Assembly: GCA_004297165.1 (NCBI GenBank)
Contig: SCUJ01000006.1
Coordinates: forward strand, 558,001-622,000
Direction of reading: 5' to 3'
Source: Gammaproteobacteria bacterium
GTDB lineage: Bacteria; Pseudomonadota; Gammaproteobacteria; Eutrophobiales; Eutrophobiaceae
DNA: 64,000 nucleotides
The translations under genes were made by a program, and so were the position numbers. The notes beneath the pieces were generated by a model that was not told the DNA's origin, did no database searches, and saw only the letters and a program-made list of their open reading frames with translations. Of this stretch, positions 1 to 64,000 are shown piece after piece. Within the stretch, counting starts at the first letter, position 1, and each line of letters starts with the position of its first letter.

Positions 1-1804
1 TGCCGCAACGGTTGCATACCGCCTGATCGATGATATGGATCTTGTCCTTGCCGCCCGAGATCGCCCCGGAGGTGCATTTACGGAAGCAGATCAGGCAGGC
101 CTGGCATTGCTCAGGATCGATGTAGTAGGAGATCAGTTTCTTGCAAACGAACGCGGGACACCGCTTGTTGTGGATGTGCGCCTCGTATTCATGACGGAAA
201 TAGCGCAATGTGCTCAGCACCGGATTGGCGGCGCTGCGTCCCAGTGCGCACAGCGAGGCGCGGGTAGAGAGGCAGATCTCCTCGAGCAGTTCGATGTCGC
301 CTTCCTTGCCTCGGCCTTCGGTGATGTCGGTCAGGATCCGGTGCATCTGCTTGATGCCTTCCCGGCAGGGCGAACATTTGCCGCAGGATTCGCCGGAGAG
401 GAAATTCAGGAAGTAGCGGGCGACATCCACCATGCAGGTGTCCTCATCCATGACGATCATGCCACCTGAACCCATGATGGCCCCGAACTTGGTCAGTTCG
501 TCGAAATCGACCTGGATATCCAGATGTTCCTCGGGGATGCAGCCGCCCGCAGGACCGCCGGTCTGCACGGCCTTGAACTTCTTGTTTTTCGGGATGCCGC
601 CGCCCACCTTGTAGATGATGTCCCTGAGCGTGACGCCCATCGGCACCTCGACCAGACCGGTGTTGTTTACCTTGCCCACCAGGGAAAATATCTTCGTCCC
701 CTTGCTGCCTTTGGTGCCCATTCCGGCGAACCAGTCCGCCCCGTTGTTAACGATCAACGGCACGTTGGCCCAGGTCTCTACATTATTGATATTGGTGGGT
801 TTGCCCCACAAGCCGCGGGTGGCTGGAAACGGCGGTCGGGCGCGCGGTTCTCCCGCCCTGCCCTCCAGAGAGGCCAGCAGTGCGGTCTCTTCGCCGCAAA
901 TGAAGGCCCCGGCGCCCCGATGGACCTCGATGCTGAAATCGAAACCCGATCCGAGGATGTTCTTGCCCAGCAGGCCGCGCTCCTCCGCCAGCCGGATGGC
1001 GGAAAGCACGTTCTCCACCGCGAGTGGATATTCCTGGCGAACATAGATGTAGCCTTCGCTGGCGCCGATGGCATAGGCGCCGATGATGAGTCCCTCCAGG
1101 ACGCCGAAGGGATTGCCCTCCATCAGCGAACGGTCCATATAGGCGCCGGGGTCGCCTTCATCGCAGTTGACGATGACGTATTTCCTGTCGCCCAGCGCAT
1201 TGCGCGCCGCTTCCCACTTGATGCCGGCCGGGAAACCGCCGCCGCCCCGGCCGCGCAGATTCGCCTTTTTCACCTCGGCGATGACCGCCTCCGGTCCCAT
1301 GTCGAATGCCTTGACCATGGCCGAGTAGCCGCCGACGGCGAGATAGTCGTTCAGATTCTTGGGGTCGAGTTTGACGTTGTTGGCCAAGACACTGCGCTGC
1401 TGGTGTTTATAAAAGGGAATCTCGAATTCGTGAGTGGCCTTTTCGCCAGTCGCCGGGTCCTTGTACAAAAGACGCTCGACGACCTTTTTCTCTTTGACGG
1501 TCTTCGCGATGATCTCCGGGACGTCTTTCGGCGTAACCTGGATATAACTGATCTCTTCGGGCGAGATCACCATGTTCGGACCTTTTTCGCAGAAACCATG
1601 GCAGCCGGTCTTGCGGAATTCCACCGATCCGTTCAAGCCTTGCTTCTCGAACTCCTCATGGATGGCCGCGGCCACCTTGCCGCTGCCGGTGGCGTTGCAC
1701 GCCGTGCCCGAGCAGAGCGTTATGCAGACCTTGTCCGGATCGCGTCCGGCCAGGATCTCCTCACGGAGATGTTCGAGATCGGCGGGTGAATTCAGTTTCG
1801 ACAT
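1..1804 (-). CDS. NuoF/HndC-like NADH-binding flavoprotein (BamH-like), 3' end cut by window edge
   Basis: About 601 codons are visible and the gene continues past position 1. The N-terminus is a thioredoxin-like [2Fe-2S] domain (CSGTAC near residue 31, GCHGFC near 73). The NuoF core follows, with RGRGGGGFPAG (FMN/NADH fold), a CGEE motif and the CGKCSPCREG cluster ligands. A C-terminal two-cluster ferredoxin begins with CQACLICFRKC and is truncated here. This architecture is that of soluble NAD-reducing or bifurcating modules such as HndC and BamH, not of respiratory complex I NuoF. The ATG at 1804 lies 9 bases after the NuoE-like gene. The inferred role is NADH/NAD+ exchange with the Hdr/AOR complex encoded upstream. 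The family is certain; the link to aromatic reduction is inference. Confidence 0.9.
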   Translation of the reverse strand, partial: MSKLNSPADLEHLREEILAGRDPDKVCITLCSGTACNATGSGKVAAAIHEEFEKQGLNGSVEFRKTGCHGFCEKGPNMVISPEEISYIQVTPKDVPEIIAKTVKEKKVVERLLYKDPATGEKATHEFEIPFYKHQQRSVLANNVKLDPKNLNDYLAVGGYSAMVKAFDMGPEAVIAEVKKANLRGRGGGGFPAGIKWEAARNALGDRKYVIVNCDEGDPGAYMDRSLMEGNPFGVLEGLIIGAYAIGASEGYIYVRQEYPLAVENVLSAIRLAEERGLLGKNILGSGFDFSIEVHRGAGAFICGEETALLASLEGRAGEPRARPPFPATRGLWGKPTNINNVETWANVPLIVNNGADWFAGMGTKGSKGTKIFSLVGKVNNTGLVEVPMGVTLRDIIYKVGGGIPKNKKFKAVQTGGPAGGCIPEEHLDIQVDFDELTKFGAIMGSGGMIVMDEDTCMVDVARYFLNFLSGESCGKCSPCREGIKQMHRILTDITEGRGKEGDIELLEEICLSTRASLCALGRSAANPVLSTLRYFRHEYEAHIHNKRCPAFVCKKLISYYIDPEQCQACLICFRKCTSGAISGGKDKIHIIDQAVCNRCG

Positions 1805-1813
1805 GGGATGCCC

Positions 1814-2266
1814 TTATTGATAACCTTTCAACAGGTCGGCGGCCATGGCGGGCGCCAGCTTGCCGAGGTGCTGTTCATCGATCTCCATCACCGGACCCAG
1901 GGCGCAGCAACCGAGGCAGTTGACCGTCTCCAGACTGAATTTGAGATCGGCGTCGGTCTCGCCCGGCTGAATGCCGGTGATGTTCTGCACCACCTCCAGG
2001 ACGCGGTTCGCGCCGCGCACGTGGCAGGCGGTGCCGACGCAGACGTTGATCTCGTGCCGTCCCTTCGGCACCAGACTGAAGGCCTTGTAGAAGGTGGCGG
2101 TGTGCTGGATCCGGCTCATCGGCACGCCGAGACGCTCGCTGACGAGTTCCAGGGCCTCGCGCGGCAGCCAGTGGAGATCGTTCTGGATGTCGAGCAGGAT
2201 CTGTATCAGGGCGCTCGCCTCGCCATTGTACTTGTCGATGATTGCGCTGATATTCGTGGTGTCCAT
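1814..2266 (-). CDS. NuoE-like thioredoxin-fold [2Fe-2S] protein (BamG-like)
   Basis: The 150-residue protein has the NuoE fold: an N-terminal helical part (PREALELVSERLGVP, HTATFYKAF) and four cluster cysteines in CVGTAC and CLGCC. Its length matches the family. NuoE partners NuoF as an electron-relay subunit. Here it sits directly upstream of the NuoF-like gene and downstream of an MvhD-like gene, with no other complex I genes in the window, so it is probably part of a soluble Hdr-linked NADH module. Confidence 0.92.
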   Translation of the reverse strand: MDTTNISAIIDKYNGEASALIQILLDIQNDLHWLPREALELVSERLGVPMSRIQHTATFYKAFSLVPKGRHEINVCVGTACHVRGANRVLEVVQNITGIQPGETDADLKFSLETVNCLGCCALGPVMEIDEQHLGKLAPAMAADLLKGYQ

Positions 2267-2306
2267 AGCCAGTCTCGGGATCGTTGCAGGTATGCGTATC
2301 GTTGAA

Positions 2307-3074
2307 TCAGACCAGCGCGTAGCGTTTTTCCGCCTGATCGAAGCGAATCAAGCGCTGTCTGGAGGACTCCGTCAGGAATTTCGCGACGTTCGAGGAATTG
2401 ATCCCCAGTTGCGCGGCGATCTCGCCTGTCGTTAGCATGCGGTCCTTGAGCAGCAAAAGGATCTGGCTGATGGTGAGTTTGTCGGCGATCTGGTCCTTGA
2501 ACAGACGCGTCGCCTCCGGGCCATCGAAATATTCCGCGTATTGTTCCTTGTTCTCGAAGCGCACCCGCAGCTTTTCGCGCTCCACGAGCTTCACGAAGGG
2601 CAGGACCTTGCGGATCGCCTCCAGTTTCAGCGCCAGTGTCTCGTCGCTCATCCCCTCACCCGCGCCGAGCGGGCCGATTTCCTTGAGTTCGTTGGTGAAC
2701 TCCGTCATCACCTCCGCGAAACGGTTGCCCTGCGAGGCGGAGATCCACTCCAGGCGCAGACGGTCAGGGTTCAGGCCCGCCTCCTGCAGGAGTTTCTTGC
2801 CGAGGTGCATCATGCTGAGGGCGTCGTAATTGCCTTCCGTCACATAGTGGCACTCGCCCAGCCAGCAGCCGCCTACAAACACCCCGTCCATACCCCGGGT
2901 AAAGGCCCGGAGGACGAATTCTAGATCCACGCGCCCGGAACACATCACCCGGATGATGCGCACGCTGGGGGGATACTGATAGCGGGACACGCCGCAGAGG
3001 TCCGCGCCCGCATACGAGCACCAGTTGCACAGGAAGCCCATGATGCGCGGTTTGAAGTCATGTGCGGGTCGCAT
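2307..3074 (-). CDS. MvhD/FrhD-like [2Fe-2S] protein with C-terminal winged-helix-like region (BamF-like)
   Basis: The first 140 residues are an MvhD domain: CNWCSYAGADLCG (Cys16, 19, 27), MCSGR (Cys45) and GGCWLGEC (Cys70, Cys75). MvhD proteins pass electrons between hydrogenase or Nuo-type modules and HdrA. The BamF protein of Geobacter is known for a selenocysteine. Every expected position here is a plain cysteine codon and no in-frame TGA is seen. Residues about 210-255 look like a DNA-binding winged helix (TTGEIAAQLGINSSNVAKFL), an extension of unknown purpose. The gene is 255 aa long and lies between the HdrA-like and NuoE-like genes. Confidence 0.87.
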   Translation of the reverse strand: MRPAHDFKPRIMGFLCNWCSYAGADLCGVSRYQYPPSVRIIRVMCSGRVDLEFVLRAFTRGMDGVFVGGCWLGECHYVTEGNYDALSMMHLGKKLLQEAGLNPDRLRLEWISASQGNRFAEVMTEFTNELKEIGPLGAGEGMSDETLALKLEAIRKVLPFVKLVEREKLRVRFENKEQYAEYFDGPEATRLFKDQIADKLTISQILLLLKDRMLTTGEIAAQLGINSSNVAKFLTESSRQRLIRFDQAEKRYALV

Positions 3075-3136
3075 GTAGCAGTCACTCCAGTGGCAGGACG
3101 GCCTGCCTTGCGTGGATTAATTTCATTTTGTTCGGT

Positions 3137-6100
3137 TTAAGCGGCGTCGATCTGGCTGAAGATCAATTCATCGGTAAAATGTTTCAGGTATATGGCGCCG
3201 GTCGGGCACTTGGTATTGCACAACCCGTCGCCCTTGCAGAGGATCGGGTTCACCTGGGCCTTCTTCCCTTTCGGGGTTTCCTGGAAAGAGATGGCGTCGT
3301 AGCTGCATGCGGAGATGCACGCCCCGCAGGTGACGCAGTTGTTGATGTTCACGTCGCAGATCGCCCCTGAGGCCGCCACGGTGTCGCTCGAAAGCACGCA
3401 GATCGCGCGACCGGCCGCGCCGTAAGCCTGGCTGATGGTCTCCGTGAGGTGTTTCGGGTAATGGGCAGTCCCGCACAGGAATACGCCATCGGCGGCGAAA
3501 TCGACCGGGCGAAGTTTTACGTGTGCCTCCTGAAAGAATCCGTCCGGACTCAACGGCACCTTGAACTGCCGCGCAAGGGTCTGGTTGCCCGGCGGCGGGA
3601 TCACCGCGGCCGCCAGTGCAACCACGTCGGCATCCAGGGCGAGGCGTTGGCCGAGGATGGGATCGTAGACGTCCACCCGCAGCAGTTTTTCGCCGTTCTC
3701 CTCGACCGCCGAGACGCGCGGTTTGTCTTCCGGTTCGTAACGGATGAAACGCACGTCGTTATCCGCGGCCTCCCGGTAATAATCCTCCTTGTAACCGTAG
3801 GTGCGCATGTCGCGGAAGATGATGTAGACATCCCGGGCCGGATTTTCTTTCTTGAGTTTCAAGGCGTTCTTGATGGATTGTGTGCAACAGACGCGGCTGC
3901 AATAGTTTCGCTCCGCGTTCCGGCAGCCCACGCACTGGATCATGACCACGCCACGGGCGTTTTTCACGCGCGCGTCCTGTTGCTGGATCGAGTTCTCCAG
4001 TTCGAGCGAGGTCATGACCCGCTCATCCTGGCCGTAGAGATATTCCTCGGGCCGGTATTCCACGGCGCCGGTGGCGATGATTACGGCCCCATGGCGTATC
4101 TGCATCTGGCGGCCTTCCACGTTCAACCGGCTCGTGAAATTTCCGATGTAACCCGTGACCTCCAACAACTCCGCATCCGTGTACACATGGATTGAGGGAT
4201 GACGGAAGACCTTGTTCTTCAGATCGTTCAGAAATGCCTGTACATCGATCCCTTCCAGGGTGCGTTGCAGACGCCTAGCCATGCCGCCGAGGTCGGAATC
4301 CTTCTCGATGAGATAGACCTCGAAACCCTGCTCCGCCATGTTGTAGGCGCTGGTCATGCCGGCGACGCCGCCGCCGATGATCAGGGTTGCCTTGTTGACG
4401 GGGAGATCGAATTCCGAGAGCGGTTGCAGGTGCGAGCTGCGCGCCACGGACATCCGCACGATGTCCTTGGCCTTCTGCGTGGCGTCCTCTTTCTCGCGGG
4501 AATGCACCCAGGAGCAGTGCTCGCGGATGTTCGCCATATCGAAATAATACTGGTTCAATCCGCCTTCCCGGACGGTATCCCGGAAGAGCGGTTCGTGGGT
4601 GCGCGGGGTGCAGGCCGCGATCACCACACGATTGAGGCCGCGTTCGCGGATGACATCCGAGATCTGTTGCGCATTGTCAGTGGAACAGGCGAACAGGCTT
4701 TCCTGCGCATGCGCGACATTCTTCAGCCCCTTGGCGTATTCGACCACCGCGGGCACGTTCACCACCCGGCCGATGTTCGCGCCGCAATGACAGACGAAGA
4801 CGCCGACCTTCGGATCTTCCTTCGTGACATCCCGTTCCTTGGGGTATTCCCTTTCCCTGGCCAGCTTGCCGCGCTGTTGCGCCAGGATCTGTCCGCAAAG
4901 CGCGCCCGCGCCGCTCGCGGAAACCACGGCCTCCGGGATATCCATGGGGCCATGAAAGGTGCCGCTGACGAAGATCCCTTCCCGGCTGGTCTCGATGGGA
5001 TTGAGGGGATTGGTCTTGCAAAAACCGTGTTTGTTGAGATCAACGCCAAAAAGGTTCGCCAGCTCTTTTGCGTCATCCGGCGGGTTCATGCCGACGGACA
5101 ACACCACCATGTCGAACTCCTCCTCCTTAACCCCTTCGCCATCGGTGGCATAGCGAATCGTGACGTTGTTGGTGCCGGGGAGCTCCCGCCCGATGGTCAC
5201 GTAACTGCGGATGAAGCGCACATCGGAGAGGCCGGATGCACGTTGGTAGTAACGCTCGAAGTCCTTGCTGAAGGCGCGGATGTCGTTGTGAAATACGGTC
5301 GCGTCGAGTTCGGGCGCGTGATCCTTGGCGAGGATGATCTGTTTCTGCGTGTAGGCGCAGCAGACCGAAGAGCAGTAGGAGTTGCCGCCGGGAATGACCT
5401 GGCGCGAGCCGACGCACTGGATCCAGGCGATCCGGTGCGGGTGCTTGCCGTCGGACGGCCGCCGAATCTCGCCCTCGTACGGGCCGGTTGAAGACAGGAT
5501 CCGCTCGAAGTCCATGCTGGTCATCACATTCTTGATCTTGCCGTAACCGTAATCATTGCGTTTGGCGGGATCGAAGATTTGGTAACCGGGCGACAGGACG
5601 ATTGATCCCACCTCAATCTCCACAGATTCCGGCTTCTGATGCAGATCGATGGCGTTGTGCTTGCAGACGCCCACACAGATATTGCACTTGTCGTCTTGCA
5701 GATATAGACAGGTCTTCGGATCGATGTAGGTGATCAGCGGGACCGCCTGGGAGAAATGAATATGCACCGCCTTGGTGAGCGAGAGATTCTGGTTATAGGC
5801 ATCCGGAACCTGGGCCGGACAATATTCGACGCAGGCGGTGCAACCGGTGCATTTGTCTTCCAGAACATACCGCGGTCTCCGGTACAGTTGCACCTTGAAG
5901 TTCCCCACCTTCCCTTCCACACGCCGCACATCGGTATTGGTGAGGATGTCGATGTTGGGATGCCGGCTGCACTCGATGAACTTTGGCGATTCGATGCACA
6001 TGGAGCAATCGTTCGACGGGAAGGTCTTGTCGAGCTGGGACATCCGCCCCCCAATCGCGGGCGATTTGTCCACCAGATAGACACGGAATCCGGTATTGGC

Positions 6101-6220
6101 GAGATCCAGCGCGGCCTGGATGCCGCTGATGCCGCCGCCGACGACCAGCACATCGCCCAGGTTGCTTTCCGCAGGGCGCTTCAGGTTTAATCCTTCAATA
6201 GGCATGATATTCAATGTCAT
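3137..6220 (-). CDS. Large HdrA-like FAD/iron-sulfur protein with two flavin domains (BamE-like)
   Basis: The 1027-aa protein is roughly two HdrA units long. In order it has a GGGISG dinucleotide motif near residue 28, DCSMCIESPKFIEC near 71, ferredoxin cysteines CTGCTACVEYCP near 124 and CNICVGVC near 180, and CVGSRQ with CSSVCC near 270-290. A second GGGVAG FAD motif near 595 is followed by CVGCRNAERNYCSRVCC and a C-terminal 2x[4Fe-4S] ferredoxin (CVTCGACISAC, CKGDGLCNTKC). HdrA subunits carry the bifurcating flavin in heterodisulfide-reductase complexes; BamE is the long version in class II benzoyl-CoA reductase. The start at 6220 lacks a clear ribosome site and 6205 is an alternative. Confidence 0.9.
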   Translation of the reverse strand: MTLNIMPIEGLNLKRPAESNLGDVLVVGGGISGIQAALDLANTGFRVYLVDKSPAIGGRMSQLDKTFPSNDCSMCIESPKFIECSRHPNIDILTNTDVRRVEGKVGNFKVQLYRRPRYVLEDKCTGCTACVEYCPAQVPDAYNQNLSLTKAVHIHFSQAVPLITYIDPKTCLYLQDDKCNICVGVCKHNAIDLHQKPESVEIEVGSIVLSPGYQIFDPAKRNDYGYGKIKNVMTSMDFERILSSTGPYEGEIRRPSDGKHPHRIAWIQCVGSRQVIPGGNSYCSSVCCAYTQKQIILAKDHAPELDATVFHNDIRAFSKDFERYYQRASGLSDVRFIRSYVTIGRELPGTNNVTIRYATDGEGVKEEEFDMVVLSVGMNPPDDAKELANLFGVDLNKHGFCKTNPLNPIETSREGIFVSGTFHGPMDIPEAVVSASGAGALCGQILAQQRGKLAREREYPKERDVTKEDPKVGVFVCHCGANIGRVVNVPAVVEYAKGLKNVAHAQESLFACSTDNAQQISDVIRERGLNRVVIAACTPRTHEPLFRDTVREGGLNQYYFDMANIREHCSWVHSREKEDATQKAKDIVRMSVARSSHLQPLSEFDLPVNKATLIIGGGVAGMTSAYNMAEQGFEVYLIEKDSDLGGMARRLQRTLEGIDVQAFLNDLKNKVFRHPSIHVYTDAELLEVTGYIGNFTSRLNVEGRQMQIRHGAVIIATGAVEYRPEEYLYGQDERVMTSLELENSIQQQDARVKNARGVVMIQCVGCRNAERNYCSRVCCTQSIKNALKLKKENPARDVYIIFRDMRTYGYKEDYYREAADNDVRFIRYEPEDKPRVSAVEENGEKLLRVDVYDPILGQRLALDADVVALAAAVIPPPGNQTLARQFKVPLSPDGFFQEAHVKLRPVDFAADGVFLCGTAHYPKHLTETISQAYGAAGRAICVLSSDTVAASGAICDVNINNCVTCGACISACSYDAISFQETPKGKKAQVNPILCKGDGLCNTKCPTGAIYLKHFTDELIFSQIDAA

Positions 6221-6246
6221 TCACCATTCGGTTGGCATCGGTCGGG

Positions 6247-7392
6247 CTAGATAACTTCCTGGATGATCTCGGTGACATCCTTGATCTCGATGCTCCTGCC
6301 GTTGCCGAGGCTGAGCGCGCTGTCCGTGAAATTGGTGATGCAATAGGGACAGGAGGTCGCCAGCACCTCGGCATCGACATCCAGCGCCTGTTTGAGCCGG
6401 ATGTTGGAAAAGCGCTCCTCCTTGGGGGTCTCCATCCAGATCCGTCCGCCGCCGCCGCCGCAACAGAGGCTGTTTTCCCGGTAATCCTCCATTTCGTTCA
6501 GGGTAAGGCCGTTCACCTGGCCGAGGACCTCGCGCGGCTGGTCGAAGATCTTGTTGTGCCGCCCCAGATAACAAGGATCGTGATAGGTAATCCGCTTGGC
6601 ATAGCTGCCCTTCAATTCCAGCCGGCCGCTGCCGATCAGTTCATGCATGAACTGGGTGATATGGATCACCTCGAAATGCATGCCGAATTCGGGATATTCG
6701 TTGGCGAAGGTGTGAAAGCAGTGCGGCGACGAGACGAGGATCCGCTTCACGCCATGATCGATGAAGGTCTTGATGTTCTCGCGGGCGAGATGCTTGAAGG
6801 TCGCTTCATCCCCGGTCTTGCGGATGCTCTCGCCGCAACAGACCTCCTTGGGCCCGAGGATGCCAAATCCAACGCCGGCCTTTTGCAGGATCTTGGCGGT
6901 GGCGACAGCCACCTTCTTCATGCGGGGGTCGTAGCTGAGATAGCAACCGGGGTAATACAGGATTTCCATGCCTTCGGCGAAGGTATTGACCGAGAGTCCT
7001 TCCGCCCAGGCCGCGCGCTTGCCGCGTTCGCCGCCGAGGGAGTTGCCTTCGGACATGAGATGGCCGCTGATGGTGGTGATCGAATCCGGCACAACCCCGT
7101 ATTCGGTGGCGATGCGTCGGAGCGAGACGCCTGCCTTGATCTGATCCACGCCACGCGGACAACGGCTCGGACAGGTGCCGCAGGTGGTGCAACGCCAGAT
7201 CTCCTCCTCGTCGATCGCGGTAAGCCCGAACACGGCCTGGCGCGCGAGCTTGCGCATGCTGAAACTGCTCACCTTGTTCCAGGGACAGACGGCGTCGCAG
7301 ATCCCGCATTGGTAACAATATTTGAACGACTGACCGCCTTGCAACTTGATGATGTCGACGATCTCTTTATACGGGGCTACGGTCTCCGTCAT
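6247..7392 (-). CDS. HdrD/HdrB-like iron-sulfur protein with two CCG domains (BamD-like)
   Basis: The 381-aa protein has an N-terminal ferredoxin pair (CYQCGICDAVCP near residue 26, CTTCGTCPSRCP near 68). Two CCG (DUF224) domains follow. The first has PGCYLSYDP, VCCGES and SPHC. The second has HDPCYLGRH, LCCGGGGGR and TSCPYC. CCG domains bind unusual [4Fe-4S] clusters that handle thiol or disulfide chemistry in HdrB/HdrD, and act as electron relays in related complexes. Neighbouring genes on both sides are in the same operon with spacings of 26-28 bases. No heterodisulfide is expected in this type of organism, so a relay role in an AOR complex is more likely. Confidence 0.9.
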   Translation of the reverse strand: MTETVAPYKEIVDIIKLQGGQSFKYCYQCGICDAVCPWNKVSSFSMRKLARQAVFGLTAIDEEEIWRCTTCGTCPSRCPRGVDQIKAGVSLRRIATEYGVVPDSITTISGHLMSEGNSLGGERGKRAAWAEGLSVNTFAEGMEILYYPGCYLSYDPRMKKVAVATAKILQKAGVGFGILGPKEVCCGESIRKTGDEATFKHLARENIKTFIDHGVKRILVSSPHCFHTFANEYPEFGMHFEVIHITQFMHELIGSGRLELKGSYAKRITYHDPCYLGRHNKIFDQPREVLGQVNGLTLNEMEDYRENSLCCGGGGGRIWMETPKEERFSNIRLKQALDVDAEVLATSCPYCITNFTDSALSLGNGRSIEIKDVTEIIQEVI

Positions 7393-7420
7393 GATATATG
7401 TCCGGCAGGTGAATTCTGGT

Positions 7421-7978
7421 TTAATGACCTTTGGTCATCTTCGAAAGAGCCTCAATCAGGGCATCCTGACCGAATTTGTTCACGAGGGACTCCAGCCCAC
7501 CCTCCAGTTCGGCGCGCTTTTCCTGCGGACGCGGTTCGCGCGTCTCCTCCCGTTCTATATAAGTAAGCGCCCCCGGCAGGCAGGCCTGCACGCACCAGGG
7601 CTTTTCCAGCGGCGGGATGCTTTCGCACATATCGCATTTCAACGGCAGGCCGGAATCCGGTTCGCGGAAATAATCCCGTGAGGGACAGGAGGCGCCGCAG
7701 AAGCTGCACTCGCTGTATTCCTTCCCGCCGATCTTGTAGATGTGCCGGCCGTTGCACTCCGACGGGGTGTAATCGCCGGCCCGGATCGGCACATATTCAT
7801 CGTTGATCTCGTCGACCACCACGCGGATCCGCGCCCGGGCTGGATTGATGCTGCTGAATCTCGGTCTGGCGTGAAAGGCCGAGCAGGCCATCTCACAGGC
7901 GCGGCAACCGGTGCATTTATCGATCTCGACCTTGATCTCCTTGACGATCTTTTTGGCGACTACGGTACTTGCGGTCAT
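7421..7978 (-). CDS. Polyferredoxin-like electron-transfer subunit of AOR (BamC-like)
   Basis: The start at 7978 is chosen because an AGGGAGG ribosome site lies about 7 bases upstream and only 13 bases separate it from the AOR stop. The 185-aa product has cysteine groups typical of four-cluster ferredoxins of the DmsB/AOR-partner type: CTGCRACEMAC near residue 22, CSFCGASCPS near 91, CDMCES near 114 and CVQACLPGAL near 128. It probably receives electrons for, or from, the AOR-family subunit encoded immediately upstream. Confidence 0.9.
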   Translation of the reverse strand: MTASTVVAKKIVKEIKVEIDKCTGCRACEMACSAFHARPRFSSINPARARIRVVVDEINDEYVPIRAGDYTPSECNGRHIYKIGGKEYSECSFCGASCPSRDYFREPDSGLPLKCDMCESIPPLEKPWCVQACLPGALTYIEREETREPRPQEKRAELEGGLESLVNKFGQDALIEALSKMTKGH

Positions 7979-7991
7979 ATTCCAATCCTCC

Positions 7992-9950
7992 CTAGGCCGT
8001 CGCCGCTTCGGCGACCGGTTGCGCGGGGGCAAATTCATCTTCGGTTTTCAGGATGCCCAACTCTTCCAGTTCATCGGCGACGTACTCGAGATCCAGCCGT
8101 TCCAGCGTTTTGCGCGTGGGAATGCCCTGCTTGTTCCAGCCCTTGTATTGGTAATAGGTATCGAGCAGTTTCTGTTCGAACTCCTCGTTGCGGACCGCCC
8201 AGTGGTCTTCGGGCGGACGTTCGTGCATGCGCCGCAGGCCTCGTTTGACGTTCACGACTCTTACCATGGTGCGGATCCGCTGGAAGCACTTCCACAGCTT
8301 TTCCTTGCTCATATCGAGGCCAGTGGCCAGGGAGATTATCTGCGGGATGTTGTTCATGTGGTAGGCGACGCCGCCGCCGAACTGCCCACGGAAGGACGAG
8401 ACGAAACCGCAGAGGCCGATGGAGTCGTCGATATAGTGCATCGCCTCGTTCCAGTCGACGATGTCGCAGGTTGCCTGATCGGAGATCTCGTTGCGCTTTT
8501 CCCAGTTGAGGAAATACTGTTTGAATTTCTCGTCCGGCACAGCCTCCCATTTATTGACGAAGGCCTCGCGTTGTTCCCTGGTCGGCAAGGGATCCTGCGG
8601 GAAGGAACCCTCGATCTGGGTGATGCTCATCTTCTCGCCGGTTGCGATCATGAGGAAATAGGCGGGATTCAATTTGCCCAGTTTGATCGGCAGTTGTTCG
8701 AACTTCTTGGTCGTGTTGTGATCGTAGGCCTCGGCCCCGTTGCCGATGCGGATCGCGGCCTGGGAGACCCCGTCGGCCAGGATGTCGCCGATCCCTTCCC
8801 GGCGCACGATCTTTTCCAGCAGGTAGAAGAAACGCCCCCGGTTGTCGGCCGGCATGTCCGGGAAATCCGTGTCCTTGAGGATCCCGGCCTCGAGCAATTC
8901 CAGCGCGAAGGCCATGACCTGCGGGGTGGAATAGGAATCAACGCCATACTCCTGCGCCAGGCCGAGGATCTCGAAACTGAAATCGAGTTCGAGAAACGCC
9001 GCCATGTGATAGGTGTCCTTGCCAAAGCATTTGTAGGCGAATCTGGGCTTGCCGGGCCAGTTGATCACATTCCGGCATTTCTTGGAACAATTGAAACAGC
9101 CGGTCTGGCGATCCATGTGATCGTATTTCAGATGGGTCCAGCGCTCCTGGAGCTCGGCGCTCCAGAAATCCTTTCTGCGGGTCCGGGCGTTGCCCCAGGC
9201 GAAATGGTTATGGTGGAAGCTGTCGTCCTCATCGACCGCCATCCAGTCGCCGCAGCCGTCGCTCTCGCCGATCTTGCGGCGCATCTGGTGGGTCATTTCG
9301 AAGAGTTCCGCCGGACGCGCGACATGGATATCCTTGGTGCCGCGCACCGCTATGGCCTTCAGTCGCTTGTCTCCCATGATGACGCCCACGCCACGCGCCG
9401 CACTGGCATGATTGTGATCGATGGAGGCCATAAAGACGCGATTTTCCCCCGCCAGCCCGATGGCGGCCACTTGGACCTTGTAATCGCCGAGTTCCTGCTT
9501 CAGTAAATCTCCGGTCTCGGTCGTGCCCTTGCCACGGAGATGTGTGGCGTCACGAATCTCCACCTTGTCATTATTTATATAGAGATAAACAAGGTCCGGG
9601 GCCTTACCGCGAATAATGATCTTGTCGTAACCGGCATATTTAAGTTCGGGACCGAAGAACCCCCCGAAGAGGGAATGGGACATCAGATTGGTTTGCGGAG
9701 AGATCGTGTTGACCACGGTGCGGTTGGCGGCCGGGACAGGCGTGCCGTGGAGGAGCCCCGTGCTGAAGATCAGGAGGTTATCGGGTGAAAACGGGTCGGT
9801 ACCGGATTTGACGCGATCCCAGAGGATCTTCGCGGCGGACCCCTGCCCTCCAAGATACAGCTCGGCGGTATCCGGGTCGGTAGCCACCTTCTCGATGCTG
9901 CCTCGGGTAAGATTGATCTCCAGGTTAAAACCTGTCTCACTGTATCTCAT
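7992..9950 (-). CDS. Tungsten-type aldehyde ferredoxin oxidoreductase family protein, BamB-like
   Basis: The 652-aa protein has the AOR fold from its first residues (MRYSETGFNLEINL; GGQG near 34; GLAGEN near 165). Its [4Fe-4S] ligands are CFNCSKKC (Cys285, 288, 292) and Cys514 in IGLCGF. Motifs resemble BamB, the active-site subunit of class II benzoyl-CoA reductase, more than acid or aldehyde AORs: a histidine group FHHNHFAWGNAR at 245-256 and YKCFGKDTYHMAAF, where Cys308 is a candidate metal ligand. It is the first gene of the operon, with a GAGGAA site before the ATG. What is seen is the family and the BamB-like motifs. Benzoyl-CoA or another acyl-CoA as substrate is inferred, and carboxylate reduction remains possible. 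Confidence 0.85.
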   Translation of the reverse strand: MRYSETGFNLEINLTRGSIEKVATDPDTAELYLGGQGSAAKILWDRVKSGTDPFSPDNLLIFSTGLLHGTPVPAANRTVVNTISPQTNLMSHSLFGGFFGPELKYAGYDKIIIRGKAPDLVYLYINNDKVEIRDATHLRGKGTTETGDLLKQELGDYKVQVAAIGLAGENRVFMASIDHNHASAARGVGVIMGDKRLKAIAVRGTKDIHVARPAELFEMTHQMRRKIGESDGCGDWMAVDEDDSFHHNHFAWGNARTRRKDFWSAELQERWTHLKYDHMDRQTGCFNCSKKCRNVINWPGKPRFAYKCFGKDTYHMAAFLELDFSFEILGLAQEYGVDSYSTPQVMAFALELLEAGILKDTDFPDMPADNRGRFFYLLEKIVRREGIGDILADGVSQAAIRIGNGAEAYDHNTTKKFEQLPIKLGKLNPAYFLMIATGEKMSITQIEGSFPQDPLPTREQREAFVNKWEAVPDEKFKQYFLNWEKRNEISDQATCDIVDWNEAMHYIDDSIGLCGFVSSFRGQFGGGVAYHMNNIPQIISLATGLDMSKEKLWKCFQRIRTMVRVVNVKRGLRRMHERPPEDHWAVRNEEFEQKLLDTYYQYKGWNKQGIPTRKTLERLDLEYVADELEELGILKTEDEFAPAQPVAEAATA

Positions 9951-10029
9951 TGCTGTTCCTCATTCCGGGGCCACAAAACCTGATATTCATGAACAAGAAG
10001 GCATTCGCCTCCTGCTGGAGAATCATGTT

Positions 10030-10049
10030 TTGTAATCAGATAGTTACAA
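10030..10049. promoter_or_regulatory. Inverted repeat TTGTAA-N8-TTACAA, putative operator
   Basis: Perfect 6-base arms lie about 80 bases upstream of the AOR start codon. Position and symmetry suit a repressor or activator operator for the minus-strand operon. The binding protein is not identifiable in the window. Confidence 0.45.
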
Positions 10050-10060
10050 TCAACTCTAAA

Positions 10061-10080
10061 TTGAAACCGGGCAGTTTCAA
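10061..10080. promoter_or_regulatory. Inverted repeat TTGAAAC-N6-GTTTCAA, putative operator
   Basis: Perfect 7-base arms with a 6-base spacer begin 11 bases beyond the neighbouring inverted repeat, about 110 bases upstream of the AOR start codon. Two different palindromes one helical turn or so apart suggest overlapping regulators of the leftward operon. Confidence 0.5.
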
Positions 10081-10153
10081 GGAAAAATCTCTGCATAACT
10101 GCAATGCATGCCACGTGCGACGGGGATCTAACCTTGAGGCCAAAAAACCAGCA

Positions 10154-10167
10154 TTGATTTTGATCAA
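10154..10167. promoter_or_regulatory. FNR/ANR/DNR-type box, perfect match to TTGAT-N4-ATCAA
   Basis: The sequence TTGATtttgATCAA matches the FNR consensus at all ten fixed positions. Its centre is about 210 bases from the AOR start codon and 190 from the ligase start codon. A class II FNR promoter reading left would place a -10 at about 10126-10131, where the minus strand reads TTAGAT; this alignment is suggestive only. FNR-family control would mean expression under low oxygen. Confidence 0.65.
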
Positions 10168-10297
10168 CTTCACGATTGTTTTACAAACATTCAGCAGGAA
10201 AATTATGGGAGGTCAAGCAAATATCCATGAAATACCTCAGACAAATCCATCGCCTTGCGGCATTCGATCCTGATCTATGGTTGAATGAAATATATGC

Positions 10298-10320
10298 AAT
10301 GAACTACAACCGAGTTCATT
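10298..10320. promoter_or_regulatory. Inverted repeat AATGAACT-N7-AGTTCATT, putative operator of the ligase promoter
   Basis: Perfect 8-base arms with a 7-base spacer lie 30 bases before the ligase ATG and directly after a TATAT sequence that could be a -10 box. A site here would cover the transcription start, as expected for a TetR-type repressor released by an acyl-CoA. No such regulator gene is in the window. Confidence 0.55.
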
Positions 10321-10350
10321 CCTGACTGGCCGACCATGTATGGGGGGATC

Positions 10351-11994
10351 ATGAATCACCCGGATTATGAAATGCTAAGGCAACATCATGCCGCTTTGCC
10401 CATAGAGGCCAATATGATGAATACGCCTCTACGAGTCACGGATCTCATGGCCCGTGCTGAGGAGCTTTTCCCGCAACGCGAAATTCTTACTCGCAATGGG
10501 ACAGGATCGATCGAGCGTAGCGACTATGCAAGGGTCGGTGAACTGTCCCGGCGTCTGGCCGCCGGTCTCGTTGCCGTAGGGACTAGGCCTGGCGAGCGAA
10601 TAGCGACGCTCATGTGGAATCATGCCACGCACCTCGCCAGTTATTTCGCGGCGCCTGCCATAGACGCCGTATTGCACCCGTTGAATCCGCGGTTATCTCC
10701 GGAGGAAGTGGCCTATATCGTCGCCGACGCGGGGGATCGTGTTGTTCTGGTGGACGAGGCACTCCTGCCCTTCTGGCGCGAGGTCGAACGTTATGTCAGC
10801 GCGCCACTCGTTTTTGTGCATGGGACGACACAGGGGTACGGCAGGCTGGAAGATTTATTAATGCATGCGCCGCTCGCACAATGGCCGAGGCGCCCTGTTG
10901 ACGAACATGGACCTGTTTCGATTTGTTATACCTCCGGCACCACGGGACGCTCCAAGGGGGTCGTCTACTCGCACCGCTCCATCATCCTGCATGGCCTTGG
11001 CGTGTCGCTGCCGGATATCCTCGGTTTGTCGAGTAACGACACCATCTTCACTTTAACTCCCATGTTTCATGTCAACGGCTGGGGCATGCCCTACACCATC
11101 ACGATGCTGGGCGCGCGCCATATCCTCCCTGGTCCGCATATCACCCCTGAAGAAATACTCGACATGATGCAAAACGAACAGGTTAACGTGGCCTTTGGCG
11201 TCCCGACGATCTGGACGGCGGTACTCAATCAACTCGACGCGCATCCGGGCCGTTGGCGTCTGCATCCGGGTTTGCGGCTTTACTCGGGCGGGGCTGCGCC
11301 GCCGGCCGAGATGTTTCGTCGTTTTGATCAACTGGGCATTCGCCTGCAGGCTGGTTGGGGCATGACCGAAACTTCTCCGGTCGCGACTCAAGCCTGGCTC
11401 ACCCGGGAATTACGTGCTGAGGACGAATCCTCTCAGATGAAGGCGCGTACTACTGGTGGTCTGCCCCTGCCCCTGATCGATATGCGCATCGTCGATGATG
11501 CAGGCAAAGTACTGCCCTGGGATGACCAGGCCAAGGGGGAATTACAGGTGCGCGGACCGTGGATAGCGGAGTCTTATATCGGCCATCCTGAACCTGTTTC
11601 AGCGTGTACCGAAGACGGCTGGCTGAAAACCGGCGACATCGCCTGCATCCGGCCGGATGGGTACCTGCGCCTGGTTGATCGGCTGAAAGACCTGGTCAAA
11701 TCGGGTGGTGAATGGATCAGTTCCATCGACATGGAGAACGCCCTGATGTCACATCCCGATGTCTACGAGGCGGCGGTGATCGCCATTCCGGATGCCCATT
11801 GGGGAGAGCGCCCGTTAGCTATAGTAAAACTTAAGCCGGAACGGCAAACAGAACCCGACTCGATACGTAATTTCCTTCTGGGACGTTTCCCCCATTGGAT
11901 GGCGCCGGACAGGATCGAGGTTGTCGCCGAGTTGCCGAAGACATCCGTGGGCAAGCTGAATAAACGGCTACTGCGGGAATATTATGTAAAGTGA
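10351..11994 (+). CDS. AMP-forming acyl-CoA synthetase (AlkK/FadD type)
   Basis: This ANL-superfamily enzyme (547 aa) activates a carboxylic acid to its CoA thioester through an acyl-adenylate. It shows the P-loop YTSGTTGRSKGVVYSHR near residue 198, GWGMTETSP near 341, the TGD motif near 426 and a C-terminal lysine in SVGKLNKRLLR. Overall it resembles medium-chain AlkK-like ligases more than dedicated benzoate-CoA ligases, but substrate cannot be read from sequence. The ATG at 10351 follows a GGGGGG run; an in-frame ATG at 10336 has no ribosome site. It diverges from the AOR operon across a shared control region, so it may supply that operon's acyl-CoA substrate. Confidence 0.88.
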   Translation: MNHPDYEMLRQHHAALPIEANMMNTPLRVTDLMARAEELFPQREILTRNGTGSIERSDYARVGELSRRLAAGLVAVGTRPGERIATLMWNHATHLASYFAAPAIDAVLHPLNPRLSPEEVAYIVADAGDRVVLVDEALLPFWREVERYVSAPLVFVHGTTQGYGRLEDLLMHAPLAQWPRRPVDEHGPVSICYTSGTTGRSKGVVYSHRSIILHGLGVSLPDILGLSSNDTIFTLTPMFHVNGWGMPYTITMLGARHILPGPHITPEEILDMMQNEQVNVAFGVPTIWTAVLNQLDAHPGRWRLHPGLRLYSGGAAPPAEMFRRFDQLGIRLQAGWGMTETSPVATQAWLTRELRAEDESSQMKARTTGGLPLPLIDMRIVDDAGKVLPWDDQAKGELQVRGPWIAESYIGHPEPVSACTEDGWLKTGDIACIRPDGYLRLVDRLKDLVKSGGEWISSIDMENALMSHPDVYEAAVIAIPDAHWGERPLAIVKLKPERQTEPDSIRNFLLGRFPHWMAPDRIEVVAELPKTSVGKLNKRLLREYYVK

Positions 11995-12007
11995 ACAATG
12001 AGATGAC

Positions 12008-13645
12008 TCAAGGCTGACTGTGAATCCGGTTTCGGCCGCCGGCCTTGGCCTGGTAGCAAGCGTCGTCGGCCCGTCTGATGATTTCTGTGATGTTGTCATC
12101 GTCATGCGAAATCGCCACCAGGCCGATACTGGCGCCGATATCGAACACCAGTCCTTGCCACATAAAGCGAAAACCCCGCACGACATCCAGTATGGCGTTC
12201 GCCACGCGTTTGGCCTGCTCGATGGAACAATTTTCCAGCAATACGGCGAACTCGTCCCCGCCGAGGCGCGCCAAGGTGTCGCGTTTGCGGATCGGCTCCT
12301 GTAATAGTTGTCCAAGGCGGCGCAGCAGTTCGTCGCCGGCAATGTGTCCACAGGTATCGTTGATGAGCTTGAACTTGTCGAGGTCTATGAAGCACAGGGC
12401 GTTGTCGGTTTGTTGCTGTTTCGCCGTCTTGATCACCCGTTGCAACCGTTTCTCGAACTCGCGCCGGTTGACGAGGCCGGTCAGGGCATCGTAAGACGCC
12501 TGGTAAGACAATTGCGATGACAGTTCATGGGCCTCGGTGATATCGAGCAGGGCGCAGCAGATAACCTTTTCGCCGCTCAGTTCCATGGATCTGGCGTTGA
12601 GCGATACCCACTGCGGCCGCTTTCCTCCCTCGCCGTCGATTAACTGAAATTCATGTCCATAGACTTCCGGACCGGCAGCCACCACGCGAGTGTAATTCTC
12701 CCGCGCCTCTTTGCGATCAAACAGGGAGGTCACCGGATGATCCTTGATCGCGTCGGACTTTTTCTGGAACAAGGTTTCCGCCATGGCATTGGCGTACAAG
12801 ACCTTCCCGTCGGACAGGCGATGAATCAATAGCGCGACCGGCGAGGTATCCGCGATCAGACGGAATCTGGTCTCGCTGTCCCGCAAGGCCTGTTCCGCCT
12901 TGAGGCGCTCGGTGATATCGCGGGAAAAGGTGCAGGAGGCGGCTTGCCCTTCATAGACAAAGTTGTTGACGCTGATCTCGACGGGATAGAAGCTGCCGTC
13001 CTTTTTCTTATGCTCGCGGATTATCGATTCCAGATCGCCCGCATGGGCGCCATCCCAGACCGATTTATAGATCTCCGGGGTGCATCCGGGATCCAGGTCA
13101 TATACGGTCAACGAGGTCAATTCACCGTAAGTGTACCCAGTATTCTTGCAAGCACGTTTGTTGGCGTAATTAATCCGCGCATCCTCGTCACTCATGTAGA
13201 CGGATTCCACCGCGTTATCGATGATGAAACGCATGATCTCCATCTGCTGCTGGGATTTTTTACGTTCGGTGATATCCCGGGCGAAAGAGAACGAATAAAA
13301 CTCGTCCTCGAAAGCGGTAAGTCTGATTGAAACCTCCACGGGGAATATAGTCCCATCCTTCCTCCGATGCCTGCTTTCGAAGGTTGCCTCTCTTTCCTGA
13401 TGCACCTTTCCCGCGATATTGGCGACATTGTCGGAAATAGTCTTAAGGTCAGGATCGATGTCAGACGTGTTCATGGCGATCAGTTCCTCGTAACTGTAGC
13501 CGAGAACGCGACAGGCGCTTTTGTTGACATAGATGACGCTGCCGTCGCCCGTACACAGGTAAAAGGCATCGACGGCGTTTTCCACCGCGAACTGTAATTG
13601 TTTCATCAGCCGCGAGGCGACGTTATTATCGGTTTTTTCGGACAT
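12008..13645 (-). CDS. Triple-PAS diguanylate cyclase
   Basis: The 545-aa cytoplasmic sensor has three PAS/PAC units (about residues 15-130, 140-260 and 270-385), each ending in a FSRDITER-like or LLDITEA PAC signature. A C-terminal GGDEF domain follows. The active-site motif RLGGDEFAVLLEN is intact and an RKRD inhibitory I-site precedes it by five residues, so it should make cyclic di-GMP and be product-inhibited. No EAL domain or transmembrane segment is seen. The start at 13645 is preferred to one 63 bases upstream because PAS1 begins shortly after it. It converges on the acyl-CoA ligase with 13 bases between the stops. Confidence 0.9.
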   Translation of the reverse strand: MSEKTDNNVASRLMKQLQFAVENAVDAFYLCTGDGSVIYVNKSACRVLGYSYEELIAMNTSDIDPDLKTISDNVANIAGKVHQEREATFESRHRRKDGTIFPVEVSIRLTAFEDEFYSFSFARDITERKKSQQQMEIMRFIIDNAVESVYMSDEDARINYANKRACKNTGYTYGELTSLTVYDLDPGCTPEIYKSVWDGAHAGDLESIIREHKKKDGSFYPVEISVNNFVYEGQAASCTFSRDITERLKAEQALRDSETRFRLIADTSPVALLIHRLSDGKVLYANAMAETLFQKKSDAIKDHPVTSLFDRKEARENYTRVVAAGPEVYGHEFQLIDGEGGKRPQWVSLNARSMELSGEKVICCALLDITEAHELSSQLSYQASYDALTGLVNRREFEKRLQRVIKTAKQQQTDNALCFIDLDKFKLINDTCGHIAGDELLRRLGQLLQEPIRKRDTLARLGGDEFAVLLENCSIEQAKRVANAILDVVRGFRFMWQGLVFDIGASIGLVAISHDDDNITEIIRRADDACYQAKAGGRNRIHSQP

Positions 13646-13834
13646 GTTCAAGGATACTTCTCTCCCCCACTCCCAAGGCATGATGCCACTTGAGATTTCA
13701 CAAATCACCCCTCTTTTTCCAAATGTAGCAAATGTTTACAAACTCCTGGTTGCCGTGTTCTAAGAGGATGGATAGTATCCTCGGGTTTAACGGGGCATGT
13801 CTGATTTACACCAAGCAATCAGGGGGGATATCCA

Positions 13835-14272
13835 ATGCAACACTCGACAGGCTGTCGGTTGATAGGCAAGCGGCCGGTAATGTCCCACCACACGCAGGAG
13901 CAGCGCAATAAGGCGGAATGCGTTATGGAGTTCTATCAGCGCGTGGTGATAGAAAATAATTTCGAAGTCGCGCCCCAATACATCAAGGAACCCTATATCC
14001 AGCATAACGCCAAGGTCGCCAATGGTCTTGCCGGACTCATACTGTTCGCCAAGGGTTTGACCGAAAAATACCCCGGAATGACTTACGAATTTAAACGGAT
14101 ATTCGTGGACGGCGATTATGTCATCCTCCACTCCCATGTCATCACCAAAACGGGCCAGCGCGGGGTCGCGGTAATCGACATGTTCCGGCTGGATGGCGAC
14201 AAATTGGCGGAACACTGGGACGTCATTCAGAACATCCCGGAAACCACCCTGAACGGCAATCCCATGGTGTAA
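13835..14272 (+). CDS. SnoaL/NTF2-like small protein
   Basis: The 145-residue product has the SnoaL-like pattern: an N-terminal helix, YIQHNAKVANGLAG, IFVDGDYVILHSHV and a C-terminal sheet DMFRLDGDKLAEHWDVIQ. Family members include small isomerases, cyclases and hydrolase-like proteins, and many of unknown function. A GGGGGG ribosome site precedes the ATG at 13835, favouring it over 13880. It lies 18 bases before the bifunctional beta-oxidation gene, so it is probably the first gene of that operon. Its substrate is unknown. Confidence 0.8.
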   Translation: MQHSTGCRLIGKRPVMSHHTQEQRNKAECVMEFYQRVVIENNFEVAPQYIKEPYIQHNAKVANGLAGLILFAKGLTEKYPGMTYEFKRIFVDGDYVILHSHVITKTGQRGVAVIDMFRLDGDKLAEHWDVIQNIPETTLNGNPMV

Positions 14273-14290
14273 CGTCAGGCTGGTCGCGAC

Positions 14291-16450
14291 ATGATGACGA
14301 TTTATTCCGGCGATGCCATCCAGTTGTTGCCGCTCGACGAAGGCTTCATTGAGCTGAATCTCGACGCCACGCGCGCTTCAGTCAATATCTTCAACGCGGC
14401 TGCGGTGGCGGAGCTCAACGCCGCGCTTGACATCCTGGAAACCAAAAAAGATGTCAGGGGACTTCTCATAACCAGCGCCAAGAATTCATTCGTCGCCGGG
14501 GCGGATATCGACGAATTCCTCCCCCTGTTCAGGTCCGGTAAGACGGCCATTCAGACAGAGATCGCCAAGAACAACCGCAACTACAATCGCCTCGAAGACC
14601 TGCGCATGCCCGTGGTCGCGGCGATCAACGGCGCGGCGCTCGGCGGCGGTTTCGAATTGTGCCTGGCGTGCGATTACCGCATCGCGAACACAGCCGGGCA
14701 GATCGGATTCCCGGAATGTTCCCTCGGCATCCTTCCCGGTTGGGGCGGAACCGTCCGCTTCCCGCGCCTGGCTGGAATCGATACCGCTATCGAATGGATC
14801 GCCCTCGCGCAGATTTTCGATCCCGCCACGGGCTTGAAGGCCGGAGTTCTTGACGCGGTAGTCGCACCCGAGAAGCTGCGGGAGGCCGCCTTGCACACCT
14901 TGCGTCAATGCAGCGCCGGTAAACTGGATTACAAGGAACGCCGCCGCCGTAAACAAGCGCCACTGCGGCACAATGCTATTGAACTCACCCTGGCCGTCGA
15001 GTCCGCGAGGGGTATGGCGCTTGCCAAGATCGGTCCGAATTATCCGGCGCCGCTGGCGGCGATTGATGCAATGCAGAAAGCCGCGGGGCTCGATCGCAAC
15101 GCGGCGCTCCGGGTGGAAGCGGAGGCATTTGCCGAACTGGCGGGTTCCGATCCGGCCCGAGCCCTCGTCGGGATTTTCCTTAATGATCAGGCCGTGGCCA
15201 AGAAGGCCAAAGACTGGATCAAACAGGCGGATAAAATAAACGAGCGCGCGGCCGTGATTGGCGCAGGCATCATGGGCGGCGGGATCGCCTTGCAGTCCGC
15301 CATGCAGGGCGTGCCCATAATCATGAAGGATATTGCCCAGGCCGGCCTGGATCTGGGGTTTACCGAGATCAACAAGCACCTGGCCAAACGCGTCGAACGC
15401 GGCGGAATGACCCCGGCAAAGATGGGACAGGCGCTCATCAGCATCACGCCAGCCTTGAGTTTTAATGGGTTCAAAGGCGTCGATATCGTGGTCGAGGCCG
15501 TGGTGGAAAATCCGAAGGTTAAGCAGACCGTTTTGGCCGAGGTCGAACGCGAGCTTGCGGAACACGCCATTCTAACGTCCAACACCTCGACGATATCCAT
15601 CTCCTTTCTCTCTCAGTCGCTCAAACGGCCGGAAAATTTTTGCGGGATGCATTTCTTCAACCCGGTGCACGCCATGCCGCTGGTCGAGGTCATTCGCGGC
15701 AAGCGGACCTCGGATCGCGCGATCGCCCGCACCGTCGCCTTCGCTCATGCCCTCGGCAAGAAACCGGTGGTCGTGAATGATTGTCCCGGATTCCTGGTGA
15801 ATAGGGTGTTGAATCCCTATTTCTTCGCCTTCCTTATGTTGGTGCGGGACGGCGCGGATTTTCAACAGGTGGATCGGGTCATGGAGCATTGGGGCTGGCC
15901 CATGGGACCGGCGTACCTGATCGACGTAATCGGCATCGATACCATCGTACATAGCGAACCGGTGATGGCGCGGGGCTATCCGGATCGCATGACCCTGTTC
16001 GAGAATGCCGCCACGGATGTACTCTGTCGGGCGGGCCGTCTCGGCCAGAAGAACGGCCAGGGTTTCTACGATTACCAGCCGGATCAACGGGGCCGGCCGC
16101 GTAAACAACCCTCGGTCGCGACCGCGGAGTTATTGGAACGCCATGTCGCGCGCCGCCAGGAATTCAGTAAAGAGGAGATCATCGCCCGCATGCTGATCCC
16201 CATGGCCACCGAGATGGCGCGTTGTCTGGAGGAGGGCATTGTGGCGAGCGCCGCGGAGGCCGACGCGGCCCTGATTCATGGCCTGGGTTTTCCGCGCTTT
16301 CGTGGCGGCATCTGCCGCTGGATGGATACCGTGGGGCTCAAGGCCGTATGCGAAACGGCCGATCGGTATGTCTCTCTCGGCGGTCTCTACCGGATACCCG
16401 AAGGATTGCGACGTCTGGCCGCGGACGGCGTGAGCCACTATGCGATCTAA
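14291..16450 (+). CDS. FadB/FadJ-type enoyl-CoA hydratase / 3-hydroxyacyl-CoA dehydrogenase
   Basis: The 719-aa protein has the usual order: N-terminal crotonase domain (oxyanion region FVAGADIDEF near 68; both catalytic glutamates in GGGFEL and GFPECSLG), then an NAD-binding dehydrogenase domain (VIGAGIMGGGIA near 323), the catalytic histidine in MHFFNPVHAMPLVEV and two C-terminal HADH helical domains. It would hydrate an enoyl-CoA and oxidise the 3-hydroxyacyl-CoA. The thiolase gene follows 15 bases downstream, as in fadBA-type operons. Whether it works on fatty acids or on ring-cleavage products of an aromatic or alicyclic acid is open. Confidence 0.92.
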   Translation: MMTIYSGDAIQLLPLDEGFIELNLDATRASVNIFNAAAVAELNAALDILETKKDVRGLLITSAKNSFVAGADIDEFLPLFRSGKTAIQTEIAKNNRNYNRLEDLRMPVVAAINGAALGGGFELCLACDYRIANTAGQIGFPECSLGILPGWGGTVRFPRLAGIDTAIEWIALAQIFDPATGLKAGVLDAVVAPEKLREAALHTLRQCSAGKLDYKERRRRKQAPLRHNAIELTLAVESARGMALAKIGPNYPAPLAAIDAMQKAAGLDRNAALRVEAEAFAELAGSDPARALVGIFLNDQAVAKKAKDWIKQADKINERAAVIGAGIMGGGIALQSAMQGVPIIMKDIAQAGLDLGFTEINKHLAKRVERGGMTPAKMGQALISITPALSFNGFKGVDIVVEAVVENPKVKQTVLAEVERELAEHAILTSNTSTISISFLSQSLKRPENFCGMHFFNPVHAMPLVEVIRGKRTSDRAIARTVAFAHALGKKPVVVNDCPGFLVNRVLNPYFFAFLMLVRDGADFQQVDRVMEHWGWPMGPAYLIDVIGIDTIVHSEPVMARGYPDRMTLFENAATDVLCRAGRLGQKNGQGFYDYQPDQRGRPRKQPSVATAELLERHVARRQEFSKEEIIARMLIPMATEMARCLEEGIVASAAEADAALIHGLGFPRFRGGICRWMDTVGLKAVCETADRYVSLGGLYRIPEGLRRLAADGVSHYAI

Positions 16451-16465
16451 GGGGGGATTCAGCCG

Positions 16466-17644
16466 ATGAACCTGCCTCCCAGAACCGCGGTCGTCATCGA
16501 CTACGCGCGCTCGGCGATGGGCCGATCGAAGAACGGTTGTTTCCGGCAGGTGCGGGCCGACACGCTTTCCGCCGGATTGGTGCAGGGTCTGCTCGCGCGC
16601 AATCCTGCCATCGCCCCGGAGGCCATCGATGACATCCTCTGGGGTTGCGTCCTGCAACAGGCGGAACAAGGCGGCAACATCGCCCGCACCATCGGCCTGC
16701 TCGCGGGACTGCCCCACTCGGTCCCGGCGCAGACCGTGAGCCGGCTGTGCGGTTCCTCCATGACCGCCCTGCATACGGCGGTCGCAAATATCGGCACCAA
16801 TCTCGGCGACATCTACCTCGTCGGGGGTGTGGAACATCTTGGCCACATTCCCATGTCGGCGGCGGTCGATCCCAACCCGCTGCTGGGACTTTCCGTGGCC
16901 GGGGCCGCGGCCAACATGGGCTTGACCTCGGAATACCTGGCGCGCATCCACGGCATCAATCGCGAACAGATGGATGCCCATGGCGCCCGCTCGCATCGGC
17001 TGGCAGCCAAGGCCCGGGCGGAAGGCCGCTTCAGGTGCGAGATTATTCCCCTGCCCGGCCACGACGCGGATGGTTTCCCCATCCTGGTAGAACACGACGA
17101 GACCATCCGCTCCGAAACCACCATCGAGTCGCTCGCGGATCTGAAGCCGGTATTCGATCCCGTGCATGGTAGAATTACGGCCGGGACCTCCTCGCAGTTT
17201 TCGGATGGTGCCTCCGTGATGTTGATCATGTCGGCGGAACGCGCTCGGGATCTGGACCTGCATCCGCTGGCCCGCGTCGTCTCTCTGGGACTCGCAGGGG
17301 TGGACCCTTCGATCATGGGCTATGGTCCGGTTCCCGCCACGGAAAAGGCCTTGAAACGAGCCGGTTTGAAGATAGACGATATCGAGGCCATGGAACTGAA
17401 CGAGGCCTTTTCCGCCCAGGTGCTCGCGGTGCTCAAGGGCATGGGCATGCTCGAGGCCTTGGAGGGAAAGGTGAATCTCAACGGCGGGGCCATCGCCCTC
17501 GGGCATCCGTTCGGCTGTTCCGGTGTGCGCATCACCGGCGCACTGCTCACGGTCATGCGGGAACGGGACCTGACCCTCGGCGCCGCCACCATGTGTGTCG
17601 GTTTCGGTCAGGGGATTACGACAATTTTGGAAAGACTGCGATAG
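16466..17644 (+). CDS. Acetyl-CoA C-acyltransferase (thiolase, FadA type)
   Basis: The 392-aa protein carries all thiolase active-site signatures: the nucleophile in SRLCGSSMTALH near residue 92, NEAFSAQ near 342, GHPFGCSG near 359 and the second cysteine in MCVGFGQG near 378. It would cleave 3-ketoacyl-CoA with CoA to acetyl-CoA and a shortened acyl-CoA. A GGGGG sequence precedes the ATG. It forms a functional pair with the bifunctional enzyme encoded just upstream. Confidence 0.93.
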   Translation: MNLPPRTAVVIDYARSAMGRSKNGCFRQVRADTLSAGLVQGLLARNPAIAPEAIDDILWGCVLQQAEQGGNIARTIGLLAGLPHSVPAQTVSRLCGSSMTALHTAVANIGTNLGDIYLVGGVEHLGHIPMSAAVDPNPLLGLSVAGAAANMGLTSEYLARIHGINREQMDAHGARSHRLAAKARAEGRFRCEIIPLPGHDADGFPILVEHDETIRSETTIESLADLKPVFDPVHGRITAGTSSQFSDGASVMLIMSAERARDLDLHPLARVVSLGLAGVDPSIMGYGPVPATEKALKRAGLKIDDIEAMELNEAFSAQVLAVLKGMGMLEALEGKVNLNGGAIALGHPFGCSGVRITGALLTVMRERDLTLGAATMCVGFGQGITTILERLR

Positions 17645-17650
17645 ACCTAC

Positions 17651-18454
17651 ATGACGCTGCATTACGAAAAGAAAGACAAGATTGCCTGGCTGACGATCGA
17701 TCGGCCCGCCTCCCACAACTCCCTGGATCCGGACACGATCATCGCCATGTTGGAGGCGTGGGAGGATTACCGCGATGACCCGGACTGCCTCTGCGCGATC
17801 GTCACCGGCGTCGGTTACAAGGCCTTCTGCTCGGGCATGGATCTCGACGCGGTCATCCCGATCATGACCGGTTCCCGATCGCCTTCTAACGCGGCGGAAC
17901 AGAAGCTGGCTGAGCGGCCGGAGATCATCGATCAGGCCACACTCAGAAACTTCGAACTCTACAAACCCGTAATCGCCGCGGTGAACGGTTTCGCCATCGC
18001 CGCCGGCATGGAGATCGTCCAGGCGACGGATATCCGCATCGCCTCGGGGAATGCGAAGTTCGGGCTGCAGGAAGCGAAATGGGGGCTGTTCCCGCTGGGG
18101 GGCTCGACCGTGCGACTCCCCCGCCAGATCCCGTACAGCATGGCCATGGAGCTCATGCTGACCGGGGAACTCATCGATTCACGAGAGGCCGAGCGGATCG
18201 GTTTCATCAATCGCGTCGTGCGCCAGGAAAACCTGCTGGACGAGGCCGAACGGATTGCGCGCAGCATCGTCCGCAACGGCCCCCTCGCCGTGCGCCGGAT
18301 CAAGGAATCGGTGCTGCGTTGTTCGGGGCTGTCCATCGAGGCCGGTCTCGCGCAGGAGCAGATCCTCGGCCGCGAGGTCTTCAACAGCAAGGATGCGAAG
18401 GAAGGACCGCGCGCCTTTATGGAGAAACGCGAACCCCGCTTCACCGGGAAATGA
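17651..18454 (+). CDS. Enoyl-CoA hydratase/isomerase family protein
   Basis: This 267-residue single-domain crotonase has the oxyanion-hole segment AFCSGMDLDAV near residue 59. Both glutamates expected of a hydratase are kept: GMEIVQATD near 118 and LQEAKWGLFPLGG near 138. It starts six bases after the thiolase stop and ends two bases before the SDR start, so the three are surely one transcript. A second hydratase beside a FadB-type enzyme suggests a branched, cyclic or aromatic substrate needing its own hydration step. No BamA-like ring hydrolase signature was recognised. Confidence 0.9.
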   Translation: MTLHYEKKDKIAWLTIDRPASHNSLDPDTIIAMLEAWEDYRDDPDCLCAIVTGVGYKAFCSGMDLDAVIPIMTGSRSPSNAAEQKLAERPEIIDQATLRNFELYKPVIAAVNGFAIAAGMEIVQATDIRIASGNAKFGLQEAKWGLFPLGGSTVRLPRQIPYSMAMELMLTGELIDSREAERIGFINRVVRQENLLDEAERIARSIVRNGPLAVRRIKESVLRCSGLSIEAGLAQEQILGREVFNSKDAKEGPRAFMEKREPRFTGK

Positions 18455-18455
18455 G

Positions 18456-19220
18456 ATGCCCACCCGACTGTTCGATCTCAGCGGCAAGCTGGCCCTGGTG
18501 AGCGGCGGAAGCCGCGGCATCGGCGCCGCCGTGGCGAGACTACTGGCGGAACAGGGCGCGGAGGTCATCGTCGCCAGCCGCAAGCTGGCAGATTGTGAAA
18601 AGGTGGCCGAGTCGATCCGGAGCGCTGGCGGCAAGGCCACGGCCCGGACCTGTCACATCGGCAGACTCGAGGACATCGATCGTTTGTTCGAGGAAATCCG
18701 CGCCGACTGGGGCAGGCTCGATATCCTGGTGAACAATGCCGCGACCAATCCCTATTTTGGACATATCCTCGATGCGGACCCGACCGCCTTCCAAAAGACG
18801 GTGGATGTGAACCTCCGGGGATACTTCTTCATGTCAGCAGCCGCCGGACGCCTGATGCGCGAAACCGGCGGCGGTTCGATCGTGAACACCGCCTCCATCG
18901 GCGGCCTGCGGCCGGGCGCCGGCCAGGGCATCTATGCCATCACCAAGGCGGCCATCATCCACATGACCAGGACCTTCGCGAAGGAATGCGCGGAGCACAA
19001 CATCCGCTGCAACGCCATCCTGCCCGGCCTCACCCGGACGCGGCTCGCGACCGCGCTGTTCGAGGATGAAAACAATTACCAGCGGGAACTTGCCACAATC
19101 CCCATGCGCCGTCCCGCCGAGCCGGAGGAAATGGCCGGGGCAGTGCTGTATCTGGTGTCGGATGCCGCGAGTTACACCACGGGCGAATGCCTGGTGGTGG
19201 ATGGGGGTAACTCGCTGTAG
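18456..19220 (+). CDS. Short-chain dehydrogenase/reductase (SDR)
   Basis: The 254-aa classical SDR has the Rossmann motif SGGSRGIGAAV near residue 17, NNAATNP near 89, the catalytic YAITK near 157 with the preceding serine in NTASIGG, and the C-terminal TGECLVVDGG. It would oxidise a hydroxyl, or reduce a ketone, on a CoA ester or free substrate using NAD(P)H. It is the last gene of the operon. The start is set by tight packing after the hydratase stop. Confidence 0.92.
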   Translation: MPTRLFDLSGKLALVSGGSRGIGAAVARLLAEQGAEVIVASRKLADCEKVAESIRSAGGKATARTCHIGRLEDIDRLFEEIRADWGRLDILVNNAATNPYFGHILDADPTAFQKTVDVNLRGYFFMSAAAGRLMRETGGGSIVNTASIGGLRPGAGQGIYAITKAAIIHMTRTFAKECAEHNIRCNAILPGLTRTRLATALFEDENNYQRELATIPMRRPAEPEEMAGAVLYLVSDAASYTTGECLVVDGGNSL

Positions 19221-19290
19221 TTTAGCGGCATACAAGATTATCAGAATTAACCTACTTGCCAAATTATACCGGATGGTCTAATTTCCCGTC

Positions 19291-19587
19291 ATGGAGAAGG
19301 GAACTCCCCATTGCAAACTGACTATCGTCAAAGCGCTGGTCCAGGCAGGGAAGGTGCGAACTACGTATGCGGCACGCGCCGGGGCTAATGCCCTCGGGTT
19401 TGATTTTGCGGGAATACTGGCAGTGGTCATGGGATTGAAGTCCACGGACTTCTACAAGAGCATGACCACCCATGCCGATCACACGATCTGGCAGGATGTG
19501 TATCGCCCGAGTACCTCCGCCGGCGATGTGTATTTGAAACTTACAGTTATTGACGATGTGCTGGTCGTATCGTTTAAGGAGTTATGA
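19291..19587 (+). CDS. mqsR: MqsR-family mRNA interferase toxin
   Basis: The 98-residue protein matches MqsR: LTIVKALVQAGKVRTTYAARAGANALGFD at the N-terminus, then FYKSMTTHADHTIWQDVYRP and the final strand YLKLTVIDDVLVVSFKEL. MqsR is a RelE-fold ribonuclease that cuts mRNA and is neutralised by MqsA. Toxin-first order is typical of this pair. No strong ribosome site is visible, which would keep toxin output low. Confidence 0.9.
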   Translation: MEKGTPHCKLTIVKALVQAGKVRTTYAARAGANALGFDFAGILAVVMGLKSTDFYKSMTTHADHTIWQDVYRPSTSAGDVYLKLTVIDDVLVVSFKEL

Positions 19588-19589
19588 TC

Positions 19590-20003
19590 ATGAAATGTCC
19601 AACCTGTGGCGCGGCGGAACTGATCCATGACACCCGCGACCTGCCCTATACCTATAAGGGCGAAACCACTCTGATTCCGTCGGTGAAGGGCGATTTCTGC
19701 CCGGACTGCGCCGAAAGCATCCTCAACGCTGCTGAAAGCGACAGAGTGATGCGCGAGATGCGCGATTTCTCCAAACAGGTGAATGCCGCCGCTGTCGATC
19801 CGCAGTTCATCGCGAGTGTGCGTAAGAAGCTGAACCTTGACCAGCGCGAAGCGGCTGAACTATTCGGCGGGGGCGTTAATGCCTTCTCGCGGTATGAAAA
19901 CGGCAAGACCAGGCCACCGCTGGCGCTGGTGAAACTGCTCAAAGTGCTGGATCAACACCCGGACCTGCTCAACGAAGTGCGCGCAGCGTCATCCCTTCCG
20001 TAA
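19590..20003 (+). CDS. mqsA: MqsA-family antitoxin with zinc finger and HTH
   Basis: The N-terminus carries two CxxC zinc-binding pairs (CPTCG at residue 3 and CPDC near 37). The C-terminal half is an Xre/HTH domain (LDQREAAELFGGGVNAFSRYENGKTRP). This is the MqsA layout: the zinc finger binds MqsR and the HTH represses the operon. The ATG at 19590 is chosen because AAGGAG lies 8 bases before it; an in-frame ATG at 19584 sits too close to that site. It starts two bases after the toxin stop. Confidence 0.92.
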   Translation: MKCPTCGAAELIHDTRDLPYTYKGETTLIPSVKGDFCPDCAESILNAAESDRVMREMRDFSKQVNAAAVDPQFIASVRKKLNLDQREAAELFGGGVNAFSRYENGKTRPPLALVKLLKVLDQHPDLLNEVRAASSLP

Positions 20004-20005
20004 AT

Positions 20006-20095
<90 letters not shown>

Positions 20096-20245
20096 AATGG
20101 GGGCGCGAGGATACTCCATCCACCGTTGCGGATAAAGCCCATCCGGGGCCTGCGGGCAATCCCGGTAACTGTGAACCAAGTCTTGAAATTCATAGTCATA
20201 ACCCTCAGTATTAGGCATTAAGTCAACCCACGGAGACACCAGACA

Positions 20246-20917
20246 ATGAGTCAGACTCCTTTTGCAATCGCCCGATCGGAATCCTCCGTCCTCGCGACGA
20301 ATAAGGTCATCAGGAACACCTATATCCTCCTCTCGATGACGCTGCTGTTCAGCGCCTTCACCGCGTATATCGCAATGCGCATGGAAATGCCCTTCATGGG
20401 ACCCTTCGTCACGCTGGGCGGCTATTTCGGCCTGCTGTTTCTCACCCAGGCGCTCTCCCGTAGTGCTTGGGGCATCGCCGCCGTCTTCGCCCTGACCGGT
20501 TTCATGGGGCTCACCCTCGGCCCCCTGATCAACGCCTACCTGCAGGTCTTCTCCAACGGTGGCCAGTTGGTGATGACCGCCTTCGGCGGCACCGGCGTGA
20601 TCTTCCTCGGACTCTCGGGCTATGCGCTCACCACCCGCAAGGACTTCAGCTTCATGGGCGGGTTCATGATGGTCGGCATCCTGGTGGCTTTCCTCGCCGG
20701 CATCGGCGCACTGATCTTCAGCATCCCGGGGCTCGCGCTCGCGGTATCCGCCATGTTCGTGCTGCTGATGGCGGGAATGATCCTCTACCAGACCAGCGAA
20801 CTCATCCATGGCGGCGAGACCAATTACATCATGGCGACCGTCGGCTTGTATGTGGCGATCTACAATCTCTTCACATCGCTGCTGCATATCCTCGGCGTTT
20901 TTTCCGGGGACGACTGA
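20246..20917 (+). CDS. Bax inhibitor-1/YccA-family membrane protein
   Basis: The 223-aa protein has about seven hydrophobic segments after a short cytoplasmic N-terminus. It shows the bacterial YccA/YbhL features SVLATNKVIRNTYILLSMTLLFSA at the start and the C-terminal LYVAIYNLFTSLLHILG. E. coli YccA modulates FtsH. A TTGAAA at 20183 could be a -35 element. It stands alone between tRNA-Ser and pntA and is followed by a strong terminator. Confidence 0.92.
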   Translation: MSQTPFAIARSESSVLATNKVIRNTYILLSMTLLFSAFTAYIAMRMEMPFMGPFVTLGGYFGLLFLTQALSRSAWGIAAVFALTGFMGLTLGPLINAYLQVFSNGGQLVMTAFGGTGVIFLGLSGYALTTRKDFSFMGGFMMVGILVAFLAGIGALIFSIPGLALAVSAMFVLLMAGMILYQTSELIHGGETNYIMATVGLYVAIYNLFTSLLHILGVFSGDD

Positions 20918-20936
20918 CCTGTCCTGCATGACCTTG

Positions 20937-20966
20937 AAAAAACCCGGCGCATGCCGGGTTTTTTCT
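20937..20966 (+). terminator. Rho-independent terminator after the YccA-type gene
   Basis: An AACCCGGC-GCAT-GCCGGGTT hairpin with A-tract on the left and T-tract on the right begins about 20 bases after the stop codon. The symmetric A and T tracts would let it work in both directions. Confidence 0.92.
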
Positions 20967-21100
20967 TTGTGGATACCTCCGTGTCGCTATTTGGAGTTAC
21001 AGCCGGGGCTTATGACTTGATTCGGCAAGTATGCTAGTATCGCCAAGCTTTTTTTAACTATAAATACAATCCGTTAGCAACATGTGAGGGGATTTCCGGC

Positions 21101-22639
21101 ATGAAGATTGGCGTTCCGAGAGAGATATTCCCAGGCGAAAACCGGGTTGCAACCACGCCAGAGGCGGCGGAGAAGCTCATCAAGCTCGGATTCACCGTCG
21201 CCATCGAATCCGGCGCGGGGGTTAAAGCGAAATTTTCCGATGCGGCTTATGCCGCCGCGGGCGTCGAGATCGTCTCGGATTCCCGTTCCCTCTGGCAGGC
21301 CGCCGACATAATCCTCAAGGTACGGGCGCCCGGTTCCGGGGAAGTGGATCTGCTACGCGAAGGACAGACCCTGATCAGCTTCCTCTGGCCCGCGCAGAAC
21401 AAAGACCTCCTGGATCGATTGGCCGCGAAGAAGGTCAACATCCTCGCCATGGATTGCGTGCCCCGCATCTCGCGCGCACAGAAGATGGATGCCTTGAGCT
21501 CAATGGCGAACATCGGAGGCTACCGGGCCATCGTTGAGGCGGCGCAACACTTCGGCCGTTTCTTTACCGGCCAGATCACCGCCGCGGGCAAGGTCCCGCC
21601 GGCCAAGATCCTGGTCATCGGCGCCGGGGTCGCCGGACTCGCCGCCATCGGCGCCGCCAAGGGCATGGGCGCGATCGTCCGCGCCTTCGACACCCGGCCC
21701 GAGGTCAAGGAACAGGTGGAGAGCATGGACGCGGACTTTTTGCTGCTGGACTTCCAGGAGGACGGTTCGGGCGCGGGCGGTTACGCCAAGACGATGAGCA
21801 AGGAATTCATCGAAGCGGAGATGGCCTTGTTCGCGCAGCAGGCGAAAGAGGTCGATATCATCGTCACCACCGCGCTCATCCCCGGCAAACCGGCGCCTGA
21901 ATTAATCACGGAGGATATGGTTAAATCCATGCAGGATGGCAGCGTGATCGTGGACCTCGCCGCCGAACAGGGCGGCAATTGCAAGCTGACCGAACGCGAC
22001 AAGGTCGTGGTGAAACACGGCGTCTCCATCATCGGCTATACCGATCTGCCTAGCCGCCTGCCGACGCAATCCAGCCAGCTTTATGCCACCAACCTCCGGC
22101 ATCTCCTGACCGATATGTGCCCAGGCAAGGACGGCAAGCTGATCATCAACATGGAGGATGAGGCGATCCGCGGGGCTACCGTCATCAAGGCTGGGACCAT
22201 CACCTGGCCGCCACCGCCCCCCACGCTGTCCGTCGCCCCCAAACAGGCGCCCGCCATGGCCGTGGCCACGCCACATGCCGAGCACACACCGGCTGGCGGT
22301 CCTGGCGGAACAATCGCCGCGTTCGTGATCGGCGGGTTGGTCCTGCTGGGACTGGGATCGGTCGCCCCGCAGGAGTTCATGAATCATTTCACCGTCTTCG
22401 TGCTCGCCTGTTTCGTGGGCTACATGGTGATCTGGAATGTAACCCCGGCCCTGCACACCCCGCTCATGAGCGTGACCAACGCCATCAGCAGCATCATCAT
22501 CATTGGCGCCCTGTTGCAGATCTCCTCCGCCGATAAACTCATCATGCTGATCGCGGGTTTCGCCGTCCTTATCACCAGCATCAACATCGCCGGCGGTTTC
22601 GCCGTCACCCGGCGCATGTTGCAGATGTTTCGGAAATAG
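21101..22639 (+). CDS. pntA: NAD(P) transhydrogenase alpha subunit (fused alpha1-alpha2)
   Basis: The 512-aa protein has the alanine-dehydrogenase-like NAD(H)-binding domain I (start [20 protein letters not shown]; nucleotide motif [20 protein letters not shown] near 175), then a proline-rich linker near 370 and four hydrophobic segments at the C-terminus. The fusion matches E. coli PntA (510 aa). With PntB it couples proton entry to hydride transfer from NADH to NADP+, supplying NADPH. A GTGAGGGG sequence precedes the ATG. Confidence 0.96.
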
Positions 22640-22649
22640 GGGGCGCGCG

Positions 22650-24044
22650 ATGCAAAACGGCATAGTCACGGTATCCTACATCGGCGCCACCATCCTCTTC
22701 ATCCTGGCGCTCGGCGGCCTCAGCCACCAGGAGACCTCGCGGCGCGGCAATCTCTACGGCATGCTCGGCATGGGCATCGCCGTGCTCGCCACGGTCCTCG
22801 GAATCGTCTCCAGCAACCACCACGTGATGCTGGCCGGAATGCTGATCGGCGGCGCGATCGGACTCGTGCTCGCGAAAAAGGTCGCGATGACCCAGATGCC
22901 CGAGCTCGTGGCCATCCTCCACAGCCTTGTGGGACTCGCCGCGGTGCTGGTGGGCTTCGTCAATTTTCTCGAACACAATCCCGACATCACCGGCGTGAAC
23001 CGGACCATCCACGATGTCGAGACCTATCTAGGGATCCTCATCGGGGCGATCACGCTTTCGGGCTCAGTAGTCGCCTTCGGCAAACTCTCCGGGAAGATCG
23101 GCGGCAAGCCCGTCCTGCTGCCGGGCCGTCACTGGATGAATCTCACATTGCTGGCGGTCGTGATCTATTCCGGTTACTTGTTCGTTGGGCAGTCTGCCGC
23201 AGGTGGCGGACTGTCGCCGTTGATCGTCATGACGGTGCTGTCCCTGCTGTTCGGGATTCACATGGTGATGGCGATCGGCGGCGCGGACATGCCGGTGGTG
23301 GTCTCCATGCTGAACAGCTACTCGGGTTGGGCCGCGGCGGCCACGGGGTTCATGCTGAATAATGACCTGCTGATCGTGGTCGGCGCGCTGGTCGGCAGCA
23401 GCGGCGCCATCCTGTCCTACATCATGTGCCGCGCCATGAACCGCAAATTCCTGGCGGTGATCGCCGGAGGATTCGGCACCGGCGGCGGTACGGTGGCAGC
23501 CACGGAACAGACCGGCGAGGTCACGTCGGTCGACGCCGAGGAAGCCGCAGCCCTGCTGCTCGACGCCAAAGAGGTGATGATCGTCCCTGGCTATGGCATG
23601 GCCGTCGCCCAGGCCCAGCATACCGTGAACGAGATTACCCGCGCCCTGCGCGAGCGCGGCGTCAATGTGCGCTTCGGGATTCATCCGGTGGCCGGACGCA
23701 TGCCGGGCCACATGAATGTGCTGCTCGCCGAGGCCCGCGTCCCGTATGACATTGTGTTCGAGATGGACGAGGTCAACGAGGATTTCCCTGAGGTGGATGT
23801 CTCCATGGTCATCGGCGCGAACGATATCGTGAATCCTTCTGCTCAGGAGGAACCCAACAGCCCCATTGCCGGGATGCCGGTGCTCGAGGTCTGGAAGGGG
23901 CGGACCACCATCGTGCTGAAACGCAGTATGGCCTCGGGTTATGCGGGTGTGGACAATCCGCTCTTCTACAAGGAAAACACGCGCATGCTGTTTGGCGATG
24001 CCAAGACCAGCCTGGACAGCGTGTTGAAACATCTGCAAGGCTGA
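22650..24044 (+). CDS. pntB: NAD(P) transhydrogenase beta subunit
   Basis: The 464-aa protein carries about eight transmembrane helices followed by the NADP(H)-binding domain III ([16 protein letters not shown] near 310, [20 protein letters not shown] near 346, [10 protein letters not shown] near 391). Length and order match PntB. It begins ten bases after pntA and its stop overlaps the next gene's ATG by one base. Confidence 0.97.
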
Positions 24045-25219
24045 TGGCGCTCGCCGGTCACCCGCTGCTCCGCCTCGGCTTCCGGCCCTTTTTCCTGGGC
24101 GCCGGGGTCTACGCCGTTCTCTCCGTGCTCGTATGGATGGGGGTCTATGTCTTCGGCGTCGACCTCGCCTTCAACGGCATAAACCATATTTACTGGCATG
24201 GACACGAGATGATCTACGGCTATACCGCGGCGATCATCGCCGGGTTCCTGCTTACCGCGACGCAGAACTGGACCGGGCTGCGCATGATCAACGGCTATCC
24301 ACTGCTGGGCCTCTGGTCGTTGTGGATCCTGGCGAGGCTCGTCCCCTTCAGCGGGGGACTCGCGCCCCTTTGGCTGATGGCCGCCCTCGACCTCCTGTTT
24401 CAGGCCGGTCTCTTCATCAGCATCGCGACCCCGATCCTCCGCGTGCGCCAGTGGAATCAATCCCTCATCCTGCTGATCATCATGCTGACGCTCGTCAGCA
24501 ATGCGGTGTTTTATGCGGGACTACTCAGCGATCGTCCGTCTTTGATGAGCCGGGGGATCTATTCCGGTCTCTATCTCTTCATCGCCCTCATCATCTTCAT
24601 GAGCGGACGGGTGATTCCCTTTTTCATCGAGCGCGGCGTCGGCTATCCGGTCCAGCTCAAGGAATGGCCGTGGATCGATTATCCGGCGGTGGGTCTGTTT
24701 CTGGCCTTCTGGTTCGTGGAGACCTTCCTGAATCAGCCCAACCTTGCCTCCTGGCTGGCGGGGGCACAGGTCATCGTCAACGCCATCCGCCTGACCGGCT
24801 GGTATACCCACGGGATCTGGAAGAAACCGCTGCTGTGGATCCTGTTTCTCTCCTACGCGGCGTTCATCCTGGCGCTGCTCCTGAAATATCTGGTGATCTA
24901 TGGGGTCTCGCCTTACCTCGCCCTGCACGCATTCGGCTACATGGGCGTGGGTTGGCTCACCCTGGGGATGATCAGCCGGGTCATCTGGGGCCATACCGGG
25001 AGGGACATCAGCGAGCCGCCCCGTCAGCTCCCCTGGATCTTCGGCGCCCTCGTTGTCGGCGCGATCTTCAGGGTCGGGATACCGCTGTTCGAGACCAGCC
25101 ATTACGCCCTGTGGATCGGACTGTCTCAGGCCTGCTGGATCCTGGGCTTCAGTCTTTTCCTATACGTCTATGGCCCGCTGCTGGTCAGGTCGCGCCCGGA
25201 TGGGCGGCTCGACAGCTAA
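24044..25219 (+). CDS. nnrS: NnrS-family membrane protein
   Basis: This 391-aa polytopic protein has about twelve hydrophobic segments with the NnrS hallmarks LLRLGFRPFFLGAG at the N-terminus, YWHGHEMIYGYTAAIIAGFLLTA near 50 and GRVIPFFIERG near 190. NnrS proteins are haem- and copper-containing membrane proteins linked to nitric oxide stress and denitrification. Overlap with pntB suggests co-transcription. It converges on serS with no spacer, so there is no terminator between them. Confidence 0.9.
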   Translation: MALAGHPLLRLGFRPFFLGAGVYAVLSVLVWMGVYVFGVDLAFNGINHIYWHGHEMIYGYTAAIIAGFLLTATQNWTGLRMINGYPLLGLWSLWILARLVPFSGGLAPLWLMAALDLLFQAGLFISIATPILRVRQWNQSLILLIIMLTLVSNAVFYAGLLSDRPSLMSRGIYSGLYLFIALIIFMSGRVIPFFIERGVGYPVQLKEWPWIDYPAVGLFLAFWFVETFLNQPNLASWLAGAQVIVNAIRLTGWYTHGIWKKPLLWILFLSYAAFILALLLKYLVIYGVSPYLALHAFGYMGVGWLTLGMISRVIWGHTGRDISEPPRQLPWIFGALVVGAIFRVGIPLFETSHYALWIGLSQACWILGFSLFLYVYGPLLVRSRPDGRLDS

Positions 25220-26855
<1,636 letters not shown>

Positions 26856-26859
<4 letters not shown>

Positions 26860-27230
26860 ATGTTTCTCCCGATGACCATGCCCAGCCAGCAGCCGCCGAG
26901 GCACAAGGCGACGCTGAACAGGATATTGGCCGCCGCGCGCAGGTGTCCTCCCGCCTCTATGAGGGTCAAGGTCTCGATGGAGAACGAGGAAAAGGTGGTG
27001 AAGGCGCCGAGGAAACCAATCAACAGGCCCGCGCGCCACAAGGCGTCGGCATCGGTGCGTTCGAATAAAAGCACGTAAAGGAAGCCCATCGCGAGGGAAC
27101 CGGAGACATTCACTGCCAGCGTGCCCCAGGGGAAATCCCGGCCGAGCACGGCGTGAACCCAATTGGCCGCGGCAAAGCGGAAGAGCGCACCGGTCGCCCC
27201 GCCCGCGGCAATGCAGAGATACTGATTCAT
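26856..27230 (-). CDS. crcB: Fluoride ion channel CrcB/Fluc
   Basis: The 124-aa protein has four transmembrane segments and the Fluc signatures GGATGALFRF near residue 10, GTLAVNVSGSLAMGFL near 37 and GFLGAFTTFSSFSIET near 70. It would form a dual-topology dimeric channel that exports fluoride. The ATG at 27230 is chosen because the first helix begins directly after it. No fluoride riboswitch was recognisable in the 90 bases before it. Confidence 0.95.
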
Positions 27231-27320
27231 GTCCGCCGGATGCCCCCAGGAAATCTTGCGTAAACGATGCAACGAGTTTGCCAGATCAACCGCATTCCCG
27301 CCAGTTTCTGGCCACGCGAT

Positions 27321-28631
27321 TTATTTCTTGCCGGCCTTGGCGTCCATTTCCCGCAAGCGCGCCAGCTTCTCCGCGATCTTGATCTCGAGCCCCTGGTCGG
27401 CGGGCTCGTAATAGCGCGCCGACGGCATCCCGTCGGGGAAATAATTCTCGCCGGCGGCGTAGGCGTCAGGCTCGTCATGGGCATAACGGTATTCCTTTCC
27501 GTAATCCAGTGACTTCATCAAACGCGTCACCGGATTGCGCAGCCGCAGCGGCACCTCCAGCGAGCCGTGTTCGCGCACATCCCGCATGACGCGGTTGAAG
27601 GCCTTGTACACCGCGTTGCTCTTCGGCGCGCAGGCCATGTAAACGACCGCCTGGGCAATGGCAAGTTCGCCCTCCGGCGAACCCAGCCGTTCCTGGGTAT
27701 CCCAGGCATCCAGTGCGAGACTAATCGCTCTTGGGTCGGCATTGCCGATATCCTCCGTCGCCATCCGCACGACCCGGCGGGCGATATAGAGCGGGTCGCA
27801 ACCGCCGTCAAGCATGCGGGCGAACCAGTACAGGGCCGCATCAGGGGAACTCCCACGCACGGACTTGTGGAGGGCGGAGATCTGGTCATAGAAGACCTCG
27901 CCGCCCTTGTCGAAACGACGCTGCCCTGCCCCGCTGATCACCCGCTCGATCAACCCGGCGTCGATGTGATCGTCCTCGCGCAGGTCGGAGGCGATCTCCA
28001 GCAGGTTCAAGGCGCGACGGGCATCGCCGTCGGCCACGCCGGATAACTGGTCCAGCGCTTCCTTCTCGATACGGATGCCGAGACTGCCGAGACCGCGTTC
28101 GGCGTCCCGCACCGCCCGCTGGAGGATCGCGGCGATATCGTCCGGTTCCAGGGGTTTGAGCACATACACCCGCAAGCGCGACAGCAGGGCGTTGTTCAGT
28201 TCGAAGGAAGGGTTCTCGGTGGTGGCGCCGATGAAGGTGACCGTGCCGTCCTCGACGTGCGGGAGAAAGGCGTCCTGCTGCGCCTTGTTGAATCGGTGCG
28301 CCTCATCCACGAACAACACGGTGTCGCGGCCGTACACCTCACGATATTGCCGCGCGCGATCGATGGCCTCGCGGATATCCTTGACCCCGGCGAGCACGGC
28401 CGAGATCGCCAGAAACTGGGCCTGGCAGGAATCGGCGATGATCCGCGCCAGCGTGGTCTTGCCGGTGCCTGGTGGACCCCAGAACACCATGGAATGCAGG
28501 CGGCCTGTCGTGATGGCGGTGTAGAGCGGTTTGCCGGGTTGCAAGAGGTGGGGCTGACCGGAGAACTCCTCCAAGGTGCGGGGGCGCATGCGATCGGCGA
28601 GTGGCCGGTAGTCCTGTTGCGATTCGATCAC
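27321..28631 (-). CDS. rarA: Replication-associated recombination protein RarA (MgsA)
   Basis: The 436-aa AAA+ ATPase has Walker A GPPGTGKTTLARII near residue 51, Walker B VLFVDEAHRFNK near 107, sensor 1 GATTENPSFELN near 134 and the C-terminal MgsA tetramerisation domain. RarA acts at stalled replication forks. It sits between lolA and crcB, an order common in gammaproteobacteria. Confidence 0.96.
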   Translation of the reverse strand: MIESQQDYRPLADRMRPRTLEEFSGQPHLLQPGKPLYTAITTGRLHSMVFWGPPGTGKTTLARIIADSCQAQFLAISAVLAGVKDIREAIDRARQYREVYGRDTVLFVDEAHRFNKAQQDAFLPHVEDGTVTFIGATTENPSFELNNALLSRLRVYVLKPLEPDDIAAILQRAVRDAERGLGSLGIRIEKEALDQLSGVADGDARRALNLLEIASDLREDDHIDAGLIERVISGAGQRRFDKGGEVFYDQISALHKSVRGSSPDAALYWFARMLDGGCDPLYIARRVVRMATEDIGNADPRAISLALDAWDTQERLGSPEGELAIAQAVVYMACAPKSNAVYKAFNRVMRDVREHGSLEVPLRLRNPVTRLMKSLDYGKEYRYAHDEPDAYAAGENYFPDGMPSARYYEPADQGLEIKIAEKLARLREMDAKAGKK

Positions 28632-28666
28632 CGGGGCGGCGCTCCTCAGGGATTGACGCTATGGCA

Positions 28667-29326
28667 TCATTCGGCTGCCGGAGCGGCCGCGTCCTGCTGC
28701 GCCCGGTTGTCGATGATGTCCACGCCTTCCGGCGGCGTGAATTTAAACAGTTCGTCCGCCAGTTTCGGATTTGCCTGCGTATCGAGAAATTTGATATTGG
28801 TCCGGTTGCCCAAACCATCATTGAGGACCATGCCGGCCAGTTCCTCGTTGACGAAACCGAGCCGGATGGATTCGTATTGCGCCTCCAGGTCCTTTGGCGT
28901 GAGTTCGAGCCACTCGATACCCTCCTCCTCCCCGAGTTCGAGGACTATGTAATGTTCCTCGATATCGACCTTGCCGCCGAGCACGGCGGCCGGCGAATCC
29001 TCGATGGAGTCGCTGGCGTCGCGGATGATGACCTGTTCGAGGTCCTCTTCATAATTCCATACCGATACGCCGTCGCTGACGATCAACTGGATATAGGGCT
29101 CCCAGTAGGCCCAATGGATCCGCCCTGGACGCTGCATGTAGACCACGCCGATGGCCGTTTCCGTGGTCTCTCCGGCGTTATTCTCGCTGGTCTGTTCGAA
29201 GGCGGCGCTGTAACTCTCCAGGCCATTCAAAAGTTTTTCCAGCCGGGCCTCAGGTTCTCCGGCGTTTGCCAGGGAAGAAAGCAAGAAACCGGCGATCGTG
29301 ATAAAAGTTTTAATCGATGCCTCCAT
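28667..29326 (-). CDS. lolA: Outer-membrane lipoprotein carrier LolA
   Basis: The 219-aa protein has a short signal peptide (MEASIKTFITIAGFLLSSLANAG) and the LolA fold: LEKLLNGLESYSAAFEQT, RPGRIHWAYWEPY and VWNYEEDLEQVIIRD. It would ferry lipoproteins from LolCDE across the periplasm to LolB. The ATG at 29326 gives a proper signal peptide; a longer version would add a basic extension. It starts 4 bases after the ftsK stop. Confidence 0.94.
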   Translation of the reverse strand: MEASIKTFITIAGFLLSSLANAGEPEARLEKLLNGLESYSAAFEQTSENNAGETTETAIGVVYMQRPGRIHWAYWEPYIQLIVSDGVSVWNYEEDLEQVIIRDASDSIEDSPAAVLGGKVDIEEHYIVLELGEEEGIEWLELTPKDLEAQYESIRLGFVNEELAGMVLNDGLGNRTNIKFLDTQANPKLADELFKFTPPEGVDIIDNRAQQDAAAPAAE

Positions 29327-29330
29327 GATC

Positions 29331-31637
29331 TTAATCCACGGCTGGCGGTGGCGCGGCCAGCACCTCGCGATTGCCATTCGCCTCCAACGGACCGACGAGT
29401 CCGCTCGCCTCCATCTCCTCCACCATGCGCGCCGCCCGGTTGTAGCCGATCTTGAGCCGCCGCTGAATATAGGAAATCGAAGCCTTGCGGGTCTCGGTGA
29501 CGATGGCTACAGCCTCGTCGTAGAGCGGATCCATCTCATCGTCCGAGCGCTCGAGGCCGGGGATGGGGTCCGCTCCGCCCTCGCCGGGTCCGCGTATGAT
29601 CTCGGGTTGATAATCCGGTTCGCCCAGACCCTTGATGTGCTGGACCACGCGATGCACCTCGTTATCGTCCACGAAGGCCCCGTGCACGCGTTCCGGGATG
29701 CTGGTGCCGGGTTGCAGGAACAGCATGTCGCCGTGTCCGAGCAGGCTTTCCGCGCCCATCTGATCGAGGATGGTCCGGGAATCCACCTTGGAGGAGACCT
29801 GGAAGGCGATCCGGCTGGGGATGTTCGCCTTGATGAGACCGGTGATGACATCGACCGACGGCCGCTGAGTCGCGAGGATCAGGTGGATGCCGGAGGCCCG
29901 CGCCTTCTGCGCCAGACGGGCGATCAGCTCCTCGACCTTCTTGCCGACGGTCATCATCATGTCCGCGAGCTCGTCCACGATGACCACGATGAAGGGCAGC
30001 GCCTCCAGTTCGGGGGCCACGGCGTCTTCCGTCATGGGGACGAACAGCGGGTCGCGCAGAGGTTGTTTGTTCCTGGCCGCGTCCCTGACCTTTTTGTTAT
30101 AGCCGCTGATATTGCGCACGCCCAGCGTCGCCATCAGCTTGTAGCGCCGTTCCATCTCCGCCACACACCAGCGAAGGGCATTCGCCGCCTCCTTCATGTC
30201 CGTGACCACGGGCGCGAGCAGGTGCGGGATGCCTTCATAGACCGACAATTCCAGCATCTTCGGGTCGATCATGATCATCCGCACTTCGCGCGCCGTCGCC
30301 TTGTAAAGGATGCTGAGGACCATGGCATTCAGGGCCACCGACTTGCCCGATCCCGTGGTGCCGGCAACCAGGAGGTGCGGCATCCGGCTGAGATCGGTGA
30401 GGACCACCTTTCCGCCGATATCCTTGCCCAGCGCCAGGACCAGGCGGGAGGGGGCCTCGTCGTACTCGCGGGAGCTAAGAATCTCCCCGAGCGTCACCAG
30501 TTCCCGGTTTTCGTTCGGTATCTCGAGGCCGATGACGGACTTGCCCGGGATCACATCGACGACGCGGACGCTGATCACGGACAGGGATCGGGCGAGGTCC
30601 TTGGCCAGATTGGCAATCTGGCTGCCCTTCACGCCGGGGGCCGGCTGCAATTCGAAGCGGGTGATGACCGGTCCGGGATGCACCGCCACCACATTTACTT
30701 CCACCCCGAAATCCTTGAGTTTCAACTCGACCTGCCGCGACATCGCCTCCAGGGATTCATCGGAGTAACGCCCCTTGGGCGGCGGCGGCGGATCCAGGAG
30801 ACTCAGGGGCGGCAGCACGGAATCCGCGGGGGCCATGAACAACAATTCCTGTCTTTCCTCCTCGGCGCGCAGACTGGGCTCGAAGCCCGAGATCACCGGC
30901 TCGATGCGCAAGGGCGGCCGGTTTTGCTGTTTCTCCTTTTCCTTCAGTACGACGGTCTCCCGTTCCTTGCGGGCCTTCCGTCCTTCGCTGTCATCCCGAT
31001 ACTGGCGGGTCCAGGCCTGGACCCGCTCGAAAAATTCGAGTGTCTTGCGGCCGATGACATCCATCAGCCACAACCATGACAGACTGGAATAGACGGTGAT
31101 CCCCACGAGGAGCATGGCAAGCAGGATTAGCGTACCGCCGAGTTGCCCGGCGAGCAGTTGCATGACATAACCCACGGCGTTCCCGAAGATCCCGCCGGCG
31201 CCGTCAATCCCCTTGGGCAGATGATCGCTGGCCCCAAAGTGCAGCCACGAGAGCCCGCAACCTCCGGCGAGCAAGAGCATGAATCCGAGCACGCGCATTC
31301 CGAGACGAAAGTAATCCACCGGGATCGCATTGGCGCGAGTCTGGAAGATGCGCCAACCATCGAACACCAGTATGAGCGGGAAGAGATAACCGAGATATCC
31401 GAAGAGATAGAGCAGGACATCGGCGATCCAGGCCCCGACAAAGCCGGCCTTGTTGTGGATCCGATCGACCGATACCGCCTGTGACCAGCCGGGGTCATCC
31501 GGGTGGTAGGTGAGCAAGGCCAGCGCCAGGAAGAGCGAGGCGGCGCCCAATATGATGGCGCCGATTTCCTTGATGTTGCGCACCAGCGTGTCGGACAGGG
31601 GCTCCCCTGTGGCTTTCTTTTTCGAGGCCTGGGCCAT
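29331..31637 (-). CDS. ftsK: DNA translocase FtsK
   Basis: The 768-aa protein has four or five N-terminal membrane helices, a short linker, then the alpha-beta motor (Walker [13 protein letters not shown] near residue 434, Walker [20 protein letters not shown] near 550) and a C-terminal gamma winged helix ([25 protein letters not shown]). It pumps DNA at the septum and activates XerCD at dif through KOPS reading. The linker is much shorter than in E. coli FtsK (1329 aa), which is usual outside the enterics. Confidence 0.97.
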
Positions 31638-31796
31638 TCTTAAACCAATTTAATCAAAAACACTCATAAGTGTGGCTTTTATAAAGGAAGAATTCTAACA
31701 CGAACAGGTCTGATTTCGCAGATTTAAGCCTTAAACGCCACCTTCCGCCCGTATCCGTTGCAGTATAATCCCTTTATTAAAGTTTAGGGTCCGGCC

Positions 31797-32624
31797 ATGA
31801 GACGGGTGCGACGCATGCTGTATTCACTCACATTTATCACGGCGGCAAGTTGGGCGGGGATCAGCCTGCTCGCTTTCGTATTTCAGGGCCGGCTGATTTT
31901 TTACCCCGAGAAGCAGTTGATGGCCGAACCGTTGGACATCGGGCTGGCATTCGAGGAAGTCTGGCTCGAAACCCCGGATGACATCACCATTCATGGCTGG
32001 TACATACCCCACCCCTCGCCGAGGGCGACAACCCTCTTTTTTCACGGCAACGCCGGAAACATCTCTCATCGTCTGGATACGCTACGGCTCCTGCATGACC
32101 TTGGACTCTCGGTGTTGATCATCGATTACCGGGGTTATGGTCAGAGCGAAGGCCGACCCAGCGAATCGGGCACCTACCTGGACGCCGAGGCCGCCTGGCG
32201 GCATTTGACCGTTACTCTCGGCATAAAACCGGAGGAGATCATCGTGATGGGCCGATCCCTGGGTGCGGCGGTCGCCATCCAGCTCGCGGAACGTTACACG
32301 CCTGGCCTGCTGGTGGCGGAATCGGCATTCACCTCCATCCCCGCCATGGCCAGGAGGCTTTACCCCTATCTGCCGGTGCGGCTCATCAGCCGGATTCATT
32401 ATCCCAGCATCGATCGGATCGCCAATGTCCGCTGCCCGGTGCTCGTCGTCCACAGTCCGGAGGACGAGATCATTCCCTTCGAGTTCGGGGAGGCGCTATA
32501 TGCCCGTGCGTCAGCGCCAAAACGGTTTCTGCGCATTAGCGGCGATCACAACAGCGGTTTCATGATGAGTGATGTAGCATATCGTCTGGGCCTGGATGAA
32601 TTCATCACGAGCGCAGGGCAATGA
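31797..32624 (+). CDS. Alpha/beta hydrolase, BEM46/YfhR-like
   Basis: One N-terminal membrane helix precedes a hydrolase fold with oxyanion sequence FFHGNAGN near residue 82, nucleophile elbow GRSLGAA near 153, acid VHSPEDEIIP near 223 and histidine GDHNSGF near 252. These fit the BEM46/YfhR family of membrane-anchored serine hydrolases with unknown substrates. A perfect TATAAT lies at 31764-31769, without a good -35, and AGGG precedes the ATG. It diverges from ftsK. Confidence 0.88.
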   Translation: MRRVRRMLYSLTFITAASWAGISLLAFVFQGRLIFYPEKQLMAEPLDIGLAFEEVWLETPDDITIHGWYIPHPSPRATTLFFHGNAGNISHRLDTLRLLHDLGLSVLIIDYRGYGQSEGRPSESGTYLDAEAAWRHLTVTLGIKPEEIIVMGRSLGAAVAIQLAERYTPGLLVAESAFTSIPAMARRLYPYLPVRLISRIHYPSIDRIANVRCPVLVVHSPEDEIIPFEFGEALYARASAPKRFLRISGDHNSGFMMSDVAYRLGLDEFITSAGQ

Positions 32625-32706
32625 GCTTACTTGCGTCATGACGCCACCGGCACAGCCAATCCCGAGTGTGTTAAGATTGGCCGTCGTCAAGAGATAAACA
32701 TTCCCC

Positions 32707-33042
32707 ATGGCCAGGAAACCCGTCTACAAGGTAATTTTTCAAAATCAGGGCAGGATATTCGAGATCTACGCCCGCAGCGTCCATCAGGGCGGCATGTTCG
32801 GGTTCATCGAGGTCGAAAAGATCATCTTCGGCGAAAAGACCACACTCGTCGTCGATCCCTCCGAGGAAAATCTTAAGACCGAATTCAGGGGCGTTGTGCG
32901 CACCTATATCCCGCTGCATTCCATCGTGCGCATCGATGAGGTCGAGCGGGAAGGCGCAGCGAAGATCACCGAGGTCTCCGCCAAGGACAGCAAGATCGCT
33001 CCCTTCCCGATCTACACCCGAGGGCAGGAAGATTCCACATGA
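32707..33042 (+). CDS. DUF1820 family protein
   Basis: The 111-residue protein reads as DUF1820 throughout: YKVIFQNQGRIFEIYARSVHQG, GFIEVEKIIFGEKT and YIPLHSIVRIDEVEREG. The family is widespread in gammaproteobacteria and has no known function. The stop overlaps the following ATG by four bases, so it is co-transcribed with the exported protein. Confidence 0.9.
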   Translation: MARKPVYKVIFQNQGRIFEIYARSVHQGGMFGFIEVEKIIFGEKTTLVVDPSEENLKTEFRGVVRTYIPLHSIVRIDEVEREGAAKITEVSAKDSKIAPFPIYTRGQEDST

Positions 33043-33602
33043 GATGCGCGCCGTTGTGCCGGATGTCGCCCCAGCGGCGCCACTGCTTCCTCCAACCCTG
33101 GCGGCCGCTTCTGGCGCTGACAGTCATGCTGCTCCCCGTGACCGCATTCGCGGACTGGCAGGTCCGGACGCAGGCGGACCCCGATAAAAAACAATCCTTC
33201 ACGTTCGCCGGCACGGCGAATCCGGATGGTCACCACCTCGAGATCTACCGCGATCAAGGCAATGCGATTCGCGCGCGTTTCACCCTCGCGGACAGTCTGT
33301 TGCAATTCGCGCCCAAATCCTGCCCCACCTACCAGATTGACGCCCGCGAACCGGTGAATCTATCCATCCATGACGCTCCCTGCATCGCCACGCCAGTCCG
33401 GGCGGAATACATCCTCGGTTATGTCGAGGACAAACAGATCGAATCCGCTAGCTTGCTGGCCTTCATGAACGGCGTGAAAGTCAGCTTTCGGTTCCGGCTG
33501 GACAGCGGGGCCTATCGCGAGACCATGTTTTCGTTGGGCGGTTCGAGCAGCGCCATCATCCGCGCCATCGGTCGGCAATACCAGGTGCGAGCGCCGCGCT
33601 GA
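33039..33602 (+). CDS. Exported protein of unknown function
   Basis: The 187-aa product begins with a basic stretch and a hydrophobic signal segment ending in VTAFADWQ, so the mature part is probably periplasmic. A second ATG at 33063 would shorten the leader. The mature region is beta-rich (QSFTFAGTANPDGHHLEIYRD; RAEYILGYVEDKQ) with two cysteines (SCPTY, APCIA) that could form a disulfide. No family was recognised. Confidence 0.75.
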   Translation: MRCAPLCRMSPQRRHCFLQPWRPLLALTVMLLPVTAFADWQVRTQADPDKKQSFTFAGTANPDGHHLEIYRDQGNAIRARFTLADSLLQFAPKSCPTYQIDAREPVNLSIHDAPCIATPVRAEYILGYVEDKQIESASLLAFMNGVKVSFRFRLDSGAYRETMFSLGGSSSAIIRAIGRQYQVRAPR

Positions 33603-33672
33603 TCGGCCTTCGTTTCGGGAGAAAATTACGGATTCCAGGAACAGGACGGGATCGGGACTGCGCCAGCAACGT

Positions 33673-34791
33673 TTGTCCGATCTCGGTTCGATCCCTCCCG
33701 CGGCATGGAACCGGCTCGCTCGCGGCGACAGCCCGTTCCTCTCCCATGAATTTTTACACGGCCTGGAGCGGTGCGGCTGTCTCGCGGACCACGGCTGGAC
33801 CCCCACACACCTCGTCGCTCATGCCGGAGAAAACCTCGTCGGCGCCATGCCGCTATACATCAAATCCAATTCCCATGGCGAATTCGTGTTCGACTGGTCA
33901 TGGGCGGAGGCTTACGAGCGCAGCGGCGGCCGCTATTATCCCAAACTCGTCTCCGCCATACCTTTCACGCCGGTGCGCGGGCCGCGCCTGCTGATCGATC
34001 TTGCCGCCGATGACGTAAAGGCCATACAACAATCTCTGCTCGAAGGCGCGACCGAACTGGCGCGGGAGACACTAATGTCCTCCCTGCACTTCCTGTTTCC
34101 GGCGGATGCCGACACGGAATTGCTGACCGCACACAGCTTGTTGCGCCGCAAGACCATTCAGTTCCATTGGCGGAATAATGACTATCGGGACTTCGCGGAT
34201 TTCCTGGACGCATTGTCCACTAAGAAACGCAAGGAGATCCGGCGTGAGCGGAGGTCCGTTGTGGAGCAAGGCATCGACGTTGAAATCCTGGATGGGGCCA
34301 AAATCACTTGCGCGCAGTGGGATATATTTTACGAGTTCTATTGCTCCACCTTCGAACGCCGCTGGGGCAGCCCGCGCTTCACGCGCGAATTCTTCTATTC
34401 CCTAAGCGAACGTCTGCCCCGCGAGACCTTGCTGATCCTGGCTTATCGCGAGGGGCAACCCATAGCCGGGGCCTTCGCCATGCTGGGCGCGCGGACTCTT
34501 TATGGTCGTCACTGGGGCTGCTCGCGGCAGTATGCCAATCTGCATTTCGAGCTTTGTTACTATCGGACCATCGAATATTGCATACAACATAAACTGGCTG
34601 GCGTGGATGCGGGTGTGCAGGGGGAGCATAAGCTGAGCCGCGGCTTCGAACCCGTGGCGGCATGGTCATGTCACTGGATCCGGCATCCCGGTTTCCACAG
34701 CGCCATCGAGGCTTTCCTGCAGCGGGAGACGCCAGGCGTCGATGCCTATATCGACGAACTTAACCGGCATTTACCGTACAAGCAATCTTAG
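33673..34791 (+). CDS. DUF482/GNAT-like peptidogalycan biosynthesis family protein
   Basis: The 372-residue protein matches COG3146/DUF482: PAAWNRLARGDSPFLSHEFLHGLE, the FSWAEAY-like segment DWSWAEAYERSGGRYYPKL, SLHFLFP, QFHWRN, KKRKEIRRERR and HFELCYYRTIEYCI. These have a double acyl-CoA N-acyltransferase fold resembling FemAB; substrates are unknown. The start is uncertain. TTG at 33673 is used because no ATG is present upstream in frame, and the family consensus may begin a few codons earlier. Confidence 0.85.
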   Translation: MSDLGSIPPAAWNRLARGDSPFLSHEFLHGLERCGCLADHGWTPTHLVAHAGENLVGAMPLYIKSNSHGEFVFDWSWAEAYERSGGRYYPKLVSAIPFTPVRGPRLLIDLAADDVKAIQQSLLEGATELARETLMSSLHFLFPADADTELLTAHSLLRRKTIQFHWRNNDYRDFADFLDALSTKKRKEIRRERRSVVEQGIDVEILDGAKITCAQWDIFYEFYCSTFERRWGSPRFTREFFYSLSERLPRETLLILAYREGQPIAGAFAMLGARTLYGRHWGCSRQYANLHFELCYYRTIEYCIQHKLAGVDAGVQGEHKLSRGFEPVAAWSCHWIRHPGFHSAIEAFLQRETPGVDAYIDELNRHLPYKQS

Positions 34792-34821
34792 TCGGTATAT
34801 CAGGCATGCAGTTGTAACAGC

Positions 34822-35241
34822 TTGACAGCCAACTTTGTTCCAGCGAAGCTTGCCTATGTGATCCGCCGCAAATTCTTTGTCTACTACATCATCTCGGCCC
34901 TGGTAATCCTCCGTTGCGCCGGGTTGCACATCCATGTCCACAACCACGCCGATCCCCTGGAAGATTTGAGATTGGAGGTGGTAAACCTCACGAATATAGA
35001 TAATCACGGCGATACTCATACCCAAGACATCGATATAGACGTCCTGGGCGCGACGCTCACGAAGTATGCCGATAGCTATCTGGATGACTTTGTTCCCCTG
35101 GCGATCCTGGCGCTTGTCGTGCTTTCCCTTGGCGGCGCTGGGCGAATCATTCCACTACCGCCCGTTATCGCCGTACGGTCGGTTTTTCGCCATCAGCGCC
35201 CACCTTCCAGGGCGCCGCCCCGTCTGATCTTCAAATCGTAA
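34822..35241 (+). CDS. Histidine-rich membrane protein upstream of czcCBA
   Basis: The roughly 139-aa protein has two hydrophobic segments (about residues 18-35 and 92-110) that flank a polar stretch rich in His and Asp (HIHVHNHADPLED and DNHGDTHTQDIDIDV). That stretch would face the periplasm if the ends are inside. It lies directly before czcC on the same strand. Small His-rich proteins near czc operons are known as metal-sensing or metal-buffering accessories, so this role is inferred. The start is a TTG and could instead be GTG about 13 codons later. Confidence 0.6.
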   Translation: MTANFVPAKLAYVIRRKFFVYYIISALVILRCAGLHIHVHNHADPLEDLRLEVVNLTNIDNHGDTHTQDIDIDVLGATLTKYADSYLDDFVPLAILALVVLSLGGAGRIIPLPPVIAVRSVFRHQRPPSRAPPRLIFKS

Positions 35242-35253
35242 TATTAAGGATCG

Positions 35254-35307
35254 CCCGGCAACGCCGGGTCTTCCTCAATACACAAATGCGGGTTCTTTCG
35301 CCCGCAT
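35254..35307 (+). terminator. Two adjacent hairpins in the czcC leader
   Basis: CCCGGC-aac-GCCGGG (35254-35268) is followed by ATGCGGG-N8-CCCGCAT (35286-35307) and then GCGTTTT. The first could end the His-rich gene. The second, 18 bases before the czcC ATG, could be an attenuator or could limit readthrough into czcC. Confidence 0.5.
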
Positions 35308-35324
35308 GCGTTTTGGAGGTTTTC

Positions 35325-36593
35325 ATGAGTTTGACTGCCTTGCGCCCATGGGCGGGCGTTATCGTTTTATGGATCGTCGCTACGGTGACCGCCACGGCGG
35401 CGGAGTCCGGCGCCGCGTTGACTCTGAGCGACGCGTTGTCACGTGCTATCGAGGCCAATCCGGATCTTAAGGCGTTCGCGTTCGAACTGCCGGCTCTGGC
35501 GGGCCGCCGGGAACAGGCCGGATTGCGACCGAATCCTGAGATCGGTCTGGAGGTCGAAAACGTAACCGGCAGCGGTGAGTTTCGAGGCGCAAAAAGCGCG
35601 GAGTTCACCCTCGCCCTGAGTCAGTTAATCGAATTGGGAGGCAAGCGCGGACTGCGCGTCGGCGTGGTCGATGCCGCCTACGGCCTCGCGGAAAGCGACC
35701 TCGCCGTACAACGGCTGGATCTGGCCGCCGAGGTTTTACGGCGCTTCGTGCAGGCGGCGCACAATCAGGAATTGCTGGCGCTGAGCGCCCGCCGGATCGA
35801 ACTCGCGGGGCGCACATTGACCACGGTTCAAGATCGGGTCAATGCGGCGCTCGCCTCCGCTGCGGAAGGTCACCGGGCCACGGCCGCCCGCGACCGGGCC
35901 TTGCTGGATCGGCAGACCGCTGAACGCCGGCTGCAAAGCTCGCTCCACCGCCTGGCTGCCCTATGGGGCGAGACCAACCCCGGCTTCGCGACCGTCGCGG
36001 CCGACCTGTACGCGTTCCCCGAGGTCTCGGACTTTGACGCACTCATGGAACGGTTAGGGGCATCGCCGGACCTCGCGCGGCTGTTGACGGAGGCGAGACT
36101 GCGTGACGCCGAGCTGCGCCTGGCCGAGGCGCAACGCCGGCCCGACGTGACGGTCGGCGGCGGGCTCCGCCGGTTGGAGGCAAGCGATGACACGGCCCTG
36201 GTTTTTTCCATGCAGATGCCGCTTAAGATCCACGACCGCAACCAGGGCGCGATACGCGAGGCGCGCGTACGCCGGGAACAACTGGATGTTGAGTACGACG
36301 CCCTGCTCAACCGGGCGCGCGCCGAATTGTTCGGCCTCTACCAGGAACTCCTTCAGGCGCGGGCAGAGACCGAAATTCTGCGTGGGCAGGTGCTGCCGGA
36401 ACTGGAAGAGGCATTGCGGCAGACGGAGAGCGCCTATGATCTCGGCCGCTATTCCTACCTGGAACTCGTGGATGCGCAACGCAGCCTGATCGAGGTCAAC
36501 GGCGAGCTTATCGACGCCGCCGCGCGCTATCACGCAACCCTAGCGGAAATCGAGCGCATCACCGGTCAGGCCATCGCCCTGCCGGCTTATTGA
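35325..36593 (+). CDS. czcC: CzcC-like outer-membrane channel (TolC family)
   Basis: The 422-aa protein has a signal peptide (to about residue 27, TATAAESG) and two OEP repeats rich in coiled-coil helix (LTLSDALSRAIEANPDLKAF; YDLGRYSYLELVDAQRSLIEV). It would form the outer-membrane tunnel of the RND efflux pump. The start at 35325 follows GGAGG by eight bases. The upstream in-frame ATG lies inside a hairpin and gives no signal peptide. Confidence 0.9.
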   Translation: MSLTALRPWAGVIVLWIVATVTATAAESGAALTLSDALSRAIEANPDLKAFAFELPALAGRREQAGLRPNPEIGLEVENVTGSGEFRGAKSAEFTLALSQLIELGGKRGLRVGVVDAAYGLAESDLAVQRLDLAAEVLRRFVQAAHNQELLALSARRIELAGRTLTTVQDRVNAALASAAEGHRATAARDRALLDRQTAERRLQSSLHRLAALWGETNPGFATVAADLYAFPEVSDFDALMERLGASPDLARLLTEARLRDAELRLAEAQRRPDVTVGGGLRRLEASDDTALVFSMQMPLKIHDRNQGAIREARVRREQLDVEYDALLNRARAELFGLYQELLQARAETEILRGQVLPELEEALRQTESAYDLGRYSYLELVDAQRSLIEVNGELIDAAARYHATLAEIERITGQAIALPAY

Positions 36594-36607
36594 AACGGGA
36601 GACCGAT

Positions 36608-37543
36608 ATGAAATTCATGCATTGGCTAATCGTTTTGCCGATCCTGGCCGTCTGTGCCTGTACCGGCGATTCGGCCGACGCGGATCGCGGCGCGGCATCC
36701 GAACCGGCGGCGGAACATGCAGAAGAACTCACGAGTACGCGGATCGACGCGGCGATGGCGCGGGAAGCCGGCATCGAAACGGCGACCGCGGGCTCCGCCG
36801 TCATCCGCGAGACATTGGTGCTGCACGGCGCCATCGTGCCCGATCCGCAGCGCGTATTCCAACTGCGCGCCCGGTTCCCCGGCGTCGTCAAGGAGGTGCG
36901 CAAGCGCATCGGCGAAACGGTGCGCGCCGGCGAAGTGCTGGCGGTCATCGAGGCCAACGAAAGCCTGCGGCGCTATAACATTGTCGCGCCTGCCGCCGGG
37001 GTGGTGGTCTCGCGCGAAGTGAATCCCGGCGCAGCGGTCGAAAATGAAACGCTCCTTACCGTAGTTGACCTGTCCAGTGTTTGGGTGGAACTGGCGGCAT
37101 TCCAGCATGACATGGACAGAATTCTTGCCGGCCAGTCCGTAACCGTGCGTGATGTCGACGGTCATCAGAGCGCGGCGGGTCGGATCGAGAACATCGCACC
37201 GGTCGGCTCGGCCGCCAGCCAGAGCATGACCGCGCGCGTGGCGCTGCCGAACCCGGACGGTCTCTGGCGACCTGGACTGTTCGTCACCGGCGAAGTCACC
37301 GTGGCGGAGACGGAGGCGCCCCTGGCCGTGTCCCGCACGGCGGTGCAGGACTTCCACGGCGGGATCGCCGTATTCGAACTGGTTGGCGAGAAATACGTGG
37401 CCCGGCCGGTGACGCTGGGTCGCATGGACGCGGATCGCGTTGAAGTGTTGAGCGGCATCGAGGCGGGCGCGCTGTATGTAAGCGCTGGCAGCTATCTCAT
37501 CAAGTCGGACCTCGATAAATCCGGCGTTGAGCACAATGATTGA
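36608..37543 (+). CDS. czcB: CzcB-like membrane fusion protein (lipoprotein)
   Basis: The ATG at 36608 has GGGAG 8 bases upstream. The 311-aa product starts with a lipobox (LAVCAC) and then shows the periplasmic adaptor layout: a short hairpin, lipoyl-like half-motifs (RIGETVRAGEVLAVIE, NPGAAVENETLLTVVD), beta-barrel (LAGQSVTVRDVDG) and membrane-proximal domain. It links CzcA to CzcC. It lacks the long His-rich N-terminal metal-binding extension of Cupriavidus CzcB. Confidence 0.9.
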   Translation: MKFMHWLIVLPILAVCACTGDSADADRGAASEPAAEHAEELTSTRIDAAMAREAGIETATAGSAVIRETLVLHGAIVPDPQRVFQLRARFPGVVKEVRKRIGETVRAGEVLAVIEANESLRRYNIVAPAAGVVVSREVNPGAAVENETLLTVVDLSSVWVELAAFQHDMDRILAGQSVTVRDVDGHQSAAGRIENIAPVGSAASQSMTARVALPNPDGLWRPGLFVTGEVTVAETEAPLAVSRTAVQDFHGGIAVFELVGEKYVARPVTLGRMDADRVEVLSGIEAGALYVSAGSYLIKSDLDKSGVEHND

Positions 37544-42390
<4,847 letters not shown>

Positions 42391-42464
42391 AGCTTTGCTT
42401 CCCCCCGGAAAATCGAGATGTTATTGTGATTGAAACAATTATACGGATCCATCGCCCCCTGACC

Positions 42465-43382
42465 ATGTCCGCTTCTTCCAGAAAAGTAATCTTCGCCGCG
42501 CTGGCCGGCAACACCCTCATCGCCATCACCAAGTTCATCGCCGCCGCCATCACCGGCAGTTCCGCCATGATCTCCGAGGGGATCCATTCGCTCGTCGACA
42601 CCGGCAATCAGGGACTCCTGCTGCTGGGCCTGCGCAAGGCCGCACGGCCCGCGGACGAGCGCTTCCCGTTCGGCCACGGCAAGGAGATCTATTTCTGGTG
42701 TTTCGTGGTGGCAATCCTGATCTTCGCGCTGGGTTCGGGCATCTCGCTCTATGAGGGCATCCGGCACCTGCGCCACCCGGAACCCATGCGCAACGTGTCG
42801 GTGAATTACATCGTCCTGGGACTCGCCCTGATATTCGAGGGTTTTTCCTGGTATGTCGCCTTCGGCGAGTTCAGCCGGCAGAAAGGCAGTTTGAGTTACA
42901 TGGAGGCGATCAAACAGGGCAAGGACCCGACGATCTTCGTGGTCTTTTTCGAGGACACCGCGGCCATGCTGGGCCTGCTCGTCGCGCTGGCCGGCGTGGG
43001 ACTCGCGCAGATCACCGGCCTGATGATCTTCGACGGCCTCGCCTCCATCGTCATCGGTCTCATCCTGGGGGCCACGGCGGTCTGGCTCGCGGTCGAGACC
43101 AAGGGTCTTCTGATCGGCGAGAGCGCGAGCCCCGAGGTGGTGGCGGGCATTCGCGCCCTGGTGCGCGATCGCCCGGAGGTCACGGCCGTGAATGCGATCA
43201 TGACCATGCACATGGGGCCGGATTTCATCCTCCTGAATCTCAGCGTGGATTTTCGCGACGAGATCGCCACCGGCGAACTGGAACGGGTAATCGCCGGGAT
43301 CAACCTGTCCATCAAACAGGCCTTCCCCGCCGTGAAACGGGTATTCATCGAGGCCGGGACCACGCAGCAGGCAAACTCATGA
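42465..43382 (+). CDS. Cation diffusion facilitator (CDF) transporter
   Basis: The 305-aa protein has six membrane segments and the CDF pattern: SSAMISEGIHSLVDTGNQGLLLLGL (TM2 with the metal-site Glu/Asp and His), PFGHGKEIYFW, EDTAAMLGLLVALAG (TM5) and a C-terminal cytoplasmic domain. CDF proteins export Zn, Fe, Co or Mn. The ATG at 42465 is preferred to a GTG at 42426. It diverges from the GMC gene and overlaps the next gene by ATGA. Closeness to czcCBA fits metal homeostasis. Confidence 0.9.
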   Translation: MSASSRKVIFAALAGNTLIAITKFIAAAITGSSAMISEGIHSLVDTGNQGLLLLGLRKAARPADERFPFGHGKEIYFWCFVVAILIFALGSGISLYEGIRHLRHPEPMRNVSVNYIVLGLALIFEGFSWYVAFGEFSRQKGSLSYMEAIKQGKDPTIFVVFFEDTAAMLGLLVALAGVGLAQITGLMIFDGLASIVIGLILGATAVWLAVETKGLLIGESASPEVVAGIRALVRDRPEVTAVNAIMTMHMGPDFILLNLSVDFRDEIATGELERVIAGINLSIKQAFPAVKRVFIEAGTTQQANS

Positions 43383-44395
43383 AACGTTACCTTATCGACG
43401 ACCCCACCAGCTTCAAGAATCTGCGCATGGAAGAACTTGATGCGCCGCGACCGCTGCGCGGCCAGGTCCTGGTGCGCATGCGCGCCGCCTCGTTGAATTA
43501 CCGCGATCTGTTGATCGCCACGGGCCGTTACCGGCTGGTTGAGGAGGTGAAACAGGCCTTCGTCCCCCTCTCCGATGGCGCGGGTGAAGTGGTGGAGAAT
43601 GGCGTGGACGCGCAAAAATTCAAACCGGGCGCACGGGTGGCGATCACCTTCGTGCCCGGTCTCGTCCACGGCAATGTCACCAGGGATCGGCTGGGGGCCT
43701 TGCGCGGATTTCCCACGGATGGAGTCCTCAGCGAATATCAGGTCTTCGAAGAAGAGGACCTGGTCAAACTGCCGGATGAGATCAGTTTCGAGGAAGGGGC
43801 CTGCCTGCCCTGCGCGGGGGTCACGGCCTGGAACTCCTTGTTCTGCGGACCGCAACCGCTCCTGCCGGGGCAAACGGTGCTCACCATTGGCACCGGGGGA
43901 GTCTCCGTCCTCGCCCTGCAACTCGCCAGAGCCGCGGGCGCACGGGTGATCATCACCTCATCCAGCGACGCAAAACTGGAACGGATGCGCGCGCTGGGCT
44001 CCTGGGAGGGAATCAACTACCGCACACATCCCGAATGGCAGGAAGAAGTTCTGCGCCTGACCGGCGGCGTCGGTGTGGATCACGCCGTCGAATCCGGCGG
44101 GCCGGGGACGCTCGCCCGATCCGTCGCGTCCACGCGCTTTGGCGGCAGCATCGGGATGATCGGCGTGCTGGTACAAGGCGAGATCAATCCCATCGGCATC
44201 ATGCATCAGGGCTTGGCGATGCGCAGCGTGCTGACCGGCTCCCGCGCCATGCTGGAGGACCTGGTCAAGGCGGTGGCCAACACTGGCCTGCATCCGGTAA
44301 TCGATCGCACATTCCCCTTTGCCGAGGCCGTCAGCGCCTACGTATGCCTGCAAGCAGCGGGACATGTGGGCAAGATTGTGATAACGATTGGTTGA
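43379..44395 (+). CDS. MDR-family zinc-independent alcohol dehydrogenase / quinone oxidoreductase
   Basis: The 338-aa protein has the MDR catalytic domain signature ASLNYRDLLIATGRY near residue 37 and the Rossmann sequence TIGTGGVSVLALQLARAAG near 169. It lacks the cysteine/histidine set of the zinc alcohol dehydrogenases, so it resembles QOR-like NADPH reductases. BamQ is a member of the wider MDR superfamily but is zinc-type, so that identity is not supported. The four-base overlap with the CDF gene indicates co-transcription. Confidence 0.85.
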   Translation: MKRYLIDDPTSFKNLRMEELDAPRPLRGQVLVRMRAASLNYRDLLIATGRYRLVEEVKQAFVPLSDGAGEVVENGVDAQKFKPGARVAITFVPGLVHGNVTRDRLGALRGFPTDGVLSEYQVFEEEDLVKLPDEISFEEGACLPCAGVTAWNSLFCGPQPLLPGQTVLTIGTGGVSVLALQLARAAGARVIITSSSDAKLERMRALGSWEGINYRTHPEWQEEVLRLTGGVGVDHAVESGGPGTLARSVASTRFGGSIGMIGVLVQGEINPIGIMHQGLAMRSVLTGSRAMLEDLVKAVANTGLHPVIDRTFPFAEAVSAYVCLQAAGHVGKIVITIG

Positions 44396-44421
44396 GGCGC
44401 CCCGTCTGGAAATTACCTGAA

Positions 44422-44446
44422 CCGGCATTTTTGGATATAATGCCGG
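44422..44446. promoter_or_regulatory. Inverted repeat CCGGCATT-N9-AATGCCGG enclosing a TATAAT
   Basis: Perfect 8-base arms flank a 9-base spacer, and a consensus -10 box TATAAT (44436-44441) lies across the spacer and right arm. It sits about 140 bases upstream of the thiolase operon. Only a weak -35 (TTACCT at 44413) is seen. Repressor binding here would occlude RNA polymerase. Confidence 0.55.
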
Positions 44447-44587
44447 CAACCACCATGATCTGATCGGAAACCATTTTTTCGATCGTCGGGGCGCAGGATT
44501 CAAACATCTTTCCTCCGGCCATGCATACAGGATGCTGGTCCCGAGTCGGTCTCAAAAATTGTAAGACAAACAACCTGAGGAGTATTC

Positions 44588-45775
44588 ATGTTAAGCAAGG
44601 CTTTCATTCCGTACGGGGGCTATTGGAGCTCGCCGTTCTGCAAATGGCAGGGTTCCTTCCAGAACGAGGATTCGGTCAAACTGGCTGCCGAAACAGCAAA
44701 GAGTTTTCTCGAACTGCGCGATTTCTCCCCGACCTTGTTCGATGGCATCGTCTATGGGTCCACCATCCCGCAGCGCTGGTGGTTTTACGATGCGCCGCAT
44801 TTCGCCACGCTGATGGGCAATCCCGCCATCAGCGGCCCCCGCATCGCCCAGGCCTGCGCCACCTCCACCGTCGCCGTGAGTTACGCCGCGAACGCCATCG
44901 AGGTGGGCAGTCATGACGTGATGCTGGTCGCGGCCACGGATCGCATGTCCAACGGCCCCAACCTGCTCTGGCCGAACCCCAAGGGACCGGGCGGCAAACC
45001 GGAATTCGAAAGCTGGATCCTGGACGGCTTCGGCTGGGACCCCTCCGCGGAGACGAGCCCCACCGGCACTGCGGAACACGTGGCGAAGAAGCACGGCCTC
45101 ACCCGCACGGAATCGGACGCCCTCGCCGTCACCCGTTACAATCAGTATACCGATGCCCTCAAGAACGATCGGGCCTTCCAGAAGCGCTACATGATCCCCG
45201 TGCGGATCCAGGTCTCCAAGAAGGAGTCCATCGTGGTGGAAACCGATGAAGGCATCACCCCCTGCACGACGGAGGGCCTGGCGAAACTCAAGACCCAGCC
45301 GGATTGCGTCCTCACCTTCGGCGCGCAGACCCATCCGGCGGACGGTAACGCGGGGATGATCGTTACCTCCAGGGACAAGGCGAAGGAACTCGCCACCGAC
45401 AAGGCCGTGACCATCCAGGTCATCGCCGTGGGCTATGCCCGCGCGGAGAAGGGTTGCATGCCCGAGGCCCCCACGCCCGCCACCGTCGCGGTCCTGAAGA
45501 ACGCCGGGATCAAGATTGCGGATCTGGCCGCCATCAAGACCCACAACCCGTTCACCGTCAACGACCTCACCATGATCAAACTGCTCGGCATCGATGGCCG
45601 CAAGATGAACAACTACGGCAGTTCGCTGGTCTTCGGGCATCCACAAGGACCCACAACCCTGCGCCTGCTTGTGGAGCTGATCGAGGAACTGGTAATCCTG
45701 GGCGGCGGTTACGGCCTGCTCGCCGGTTGCGCCGCGGGCGACACCGGGGCGGCCCTCGTGGTCAAGGTAAATTAG
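44588..45775 (+). CDS. SCP2-like thiolase family protein
   Basis: The 395-residue thiolase-fold protein has the nucleophile in QACATSTVAVSYAAN near residue 90, GHPQGPTT near 350 and GCAAGDTGAA near 383. In place of the common NEAFA it has THNPFTVNDL near 317, which recalls the HDCF motif of SCP-x-type thiolases. It probably cleaves, or condenses, a bulky or branched ketoacyl-CoA. GAGGAG lies before the ATG. It heads an operon with a HADH-ECH fusion and DUF3237. Confidence 0.87.
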   Translation: MLSKAFIPYGGYWSSPFCKWQGSFQNEDSVKLAAETAKSFLELRDFSPTLFDGIVYGSTIPQRWWFYDAPHFATLMGNPAISGPRIAQACATSTVAVSYAANAIEVGSHDVMLVAATDRMSNGPNLLWPNPKGPGGKPEFESWILDGFGWDPSAETSPTGTAEHVAKKHGLTRTESDALAVTRYNQYTDALKNDRAFQKRYMIPVRIQVSKKESIVVETDEGITPCTTEGLAKLKTQPDCVLTFGAQTHPADGNAGMIVTSRDKAKELATDKAVTIQVIAVGYARAEKGCMPEAPTPATVAVLKNAGIKIADLAAIKTHNPFTVNDLTMIKLLGIDGRKMNNYGSSLVFGHPQGPTTLRLLVELIEELVILGGGYGLLAGCAAGDTGAALVVKVN

Positions 45776-45787
45776 AGGATCAGAGCC

Positions 45788-47812
45788 ATGCGCAAGAATG
45801 ACAAGCTCTACCCCGCTTACCAGAATCCCTGGCTGATCGAACCGGATCGGCCGATGGTGCAGGAGATGGCCGTCATCGGCGCCGGCCATATCGGACCGGA
45901 CATCGCCTATTACCTGCGTACCGGCCTGCCGGACAAGAAACTCTACCTCGTCGATGTCGCGGAAGAACCGTTGCGCAAGGCGGAACTGCGTTTCAAGGAA
46001 TACGCGCGCAAGGGCATCGAGCGGAAGAAGATGACCCCGGAACTCGCCGAGCGAGTGCTGGGCAACATCGTCTACACCACCGACTACGAGGCGATCAAGG
46101 ACTGCGGGCTGGTGATTGAAGCGGCCACCGAGAGCCTGCCGCTGAAGAAGAAGATCTTCGCCATGCTCGAAGACCGCCTCAGTCCGGACGCCATCCTGAC
46201 CTCGAACACCAGCGGGATCCCGGCGGACGAGATCTTCAAGGACATGCGCCATCCAGAGCGCTCCACCATCACCCATTTCTTCTCGCCGGCCTGGCGCAGC
46301 ATGGCGGTGGAGGTCATCAACTGGGAAGGCGCGAGCACGGCCCTCATCAATTATCTGCTCTGGTTCTTCGCCAATACCGGCAAGGCCCCGGTGGTAACGC
46401 GGAATGTCTATTCCTTCCTGCTCAACCGCATCTTCGAGAGCTGGACCAACGAGGCGGCCTACCTGGTGGAGCGCGCGACCGTCCACCAGATCGATCGCGT
46501 CACCGAGGAATTCGTGGGCGCGGGGCCTTTTTATGTGCTGGACATGTCCGGCGGCAATCCGCTCACCTACGCCTCGCAGAACCGCCGTCTGGCGGAGCGC
46601 GGTTGTTATGTGCCGGCGCACATCTTTCTGTCGGTCAAATCCTGGAATGTGGCGAAGCCGGGCACGCCGATCCCCATGCAGCTCGATCTCAAAGAATGGA
46701 TCCGCGACCGGATGCTGGGCGTCATCTTCACCCAATGCTTCGACATTGCCGATCGCGACATCGGCACCCGCTCCGATCTGAACTTCGGCTCGCTGATTGC
46801 GCTCGGCTTCAAGAAGGGCATATTCGATATCATGGCGGATCTCGGCGAGGATGAAGTCATGCGCATCATGCGGGCCTTCGATCGCGAGCGGCCCGGTTTC
46901 CCGATGCCGAAGGGTCCGATCGCGCGGTATCTGGATTTCCCCCGCGACCTCCTGGTGGACGACATGGATGGCGTGCGCATCATCACCATCCGGCGGCCGC
47001 AGGTGGCGAACTCGCTCGGCGGCGGCACGTGCAACGAGATCCTGCGGGAACTCAAAAAAGGCGAGGCTGATCCCGCCGTGCGCGGTTTCGTGATCACGGG
47101 CTACGGCAGCGGCGCCTTCTGCGCCGGCGCCGACGTCAACGGCTTCATCGCCACGATCGACAACCATACCGCCGGGGTCGAACTGGCCCGCAGCAATTCC
47201 GCAGTGCTGCATTATATCGACGCCATGGACAAGCCGGTCGTGGCCGCGATCAACGGCCTGGCCATGGGCGGCGGCGTGGAACTCGCGCTGCGCTGCCATG
47301 CCCAGGTGGCGAATCGCAAGGCCTTCTTTCAGTTGCCCGAGATCACGCTCGGCATCCTGCCGGGCATGGGCGGCGCGGTGGTGCCCTACCGTAAATGGCC
47401 CAAGGCCGCGGAGACCTTCCACAAGATGATCGGTACGAATTACCGGCTCAAGGCCGGCGAGGCCCATGAACTCGGGATCGTGCAGATCCTGACCGATGAC
47501 TATCAGGAGATGATCAAGGCCGCCATCCTGGAGGTCGACAAACTCGTGGGCAACATCCCGCGGGTTGCGGATGCCCCGGTGTCGATTCCTGAATTCGTCG
47601 TGCCGAAAAACCCGGTCGCGGGCGACCTGCCGCTCAGCAGGGAGGCATTGACCATCGCCGCGCGGGTGATCAATCAGGCGGCCCAGGCGCCCTCGCTCGC
47701 CGAGGCCCTGGAGATCTGTTATCAGGCCTGCGGAGACATCTCCTGCATCGATGCCTCGAAGGAAGGTGTGAACGCCTTTCTCGAAAAGCGCAAGCCGGTG
47801 TTCAAAACCTGA
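45788..47812 (+). CDS. 3-hydroxyacyl-CoA dehydrogenase / enoyl-CoA hydratase fusion in reversed domain order
   Basis: In this 674-aa protein the dehydrogenase comes first (AVIGAGHIGPDIAYYL near residue 28; ITHFFSPAWRSMAVEV with the catalytic histidine near 160; NVYSFLLNRIFESW near 205). The crotonase domain follows (GAFCAGADVNGF near 440; both glutamates in GGGVELALRCH and LPEITLGILPGMGG). FadB and FadJ have the opposite order. A HADH-then-ECH fusion is known from archaeal crotonyl-CoA hydratase/3-hydroxybutyryl-CoA dehydrogenases. Both active sites look intact. The gene starts 12 bases after the thiolase. Confidence 0.9.
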   Translation: MRKNDKLYPAYQNPWLIEPDRPMVQEMAVIGAGHIGPDIAYYLRTGLPDKKLYLVDVAEEPLRKAELRFKEYARKGIERKKMTPELAERVLGNIVYTTDYEAIKDCGLVIEAATESLPLKKKIFAMLEDRLSPDAILTSNTSGIPADEIFKDMRHPERSTITHFFSPAWRSMAVEVINWEGASTALINYLLWFFANTGKAPVVTRNVYSFLLNRIFESWTNEAAYLVERATVHQIDRVTEEFVGAGPFYVLDMSGGNPLTYASQNRRLAERGCYVPAHIFLSVKSWNVAKPGTPIPMQLDLKEWIRDRMLGVIFTQCFDIADRDIGTRSDLNFGSLIALGFKKGIFDIMADLGEDEVMRIMRAFDRERPGFPMPKGPIARYLDFPRDLLVDDMDGVRIITIRRPQVANSLGGGTCNEILRELKKGEADPAVRGFVITGYGSGAFCAGADVNGFIATIDNHTAGVELARSNSAVLHYIDAMDKPVVAAINGLAMGGGVELALRCHAQVANRKAFFQLPEITLGILPGMGGAVVPYRKWPKAAETFHKMIGTNYRLKAGEAHELGIVQILTDDYQEMIKAAILEVDKLVGNIPRVADAPVSIPEFVVPKNPVAGDLPLSREALTIAARVINQAAQAPSLAEALEICYQACGDISCIDASKEGVNAFLEKRKPVFKT

Positions 47813-47833
47813 TCGATGCAAAGGGTGGATGGC

Positions 47834-48292
47834 ATGCAACCTGGATTGGAACTGGTATTCGAGGCCCAGGGCCGGCTCGCGGCCCCGATCGACATGGGCC
47901 TCACCCACCAGGGCGTGCGCCGCATCATCCCTATCCTCGAAGGCAGTTTTGAAGGTCCGAACATCCGCGGGACCTTCATCACCGACGGCGCGGCGGACTG
48001 GCAATACAGCCGCGCGGATGGCGTCACCCAGGCCGAGGCGACCTATGCCCTGCGCACCAATGATGGCGTGGTGATCATGGTCAACAACTACGGTCTCCGG
48101 CATGGCCCGGACGAGGTGATTCGCCGGCTCGCGGCCGGGGAACAGGTGTCGCCATCGGAATACTATTTCCGCACCAATCCCCGCTTCATCGCGCCCGCGG
48201 GCCGCTACGAATGGCTGAATAAAAGCATCTTCATCGCTGCGGGCGCGCGTTATCCCGACGCGATCAAGCTCTGGTTTTACCGGGTGACCTGA
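47834..48292 (+). CDS. DUF3237 family protein
   Basis: The roughly 152-aa protein has the DUF3237 barrel pattern: LELVFEAQGRLAAPIDMG, RRIIPILEGSFEGPNIRGTF, SRADGVTQAEATYALRTNDG and the C-terminal AAGARYPDAIKLWFYRV. The family has no established activity but recurs beside aromatic and acyl-CoA catabolic genes. The ATG at 47834 has GGTGG upstream; 47816, three bases after the previous stop, is also possible. Confidence 0.85.
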   Translation: MQPGLELVFEAQGRLAAPIDMGLTHQGVRRIIPILEGSFEGPNIRGTFITDGAADWQYSRADGVTQAEATYALRTNDGVVIMVNNYGLRHGPDEVIRRLAAGEQVSPSEYYFRTNPRFIAPAGRYEWLNKSIFIAAGARYPDAIKLWFYRVT

Positions 48293-48306
48293 AAACCGGG
48301 GCAAGC

Positions 48307-48798
48307 ATGAAACGGCGCGCGCTCATCCTCTCCTGGTTCTGCGTGTTGTTAACGGGACTGCTCCAGGGCTGCGCCGGATCCCTTAAACCCCATGAACCTC
48401 CGGCGGTCGAGGTGAGTTATATCCGGCTCCTGCCGTCGCGCGGGCTGGCCCCGGAATTCGAGATCGGCCTGCATATCGTCAATCCGAACGCGCAACGCCT
48501 GGCGCTGAAAGGGATCTCCTATACAGTCCACATCGAGGGCCACCAGGTCCTGATCGGTGTCTCTAACAAGTTACCCGAGCTCGAGGGTTTCAGCGAAGGC
48601 GATGCCGTTCTGCAGACGCGCGCGGATGTGCTCAGCGGCATCCGCCTGCTGACCGATCTCCTGAACGGACCGCGTGACACGCTCAATTACGAGTTCAACG
48701 CCCGGCTCAACGTCGGGGGTTTCGCGCGCGAGATCGAGGTCGTCAGAAAGGGGGAGATTAAACTCCCGAGCCGGGGCAGAGACCGGAAGACATCCTGA
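48307..48798 (+). CDS. LEA type 2 (LEA14-like) family lipoprotein
   Basis: The 163-aa protein has a type II signal peptide (lipobox LQGC, Cys at residue 22) and one water-stress/hypersensitive-response domain: VSYIRLLPSRGLAPEFEIGLHIVNPNAQRLALKGISYTVHIEGHQV. Such lipoproteins are common in proteobacteria and of uncertain role. It begins 14 bases after the DUF3237 stop and may be co-transcribed. Confidence 0.85.
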   Translation: MKRRALILSWFCVLLTGLLQGCAGSLKPHEPPAVEVSYIRLLPSRGLAPEFEIGLHIVNPNAQRLALKGISYTVHIEGHQVLIGVSNKLPELEGFSEGDAVLQTRADVLSGIRLLTDLLNGPRDTLNYEFNARLNVGGFAREIEVVRKGEIKLPSRGRDRKTS

Positions 48799-48830
48799 AG
48801 CATCAAGGACAACCTGGGGGGGCATAAGTC

Positions 48831-49673
48831 ATGAAGAACGCGGTCCTGTTCATACTCGGTTTACTGCTGGCGGCCGGGGTCTATTTTTATCTCACAGGAA
48901 AGGAAGAGGCGCGCGAACCAACCGCCGTGACGCTGCCGCAGGCGACGGAACCGGAACACACAACCGCCGCACCGCCCAGATACCCCGTGACGCCCGAGCC
49001 GGAACCTCCGGTCCAACCGGTCGAAACCACGACCGCTGAAACACCTCCCCCACCGCCCCTCCCCGCCTTGGACGCCAGCGACCCCATGCTCGCCGGGGCC
49101 ATTGGCGCCTTGCTCGATGCGGAACGGTTCGGCGGCATGCTGATGTTCGAGTCCTTCGTGCGCCATGTCGTGGTCAATATCGATAATCTCGCCGCCGCCA
49201 AGCTCCCGATCAAATTCAGGGTCTACACGCCCGTGCCCGGCGCCTTCCAGGTGCGCAGGGATCCGGCCGACAGCGAAAATGTTACGCTCGACCCCGCCAA
49301 CTATCAGCGTTACACCCGCTACGTGGAGCTGCTGGAAAGCCTCGATCCCGCCGGAGTGGTCCGCATCTATACTCATTATTATCCGCTGTTCCAGGAGGCC
49401 TATGTCGCGCTGGGCTATCCCGATCGTTATTTCAACGATCGGGTGGTGGAGGTCATCGATGTCCTGCTCGCCACTCCCGAGGTCGCAGAGCCGATTCAAC
49501 TGTCGCAACCCGCGGTCCTCTATACCTATTCCGATCCTGGGCTGGAGGCGCTGTCTTCGGGACAGAAGATGCTGCTGCGCGCCGGCCCCGACAACGGTCG
49601 CCGCCTGCGGGAATTGTTGCGGGAATACCGCCGCCGTATCACGACATCAGTAAGTAACACGCAAGTACCATAG
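48831..49673 (+). CDS. DUF3014 family membrane-anchored protein
   Basis: The 280-aa product has one N-terminal membrane helix (VLFILGLLLAAGVYFYL), a Pro/Thr-rich linker to about residue 80 and the DUF3014 domain (FESFVRHVVVNIDNLAAAKLP; YTRYVELLESLDPAGVVRIYTHYYPLFQEAYVALGYP). The large domain is probably periplasmic. Function is unknown. It follows the LEA-type lipoprotein gene by 32 bases. Confidence 0.87.
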   Translation: MKNAVLFILGLLLAAGVYFYLTGKEEAREPTAVTLPQATEPEHTTAAPPRYPVTPEPEPPVQPVETTTAETPPPPPLPALDASDPMLAGAIGALLDAERFGGMLMFESFVRHVVVNIDNLAAAKLPIKFRVYTPVPGAFQVRRDPADSENVTLDPANYQRYTRYVELLESLDPAGVVRIYTHYYPLFQEAYVALGYPDRYFNDRVVEVIDVLLATPEVAEPIQLSQPAVLYTYSDPGLEALSSGQKMLLRAGPDNGRRLRELLREYRRRITTSVSNTQVP

Positions 49674-49701
49674 GGTGGGCACGTTTTTTGTGCCCACGCG
49701 A
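49672..49701. repeat. REP-like stem-loop GTGGGCAC-N7-GTGCCCAC
   Basis: Perfect 8-base arms (49675-49682 and 49690-49697) begin just past the DUF3014 stop, with a T-run in the loop and the flanks TAGG and GCG. Hairpins of this TAGGGTGGGCAC type recur between genes in many gammaproteobacteria. It may also act as a weak terminator. Confidence 0.6.
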
Positions 49702-49721
49702 TTAATTTAGGGGAGATGACC

Positions 49722-50747
49722 ATGACCGAACGATTGAAGATCCGCCGCATCGCCACCGAAGAGGCCTTCAGCATTCCCGAGGTCGCCGCTAAACTGGGGG
49801 AGATTGCGAACTTTCCCAGCCGCAATCTCGATATGCGGCTCATGACCATGATTTATGCGAACCCCGGAGGCGGCGGCTTTCTGGACGGTCTGCTGGATCT
49901 CGAACAGGAACGGCTCCGGGGCATGGATGAACACGGCGTGGATATGCATCTGCTGTCCCTGACCGCGCCCGGCGTCCAGATGTTCGACGCCGATACTGCG
50001 CTGGATCTGGCCATTCTTGCAAATGATCGCATGGCCGAGACCATCGCGCGGCATCCCACGCGTTTCGCCGGGCTCGCCTCGCTGCCGCCGCAATCGCCGA
50101 AACGCGCCGCACGGGAGATGGAGCGGGCGATCCAGGTCCTGAAACTCAACGGCTTCGTCATCAACTCGCACACCAATAACGAATACCTCGACAATCCGAA
50201 ATACTTTCCCATCCTGGAGACCGCCGAGGCGCTCGACGCCTGTATCTACATCCACCCGCGCGCCGCCTCCGACGGGCTCTCCGGGCCGATGTTCGACTAC
50301 GGCATGGACTCGGCCCTCTGGTCCTACGGGGTGGAGGTCAGCACGCACGCGGTGCGAATGATCCTGGGCGGCGTCTTCGATCGTTTCCCCAAGCTGAAAA
50401 TCTGTCTCGGACACATGGGCGAGGCCGTGCACTTCTGGCTCTGGCGGATCGATTTCATGAGTCTGCGGTCGCAGGCCAACGGCTACGCCCCGAAGCTCAA
50501 GCGCAAACCCAGCGATTACTTCAAGGAGAATTTCGTCATCACCACCAGCGGTCAGGAGTCCCATCTCGCCCTGGAATTTTCCATCAAGGCGCTCGGCGTT
50601 CAAAACATCATGTGGGCGATCGATCACCCGTATCAACCCACCGGCCCCGCCGTGACCTTCATGGATACCGCGCCGGTTTCGGACGCCGAACGGGAGATGC
50701 TTTATCACAAAAACGCCGAGCGGATCTTTCACATCCGGAGCGCCTGA
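49722..50747 (+). CDS. Amidohydrolase-2 family metal-dependent hydrolase/decarboxylase (LigW-like)
   Basis: The 341-aa TIM-barrel protein starts RRIATEEAFSIPE, as in LigW-type 5-carboxyvanillate decarboxylases, which use a glutamate where amidohydrolases have HxH. Other likely ligands are seen in ICLGHMGEAVHFWL and the terminal aspartate in WAIDHPYQPTG; YIHPRAASDG is also typical. It may decarboxylate an aromatic acid, but ring-hydrolysing relatives are equally close by eye. The start at 49722 has AGGGGAG upstream. It overlaps the sugar dehydrogenase start by one base. Confidence 0.85.
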   Translation: MTERLKIRRIATEEAFSIPEVAAKLGEIANFPSRNLDMRLMTMIYANPGGGGFLDGLLDLEQERLRGMDEHGVDMHLLSLTAPGVQMFDADTALDLAILANDRMAETIARHPTRFAGLASLPPQSPKRAAREMERAIQVLKLNGFVINSHTNNEYLDNPKYFPILETAEALDACIYIHPRAASDGLSGPMFDYGMDSALWSYGVEVSTHAVRMILGGVFDRFPKLKICLGHMGEAVHFWLWRIDFMSLRSQANGYAPKLKRKPSDYFKENFVITTSGQESHLALEFSIKALGVQNIMWAIDHPYQPTGPAVTFMDTAPVSDAEREMLYHKNAERIFHIRSA

Positions 50748-51907
50748 TGAAGACAAAGCGATTTTCACGGCCTTTTCCGATAGGCGTCTTCCTGCTCGCC
50801 CTCGGTCTCTTCGCGTGCCACGCGGAGGATGGGATCTATCATTCCGAGGCAGCCGAATTCAAGGTGGAGGTGGTCGCGGATGGACTGAGTTATCCGTGGG
50901 GGATGGTCTTTCTGCCGGATGGCGACATCCTGGTGACCGAGCGCCCAGGGACCCTGCGGATGATTCGCGCGGGCGCGTTGCTGCCAGAGGCCATCGCCGG
51001 CCTGCCTGCCACCGAGGAGATCGGCCAGGGCGGCCTGATGGGGATCGCGCTGGACCCCGGCTTCGCGGAGAATCATCTGATCTATCTCGCCCATGCCACC
51101 GGCGCCGGCGATCTCTACGGCACCGAGGTCGTGCGCGGCCGGCTGGAAGGCATGGCCCTGCAAGATGTCACCACCATCTTTCGCGCCCTGCCGAAGGCTG
51201 AAGGCGGCAGACATTTCGGATCGAGACTGCTGTTCGCGCCGGACGGGACGCTTTACATCACTCTCGGCGAACGGGGCGCGAGCCCCTCGCTCGGGGATCA
51301 GCACCCGGCGCAGCATCTCGACAGCCACCTGGGCTCGCTCATCCGCATCAATCCGGATGGTTCGGTCCAGCCGGATAATCCCTTTGTCAGCAGACCTGGC
51401 GCGTTGCCGGAGATCTACAGTTATGGCCACCGCAACATGCAGGGCATGGCGCTGAATCCTGCGACCGGGGCCGTGTGGACCCACGAGCACGGACCGCAAG
51501 GCGGCGACGAGATCAACATCATCAAGGCCGGGGCGAACTACGGCTGGCCGGTCATCACCTACGGCGTGAATTACGGCATCGGCACGAAGATCGGCGAAGG
51601 GACGCACAAGGCCGGCATGGAGCAACCGGTTCATTATTGGGTCCCGTCCATCGCACCTTCCGGCATGGCCTTTTATACCGGCGATCAATTCCCAGCCTGG
51701 AAAGGCAACCTCTTCGTCGGATCGCTGAAATTCGGCATGCTCGTCCGCCTGACGTTGAACGGCGATACGATTACGGGCGAGGAACGTTTACTGGACTTCG
51801 ACTACGGCCGGATCCGCGATGTGGTGCAGGGGCCGGATGGTTTACTCTATCTGCTCACGGATGACGCTGATGGGAAGCTGCTGAGAATCGCGCCTGTCGC
51901 GCAATAG
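50747..51907 (+). CDS. PQQ-dependent aldose/sorbosone dehydrogenase-like protein (YliI type)
   Basis: The 386-residue exported protein has a signal sequence ending near AC (LLALGLFACHAEDG, possibly a lipobox). A six-bladed propeller follows: GLSYPWGMVFLPDGDILVTERPGTLRMI, GGLMGIALDPGFAENHLIYLAHA, SYGHRNMQGMALNP, HEHGPQGGDEINII and NYGWPVITYG. These match soluble PQQ aldose dehydrogenases. It would oxidise sugars in the periplasm or at the membrane if PQQ is present. Translation is coupled to the amidohydrolase by a TGATG junction. Confidence 0.9.
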   Translation: MKTKRFSRPFPIGVFLLALGLFACHAEDGIYHSEAAEFKVEVVADGLSYPWGMVFLPDGDILVTERPGTLRMIRAGALLPEAIAGLPATEEIGQGGLMGIALDPGFAENHLIYLAHATGAGDLYGTEVVRGRLEGMALQDVTTIFRALPKAEGGRHFGSRLLFAPDGTLYITLGERGASPSLGDQHPAQHLDSHLGSLIRINPDGSVQPDNPFVSRPGALPEIYSYGHRNMQGMALNPATGAVWTHEHGPQGGDEINIIKAGANYGWPVITYGVNYGIGTKIGEGTHKAGMEQPVHYWVPSIAPSGMAFYTGDQFPAWKGNLFVGSLKFGMLVRLTLNGDTITGEERLLDFDYGRIRDVVQGPDGLLYLLTDDADGKLLRIAPVAQ

Positions 51908-51915
51908 AAAAGTAT

Positions 51916-52206
51916 TTACGAAGGCTGAACAGTTAATTTGAAACCCAATGCCTTTGCGATTTTTGCCACCGTAGCAAAGGTTGGATTGCCTTCATCAGAA
52001 AGCGCTTTGTAAATGCCTTCACGGGTTAAACCCGTATCCCTGGCGAGCTGACTCATATTTTTTGCCCGCGCTACTACGCTCAACGCATGCACAATAAAAG
52101 CCGGATCATCGCCAGCCTCTTCAAGGCAAGCTTCCAGATATAACTGGATATCTTCATCCGTTTTCAAATGTTCTGCCGAATCCCAGCGAGTGGTTTTAAT
52201 ATTCAT
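51916..52206 (-). CDS. HigA-like antitoxin (COG3636 family)
   Basis: The 96-aa protein has an HTH (MSQLARDTGLTREGIYKALSDEGNPTFATVAKIAKALG) after an N-terminal helix that would wrap the toxin. It starts three bases after the toxin stop. COG3636 antidotes pair with Gp49-like toxins, which is the case here. It would repress its own promoter. Confidence 0.9.
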   Translation of the reverse strand: MNIKTTRWDSAEHLKTDEDIQLYLEACLEEAGDDPAFIVHALSVVARAKNMSQLARDTGLTREGIYKALSDEGNPTFATVAKIAKALGFKLTVQPS

Positions 52207-52209
52207 GAT

Positions 52210-52506
52210 TCAGTTCTCCAATTGCAGGGCAAGCCTTTTAGCTTTGGCAATGTCTGATCGCTGAGAGTCTTTATCTCCGCCGCACAAGAGAATAACGACA
52301 GATGAAACAGGCTGAATGAAATAGACTCGATAGCCTGGGCCATGGAAAATTCGAAGCTCACTGACGCTTTCACCAACTGGACCAACGTCACCGAAATTAC
52401 CCATTGCCATTCTATCTATGCGAGCCTGAATGCGGGCCCTCGCCCGCCGATCCTTAAGGTTCTCGAACCACTTGGCGAAAATATCCGTTTTTCGAACTTC
52501 AATCAT
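52210..52506 (-). CDS. RelE/HigB-like toxin (phage Gp49-like family)
   Basis: The 98-aa protein has the family signatures FAKWFENLKDRRARARIQARIDRMAMGNFGD, VGESVSELRIFHGPGYRVYF and LLCGGDKDSQRSDIAKAKRLA. Such toxins cut mRNA on ribosomes. Toxin-first order and tight spacing mark a HigBA-like module. Base composition is lower in GC than the flanking metabolic genes. Confidence 0.9.
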   Translation of the reverse strand: MIEVRKTDIFAKWFENLKDRRARARIQARIDRMAMGNFGDVGPVGESVSELRIFHGPGYRVYFIQPVSSVVILLCGGDKDSQRSDIAKAKRLALQLEN

Positions 52507-52507
52507 A

Positions 52508-52525
52508 TGTGAACTATAGTTAACA
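52508..52525. promoter_or_regulatory. Near-perfect palindrome at the toxin start, putative autoregulatory operator
   Basis: TGTGAACTATAGTTAACA pairs at 8 of 9 positions, with the core AACTATAGTT fully symmetric. It lies two bases upstream of the toxin ATG. On the minus strand it contains TATAGT, a possible -10 that would start transcription at or next to the ATG. Confidence 0.5.
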
Positions 52526-52640
52526 GAATTGCGACTGTCTACCTTGAGTATCAGTTCACCTGAACATTGGAATACTCTTTTAGCATCAAAATTCTGCCCA
52601 TAGCCTCAGCAAAGTTAATGGCAGAAGGATGAATCCTGGG

Positions 52641-53147
52641 TTATGTTTTCTTCGGTTCTTGTTTTACGTCCTGTAGATAACGTGTGACCTTCTTTTTTAG
52701 CCTTCCCTGCTGGCGATTCAACGGCGGTTCCGCCGAGTGAATGAGGATACCTTCGACTTGATCAAGTACATCAATTAGTGACGGATGAAACACCGCGTTC
52801 TTCTTGGATAAAGTCCCGTTTTTCAAAACGCGTCGTACACCAAACCAAGAAAATTTATCCCAGCGACCTGCGAGATCATCTGTTCTATGTGCGCGAAGAC
52901 GTTTGAGCAACGCCTGTCGCCCTTTGCCGGTTTGGCCTACATAAACGATTTTGTATTCAGCATAGAGTACATATATGCCAACTTGATCAGAAAAATCGAT
53001 GGGGCAAGCTTTCTTCGCAGATGAAGGGACTCCCTCAAGTTTTCCTTTTTTGTTCTTGCCTCCCCAAGTAACATGCTCAGCATCCCAGAAAAAACCAGCG
53101 GTAGCTATTAGAGACTGGGCAGAGTTAGCATTCTTTTTTATTTGCAT
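52641..53147 (-). CDS. GIY-YIG nuclease-domain protein
   Basis: The 168-residue protein has a GIY-YIG motif (VGIYVLYAEYKIVYVGQTGKGRQALLKRLRAH near residue 56) and a likely metal-binding glutamate in LDQVEGILIHSAEPPLNRQQG near 130. GIY-YIG domains cut DNA in repair, homing and restriction enzymes. It is an isolated domain with a basic tail in a patch of accessory genes, so its role is unclear. The frame stays open for about 30 codons upstream without an ATG, so the start at 53147 could be internal. Confidence 0.82.
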   Translation of the reverse strand: MQIKKNANSAQSLIATAGFFWDAEHVTWGGKNKKGKLEGVPSSAKKACPIDFSDQVGIYVLYAEYKIVYVGQTGKGRQALLKRLRAHRTDDLAGRWDKFSWFGVRRVLKNGTLSKKNAVFHPSLIDVLDQVEGILIHSAEPPLNRQQGRLKKKVTRYLQDVKQEPKKT

Positions 53148-53184
53148 ATAGTGTTTATTCTCAGAGTTGTAAAAAATTCGCCCA

Positions 53185-53559
53185 TCACGAGCGCCACTTC
53201 TGAACTCGTCGCCATACTTCTCCGAGGTTGAACTTTATTCCCCACAATCCTGGTTGCTTTATGTCAATTAATGCTTCTCAAAATACCTGTTGCTCCTCGA
53301 CCGTGAACGATCCTGCCTTTAACACCTCAAGAGCGGCGTTCGAGAGTTGAAAAGCTACACGTGTCCAGCCTTGGATACCATAGCGCCGTAAATACTCCCG
53401 TTTCTCGAGAAAATACAGACTGTCTTCGATCTCGATCTTCTTATGTCGCAACACGAGATCACGTTCGGTTGCAAAAAGCGGTACTGCATTATGTATGGGA
53501 AGCTCAGTGCTGTGTTCTCCCTTTAACCAAACTGATGAAACGAATTTTCCTTCCGCCAT
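53185..53559 (-). pseudogene. Gene of unknown function interrupted by an in-frame TGA
   Basis: Reading from ATG 53559, the frame runs 93 codons to a TGA at 53278-53280, then continues for 30 more sense codons to a TGA at 53185. The part after the first stop reads EALIDIKQPGLWGIKFNLGE and ends WRRVQKWRS, which looks like a natural C-terminus. The first part has a winged-helix feel (YFLEKREYLRRYGIQG, FQLSNAALEVL). A CGA to TGA change is the simplest explanation, giving a 93-aa truncated product. No family was recognised. Confidence 0.6.
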
Positions 53560-53951
53560 CTTCAGAACTTCCCAGCAGAGTTTCTCAGATATTGCCGTGG
53601 AAAAACTCTAGAAATCTTGATGCATCATTGGTAGACATCGAAAAAGCCATTTTCATTTATGACTTTTAAACGCCGATAGGATGATAGCCTCCGTTCCAGT
53701 CATTATAGCTATCGAACTGAATAAACTTGTACTGGATGCTTCGTTTCTAGAATCTCCACCATATTTCAGCCTCGATACATTCTTCACCTAAAGATAAAGG
53801 TTTTGCCCCCCTCTCCCCGGCCCTCCCCCGTCCAGGGGGAGGGGGAAAACGGCGCATCTATACCGCCGCAGGTTGAATCTCTCTACCCGAAACCCGCATA
53901 ATGCCGGGCCGGTTTGAAGCGGCCCTCCCTACAATAAATAAAGGTTCCTCG
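53560..53951. other. Intergenic region with palindromic repeats, no gene seen
   Basis: No convincing gene is visible in these 390 bases. The left half is AT-rich. From 53808 there is a C-rich stretch ending in the hairpin CCCTCCCCC-gtcca-GGGGGAGGG (53821-53843), then a second hairpin GGGCCG-N8-CGGCCC (53906-53925). TACAAT at 53930 could be the -10 of the outer-membrane protein gene. The hairpins look like dispersed repeats of the genome. Confidence 0.6.
53821..53843. repeat. Palindromic repeat CCCTCCCCC-N5-GGGGGAGGG
   Basis: Perfect 9-base arms sit downstream of another C-run (53808-53818), giving four C-tracts in a row on the plus strand. The form resembles the CTCTCCC/GGGAGAG repeats at 57.3 kb and is probably a REP-type element. 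Confidence 0.6.
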
Positions 53952-56117
53952 ATGTCCGTTACACGAAACAAACAGCTGCTCTTCGCGGCGCTCATGCTGG
54001 CAGCAACCGCCTCTCCGTCCGCCCAACCCGAGCCTGGCCGCAAGCATATCGACATCCCCCGTACTACTGTCGCCCCAGAGCTCGACGGTCGTTTGGATGA
54101 AGAGGCTTGGAAGAACGCGGTGCGCATCGATGACCTGCATCAGTTCCTGCCCGTCGATCACGGCGAGCCCTCGGAGCAAACCGAGTTCTATCTGATGTAT
54201 GACGATAATTATTTGTACGTAGGGGCAAAACTCCATGACAGCGAACCGGGCGGCATCATCGCGCGGCAATTGATCCAGAATGCCCCGATGCCATTCGACG
54301 ACGCCTTTGAATTCCTGCTCGACCCCTTCAACAACATGCGCTCCGGCTATCACTTTCAGATCAATCCCAACGGCGTGCGCCTCGACGGCATCTTCGACAA
54401 GGCCACCGATATCAACCGCGACTGGGACGGGATCTGGGATTCCGAGGCCGTGATCGACGCCGAAGGTTGGACCGCCGAGGTCGCCATTCCCTTCAAGACC
54501 CTGAACTTCAATATCGATAACCCGGACTGGGGCTTCTCCATCGCCCGCACCATCGCGCGCAAGAAGGAGGAACTTGCCTGGTCATCCTATAACCGCCAGT
54601 TTAATCCAGGCACGGCGGGCGTCTTGCGCGGGATCGAGGGCATCAAACAAGGCAAGGGCCTGGATATCGTGCCTTCGCTCACGACCGGCCATGCGCAGGA
54701 TTTCCGGACAGACGATGGCGATATAGTCTTCGAACCCTCGCTCGATGTGAGCTACAAGATTACGCCGTCCCTCACCGGAGCCGTGACCTTCAACACCGAT
54801 TTCTCCGCGACCGAGGTGGATGACCGGCAGGTCAACCTGAGCCGCTTTTCGCTGTTCTTCCCCGAAAAACGCGATTTTTTCCTGCAGGACGCCGACATCT
54901 TTTCCTTCGGCGGCCTCAATGAGAACGGCATCCCCTTCTTCTCCCGGCGCATCGGGCTCGGCAGCAACGGGAAACCCGTGGATCTCAATGCCGGCGCCAA
55001 ACTCACTGGCCGTGTGAACCGCTGGAACATCGGCGCATTGCTGGTGCAGCAGGATGGCGGCGTCCCCGGCGTGGATGCCCCTATCCTCATGGTCAGCCGC
55101 GTGTCCGCGAACATCCTGGAGGAATCGAGCGTCGGCGCCCTGATGACGTGGGGCGATCCCATGAGCGGGCAGGACAATGCCGTGACGGGCGCCGATTTTA
55201 CCTATCACAACACCCATTTCCTGGGCAATCGATCGCTGACCGGTAATCTCTGGTATCAGCAGTCGTGGACCGAAGCCGTCAGCGCCGACGAGCAGGCGTG
55301 GGGTGGGCAACTCGGCATCGGTTCGAGCGAGGGTCTCGCCGGAAACGTAACCTGGGAACGCTTCGGCGAGGCCTTTTATCCCGCACTCGGTTTCGCCAAT
55401 CGCACCGGCATCACCCATGCCAACGTGACCCTCTCGCACGCGTATCGTCCCCGCGATAACCCCTGGCTGCGCAGCCTCTTTTCGTTCATGGATTTCGATC
55501 AGGTCAATAACCTGGACGGGGATCTCGAATCGCAACAGCTATTTTTCAGGGCGGCGATGCTGGAGAACCATCGCGGCGATCGGCTTTCGTTCAACATCTT
55601 CCACGGTCGCGAGGTGTTGTTCGAGGATTTCCCCATCAGTCCCGGCGTGATTATCCTGCCCGGCGATTATTCCTTCTTCCGGTACGGCATGGAACTGGTC
55701 ATGGCGCAGGAACGGGTGTTCGCGCCGCGCGCGCAATTTTTTCTGGGCGAGTATTACGACGGCGATCGCGTCAACATGCGCGGCGGTTTCGAGTGGCGCC
55801 CCAGCAAGCATTTCTATGCCGGGATCAACTACGACTACAACAACATCCGCCTGCCGGCCGGGAACTTCCAGACCCGGCTAGTCCAGCTCAGTGCGAATGT
55901 GGCCTACAATTCCAAGTGGTCATGGGTCACGCGGATGCAGTATGACACCTATTCCGACTCCATCGGCCTCAACAGCCGCATCCGCTATAACCCGCGCGCG
56001 GGCGAGGATTTTTATCTGGTCCTCAACCACAACTTCGACGCCGAGGGAACCTTCCGGGGGCTTGAGTCCACGGCGAACGAGGTCTTGCTGAAATACACGA
56101 GAACGTTCAGGTTTTGA
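53952..56117 (+). CDS. DUF5916 outer-membrane protein with CBM9-like N-terminal domain
   Basis: The 721-residue protein has a signal peptide (cleavage near PSAQPEP), then a carbohydrate-binding family 9-like domain (PRTTVAPELDGRLDEEAWKNA; FYLMYDDNYLYVGAKLHD; FEFLLDPFNNMRSGYHFQIN; WTAEVAIPFKTLNF). A DUF5916 beta-barrel follows (FSLFFPEKRDFFLQDADIFSFG; strands ending in TRTFRF with a C-terminal Phe). These proteins are thought to sit in the outer membrane; ligands are unknown. The ATG at 53952 gives the signal peptide and follows AAGG. Confidence 0.88.
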   Translation: MSVTRNKQLLFAALMLAATASPSAQPEPGRKHIDIPRTTVAPELDGRLDEEAWKNAVRIDDLHQFLPVDHGEPSEQTEFYLMYDDNYLYVGAKLHDSEPGGIIARQLIQNAPMPFDDAFEFLLDPFNNMRSGYHFQINPNGVRLDGIFDKATDINRDWDGIWDSEAVIDAEGWTAEVAIPFKTLNFNIDNPDWGFSIARTIARKKEELAWSSYNRQFNPGTAGVLRGIEGIKQGKGLDIVPSLTTGHAQDFRTDDGDIVFEPSLDVSYKITPSLTGAVTFNTDFSATEVDDRQVNLSRFSLFFPEKRDFFLQDADIFSFGGLNENGIPFFSRRIGLGSNGKPVDLNAGAKLTGRVNRWNIGALLVQQDGGVPGVDAPILMVSRVSANILEESSVGALMTWGDPMSGQDNAVTGADFTYHNTHFLGNRSLTGNLWYQQSWTEAVSADEQAWGGQLGIGSSEGLAGNVTWERFGEAFYPALGFANRTGITHANVTLSHAYRPRDNPWLRSLFSFMDFDQVNNLDGDLESQQLFFRAAMLENHRGDRLSFNIFHGREVLFEDFPISPGVIILPGDYSFFRYGMELVMAQERVFAPRAQFFLGEYYDGDRVNMRGGFEWRPSKHFYAGINYDYNNIRLPAGNFQTRLVQLSANVAYNSKWSWVTRMQYDTYSDSIGLNSRIRYNPRAGEDFYLVLNHNFDAEGTFRGLESTANEVLLKYTRTFRF

Positions 56118-56121
56118 GATT

Positions 56122-56145
56122 GGGCATAGGGATTAGGGGATAGGG
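56122..56145 (+). other. Potential G-quadruplex motif in convergent spacer
   Basis: Four G-tracts of three or four bases with loops CATA, ATTA and ATA lie just after the DUF5916 stop. Looser copies of the unit (TATAGG, TTATAGG) follow to about 56160. The repeat may be a small tandem array rather than a regulatory fold. Confidence 0.35.
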
Positions 56146-56158
56146 TATAGGTTATAGG

Positions 56159-57226
56159 TTATTGGGTGACGGGCGGACGTTCGAAGAGTTCGACAAAAGC
56201 CCCGGTATCGAAGTCGCGGATCATGATGACCCGGTAACCGCCGGCCATCTCCACCACGCCGTCCGACACGATCCCGGCCCCCGCCCCCTGTAACCGCGCG
56301 ACGATCGCGTCGATGTCTACGACCTCGATCCCCGTGTAGCTCGCGCCGATGTCGGTGAGTTTGATTGGTTCGACTGGTTTGCGGCGATTGAGGTATTCCA
56401 CAAGTTCGTAGCGCATCCTGGCGTTCGGATCCGCAGCCTCCGCGATCGTGCCGTTGTGCAGACGCAGGATGTTGCCGCGGCCACCCACGGCGGAATCGAG
56501 GAAATCGCCGCTCGCCCAGGGCATGGCCGCGGCCGGGAATTCGATGCCAAGCAGAGAGCCATAGAAACCCTTCGCCTTTTCGATATCGGCGGTCACCACA
56601 CCGACATGATTGAAGCCCGCCATCTCGTCGGGACGCCGTTCGATGATCTCCATGTCCATGCCGTCCGGATCGGTCATATAGGCGATCGTGCCCCTAGTCT
56701 CGCCCGGCCGCGCCGTCAGCTTGCCGTCCCAACTGCGCGGTCGCAGCAGACCGGCGGAGCGTAACTCTGACCATAGCTTCCCGGCATCGTCCACCGTGAA
56801 CCCGAAATGCGCCGCACCCGGTTCCCACGGGGTCTTGCCGCCCATCGCGTCCTTCCGATCGAGCCCGCGATATTCCCGCAGATACAGGGTGAAGGGTTTG
56901 TCCGAGATGCTGCTGTTCATGGTGAATTTCGCCATCCGGGATTCGATGTCCTTGACGCCATGGATGCGGTTCATGACGGCGTCGTTGCGCCAGGAGGAAT
57001 TAACGCCTTCCGCGGGGACGAATCCTATGGCCTTGTAGAAGGCAACCGACTTGTCGAGGTCGCTGACCGAGCGTCCATAGAAGGCGATGCCGATCACCCG
57101 GCCCTTGTTCGCGGCCGAGAAAGATGGCGTCGGATTGGTTTGGGACTGCGCGGCGACGGTGATCACATGACACCAAAGCAATGCACCCAGCACTGTTGCC
57201 CATTTTAGTGAAAAGTTTTTCAACAT
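56159..57226 (-). CDS. Exported double-VOC (glyoxalase/dioxygenase superfamily) protein
   Basis: The 355-aa protein begins with a signal peptide (ATVLGALLWCHVITVAAQ). It has two VOC domains: one at about residues 45-195 (IAFYGRSVSDLDKSVAFYKAIGF; HFGFTVDDAGKLW; YMTDPDGMDMEIIER) and one at about 205-350 (FNHVGVVTADIEKAKGFYGSLLG; YTGIEVVDIDAIV; MIRDFDTGAFVELFER). The metal-ligand pattern of histidine and glutamate is partly kept. Export is unusual for enzymes such as extradiol dioxygenases, and the function is unknown. Confidence 0.85.
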   Translation of the reverse strand: MLKNFSLKWATVLGALLWCHVITVAAQSQTNPTPSFSAANKGRVIGIAFYGRSVSDLDKSVAFYKAIGFVPAEGVNSSWRNDAVMNRIHGVKDIESRMAKFTMNSSISDKPFTLYLREYRGLDRKDAMGGKTPWEPGAAHFGFTVDDAGKLWSELRSAGLLRPRSWDGKLTARPGETRGTIAYMTDPDGMDMEIIERRPDEMAGFNHVGVVTADIEKAKGFYGSLLGIEFPAAAMPWASGDFLDSAVGGRGNILRLHNGTIAEAADPNARMRYELVEYLNRRKPVEPIKLTDIGASYTGIEVVDIDAIVARLQGAGAGIVSDGVVEMAGGYRVIMIRDFDTGAFVELFERPPVTQ

Positions 57227-57286
57227 ATCTCCCCCTATCTCTGTCTACCTGGAACCTGGCTTAAAGCGAACATCGGTCGTTGTTTC

Positions 57287-57395
57287 GCCTCTCCCACCGG
57301 GAGAGGCCGCCGCGGAGCGGCGGGTGAGGGAAAGCAGTGTAACAGGGATCGCATTTCCCTCATCCCCGACCCTTCTCCCGGAGGGCGAAGGGTGA
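57287..57395. repeat. Compound palindromic (BIME-like) repeat
   Basis: GCCTCTCCC-acc-GGGAGAGGC (57287-57307) is followed by a smaller GCCGC/GCGGC hairpin, then TGAGGGAAA and its inverse TTTCCCTCA about 22 bases apart, and finally CTCCCGGAGGG. The nested arms suggest a composite REP element. The whole 57227-57500 spacer shows no gene. Confidence 0.6.
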
Positions 57396-57500
57396 AATTA
57401 AATCATATCACGGGAGAATAGCCCCCGCGTTCCCCTGCATGGATCCCCGTTCCGGTATAAGCTACGATTCCACGGCAGGCACATCATCGGGGAGGTCGCC

Positions 57501-59630
57501 ATGAATACATCCGTCCGCATTACACTGATATTCCTACTGGCGTGCCTGTCCGCCTGCCAGCAACAGGATACGTCCACACAGACGCCGCCGGCGCCCGAGC
57601 CCCAGGCGATCGCCATGGATGCCAATGACATCAGCGGGGTTGTGACGAGTGACAACGGCCCCGAGGCCGGCGTCTGGGTGATCGCGGAAACGGACGAGTT
57701 CGCCACCCGCTTCGCCCGGATCGTGGTGACCGATGAAGACGGCCGTTACCTGGTCCCGGACCTGCCCGATGCGGCTTATCAGGTCTGGGTGCGCGGCTAC
57801 GGGCTGGCAGATTCGATAAAGATCGCCGTCCGTCCCGGACAACGGCTCGATCTCACCGCGAACGTTGAGCAGGATCCGGCTGCGGCCGCGACGATTTATC
57901 CGGCGGCCTACTGGTATGCCATGATGCATATGCCTGAGGCGAATGAGGTCGCCACCATCCCCGGCGGACTGAACGCCTATCTCATGTGGATGAAAAATAT
58001 GGGTTGCGTGGGCTGCCATCAGCTCGGCAACCTCGCGACCCGCACCCTGCCCGAGGGACTGGGAGAGTTTGCCGATTCGAAAGCGGCCTGGGCCCGGCGC
58101 ATCAGTTCCGGTCAGGCCGGGGCGGGCATGATTGGCCAGGTGACAGGTCTCCTGCAAGGCGTGCCGCTCAAGTACCTCGCGGACTGGACCGATCGCATTG
58201 CCGCTGGGGAATTGCCGGTGGCGAAGCCGGAACGTCCCAGCGGCCTCGAACGCAATGTCGTCGCCACGGTCCGGGACTGGTCCACTCCCAAGGCCTACAT
58301 GCACGACCTCTCAAGCACCGATCGGCGCAACCCAACCGTCAATGCCTATGGCAAGCTCTACGGCGCGCCGGAATTAAGCACCGACGAATTTCCCATCCTC
58401 GATCCCGTAAAGAATACCGCGACTGTTTTTTCGGCTCCGGTCCGCGATCCGGAGACTCCCAGCACCGGCGAGACCCCGGCCAATTCGCCCTCGCCGTACT
58501 GGGGCGATGAGCGGATCTGGAACAGCAAGGCCAATGCGCACAACCCCATGCTGGATGCCGATGGCAAGGTCTGGTACACGGCGCGGGTACGCGGACCGGA
58601 GAACCCCGCATTCTGCCGCGCGGGTTCCGATCATCCCTCGGCCAAAGCATTCCCCCTGGAGCGCTCCGATCGGCAACTGGCGCTGCTTGATCCCGAAACA
58701 AGCAAATACACCTTCATCGACACCTGCTACGGCACGCATCATCTGCAATTCGCGACCGACGCGGATGACACCCTCTGGACCAGCGGGGGCGGTAATGTGG
58801 TCGGCTGGCTGAATACCCGCGTATTTCTCGAAACCGGCGATGCCGCCAAGGCCCAGGGCTGGACCCCGCTGGTGCTCGATCACAACGGCAACGGGCGGCG
58901 CGATGCGTACGTGGAACCGGACCAGACGCCCACTGAAGCGCAGGACCAACGCATCAACGCGGGCTTCTACGCGGTAATGCCGAACCCTGCGGATGGTTCC
59001 GTGTGGGGATCCGCGGCGTTTCGTTATCCCGGCGCCATCCTGCGCCTCGATCCGGGGACGAATCCGCCCGAGACGGCGTTGACCGAGATTTATAATGTCC
59101 CCCTGCCCGGCTTCGGCGTGCGCGGGGCCGATATCGATACCAATGGCGTGGTCTGGGTCTCCCTCGGCAGCGGTCATTTGGGCGAATTCGATCGGCGCAA
59201 GTGCCAGGGCCCCTTGAATGGCCCGGCCGCGACCGGCGACCATTGTCCTGAGGGCTGGACCTTTCATCGCCTGCCGGGTCCGGGTTTCGCGGGGCTTGAG
59301 GATTTCAGCGTCGAGTCCAGCTATTACACCTGGGTGGATCAGCACGACACCGCGGGGCTTGGCGGGAACACGCCCATCGCCACGGGCAATTTATTCGATG
59401 GCGTGCATGCCCTGGTCGACGGCGGATTCGTGACCCTGCGGATCCCCTACCCGCTCGGATTCTACGCCAAGGGCCTGGAAGGCCGCATCGATGACCCGGC
59501 CGCCGGCTGGAAGGGTCGCGGTCTATGGATCACCAGCGGCGATCGCACACCATGGTTGAAGGAAGGCGGCCAGGGAACCAAACCCCTGGTGGTGCATTTT
59601 CAGGTCCGCCCGGACCCGCTGGCGAACTAG
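57501..59630 (+). CDS. Lipoprotein with carboxypeptidase-regulatory-like domain, CxxCH haem motif and Vgb-like propeller
   Basis: The 709-aa protein has a lipobox (ACLSAC, Cys at about 19), a short beta-sandwich of the carboxypeptidase-regulatory type (ISGVVTSDNGPEAGVWVIAETD; YLVPDLPDAAYQVWVRGYGL), then one c-type haem site CVGCH near residue 170. A long C-terminal region follows with virginiamycin-lyase-like repeats (DGKVWYTARVRGPENP; DDTLWTSGGGNVVGWL; TNGVVWVSLGSGHLGEFDRRKC). It is probably a periplasmic or outer-membrane redox protein; the partner is unknown. A GGGGAGG site precedes the ATG. Confidence 0.8.
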   Translation: MNTSVRITLIFLLACLSACQQQDTSTQTPPAPEPQAIAMDANDISGVVTSDNGPEAGVWVIAETDEFATRFARIVVTDEDGRYLVPDLPDAAYQVWVRGYGLADSIKIAVRPGQRLDLTANVEQDPAAAATIYPAAYWYAMMHMPEANEVATIPGGLNAYLMWMKNMGCVGCHQLGNLATRTLPEGLGEFADSKAAWARRISSGQAGAGMIGQVTGLLQGVPLKYLADWTDRIAAGELPVAKPERPSGLERNVVATVRDWSTPKAYMHDLSSTDRRNPTVNAYGKLYGAPELSTDEFPILDPVKNTATVFSAPVRDPETPSTGETPANSPSPYWGDERIWNSKANAHNPMLDADGKVWYTARVRGPENPAFCRAGSDHPSAKAFPLERSDRQLALLDPETSKYTFIDTCYGTHHLQFATDADDTLWTSGGGNVVGWLNTRVFLETGDAAKAQGWTPLVLDHNGNGRRDAYVEPDQTPTEAQDQRINAGFYAVMPNPADGSVWGSAAFRYPGAILRLDPGTNPPETALTEIYNVPLPGFGVRGADIDTNGVVWVSLGSGHLGEFDRRKCQGPLNGPAATGDHCPEGWTFHRLPGPGFAGLEDFSVESSYYTWVDQHDTAGLGGNTPIATGNLFDGVHALVDGGFVTLRIPYPLGFYAKGLEGRIDDPAAGWKGRGLWITSGDRTPWLKEGGQGTKPLVVHFQVRPDPLAN

Positions 59631-59642
59631 GACGGGCTGCCT

Positions 59643-60596
59643 TTACAGCCAGCCTTTGCGTTTGAAATACCAGAACGGGGCAACCCCGGCGAGGACCATC
59701 AGCACAATGGCGGTGGGATAACCGAACCACCAGCCCAGCTCAGGCATGAACTTGAAGTTCATCCCGTAGATGCTGGCGACCAGGGTGGGCGGCAGAAATA
59801 CTACTGCGGCGATCGAGAAGATCTTGATGATCTGGTTCTGTTCGATGTTGATGAAACCCTGCGTGGAATCCATCAGGAAGTTGATCTTGTCGAACAGGAA
59901 GGCGGTGTGGGACATCAAGGTGTCCACGTCGCGCATGATCTCGCGCAGCGTCTCGCATTCTTCGGTGAGATGGCGCAGATGCCGCAGGAGGAAGGAGATG
60001 TCCCGCTGCGTGTCCATCAGACACAGGCGGATCTTGCCGTTGTTGTCTTCCAGGCGGGCCAGTTTGCTAATGACCTCCTCCAGATCGGCGTCGTCATTCT
60101 CCAGGACCTCGAAACTCAGCTTCTCGAGCTGGTGATGAATGTCCTCGATGCTGTCGGCATGGTTTTCGATCTTCTGATCCAGCAGGGTGACCAGCAATTG
60201 GGATGGCGAATGACATTCGACCTGGCCGATCCGGGCGCGCATCCGGAACAGCCGGAAATCGGCCAGCTCGGTCTCGCGCACCGTGATCAGCCGGTTGGTT
60301 TGCAGGATGCAGGCCACGGAGACCGTGCTCAGGCGGCCTTCCGTCTGCAAGAGGAACAACGAGTGTACGTGAATGCCGGATTGGTCCACGAAGCAGCGGG
60401 AGGAGGTCTCGATCTCGCTGACCTCCTCGGATTCCGGCAGGTCCGTGCGCAGGATGGACTCGAGCAGGGCCCGTTCGCTGTCATCCGGGTCGGCGATGTC
60501 GATCCAGAGTGCCGAATCGATGTTATTTTCCAACTCGCCGGCCGCCGTGGGGATCTCCTTGATTAACCCCTGGTCGATTTTCAAGAGTCGCAGCAT
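59643..60596 (-). CDS. corA: CorA-family magnesium/cobalt transporter
   Basis: The 317-aa protein has a long cytoplasmic alpha/beta and coiled-coil part, two C-terminal membrane helices and the selectivity motif YGMNF near residue 283, followed by the usual acidic loop (KFMPELGWWFGYP). The basic C-terminus YFKRKGWL is typical. It forms a pentameric Mg2+ channel. GAGG precedes the ATG by eight bases. It converges on the CxxCH lipoprotein gene. Confidence 0.93.
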   Translation of the reverse strand: MLRLLKIDQGLIKEIPTAAGELENNIDSALWIDIADPDDSERALLESILRTDLPESEEVSEIETSSRCFVDQSGIHVHSLFLLQTEGRLSTVSVACILQTNRLITVRETELADFRLFRMRARIGQVECHSPSQLLVTLLDQKIENHADSIEDIHHQLEKLSFEVLENDDADLEEVISKLARLEDNNGKIRLCLMDTQRDISFLLRHLRHLTEECETLREIMRDVDTLMSHTAFLFDKINFLMDSTQGFINIEQNQIIKIFSIAAVVFLPPTLVASIYGMNFKFMPELGWWFGYPTAIVLMVLAGVAPFWYFKRKGWL

Positions 60597-60656
60597 CGCG
60601 CTACCTCACTTCATGGATTTCCCGGCTGGATCAATTAAAGACTCTAAGCCGTCAAG

Positions 60657-60798
60657 CAGGCCGTTGAAAAACGTCGCGAGCGACGGCAGAACCAGGCGCA
60701 CGGGGGCGAGAAACCGCAGTTTACACGGCAGTAAATGAGGATTTCGAGCCCGCGCGCAACGCCGTTATGCCTAGCGCAGCAGTTTTTCAACAGCCTGT
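60657..60798. mobile_element. MITE-like element with terminal inverted repeats
   Basis: The ends are inverted copies: CAGGCCGTTGAAAAAC at 60657-60672 and, on the other strand, CAGGCTGTTGAAAAACTG ending at 60798. The 142-base interior is GC-rich and non-coding. A left and right end of this form (GGCTGTTGAAAAAC) is found in dispersed elements of many proteobacteria, from memory of the family. No transposase is present, so it would need one in trans. Confidence 0.6.
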
Positions 60799-61015
60799 TA
60801 GCAACCGGGCGACTTTATAACATGCCCTTTACCACTTGCACAGGGGAATCGAATCCCGGATGGACCCCGCATCTGACAACTCTTGATCCGGACCAGCCCG
60901 GTCCCCTACTATGCACCGGTCACACTGCGATCTTCGCATGCTATTTTCCAGACGAAGGCGCGGCCACTATATAAAAACATGTGACCATTACCAACCATCA
61001 TGGGGGGAAATTCGG

Positions 61016-62398
61016 ATGAGCGCTCTCGATTCCGCACCTGTTGCGCTGTGCAAACTGTCTGAACCTGCCTGGCCCTCGCCGGCCAGGGCCTGGTATGGCG
61101 CCGGGATCTTCACCGTTGCGACAGCCCTGGCCCTGATAGATCGGCAGATCATGAACCTGCTGGTCGAACCCATCAAACAGGACCTGCACGTCAGCGATAC
61201 CCAGATGAGCCTGCTCGTGGGTTTCGCCTTTGCCTTGTTTTACGCCTTTCTCGGCATCCCCCTCTCCCGGCTGGCGGACGTGTGGTGCCGCAAAACCATC
61301 CTCTGCATCGGCATCGCCTTCTGGAGCGTCATGACCGCCTGTTGCGGACTGGCGCACAGTTATTGGGTGTTATTCCTGGCGCGTGTGGGTGTAGGCGCGG
61401 GCGAGTCCGTCAACGGACCAACCACCTTCTCCATCGTGGGGGACTCCTTTCCCCCGGATAAACTCGCCAAGGCCAGCGCGGTGATAAGCTCCGGTTTTTA
61501 TCTGGGCTCCGGGGCGGCCTGGATCCTGGGCGGGGCGATCATCGAGGCGGTCAGCAAGTTGCCGAACTTCAACCTGCCGGTAATCGGCGAGGTCCACCCC
61601 TGGCAGACGACTTTTCTAATTGTTGGCCTGCCCGGCGTAGTGGTGGCGGTATTGATGATGACGGTCCATGAACCGGCGCGCCGGGGCTTGCTGCGTCAGC
61701 CGGAGGATTCTGACAAACCCGCGACGTCTCGATCGCTGCCTCTAAAGGTGATACTGCAATGGCTGCGGAACGACTGGAAGACCTTCACCGCCATCTATGG
61801 CGGCATGGCCTTCAAGGCCATGGCGAGCGCAGGGGTTTCCGCCTGGCTGCCCTCCTTCTTCATCCGCACCTACGGCTGGAACACAGCGGAGATCGGCCTG
61901 GCGATGGGTCTCATTCTCCTGACGGTCGCGCCGGCGGGACTCCTGACCGGGGGATACTTTACCGAGTATCTGACCAAACGCGGATTGCACGACGCCAATC
62001 TGCGGGTGGTCGTGATTTCTTCGTTGATTGCAATCCCCTTCGCCATACTGTTCCCGCTGATGCCAACACCCATGGCGGCGCTGGCCTTGTACGCCGGCAA
62101 CACGTTCTTCATGTCGATGGCGCCAGGACCACAGAATGCCGCGCTCGTGATGATCACCCCGAATCAGATGCGGGCGCAGGCCTCCGCCCTGTATTTTTTC
62201 CTGTACAACCTCATCGGATCGGGACTGGGACCGTTGCTGGTGGCGGGTTTTACCGATTATATCTTCGGTGCGGAATCGGCCCTGCGCTATTCCCTGAGTT
62301 TACACCTCGCGATCCTGAGCCCGCTCAGCGCCTGCATCATCTGGTTCGGACTCAAGTCCTATGGGGAGACCGTGCGGCGAATGAAGGCATTGGACTGA
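61016..62398 (+). CDS. MFS transporter, Spinster-like
   Basis: The 460-aa protein has twelve predicted membrane helices and MFS landmarks: FTVATALALIDRQIMNLLVEPIKQDL at TM1, the loop 2-3 motif GIPLSRLADVWCRKT and RVGVGAGESVNGPTTFSIVGDSFPP at TM4-5, as in Spinster-type carriers. Such carriers often lie in catabolic clusters and may import carboxylic acids; the substrate is not readable here. GGGGGGAAA precedes the ATG at 61016. It converges on the next gene with four bases between. Confidence 0.9.
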   Translation: MSALDSAPVALCKLSEPAWPSPARAWYGAGIFTVATALALIDRQIMNLLVEPIKQDLHVSDTQMSLLVGFAFALFYAFLGIPLSRLADVWCRKTILCIGIAFWSVMTACCGLAHSYWVLFLARVGVGAGESVNGPTTFSIVGDSFPPDKLAKASAVISSGFYLGSGAAWILGGAIIEAVSKLPNFNLPVIGEVHPWQTTFLIVGLPGVVVAVLMMTVHEPARRGLLRQPEDSDKPATSRSLPLKVILQWLRNDWKTFTAIYGGMAFKAMASAGVSAWLPSFFIRTYGWNTAEIGLAMGLILLTVAPAGLLTGGYFTEYLTKRGLHDANLRVVVISSLIAIPFAILFPLMPTPMAALALYAGNTFFMSMAPGPQNAALVMITPNQMRAQASALYFFLYNLIGSGLGPLLVAGFTDYIFGAESALRYSLSLHLAILSPLSACIIWFGLKSYGETVRRMKALD

Positions 62399-62402
62399 CG
62401 GG

Positions 62403-62903
62403 CTAACGATTGAAACTTTCGCCAATCCTTTGATAGCGCTGCTCTTGGATATCCAGATTGATTCTGAAGGTCGCTTGTGAGAGTTCCGCGACAGTCCGGG
62501 GGATATTCATCTTTTCAAAACTTGCCATTTCCCAGAGATGCCATAAAGAAGGCGTGCCGGCATATGCCGGTTTAGGAAAATCCCTGTGTTTGAGCATACA
62601 CTTGCGGATATTCTGACGTGAGCAGTGCAATATCTCCGCAATATCGGATAGACCAACCAGATCTGGCTTTGCCTCGATCAGCTCAGCCCCCGGGATCGCC
62701 GTCTTGACGTTGGCGATTGCGGTTTTAATTGCCGCTGCGGCGGTTCGGGCTGTACGCGCAAACTCCAGGGAGATGCTGCCCGGCTGTCCGGTCCCGACAA
62801 GGGCATCGTCGCAACCTGCCTCATACAGTGCATCCAGGTAATATTCAGGATCCTGATGCTCGCCTCGCAGGATAAAACTTAAAGTAAATTCATATCTATT
62901 CAT
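62403..62903 (-). CDS. HTH DNA-binding protein of a HicA-like/HTH cassette
   Basis: The 166-aa protein starts MNRYEFTLSFIL with a HicB-like ferredoxin-type fold (YLDALYEAGCDDALVGTGQPGSISLEFARTARTAAAAIKTAI) and continues with a MerR-like helix-turn-helix (LVGLSDIAEILHCSRQNIRKCMLKHRDFP). The N-terminal part resembles antitoxins. Its ATG overlaps the stop of the upstream frameshifted gene when that frame is restored, so the two are translationally coupled. It probably neutralises and represses that partner. Confidence 0.8.
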   Translation of the reverse strand: MNRYEFTLSFILRGEHQDPEYYLDALYEAGCDDALVGTGQPGSISLEFARTARTAAAAIKTAIANVKTAIPGAELIEAKPDLVGLSDIAEILHCSRQNIRKCMLKHRDFPKPAYAGTPSLWHLWEMASFEKMNIPRTVAELSQATFRINLDIQEQRYQRIGESFNR

Positions 62904-63151
62904 CTGCTTTACCTTGATCGTATTTACAGCCATCGATCTTCCGGCGTAACTGGCGGGCATGGATTTCAGGATTTTTTCGGCGTACTCCATACCGATATCT
63001 GGCAAAACAGGCCACACCGGCAATCATTCCTGTTATGCGGACAACGCAAGATACCCCACGCATGCCCTTGTCGTTCGAAAACCTGCCAGCCTTTTAACTC
63101 CGCATAACGAACAACAGCTTCAATTTCCTTATTCGGGTGTTTTTTCCGCAT
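62896..63151 (-). pseudogene. HicA-like small protein, frameshifted in an A-run
   Basis: The frame MRKKHPNKEIEAVVRYAELKG runs into ISVWSTPKKS and stops at 62966. If one A is dropped from the six-A run (six T at 62972-62977 on the plus strand), the reading continues as NPEIHARQLRRKIDGCKYDQ and ends at a TAG (62896) that overlaps the next gene's ATG. The restored 85-residue protein has a HicA-like layout with a CPHNRNDCRCG cysteine cluster. A real frameshift or a sequencing error is equally possible. Confidence 0.7.
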
Positions 63152-63181
63152 GTCGCATTCCCTGCATTTTAGAAATATTAC

Positions 63182-63207
63182 CAATGGTTGTCTACTGACA
63201 ACCATTG
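63182..63207. promoter_or_regulatory. Perfect 11-base inverted repeat upstream of the HicA-like gene
   Basis: CAATGGTTGTC-tact-GACAACCATTG lies between the M14 gene stop and the HicA-like start. A third half-site, CAACGGTTGTC, is at 63225-63235 in the end of the M14 gene. No T-run follows on either strand, so an operator for the cassette fits better than a terminator. Confidence 0.55.
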
Positions 63208-63216
63208 ATTCCTGCG

Positions 63217-64000
63217 TTACGGCCCAACGGTTGTCTGCGGTTCCTCCGGCAGGCCATATTCCGCCTCGCCTTGTGGCGCGGGTTCCGGCGCTGGACCGTC
63301 AATCTCCGTAACAGGCGCCAGATCCTCGGGATAGACCTCAGGCGCCTCGTCTTCATCGCCGTTCATATCCACGTCACAGTCGATCTCCTCGTACAACTGC
63401 TCGTAATCGCCGCATTCGAGGGTCTGCGTCTCCGCCAGCAATTCTTCATCGCTGGCGACGATGCCGATATGAAAGGCGGCAAACCCCGGCAGCATGAATT
63501 GATCCAGCGACATCCCCAGCACCCGCCCGCTATAGGGCGAGGCTATCTCGTAATTCTCGCTGGTCAGCGGATTTATTATCGTGCCGAGTTTCGTTCCGCG
63601 CCGGATCCGCGCGCCAATCTTGACGGCGCTCTTGAGGATGCCGCCGTTGTTCACCCGCACCCAGCGTGAGCTGTAGTACACCGGCTGCGGCGACGACCAG
63701 GCCCGTCGTCTGCCGATCATGTCCAGTTTATCCATGAGCGTTTCCAGGGCGCGCACGCCGAAATCGATCTGGTCCTGTTGCAGACTGCCCGGCTCGCCCA
63801 ACTCGAAGGCGACCGCCGGGATCCCCGCGTTGACCGCCGCAGTGCGCAGGTTCCCGCGGATATTGCGGCTGTGCAGCACTGCCGTGGGTCCGAACTGACG
63901 GGTGAATTCGAGGACGCGCGGGTCATCGAGATCGGCGCGCAGTTGCGGGAGGTTGACCCGATTGAGCGAACCCGTATGGAGATCGACGAGGCGATCGCAG
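63217..64000 (-). CDS. Succinylglutamate desuccinylase/aspartoacylase (M14) family protein, 5' end outside window
   Basis: The visible 260 codons carry DLHTGSLNRVN near the window edge (zinc-ligand histidine), FELGEPGSL (candidate catalytic Glu) and a C-terminal beta-barrel domain (VRVNNGGILKSAVKIGARIRRGTKLGTIINPLTSENYEIASPYSGRVLG). The tail is acidic and Pro-rich. AstE/AspA-like enzymes remove acyl groups from amino acids; substrate is unknown. The start lies beyond position 64000. Confidence 0.88.
   Translation of the reverse strand, partial: CDRLVDLHTGSLNRVNLPQLRADLDDPRVLEFTRQFGPTAVLHSRNIRGNLRTAAVNAGIPAVAFELGEPGSLQQDQIDFGVRALETLMDKLDMIGRRRAWSSPQPVYYSSRWVRVNNGGILKSAVKIGARIRRGTKLGTIINPLTSENYEIASPYSGRVLGMSLDQFMLPGFAAFHIGIVASDEELLAETQTLECGDYEQLYEEIDCDVDMNGDEDEAPEVYPEDLAPVTEIDGPAPEPAPQGEAEYGLPEEPQTTVGP

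Follow-up and report, generated by a model that had tools for sequence, protein, structure and literature searches.

The bam operon and the FNR box upstream of it

The window, that is the whole 64,000-nucleotide stretch analysed here, corresponds to positions 558001-622000 of contig 13 (C13) of a 3.53-Mb genome. Its left end is occupied by a series of minus-strand genes. The first of them encodes a protein of the AOR/WOR family, which matched Geobacter BamB (4Z3W) over 635 residues (E 4.6e-236), the matches to aldehyde oxidoreductases being far worse. Cys308 of this protein aligns with Cys322 of 4Z3W, a BamB cysteine described as a tungsten ligand (PMC12096430). The genes downstream were assigned from their domain content and order, and the last one, bamI, was recovered by direct search just outside the window. 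Judged by its sequence, bamBCDEFGHI makes up a full class II benzoyl-CoA reductase operon. Its substrate would be benzoyl-CoA, which class II enzymes reduce without ATP, or possibly a related aryl-CoA. The features of the locus are as follows:

C13:557301-557867, just outside the window after bamH: bamI, 75% identical to its homolog in locus L022
1..1804, minus strand: bamH-like, NuoF-type subunit, truncated at the window edge (full length 646 aa)
1814..2266, minus strand: bamG-like, NuoE-type subunit
2307..3074, minus strand: bamF-like, MvhD/VhuD-type subunit
3137..6220, minus strand: bamE-like, HdrA-type flavin/Fe-S subunit
6247..7392, minus strand: bamD-like, HdrB/C-type subunit
7421..8038, minus strand: bamC-like Fe-S subunit, the true start probably internal to the ORF
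7992..9950, minus strand: bamB-like, catalytic subunit of class II benzoyl-CoA reductase
10092..10108, no strand assigned: three TGCA repeats, a possible BzdR/BoxR operator at about +12 to +28; two of them are 1 nt apart (TGCATTGCA, minus strand, 10108-10100)
10118..10119, minus strand: transcription start predicted for a box centre at -41.5, deduced from the -10 prediction
10126..10131, minus strand: predicted -10 element TTAGAT of modest score, 22 nt from the box towards bamB; TTATAT at the same position in G002, a genome of the same genus
10154..10167, no strand assigned: perfect FNR box TTGATTTTGATCAA, palindromic (TTGATCAAAATCAA on the minus strand)
10336..11994, plus strand: divergent acyl-CoA ligase; on its side of the box there is no class II -10 element

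A gene for a PAS-GGDEF protein (12008-13708, minus strand) separates the ligase from a beta-oxidation-like gene set (14291-18454).

The box TTGATTTTGATCAA agrees with the FNR consensus at all ten positions, as the preliminary description of this DNA had stated: it consists of two TTGAT half-sites 4 nt apart, and it is the sole perfect FNR box within the 64-kb window. It is located in the 385-bp spacer separating bamB (ATG at 9950, minus strand) from the ligase ORF (10336, plus strand). From the composition of the spacer itself, 0.0007 perfect boxes would be expected there. The same description had placed the box midway between the AOR operon and the acyl-CoA ligase. This is correct geometrically, the box centre being 175 bp from the ligase ORF start, but the position is not neutral, since the box reads towards the bam operon (see below).

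Perfect FNR boxes in the genome and in its relatives

The genome was scanned for the same box, a check proposed in the preliminary description. Pattern search of the 3.53 Mb returned 14 perfect palindromes, compared to 3.7 or so estimated from a first-order Markov model. Five control palindromes of equal base composition gave 0, 0, 0, 1 and 2 genomic matches (reversed patterns 0, 0 and 1; permuted palindromes 0 and 2). The permuted palindromes were added because the reversed pattern contains CTA/TAG words and is therefore a weak control. Eight of the 14 boxes are intergenic (P ~2e-5 to 3e-4 at 10-15% non-coding DNA, a share estimated with a crude gene caller), and the six located within genes are probably there by chance. 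The pattern was present in all 53 genomes of the family (53/53), usually being far commoner than the reversed control.

Several of the intergenic boxes precede classic anaerobic genes. One is found before a cytochrome c gene followed by narGHJ (narG over the TIGR01580 cut-off), one before frdA (over the TIGR01176 cut-off), one before a COX2/COX1-type terminal oxidase and one before a molybdopterin oxidoreductase. Another precedes had-oah-dch, an operon of the benzoyl-CoA pathway with each of its three genes over its equivalog cut-off. The others lie before a ribonucleotide reductase gene, before a large ORF which, in our reading, resembles NAD-glutamate dehydrogenase and, for the eighth, before bamB (10154-10167). 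The narG box and the dch/ribonucleotide-reductase box are also retained in G002.

The surroundings of the had-oah-dch operon yielded further observations. A perfect box lies between dch and the ribonucleotide reductase gene (L102:9954-9967, and L122), a position that the two genomes of the genus share. Downstream of the MarR gene adjoining had-oah-dch is encoded a further AOR-family protein with a C-terminal ThiS-like domain (L102:13886-16207). The gene beside the box at C13:1371954 was considered as a benzoyl-CoA reductase subunit and rejected, as Pfam assigns it to ribonucleotide reductase.

Two proteins encoded by the genome match the Crp helix-turn-helix family, one being CRP and the other FNR. 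The latter (L001) scores 279.7 bits against NF008365 (NCBIfam cut-off 228). Its Cys17, 20, 26 and 119 align with the cysteines of Aliivibrio FNR, so that all four cysteines of the [4Fe-4S] cluster are present, and its recognition helix reads ETVSR (ETISR in the Aliivibrio protein). The preliminary description had made its reading depend on an FNR-family gene in the genome, and a true FNR gene is thus present.

The upstream regions of bamB were compared among loci that encode close relatives of BamB, taken from public genomes as well as from within the genus. G002 (L018/L113) has a perfect box ahead of its bamB, and so do two Sterolibacterium MAGs (L021 and L036). The ligase is replaced in G002 by an HlyD-like gene divergent from bamB, and in L021 and L036 the gene upstream of bamB has the same direction and is presumably moeA-like, as read by eye. 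In an alignment of the window with these three loci, the box half-sites form the sole long invariant block: the box stays in place although its flanks have diverged. The four loci are related and therefore not fully independent. The 1.17 Mb of sequence fetched from relatives contained few perfect boxes, 7 in all, of which two are those before bamB. In addition, 91 bp ahead of a second bamB-like gene of G002 (L117, G002:C50), there is another perfect box.

About 75 other bamB loci showed no box directly before bamB, and no perfect box was found near bamB in the fetched Geobacter loci. In many of the beta relatives, bamI precedes bamB, which is therefore not the promoter-proximal gene there. bamB is apparently the first gene in five Sterolibacterium-type loci. 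One of them, L024, where bamB stands behind a different gene, had no box and is a true exception.

Taken with its sequence, this comparative evidence argues for a functional box, and FNR very probably does use the site at 10154-10167. The link to low-oxygen sensing proposed in the preliminary description is supported by the FNR gene, by the boxes at anaerobic genes and by the retention of the box before bamB in relatives. The facultative life style that it had deduced for the host is likely in view of narG, the COX1-type oxidase, frdA and FNR, the box by itself being no proof of it.

Predicted promoter architecture and competing readings

Class II FNR promoters of E. coli carry the palindrome TTGATN4ATCAA about 22 nt upstream of the -10 element. 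Using a hand-written -10 matrix, we scored hexamers located 21-23 nt from the box on the bamB side. Against a background median of -2.1 bits, the scores were 1.9 bits in the window (TTAGAT), 3.3 in G002 (TATATC), 4.0 in L021 (TACCAT) and 4.2 in L036 (TAGTAT), the value for TTAGAT in the window being one that 8-10% of random positions also reach. The preliminary description would have given up its reading if transcription started where the site cannot act; the -10 predicted for the window agrees with a start on which the box could act. Within the bamB set, the highest-scoring -10, TATAAA, is that of the second bamB of G002. For the had-oah-dch box, a good -10 is missing at the 21-23-nt spacing, and the spacing rule is therefore not valid for every box.

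We consider it highly probable that the box is the operator of an FNR-dependent promoter of the class II activator type, driving bamBCDEFGHI. Binding of FNR, activation, the transcription start and the response to oxygen are all deduced here for the bam promoter, and the mechanism would be the following. Under anoxia, FNR would keep its [4Fe-4S] cluster and dimerise. The dimer would bind the palindrome centred near -41.5 and recruit sigma-70 RNA polymerase to the weak -10 element at 10126-10131. The bam transcript would begin near 10118, leaving a leader of about 170 nt before bamB. In the presence of oxygen, the cluster would be lost and bam transcription would drop. As a consequence, the tungsten ring-reductase complex is proposed to be made only in anoxia.

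The predicted leader contains an inverted repeat, TTGAAAC-TGCCCG-GTTTCAA (10061..10080, minus strand). Its arms are retained in G002 with a shorter loop, and it is over the region ~10030-10100 that the two spacers align best locally. Rfam returned no RNA family within 9000-11500.

The palindrome as such is directionless and the ligase ORF starts only 175 bp away, so the box might serve the divergent ligase, or both operons equally, from a class I activator position on the ligase side. This is unlikely: 20-24 nt from the box on that side, the best -10 reaches only -2.0 bits, which is approximately the background median, and no sigma-70 promoter-like pair was found downstream of the box on the plus strand. 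Furthermore, the box is kept in G002, where the HlyD-like gene stands instead of the ligase, as well as in L021 and L036, and no close ligase homolog adjoins bamB in the fetched loci. With no fitting -10 on the ligase side, and with the box persisting where the ligase is absent, a shared role for the ligase is not supported, and by these criteria the box is assigned to the bam operon and not to the divergent ligase. The presence of six intragenic boxes, probably fortuitous, and the Markov prediction of ~4 boxes per genome could be taken to mean that the bam box is itself a chance palindrome; it might also be bound by another Crp/FNR protein such as CRP. Both are very improbable, given the minute number of boxes expected in the spacer and the occurrence of the box at the same place in four loci despite their diverged flanks. 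As for CRP, it recognises TGTGA half-sites, a motif different from that of FNR, and FNR is present in the genome.

The proposed FNR-dependent promoter could be extended, rather than contradicted, by a second input. BoxR and BzdR bind TGCA repeats spaced by 1, 6 or 15 nt (PMC6449761). The stretch 10092-10108 is the only site of the 64 kb with three TGCA within 22 bp, the 1-nt spacing included. The genome holds one gene for a 298-aa regulator combining HTH and shikimate-kinase-like parts, which scores above the threshold of NF006015 ('anaerobic benzoate catabolism transcriptional regulator'). This bzdR/boxR-like gene (L128:1105-2001, C13 ~1027785) itself is preceded, close to its start, by TGCA-N6-TGCA and may therefore be autoregulated; the same arrangement is found at the predicted start of the second bamB of G002. 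Repeats and regulator together weakly suggest an input from benzoyl-CoA. As in the Azoarcus PN promoter, FNR would activate from -41.5 while a BzdR/BoxR-type repressor sitting on the TGCA repeats would block transcription until benzoyl-CoA appears. We regard this two-input model as possible but tentative: the motif is short and was noticed post hoc, the regulator gene is not adjacent to bam, and the first bamB of G002 has two TGCA with non-canonical spacing. As L021 and L036 do not share the repeats at their bamB promoters, the second input is kept as a hypothesis.

Two reductase classes in one genome and comparison with known systems

The genome also encodes the class I subunits BcrC, B, A and D, each of which exceeds its equivalog cut-off. 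The bcrCBAD set is complete (L126:9423-14073, C13 ~1073423-1078073) and adjoins 2-oxoacid:ferredoxin oxidoreductase-like genes. In the spacer of class I bcr, no candidate FNR box had fewer than 3 mismatches. The genome gave no PFL-like glycyl-radical enzyme, and therefore no benzylsuccinate synthase. Elsewhere on contig 13, an ORF for a Cas9-like protein of 1162 aa is followed by two ORFs which resemble Cas1 and Cas2 by eye (L129:14865-19581, C13 ~1032865-1037581).

Reviews assign benzoyl-CoA reductases of class I to facultative anaerobes and those of class II to strict ones (PMC5400083, PMC12096430). An FNR-controlled class II operon in a genome which also carries class I genes would mean that this division leaks, at least at the sequence level, and calls for caution in using bamB alone as a strict-anaerobe marker in environmental surveys. 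The type of promoter predicted here is known, its target is unexpected: FNR control of class I has already been described (Azoarcus bzd PN), while a class II target in a nitrate-reducing, oxidase-bearing genome with BcrABCD is unusual. Searches of open-licence papers brought to light no instance of a class II reductase under the control of FNR. In its fullest form, the interpretation would be that this nitrate-reducing, oxidase-bearing host with both classes has wired class II to a promoter responding to FNR (anoxia) and to a BzdR-type regulator (benzoyl-CoA), like class I elsewhere, its own bcrCBAD promoter being without a recognisable FNR box. We hold this to be rather doubtful as a whole. 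If true, the two reductase classes would serve different oxygen or energy regimes. The predicted promoter provides in addition a regulatory hypothesis for how an oxygen-exposed host might protect a very oxygen-sensitive enzyme.

The operon itself resembles bamBCDEFGHI of Geobacter metallireducens (4Z3W being its BamBC), with the same subunits and a conserved tungsten-ligand cysteine. Geobacter is described as a strict anaerobe, and the BamB of the fetched Geobacter loci is about 60% identical to that of the host. The arrangement predicted for box and -10 element likewise follows the class II FNR promoters of E. coli, although the target genes differ.

The benzoyl-CoA reductase of Rhodopseudomonas palustris belongs to class I. 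In this organism, AadR, a member of the FNR family, controls anaerobic benzoate genes together with the MarR protein BadR (cited in PMC5852087). Here likewise, FNR-family control of anaerobic benzoate degradation is predicted, and a MarR gene lies beside had-oah-dch; enzyme class and organism differ.

The nearest parallel to the predicted architecture is the bzd PN promoter of Azoarcus/Aromatoleum, where AcpR, of the FNR type, occupies a site at -41.5 and drives the class I benzoyl-CoA reductase genes (PMC6678401). Both systems would place an FNR/CRP-type activator site at -41.5 before benzoyl-CoA reductase genes, and both have TGCA repeats around or after the start, here a predicted one, and a BzdR-type gene in the genome. 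In Azoarcus bzdR is adjacent, whereas here the regulator gene lies elsewhere and OR2/OR3-like repeats were not identified. The main difference concerns the target: PN, with its AcpR and BzdR inputs, serves the ATP-dependent class I enzyme, while the promoter proposed here would serve the class II tungsten complex.
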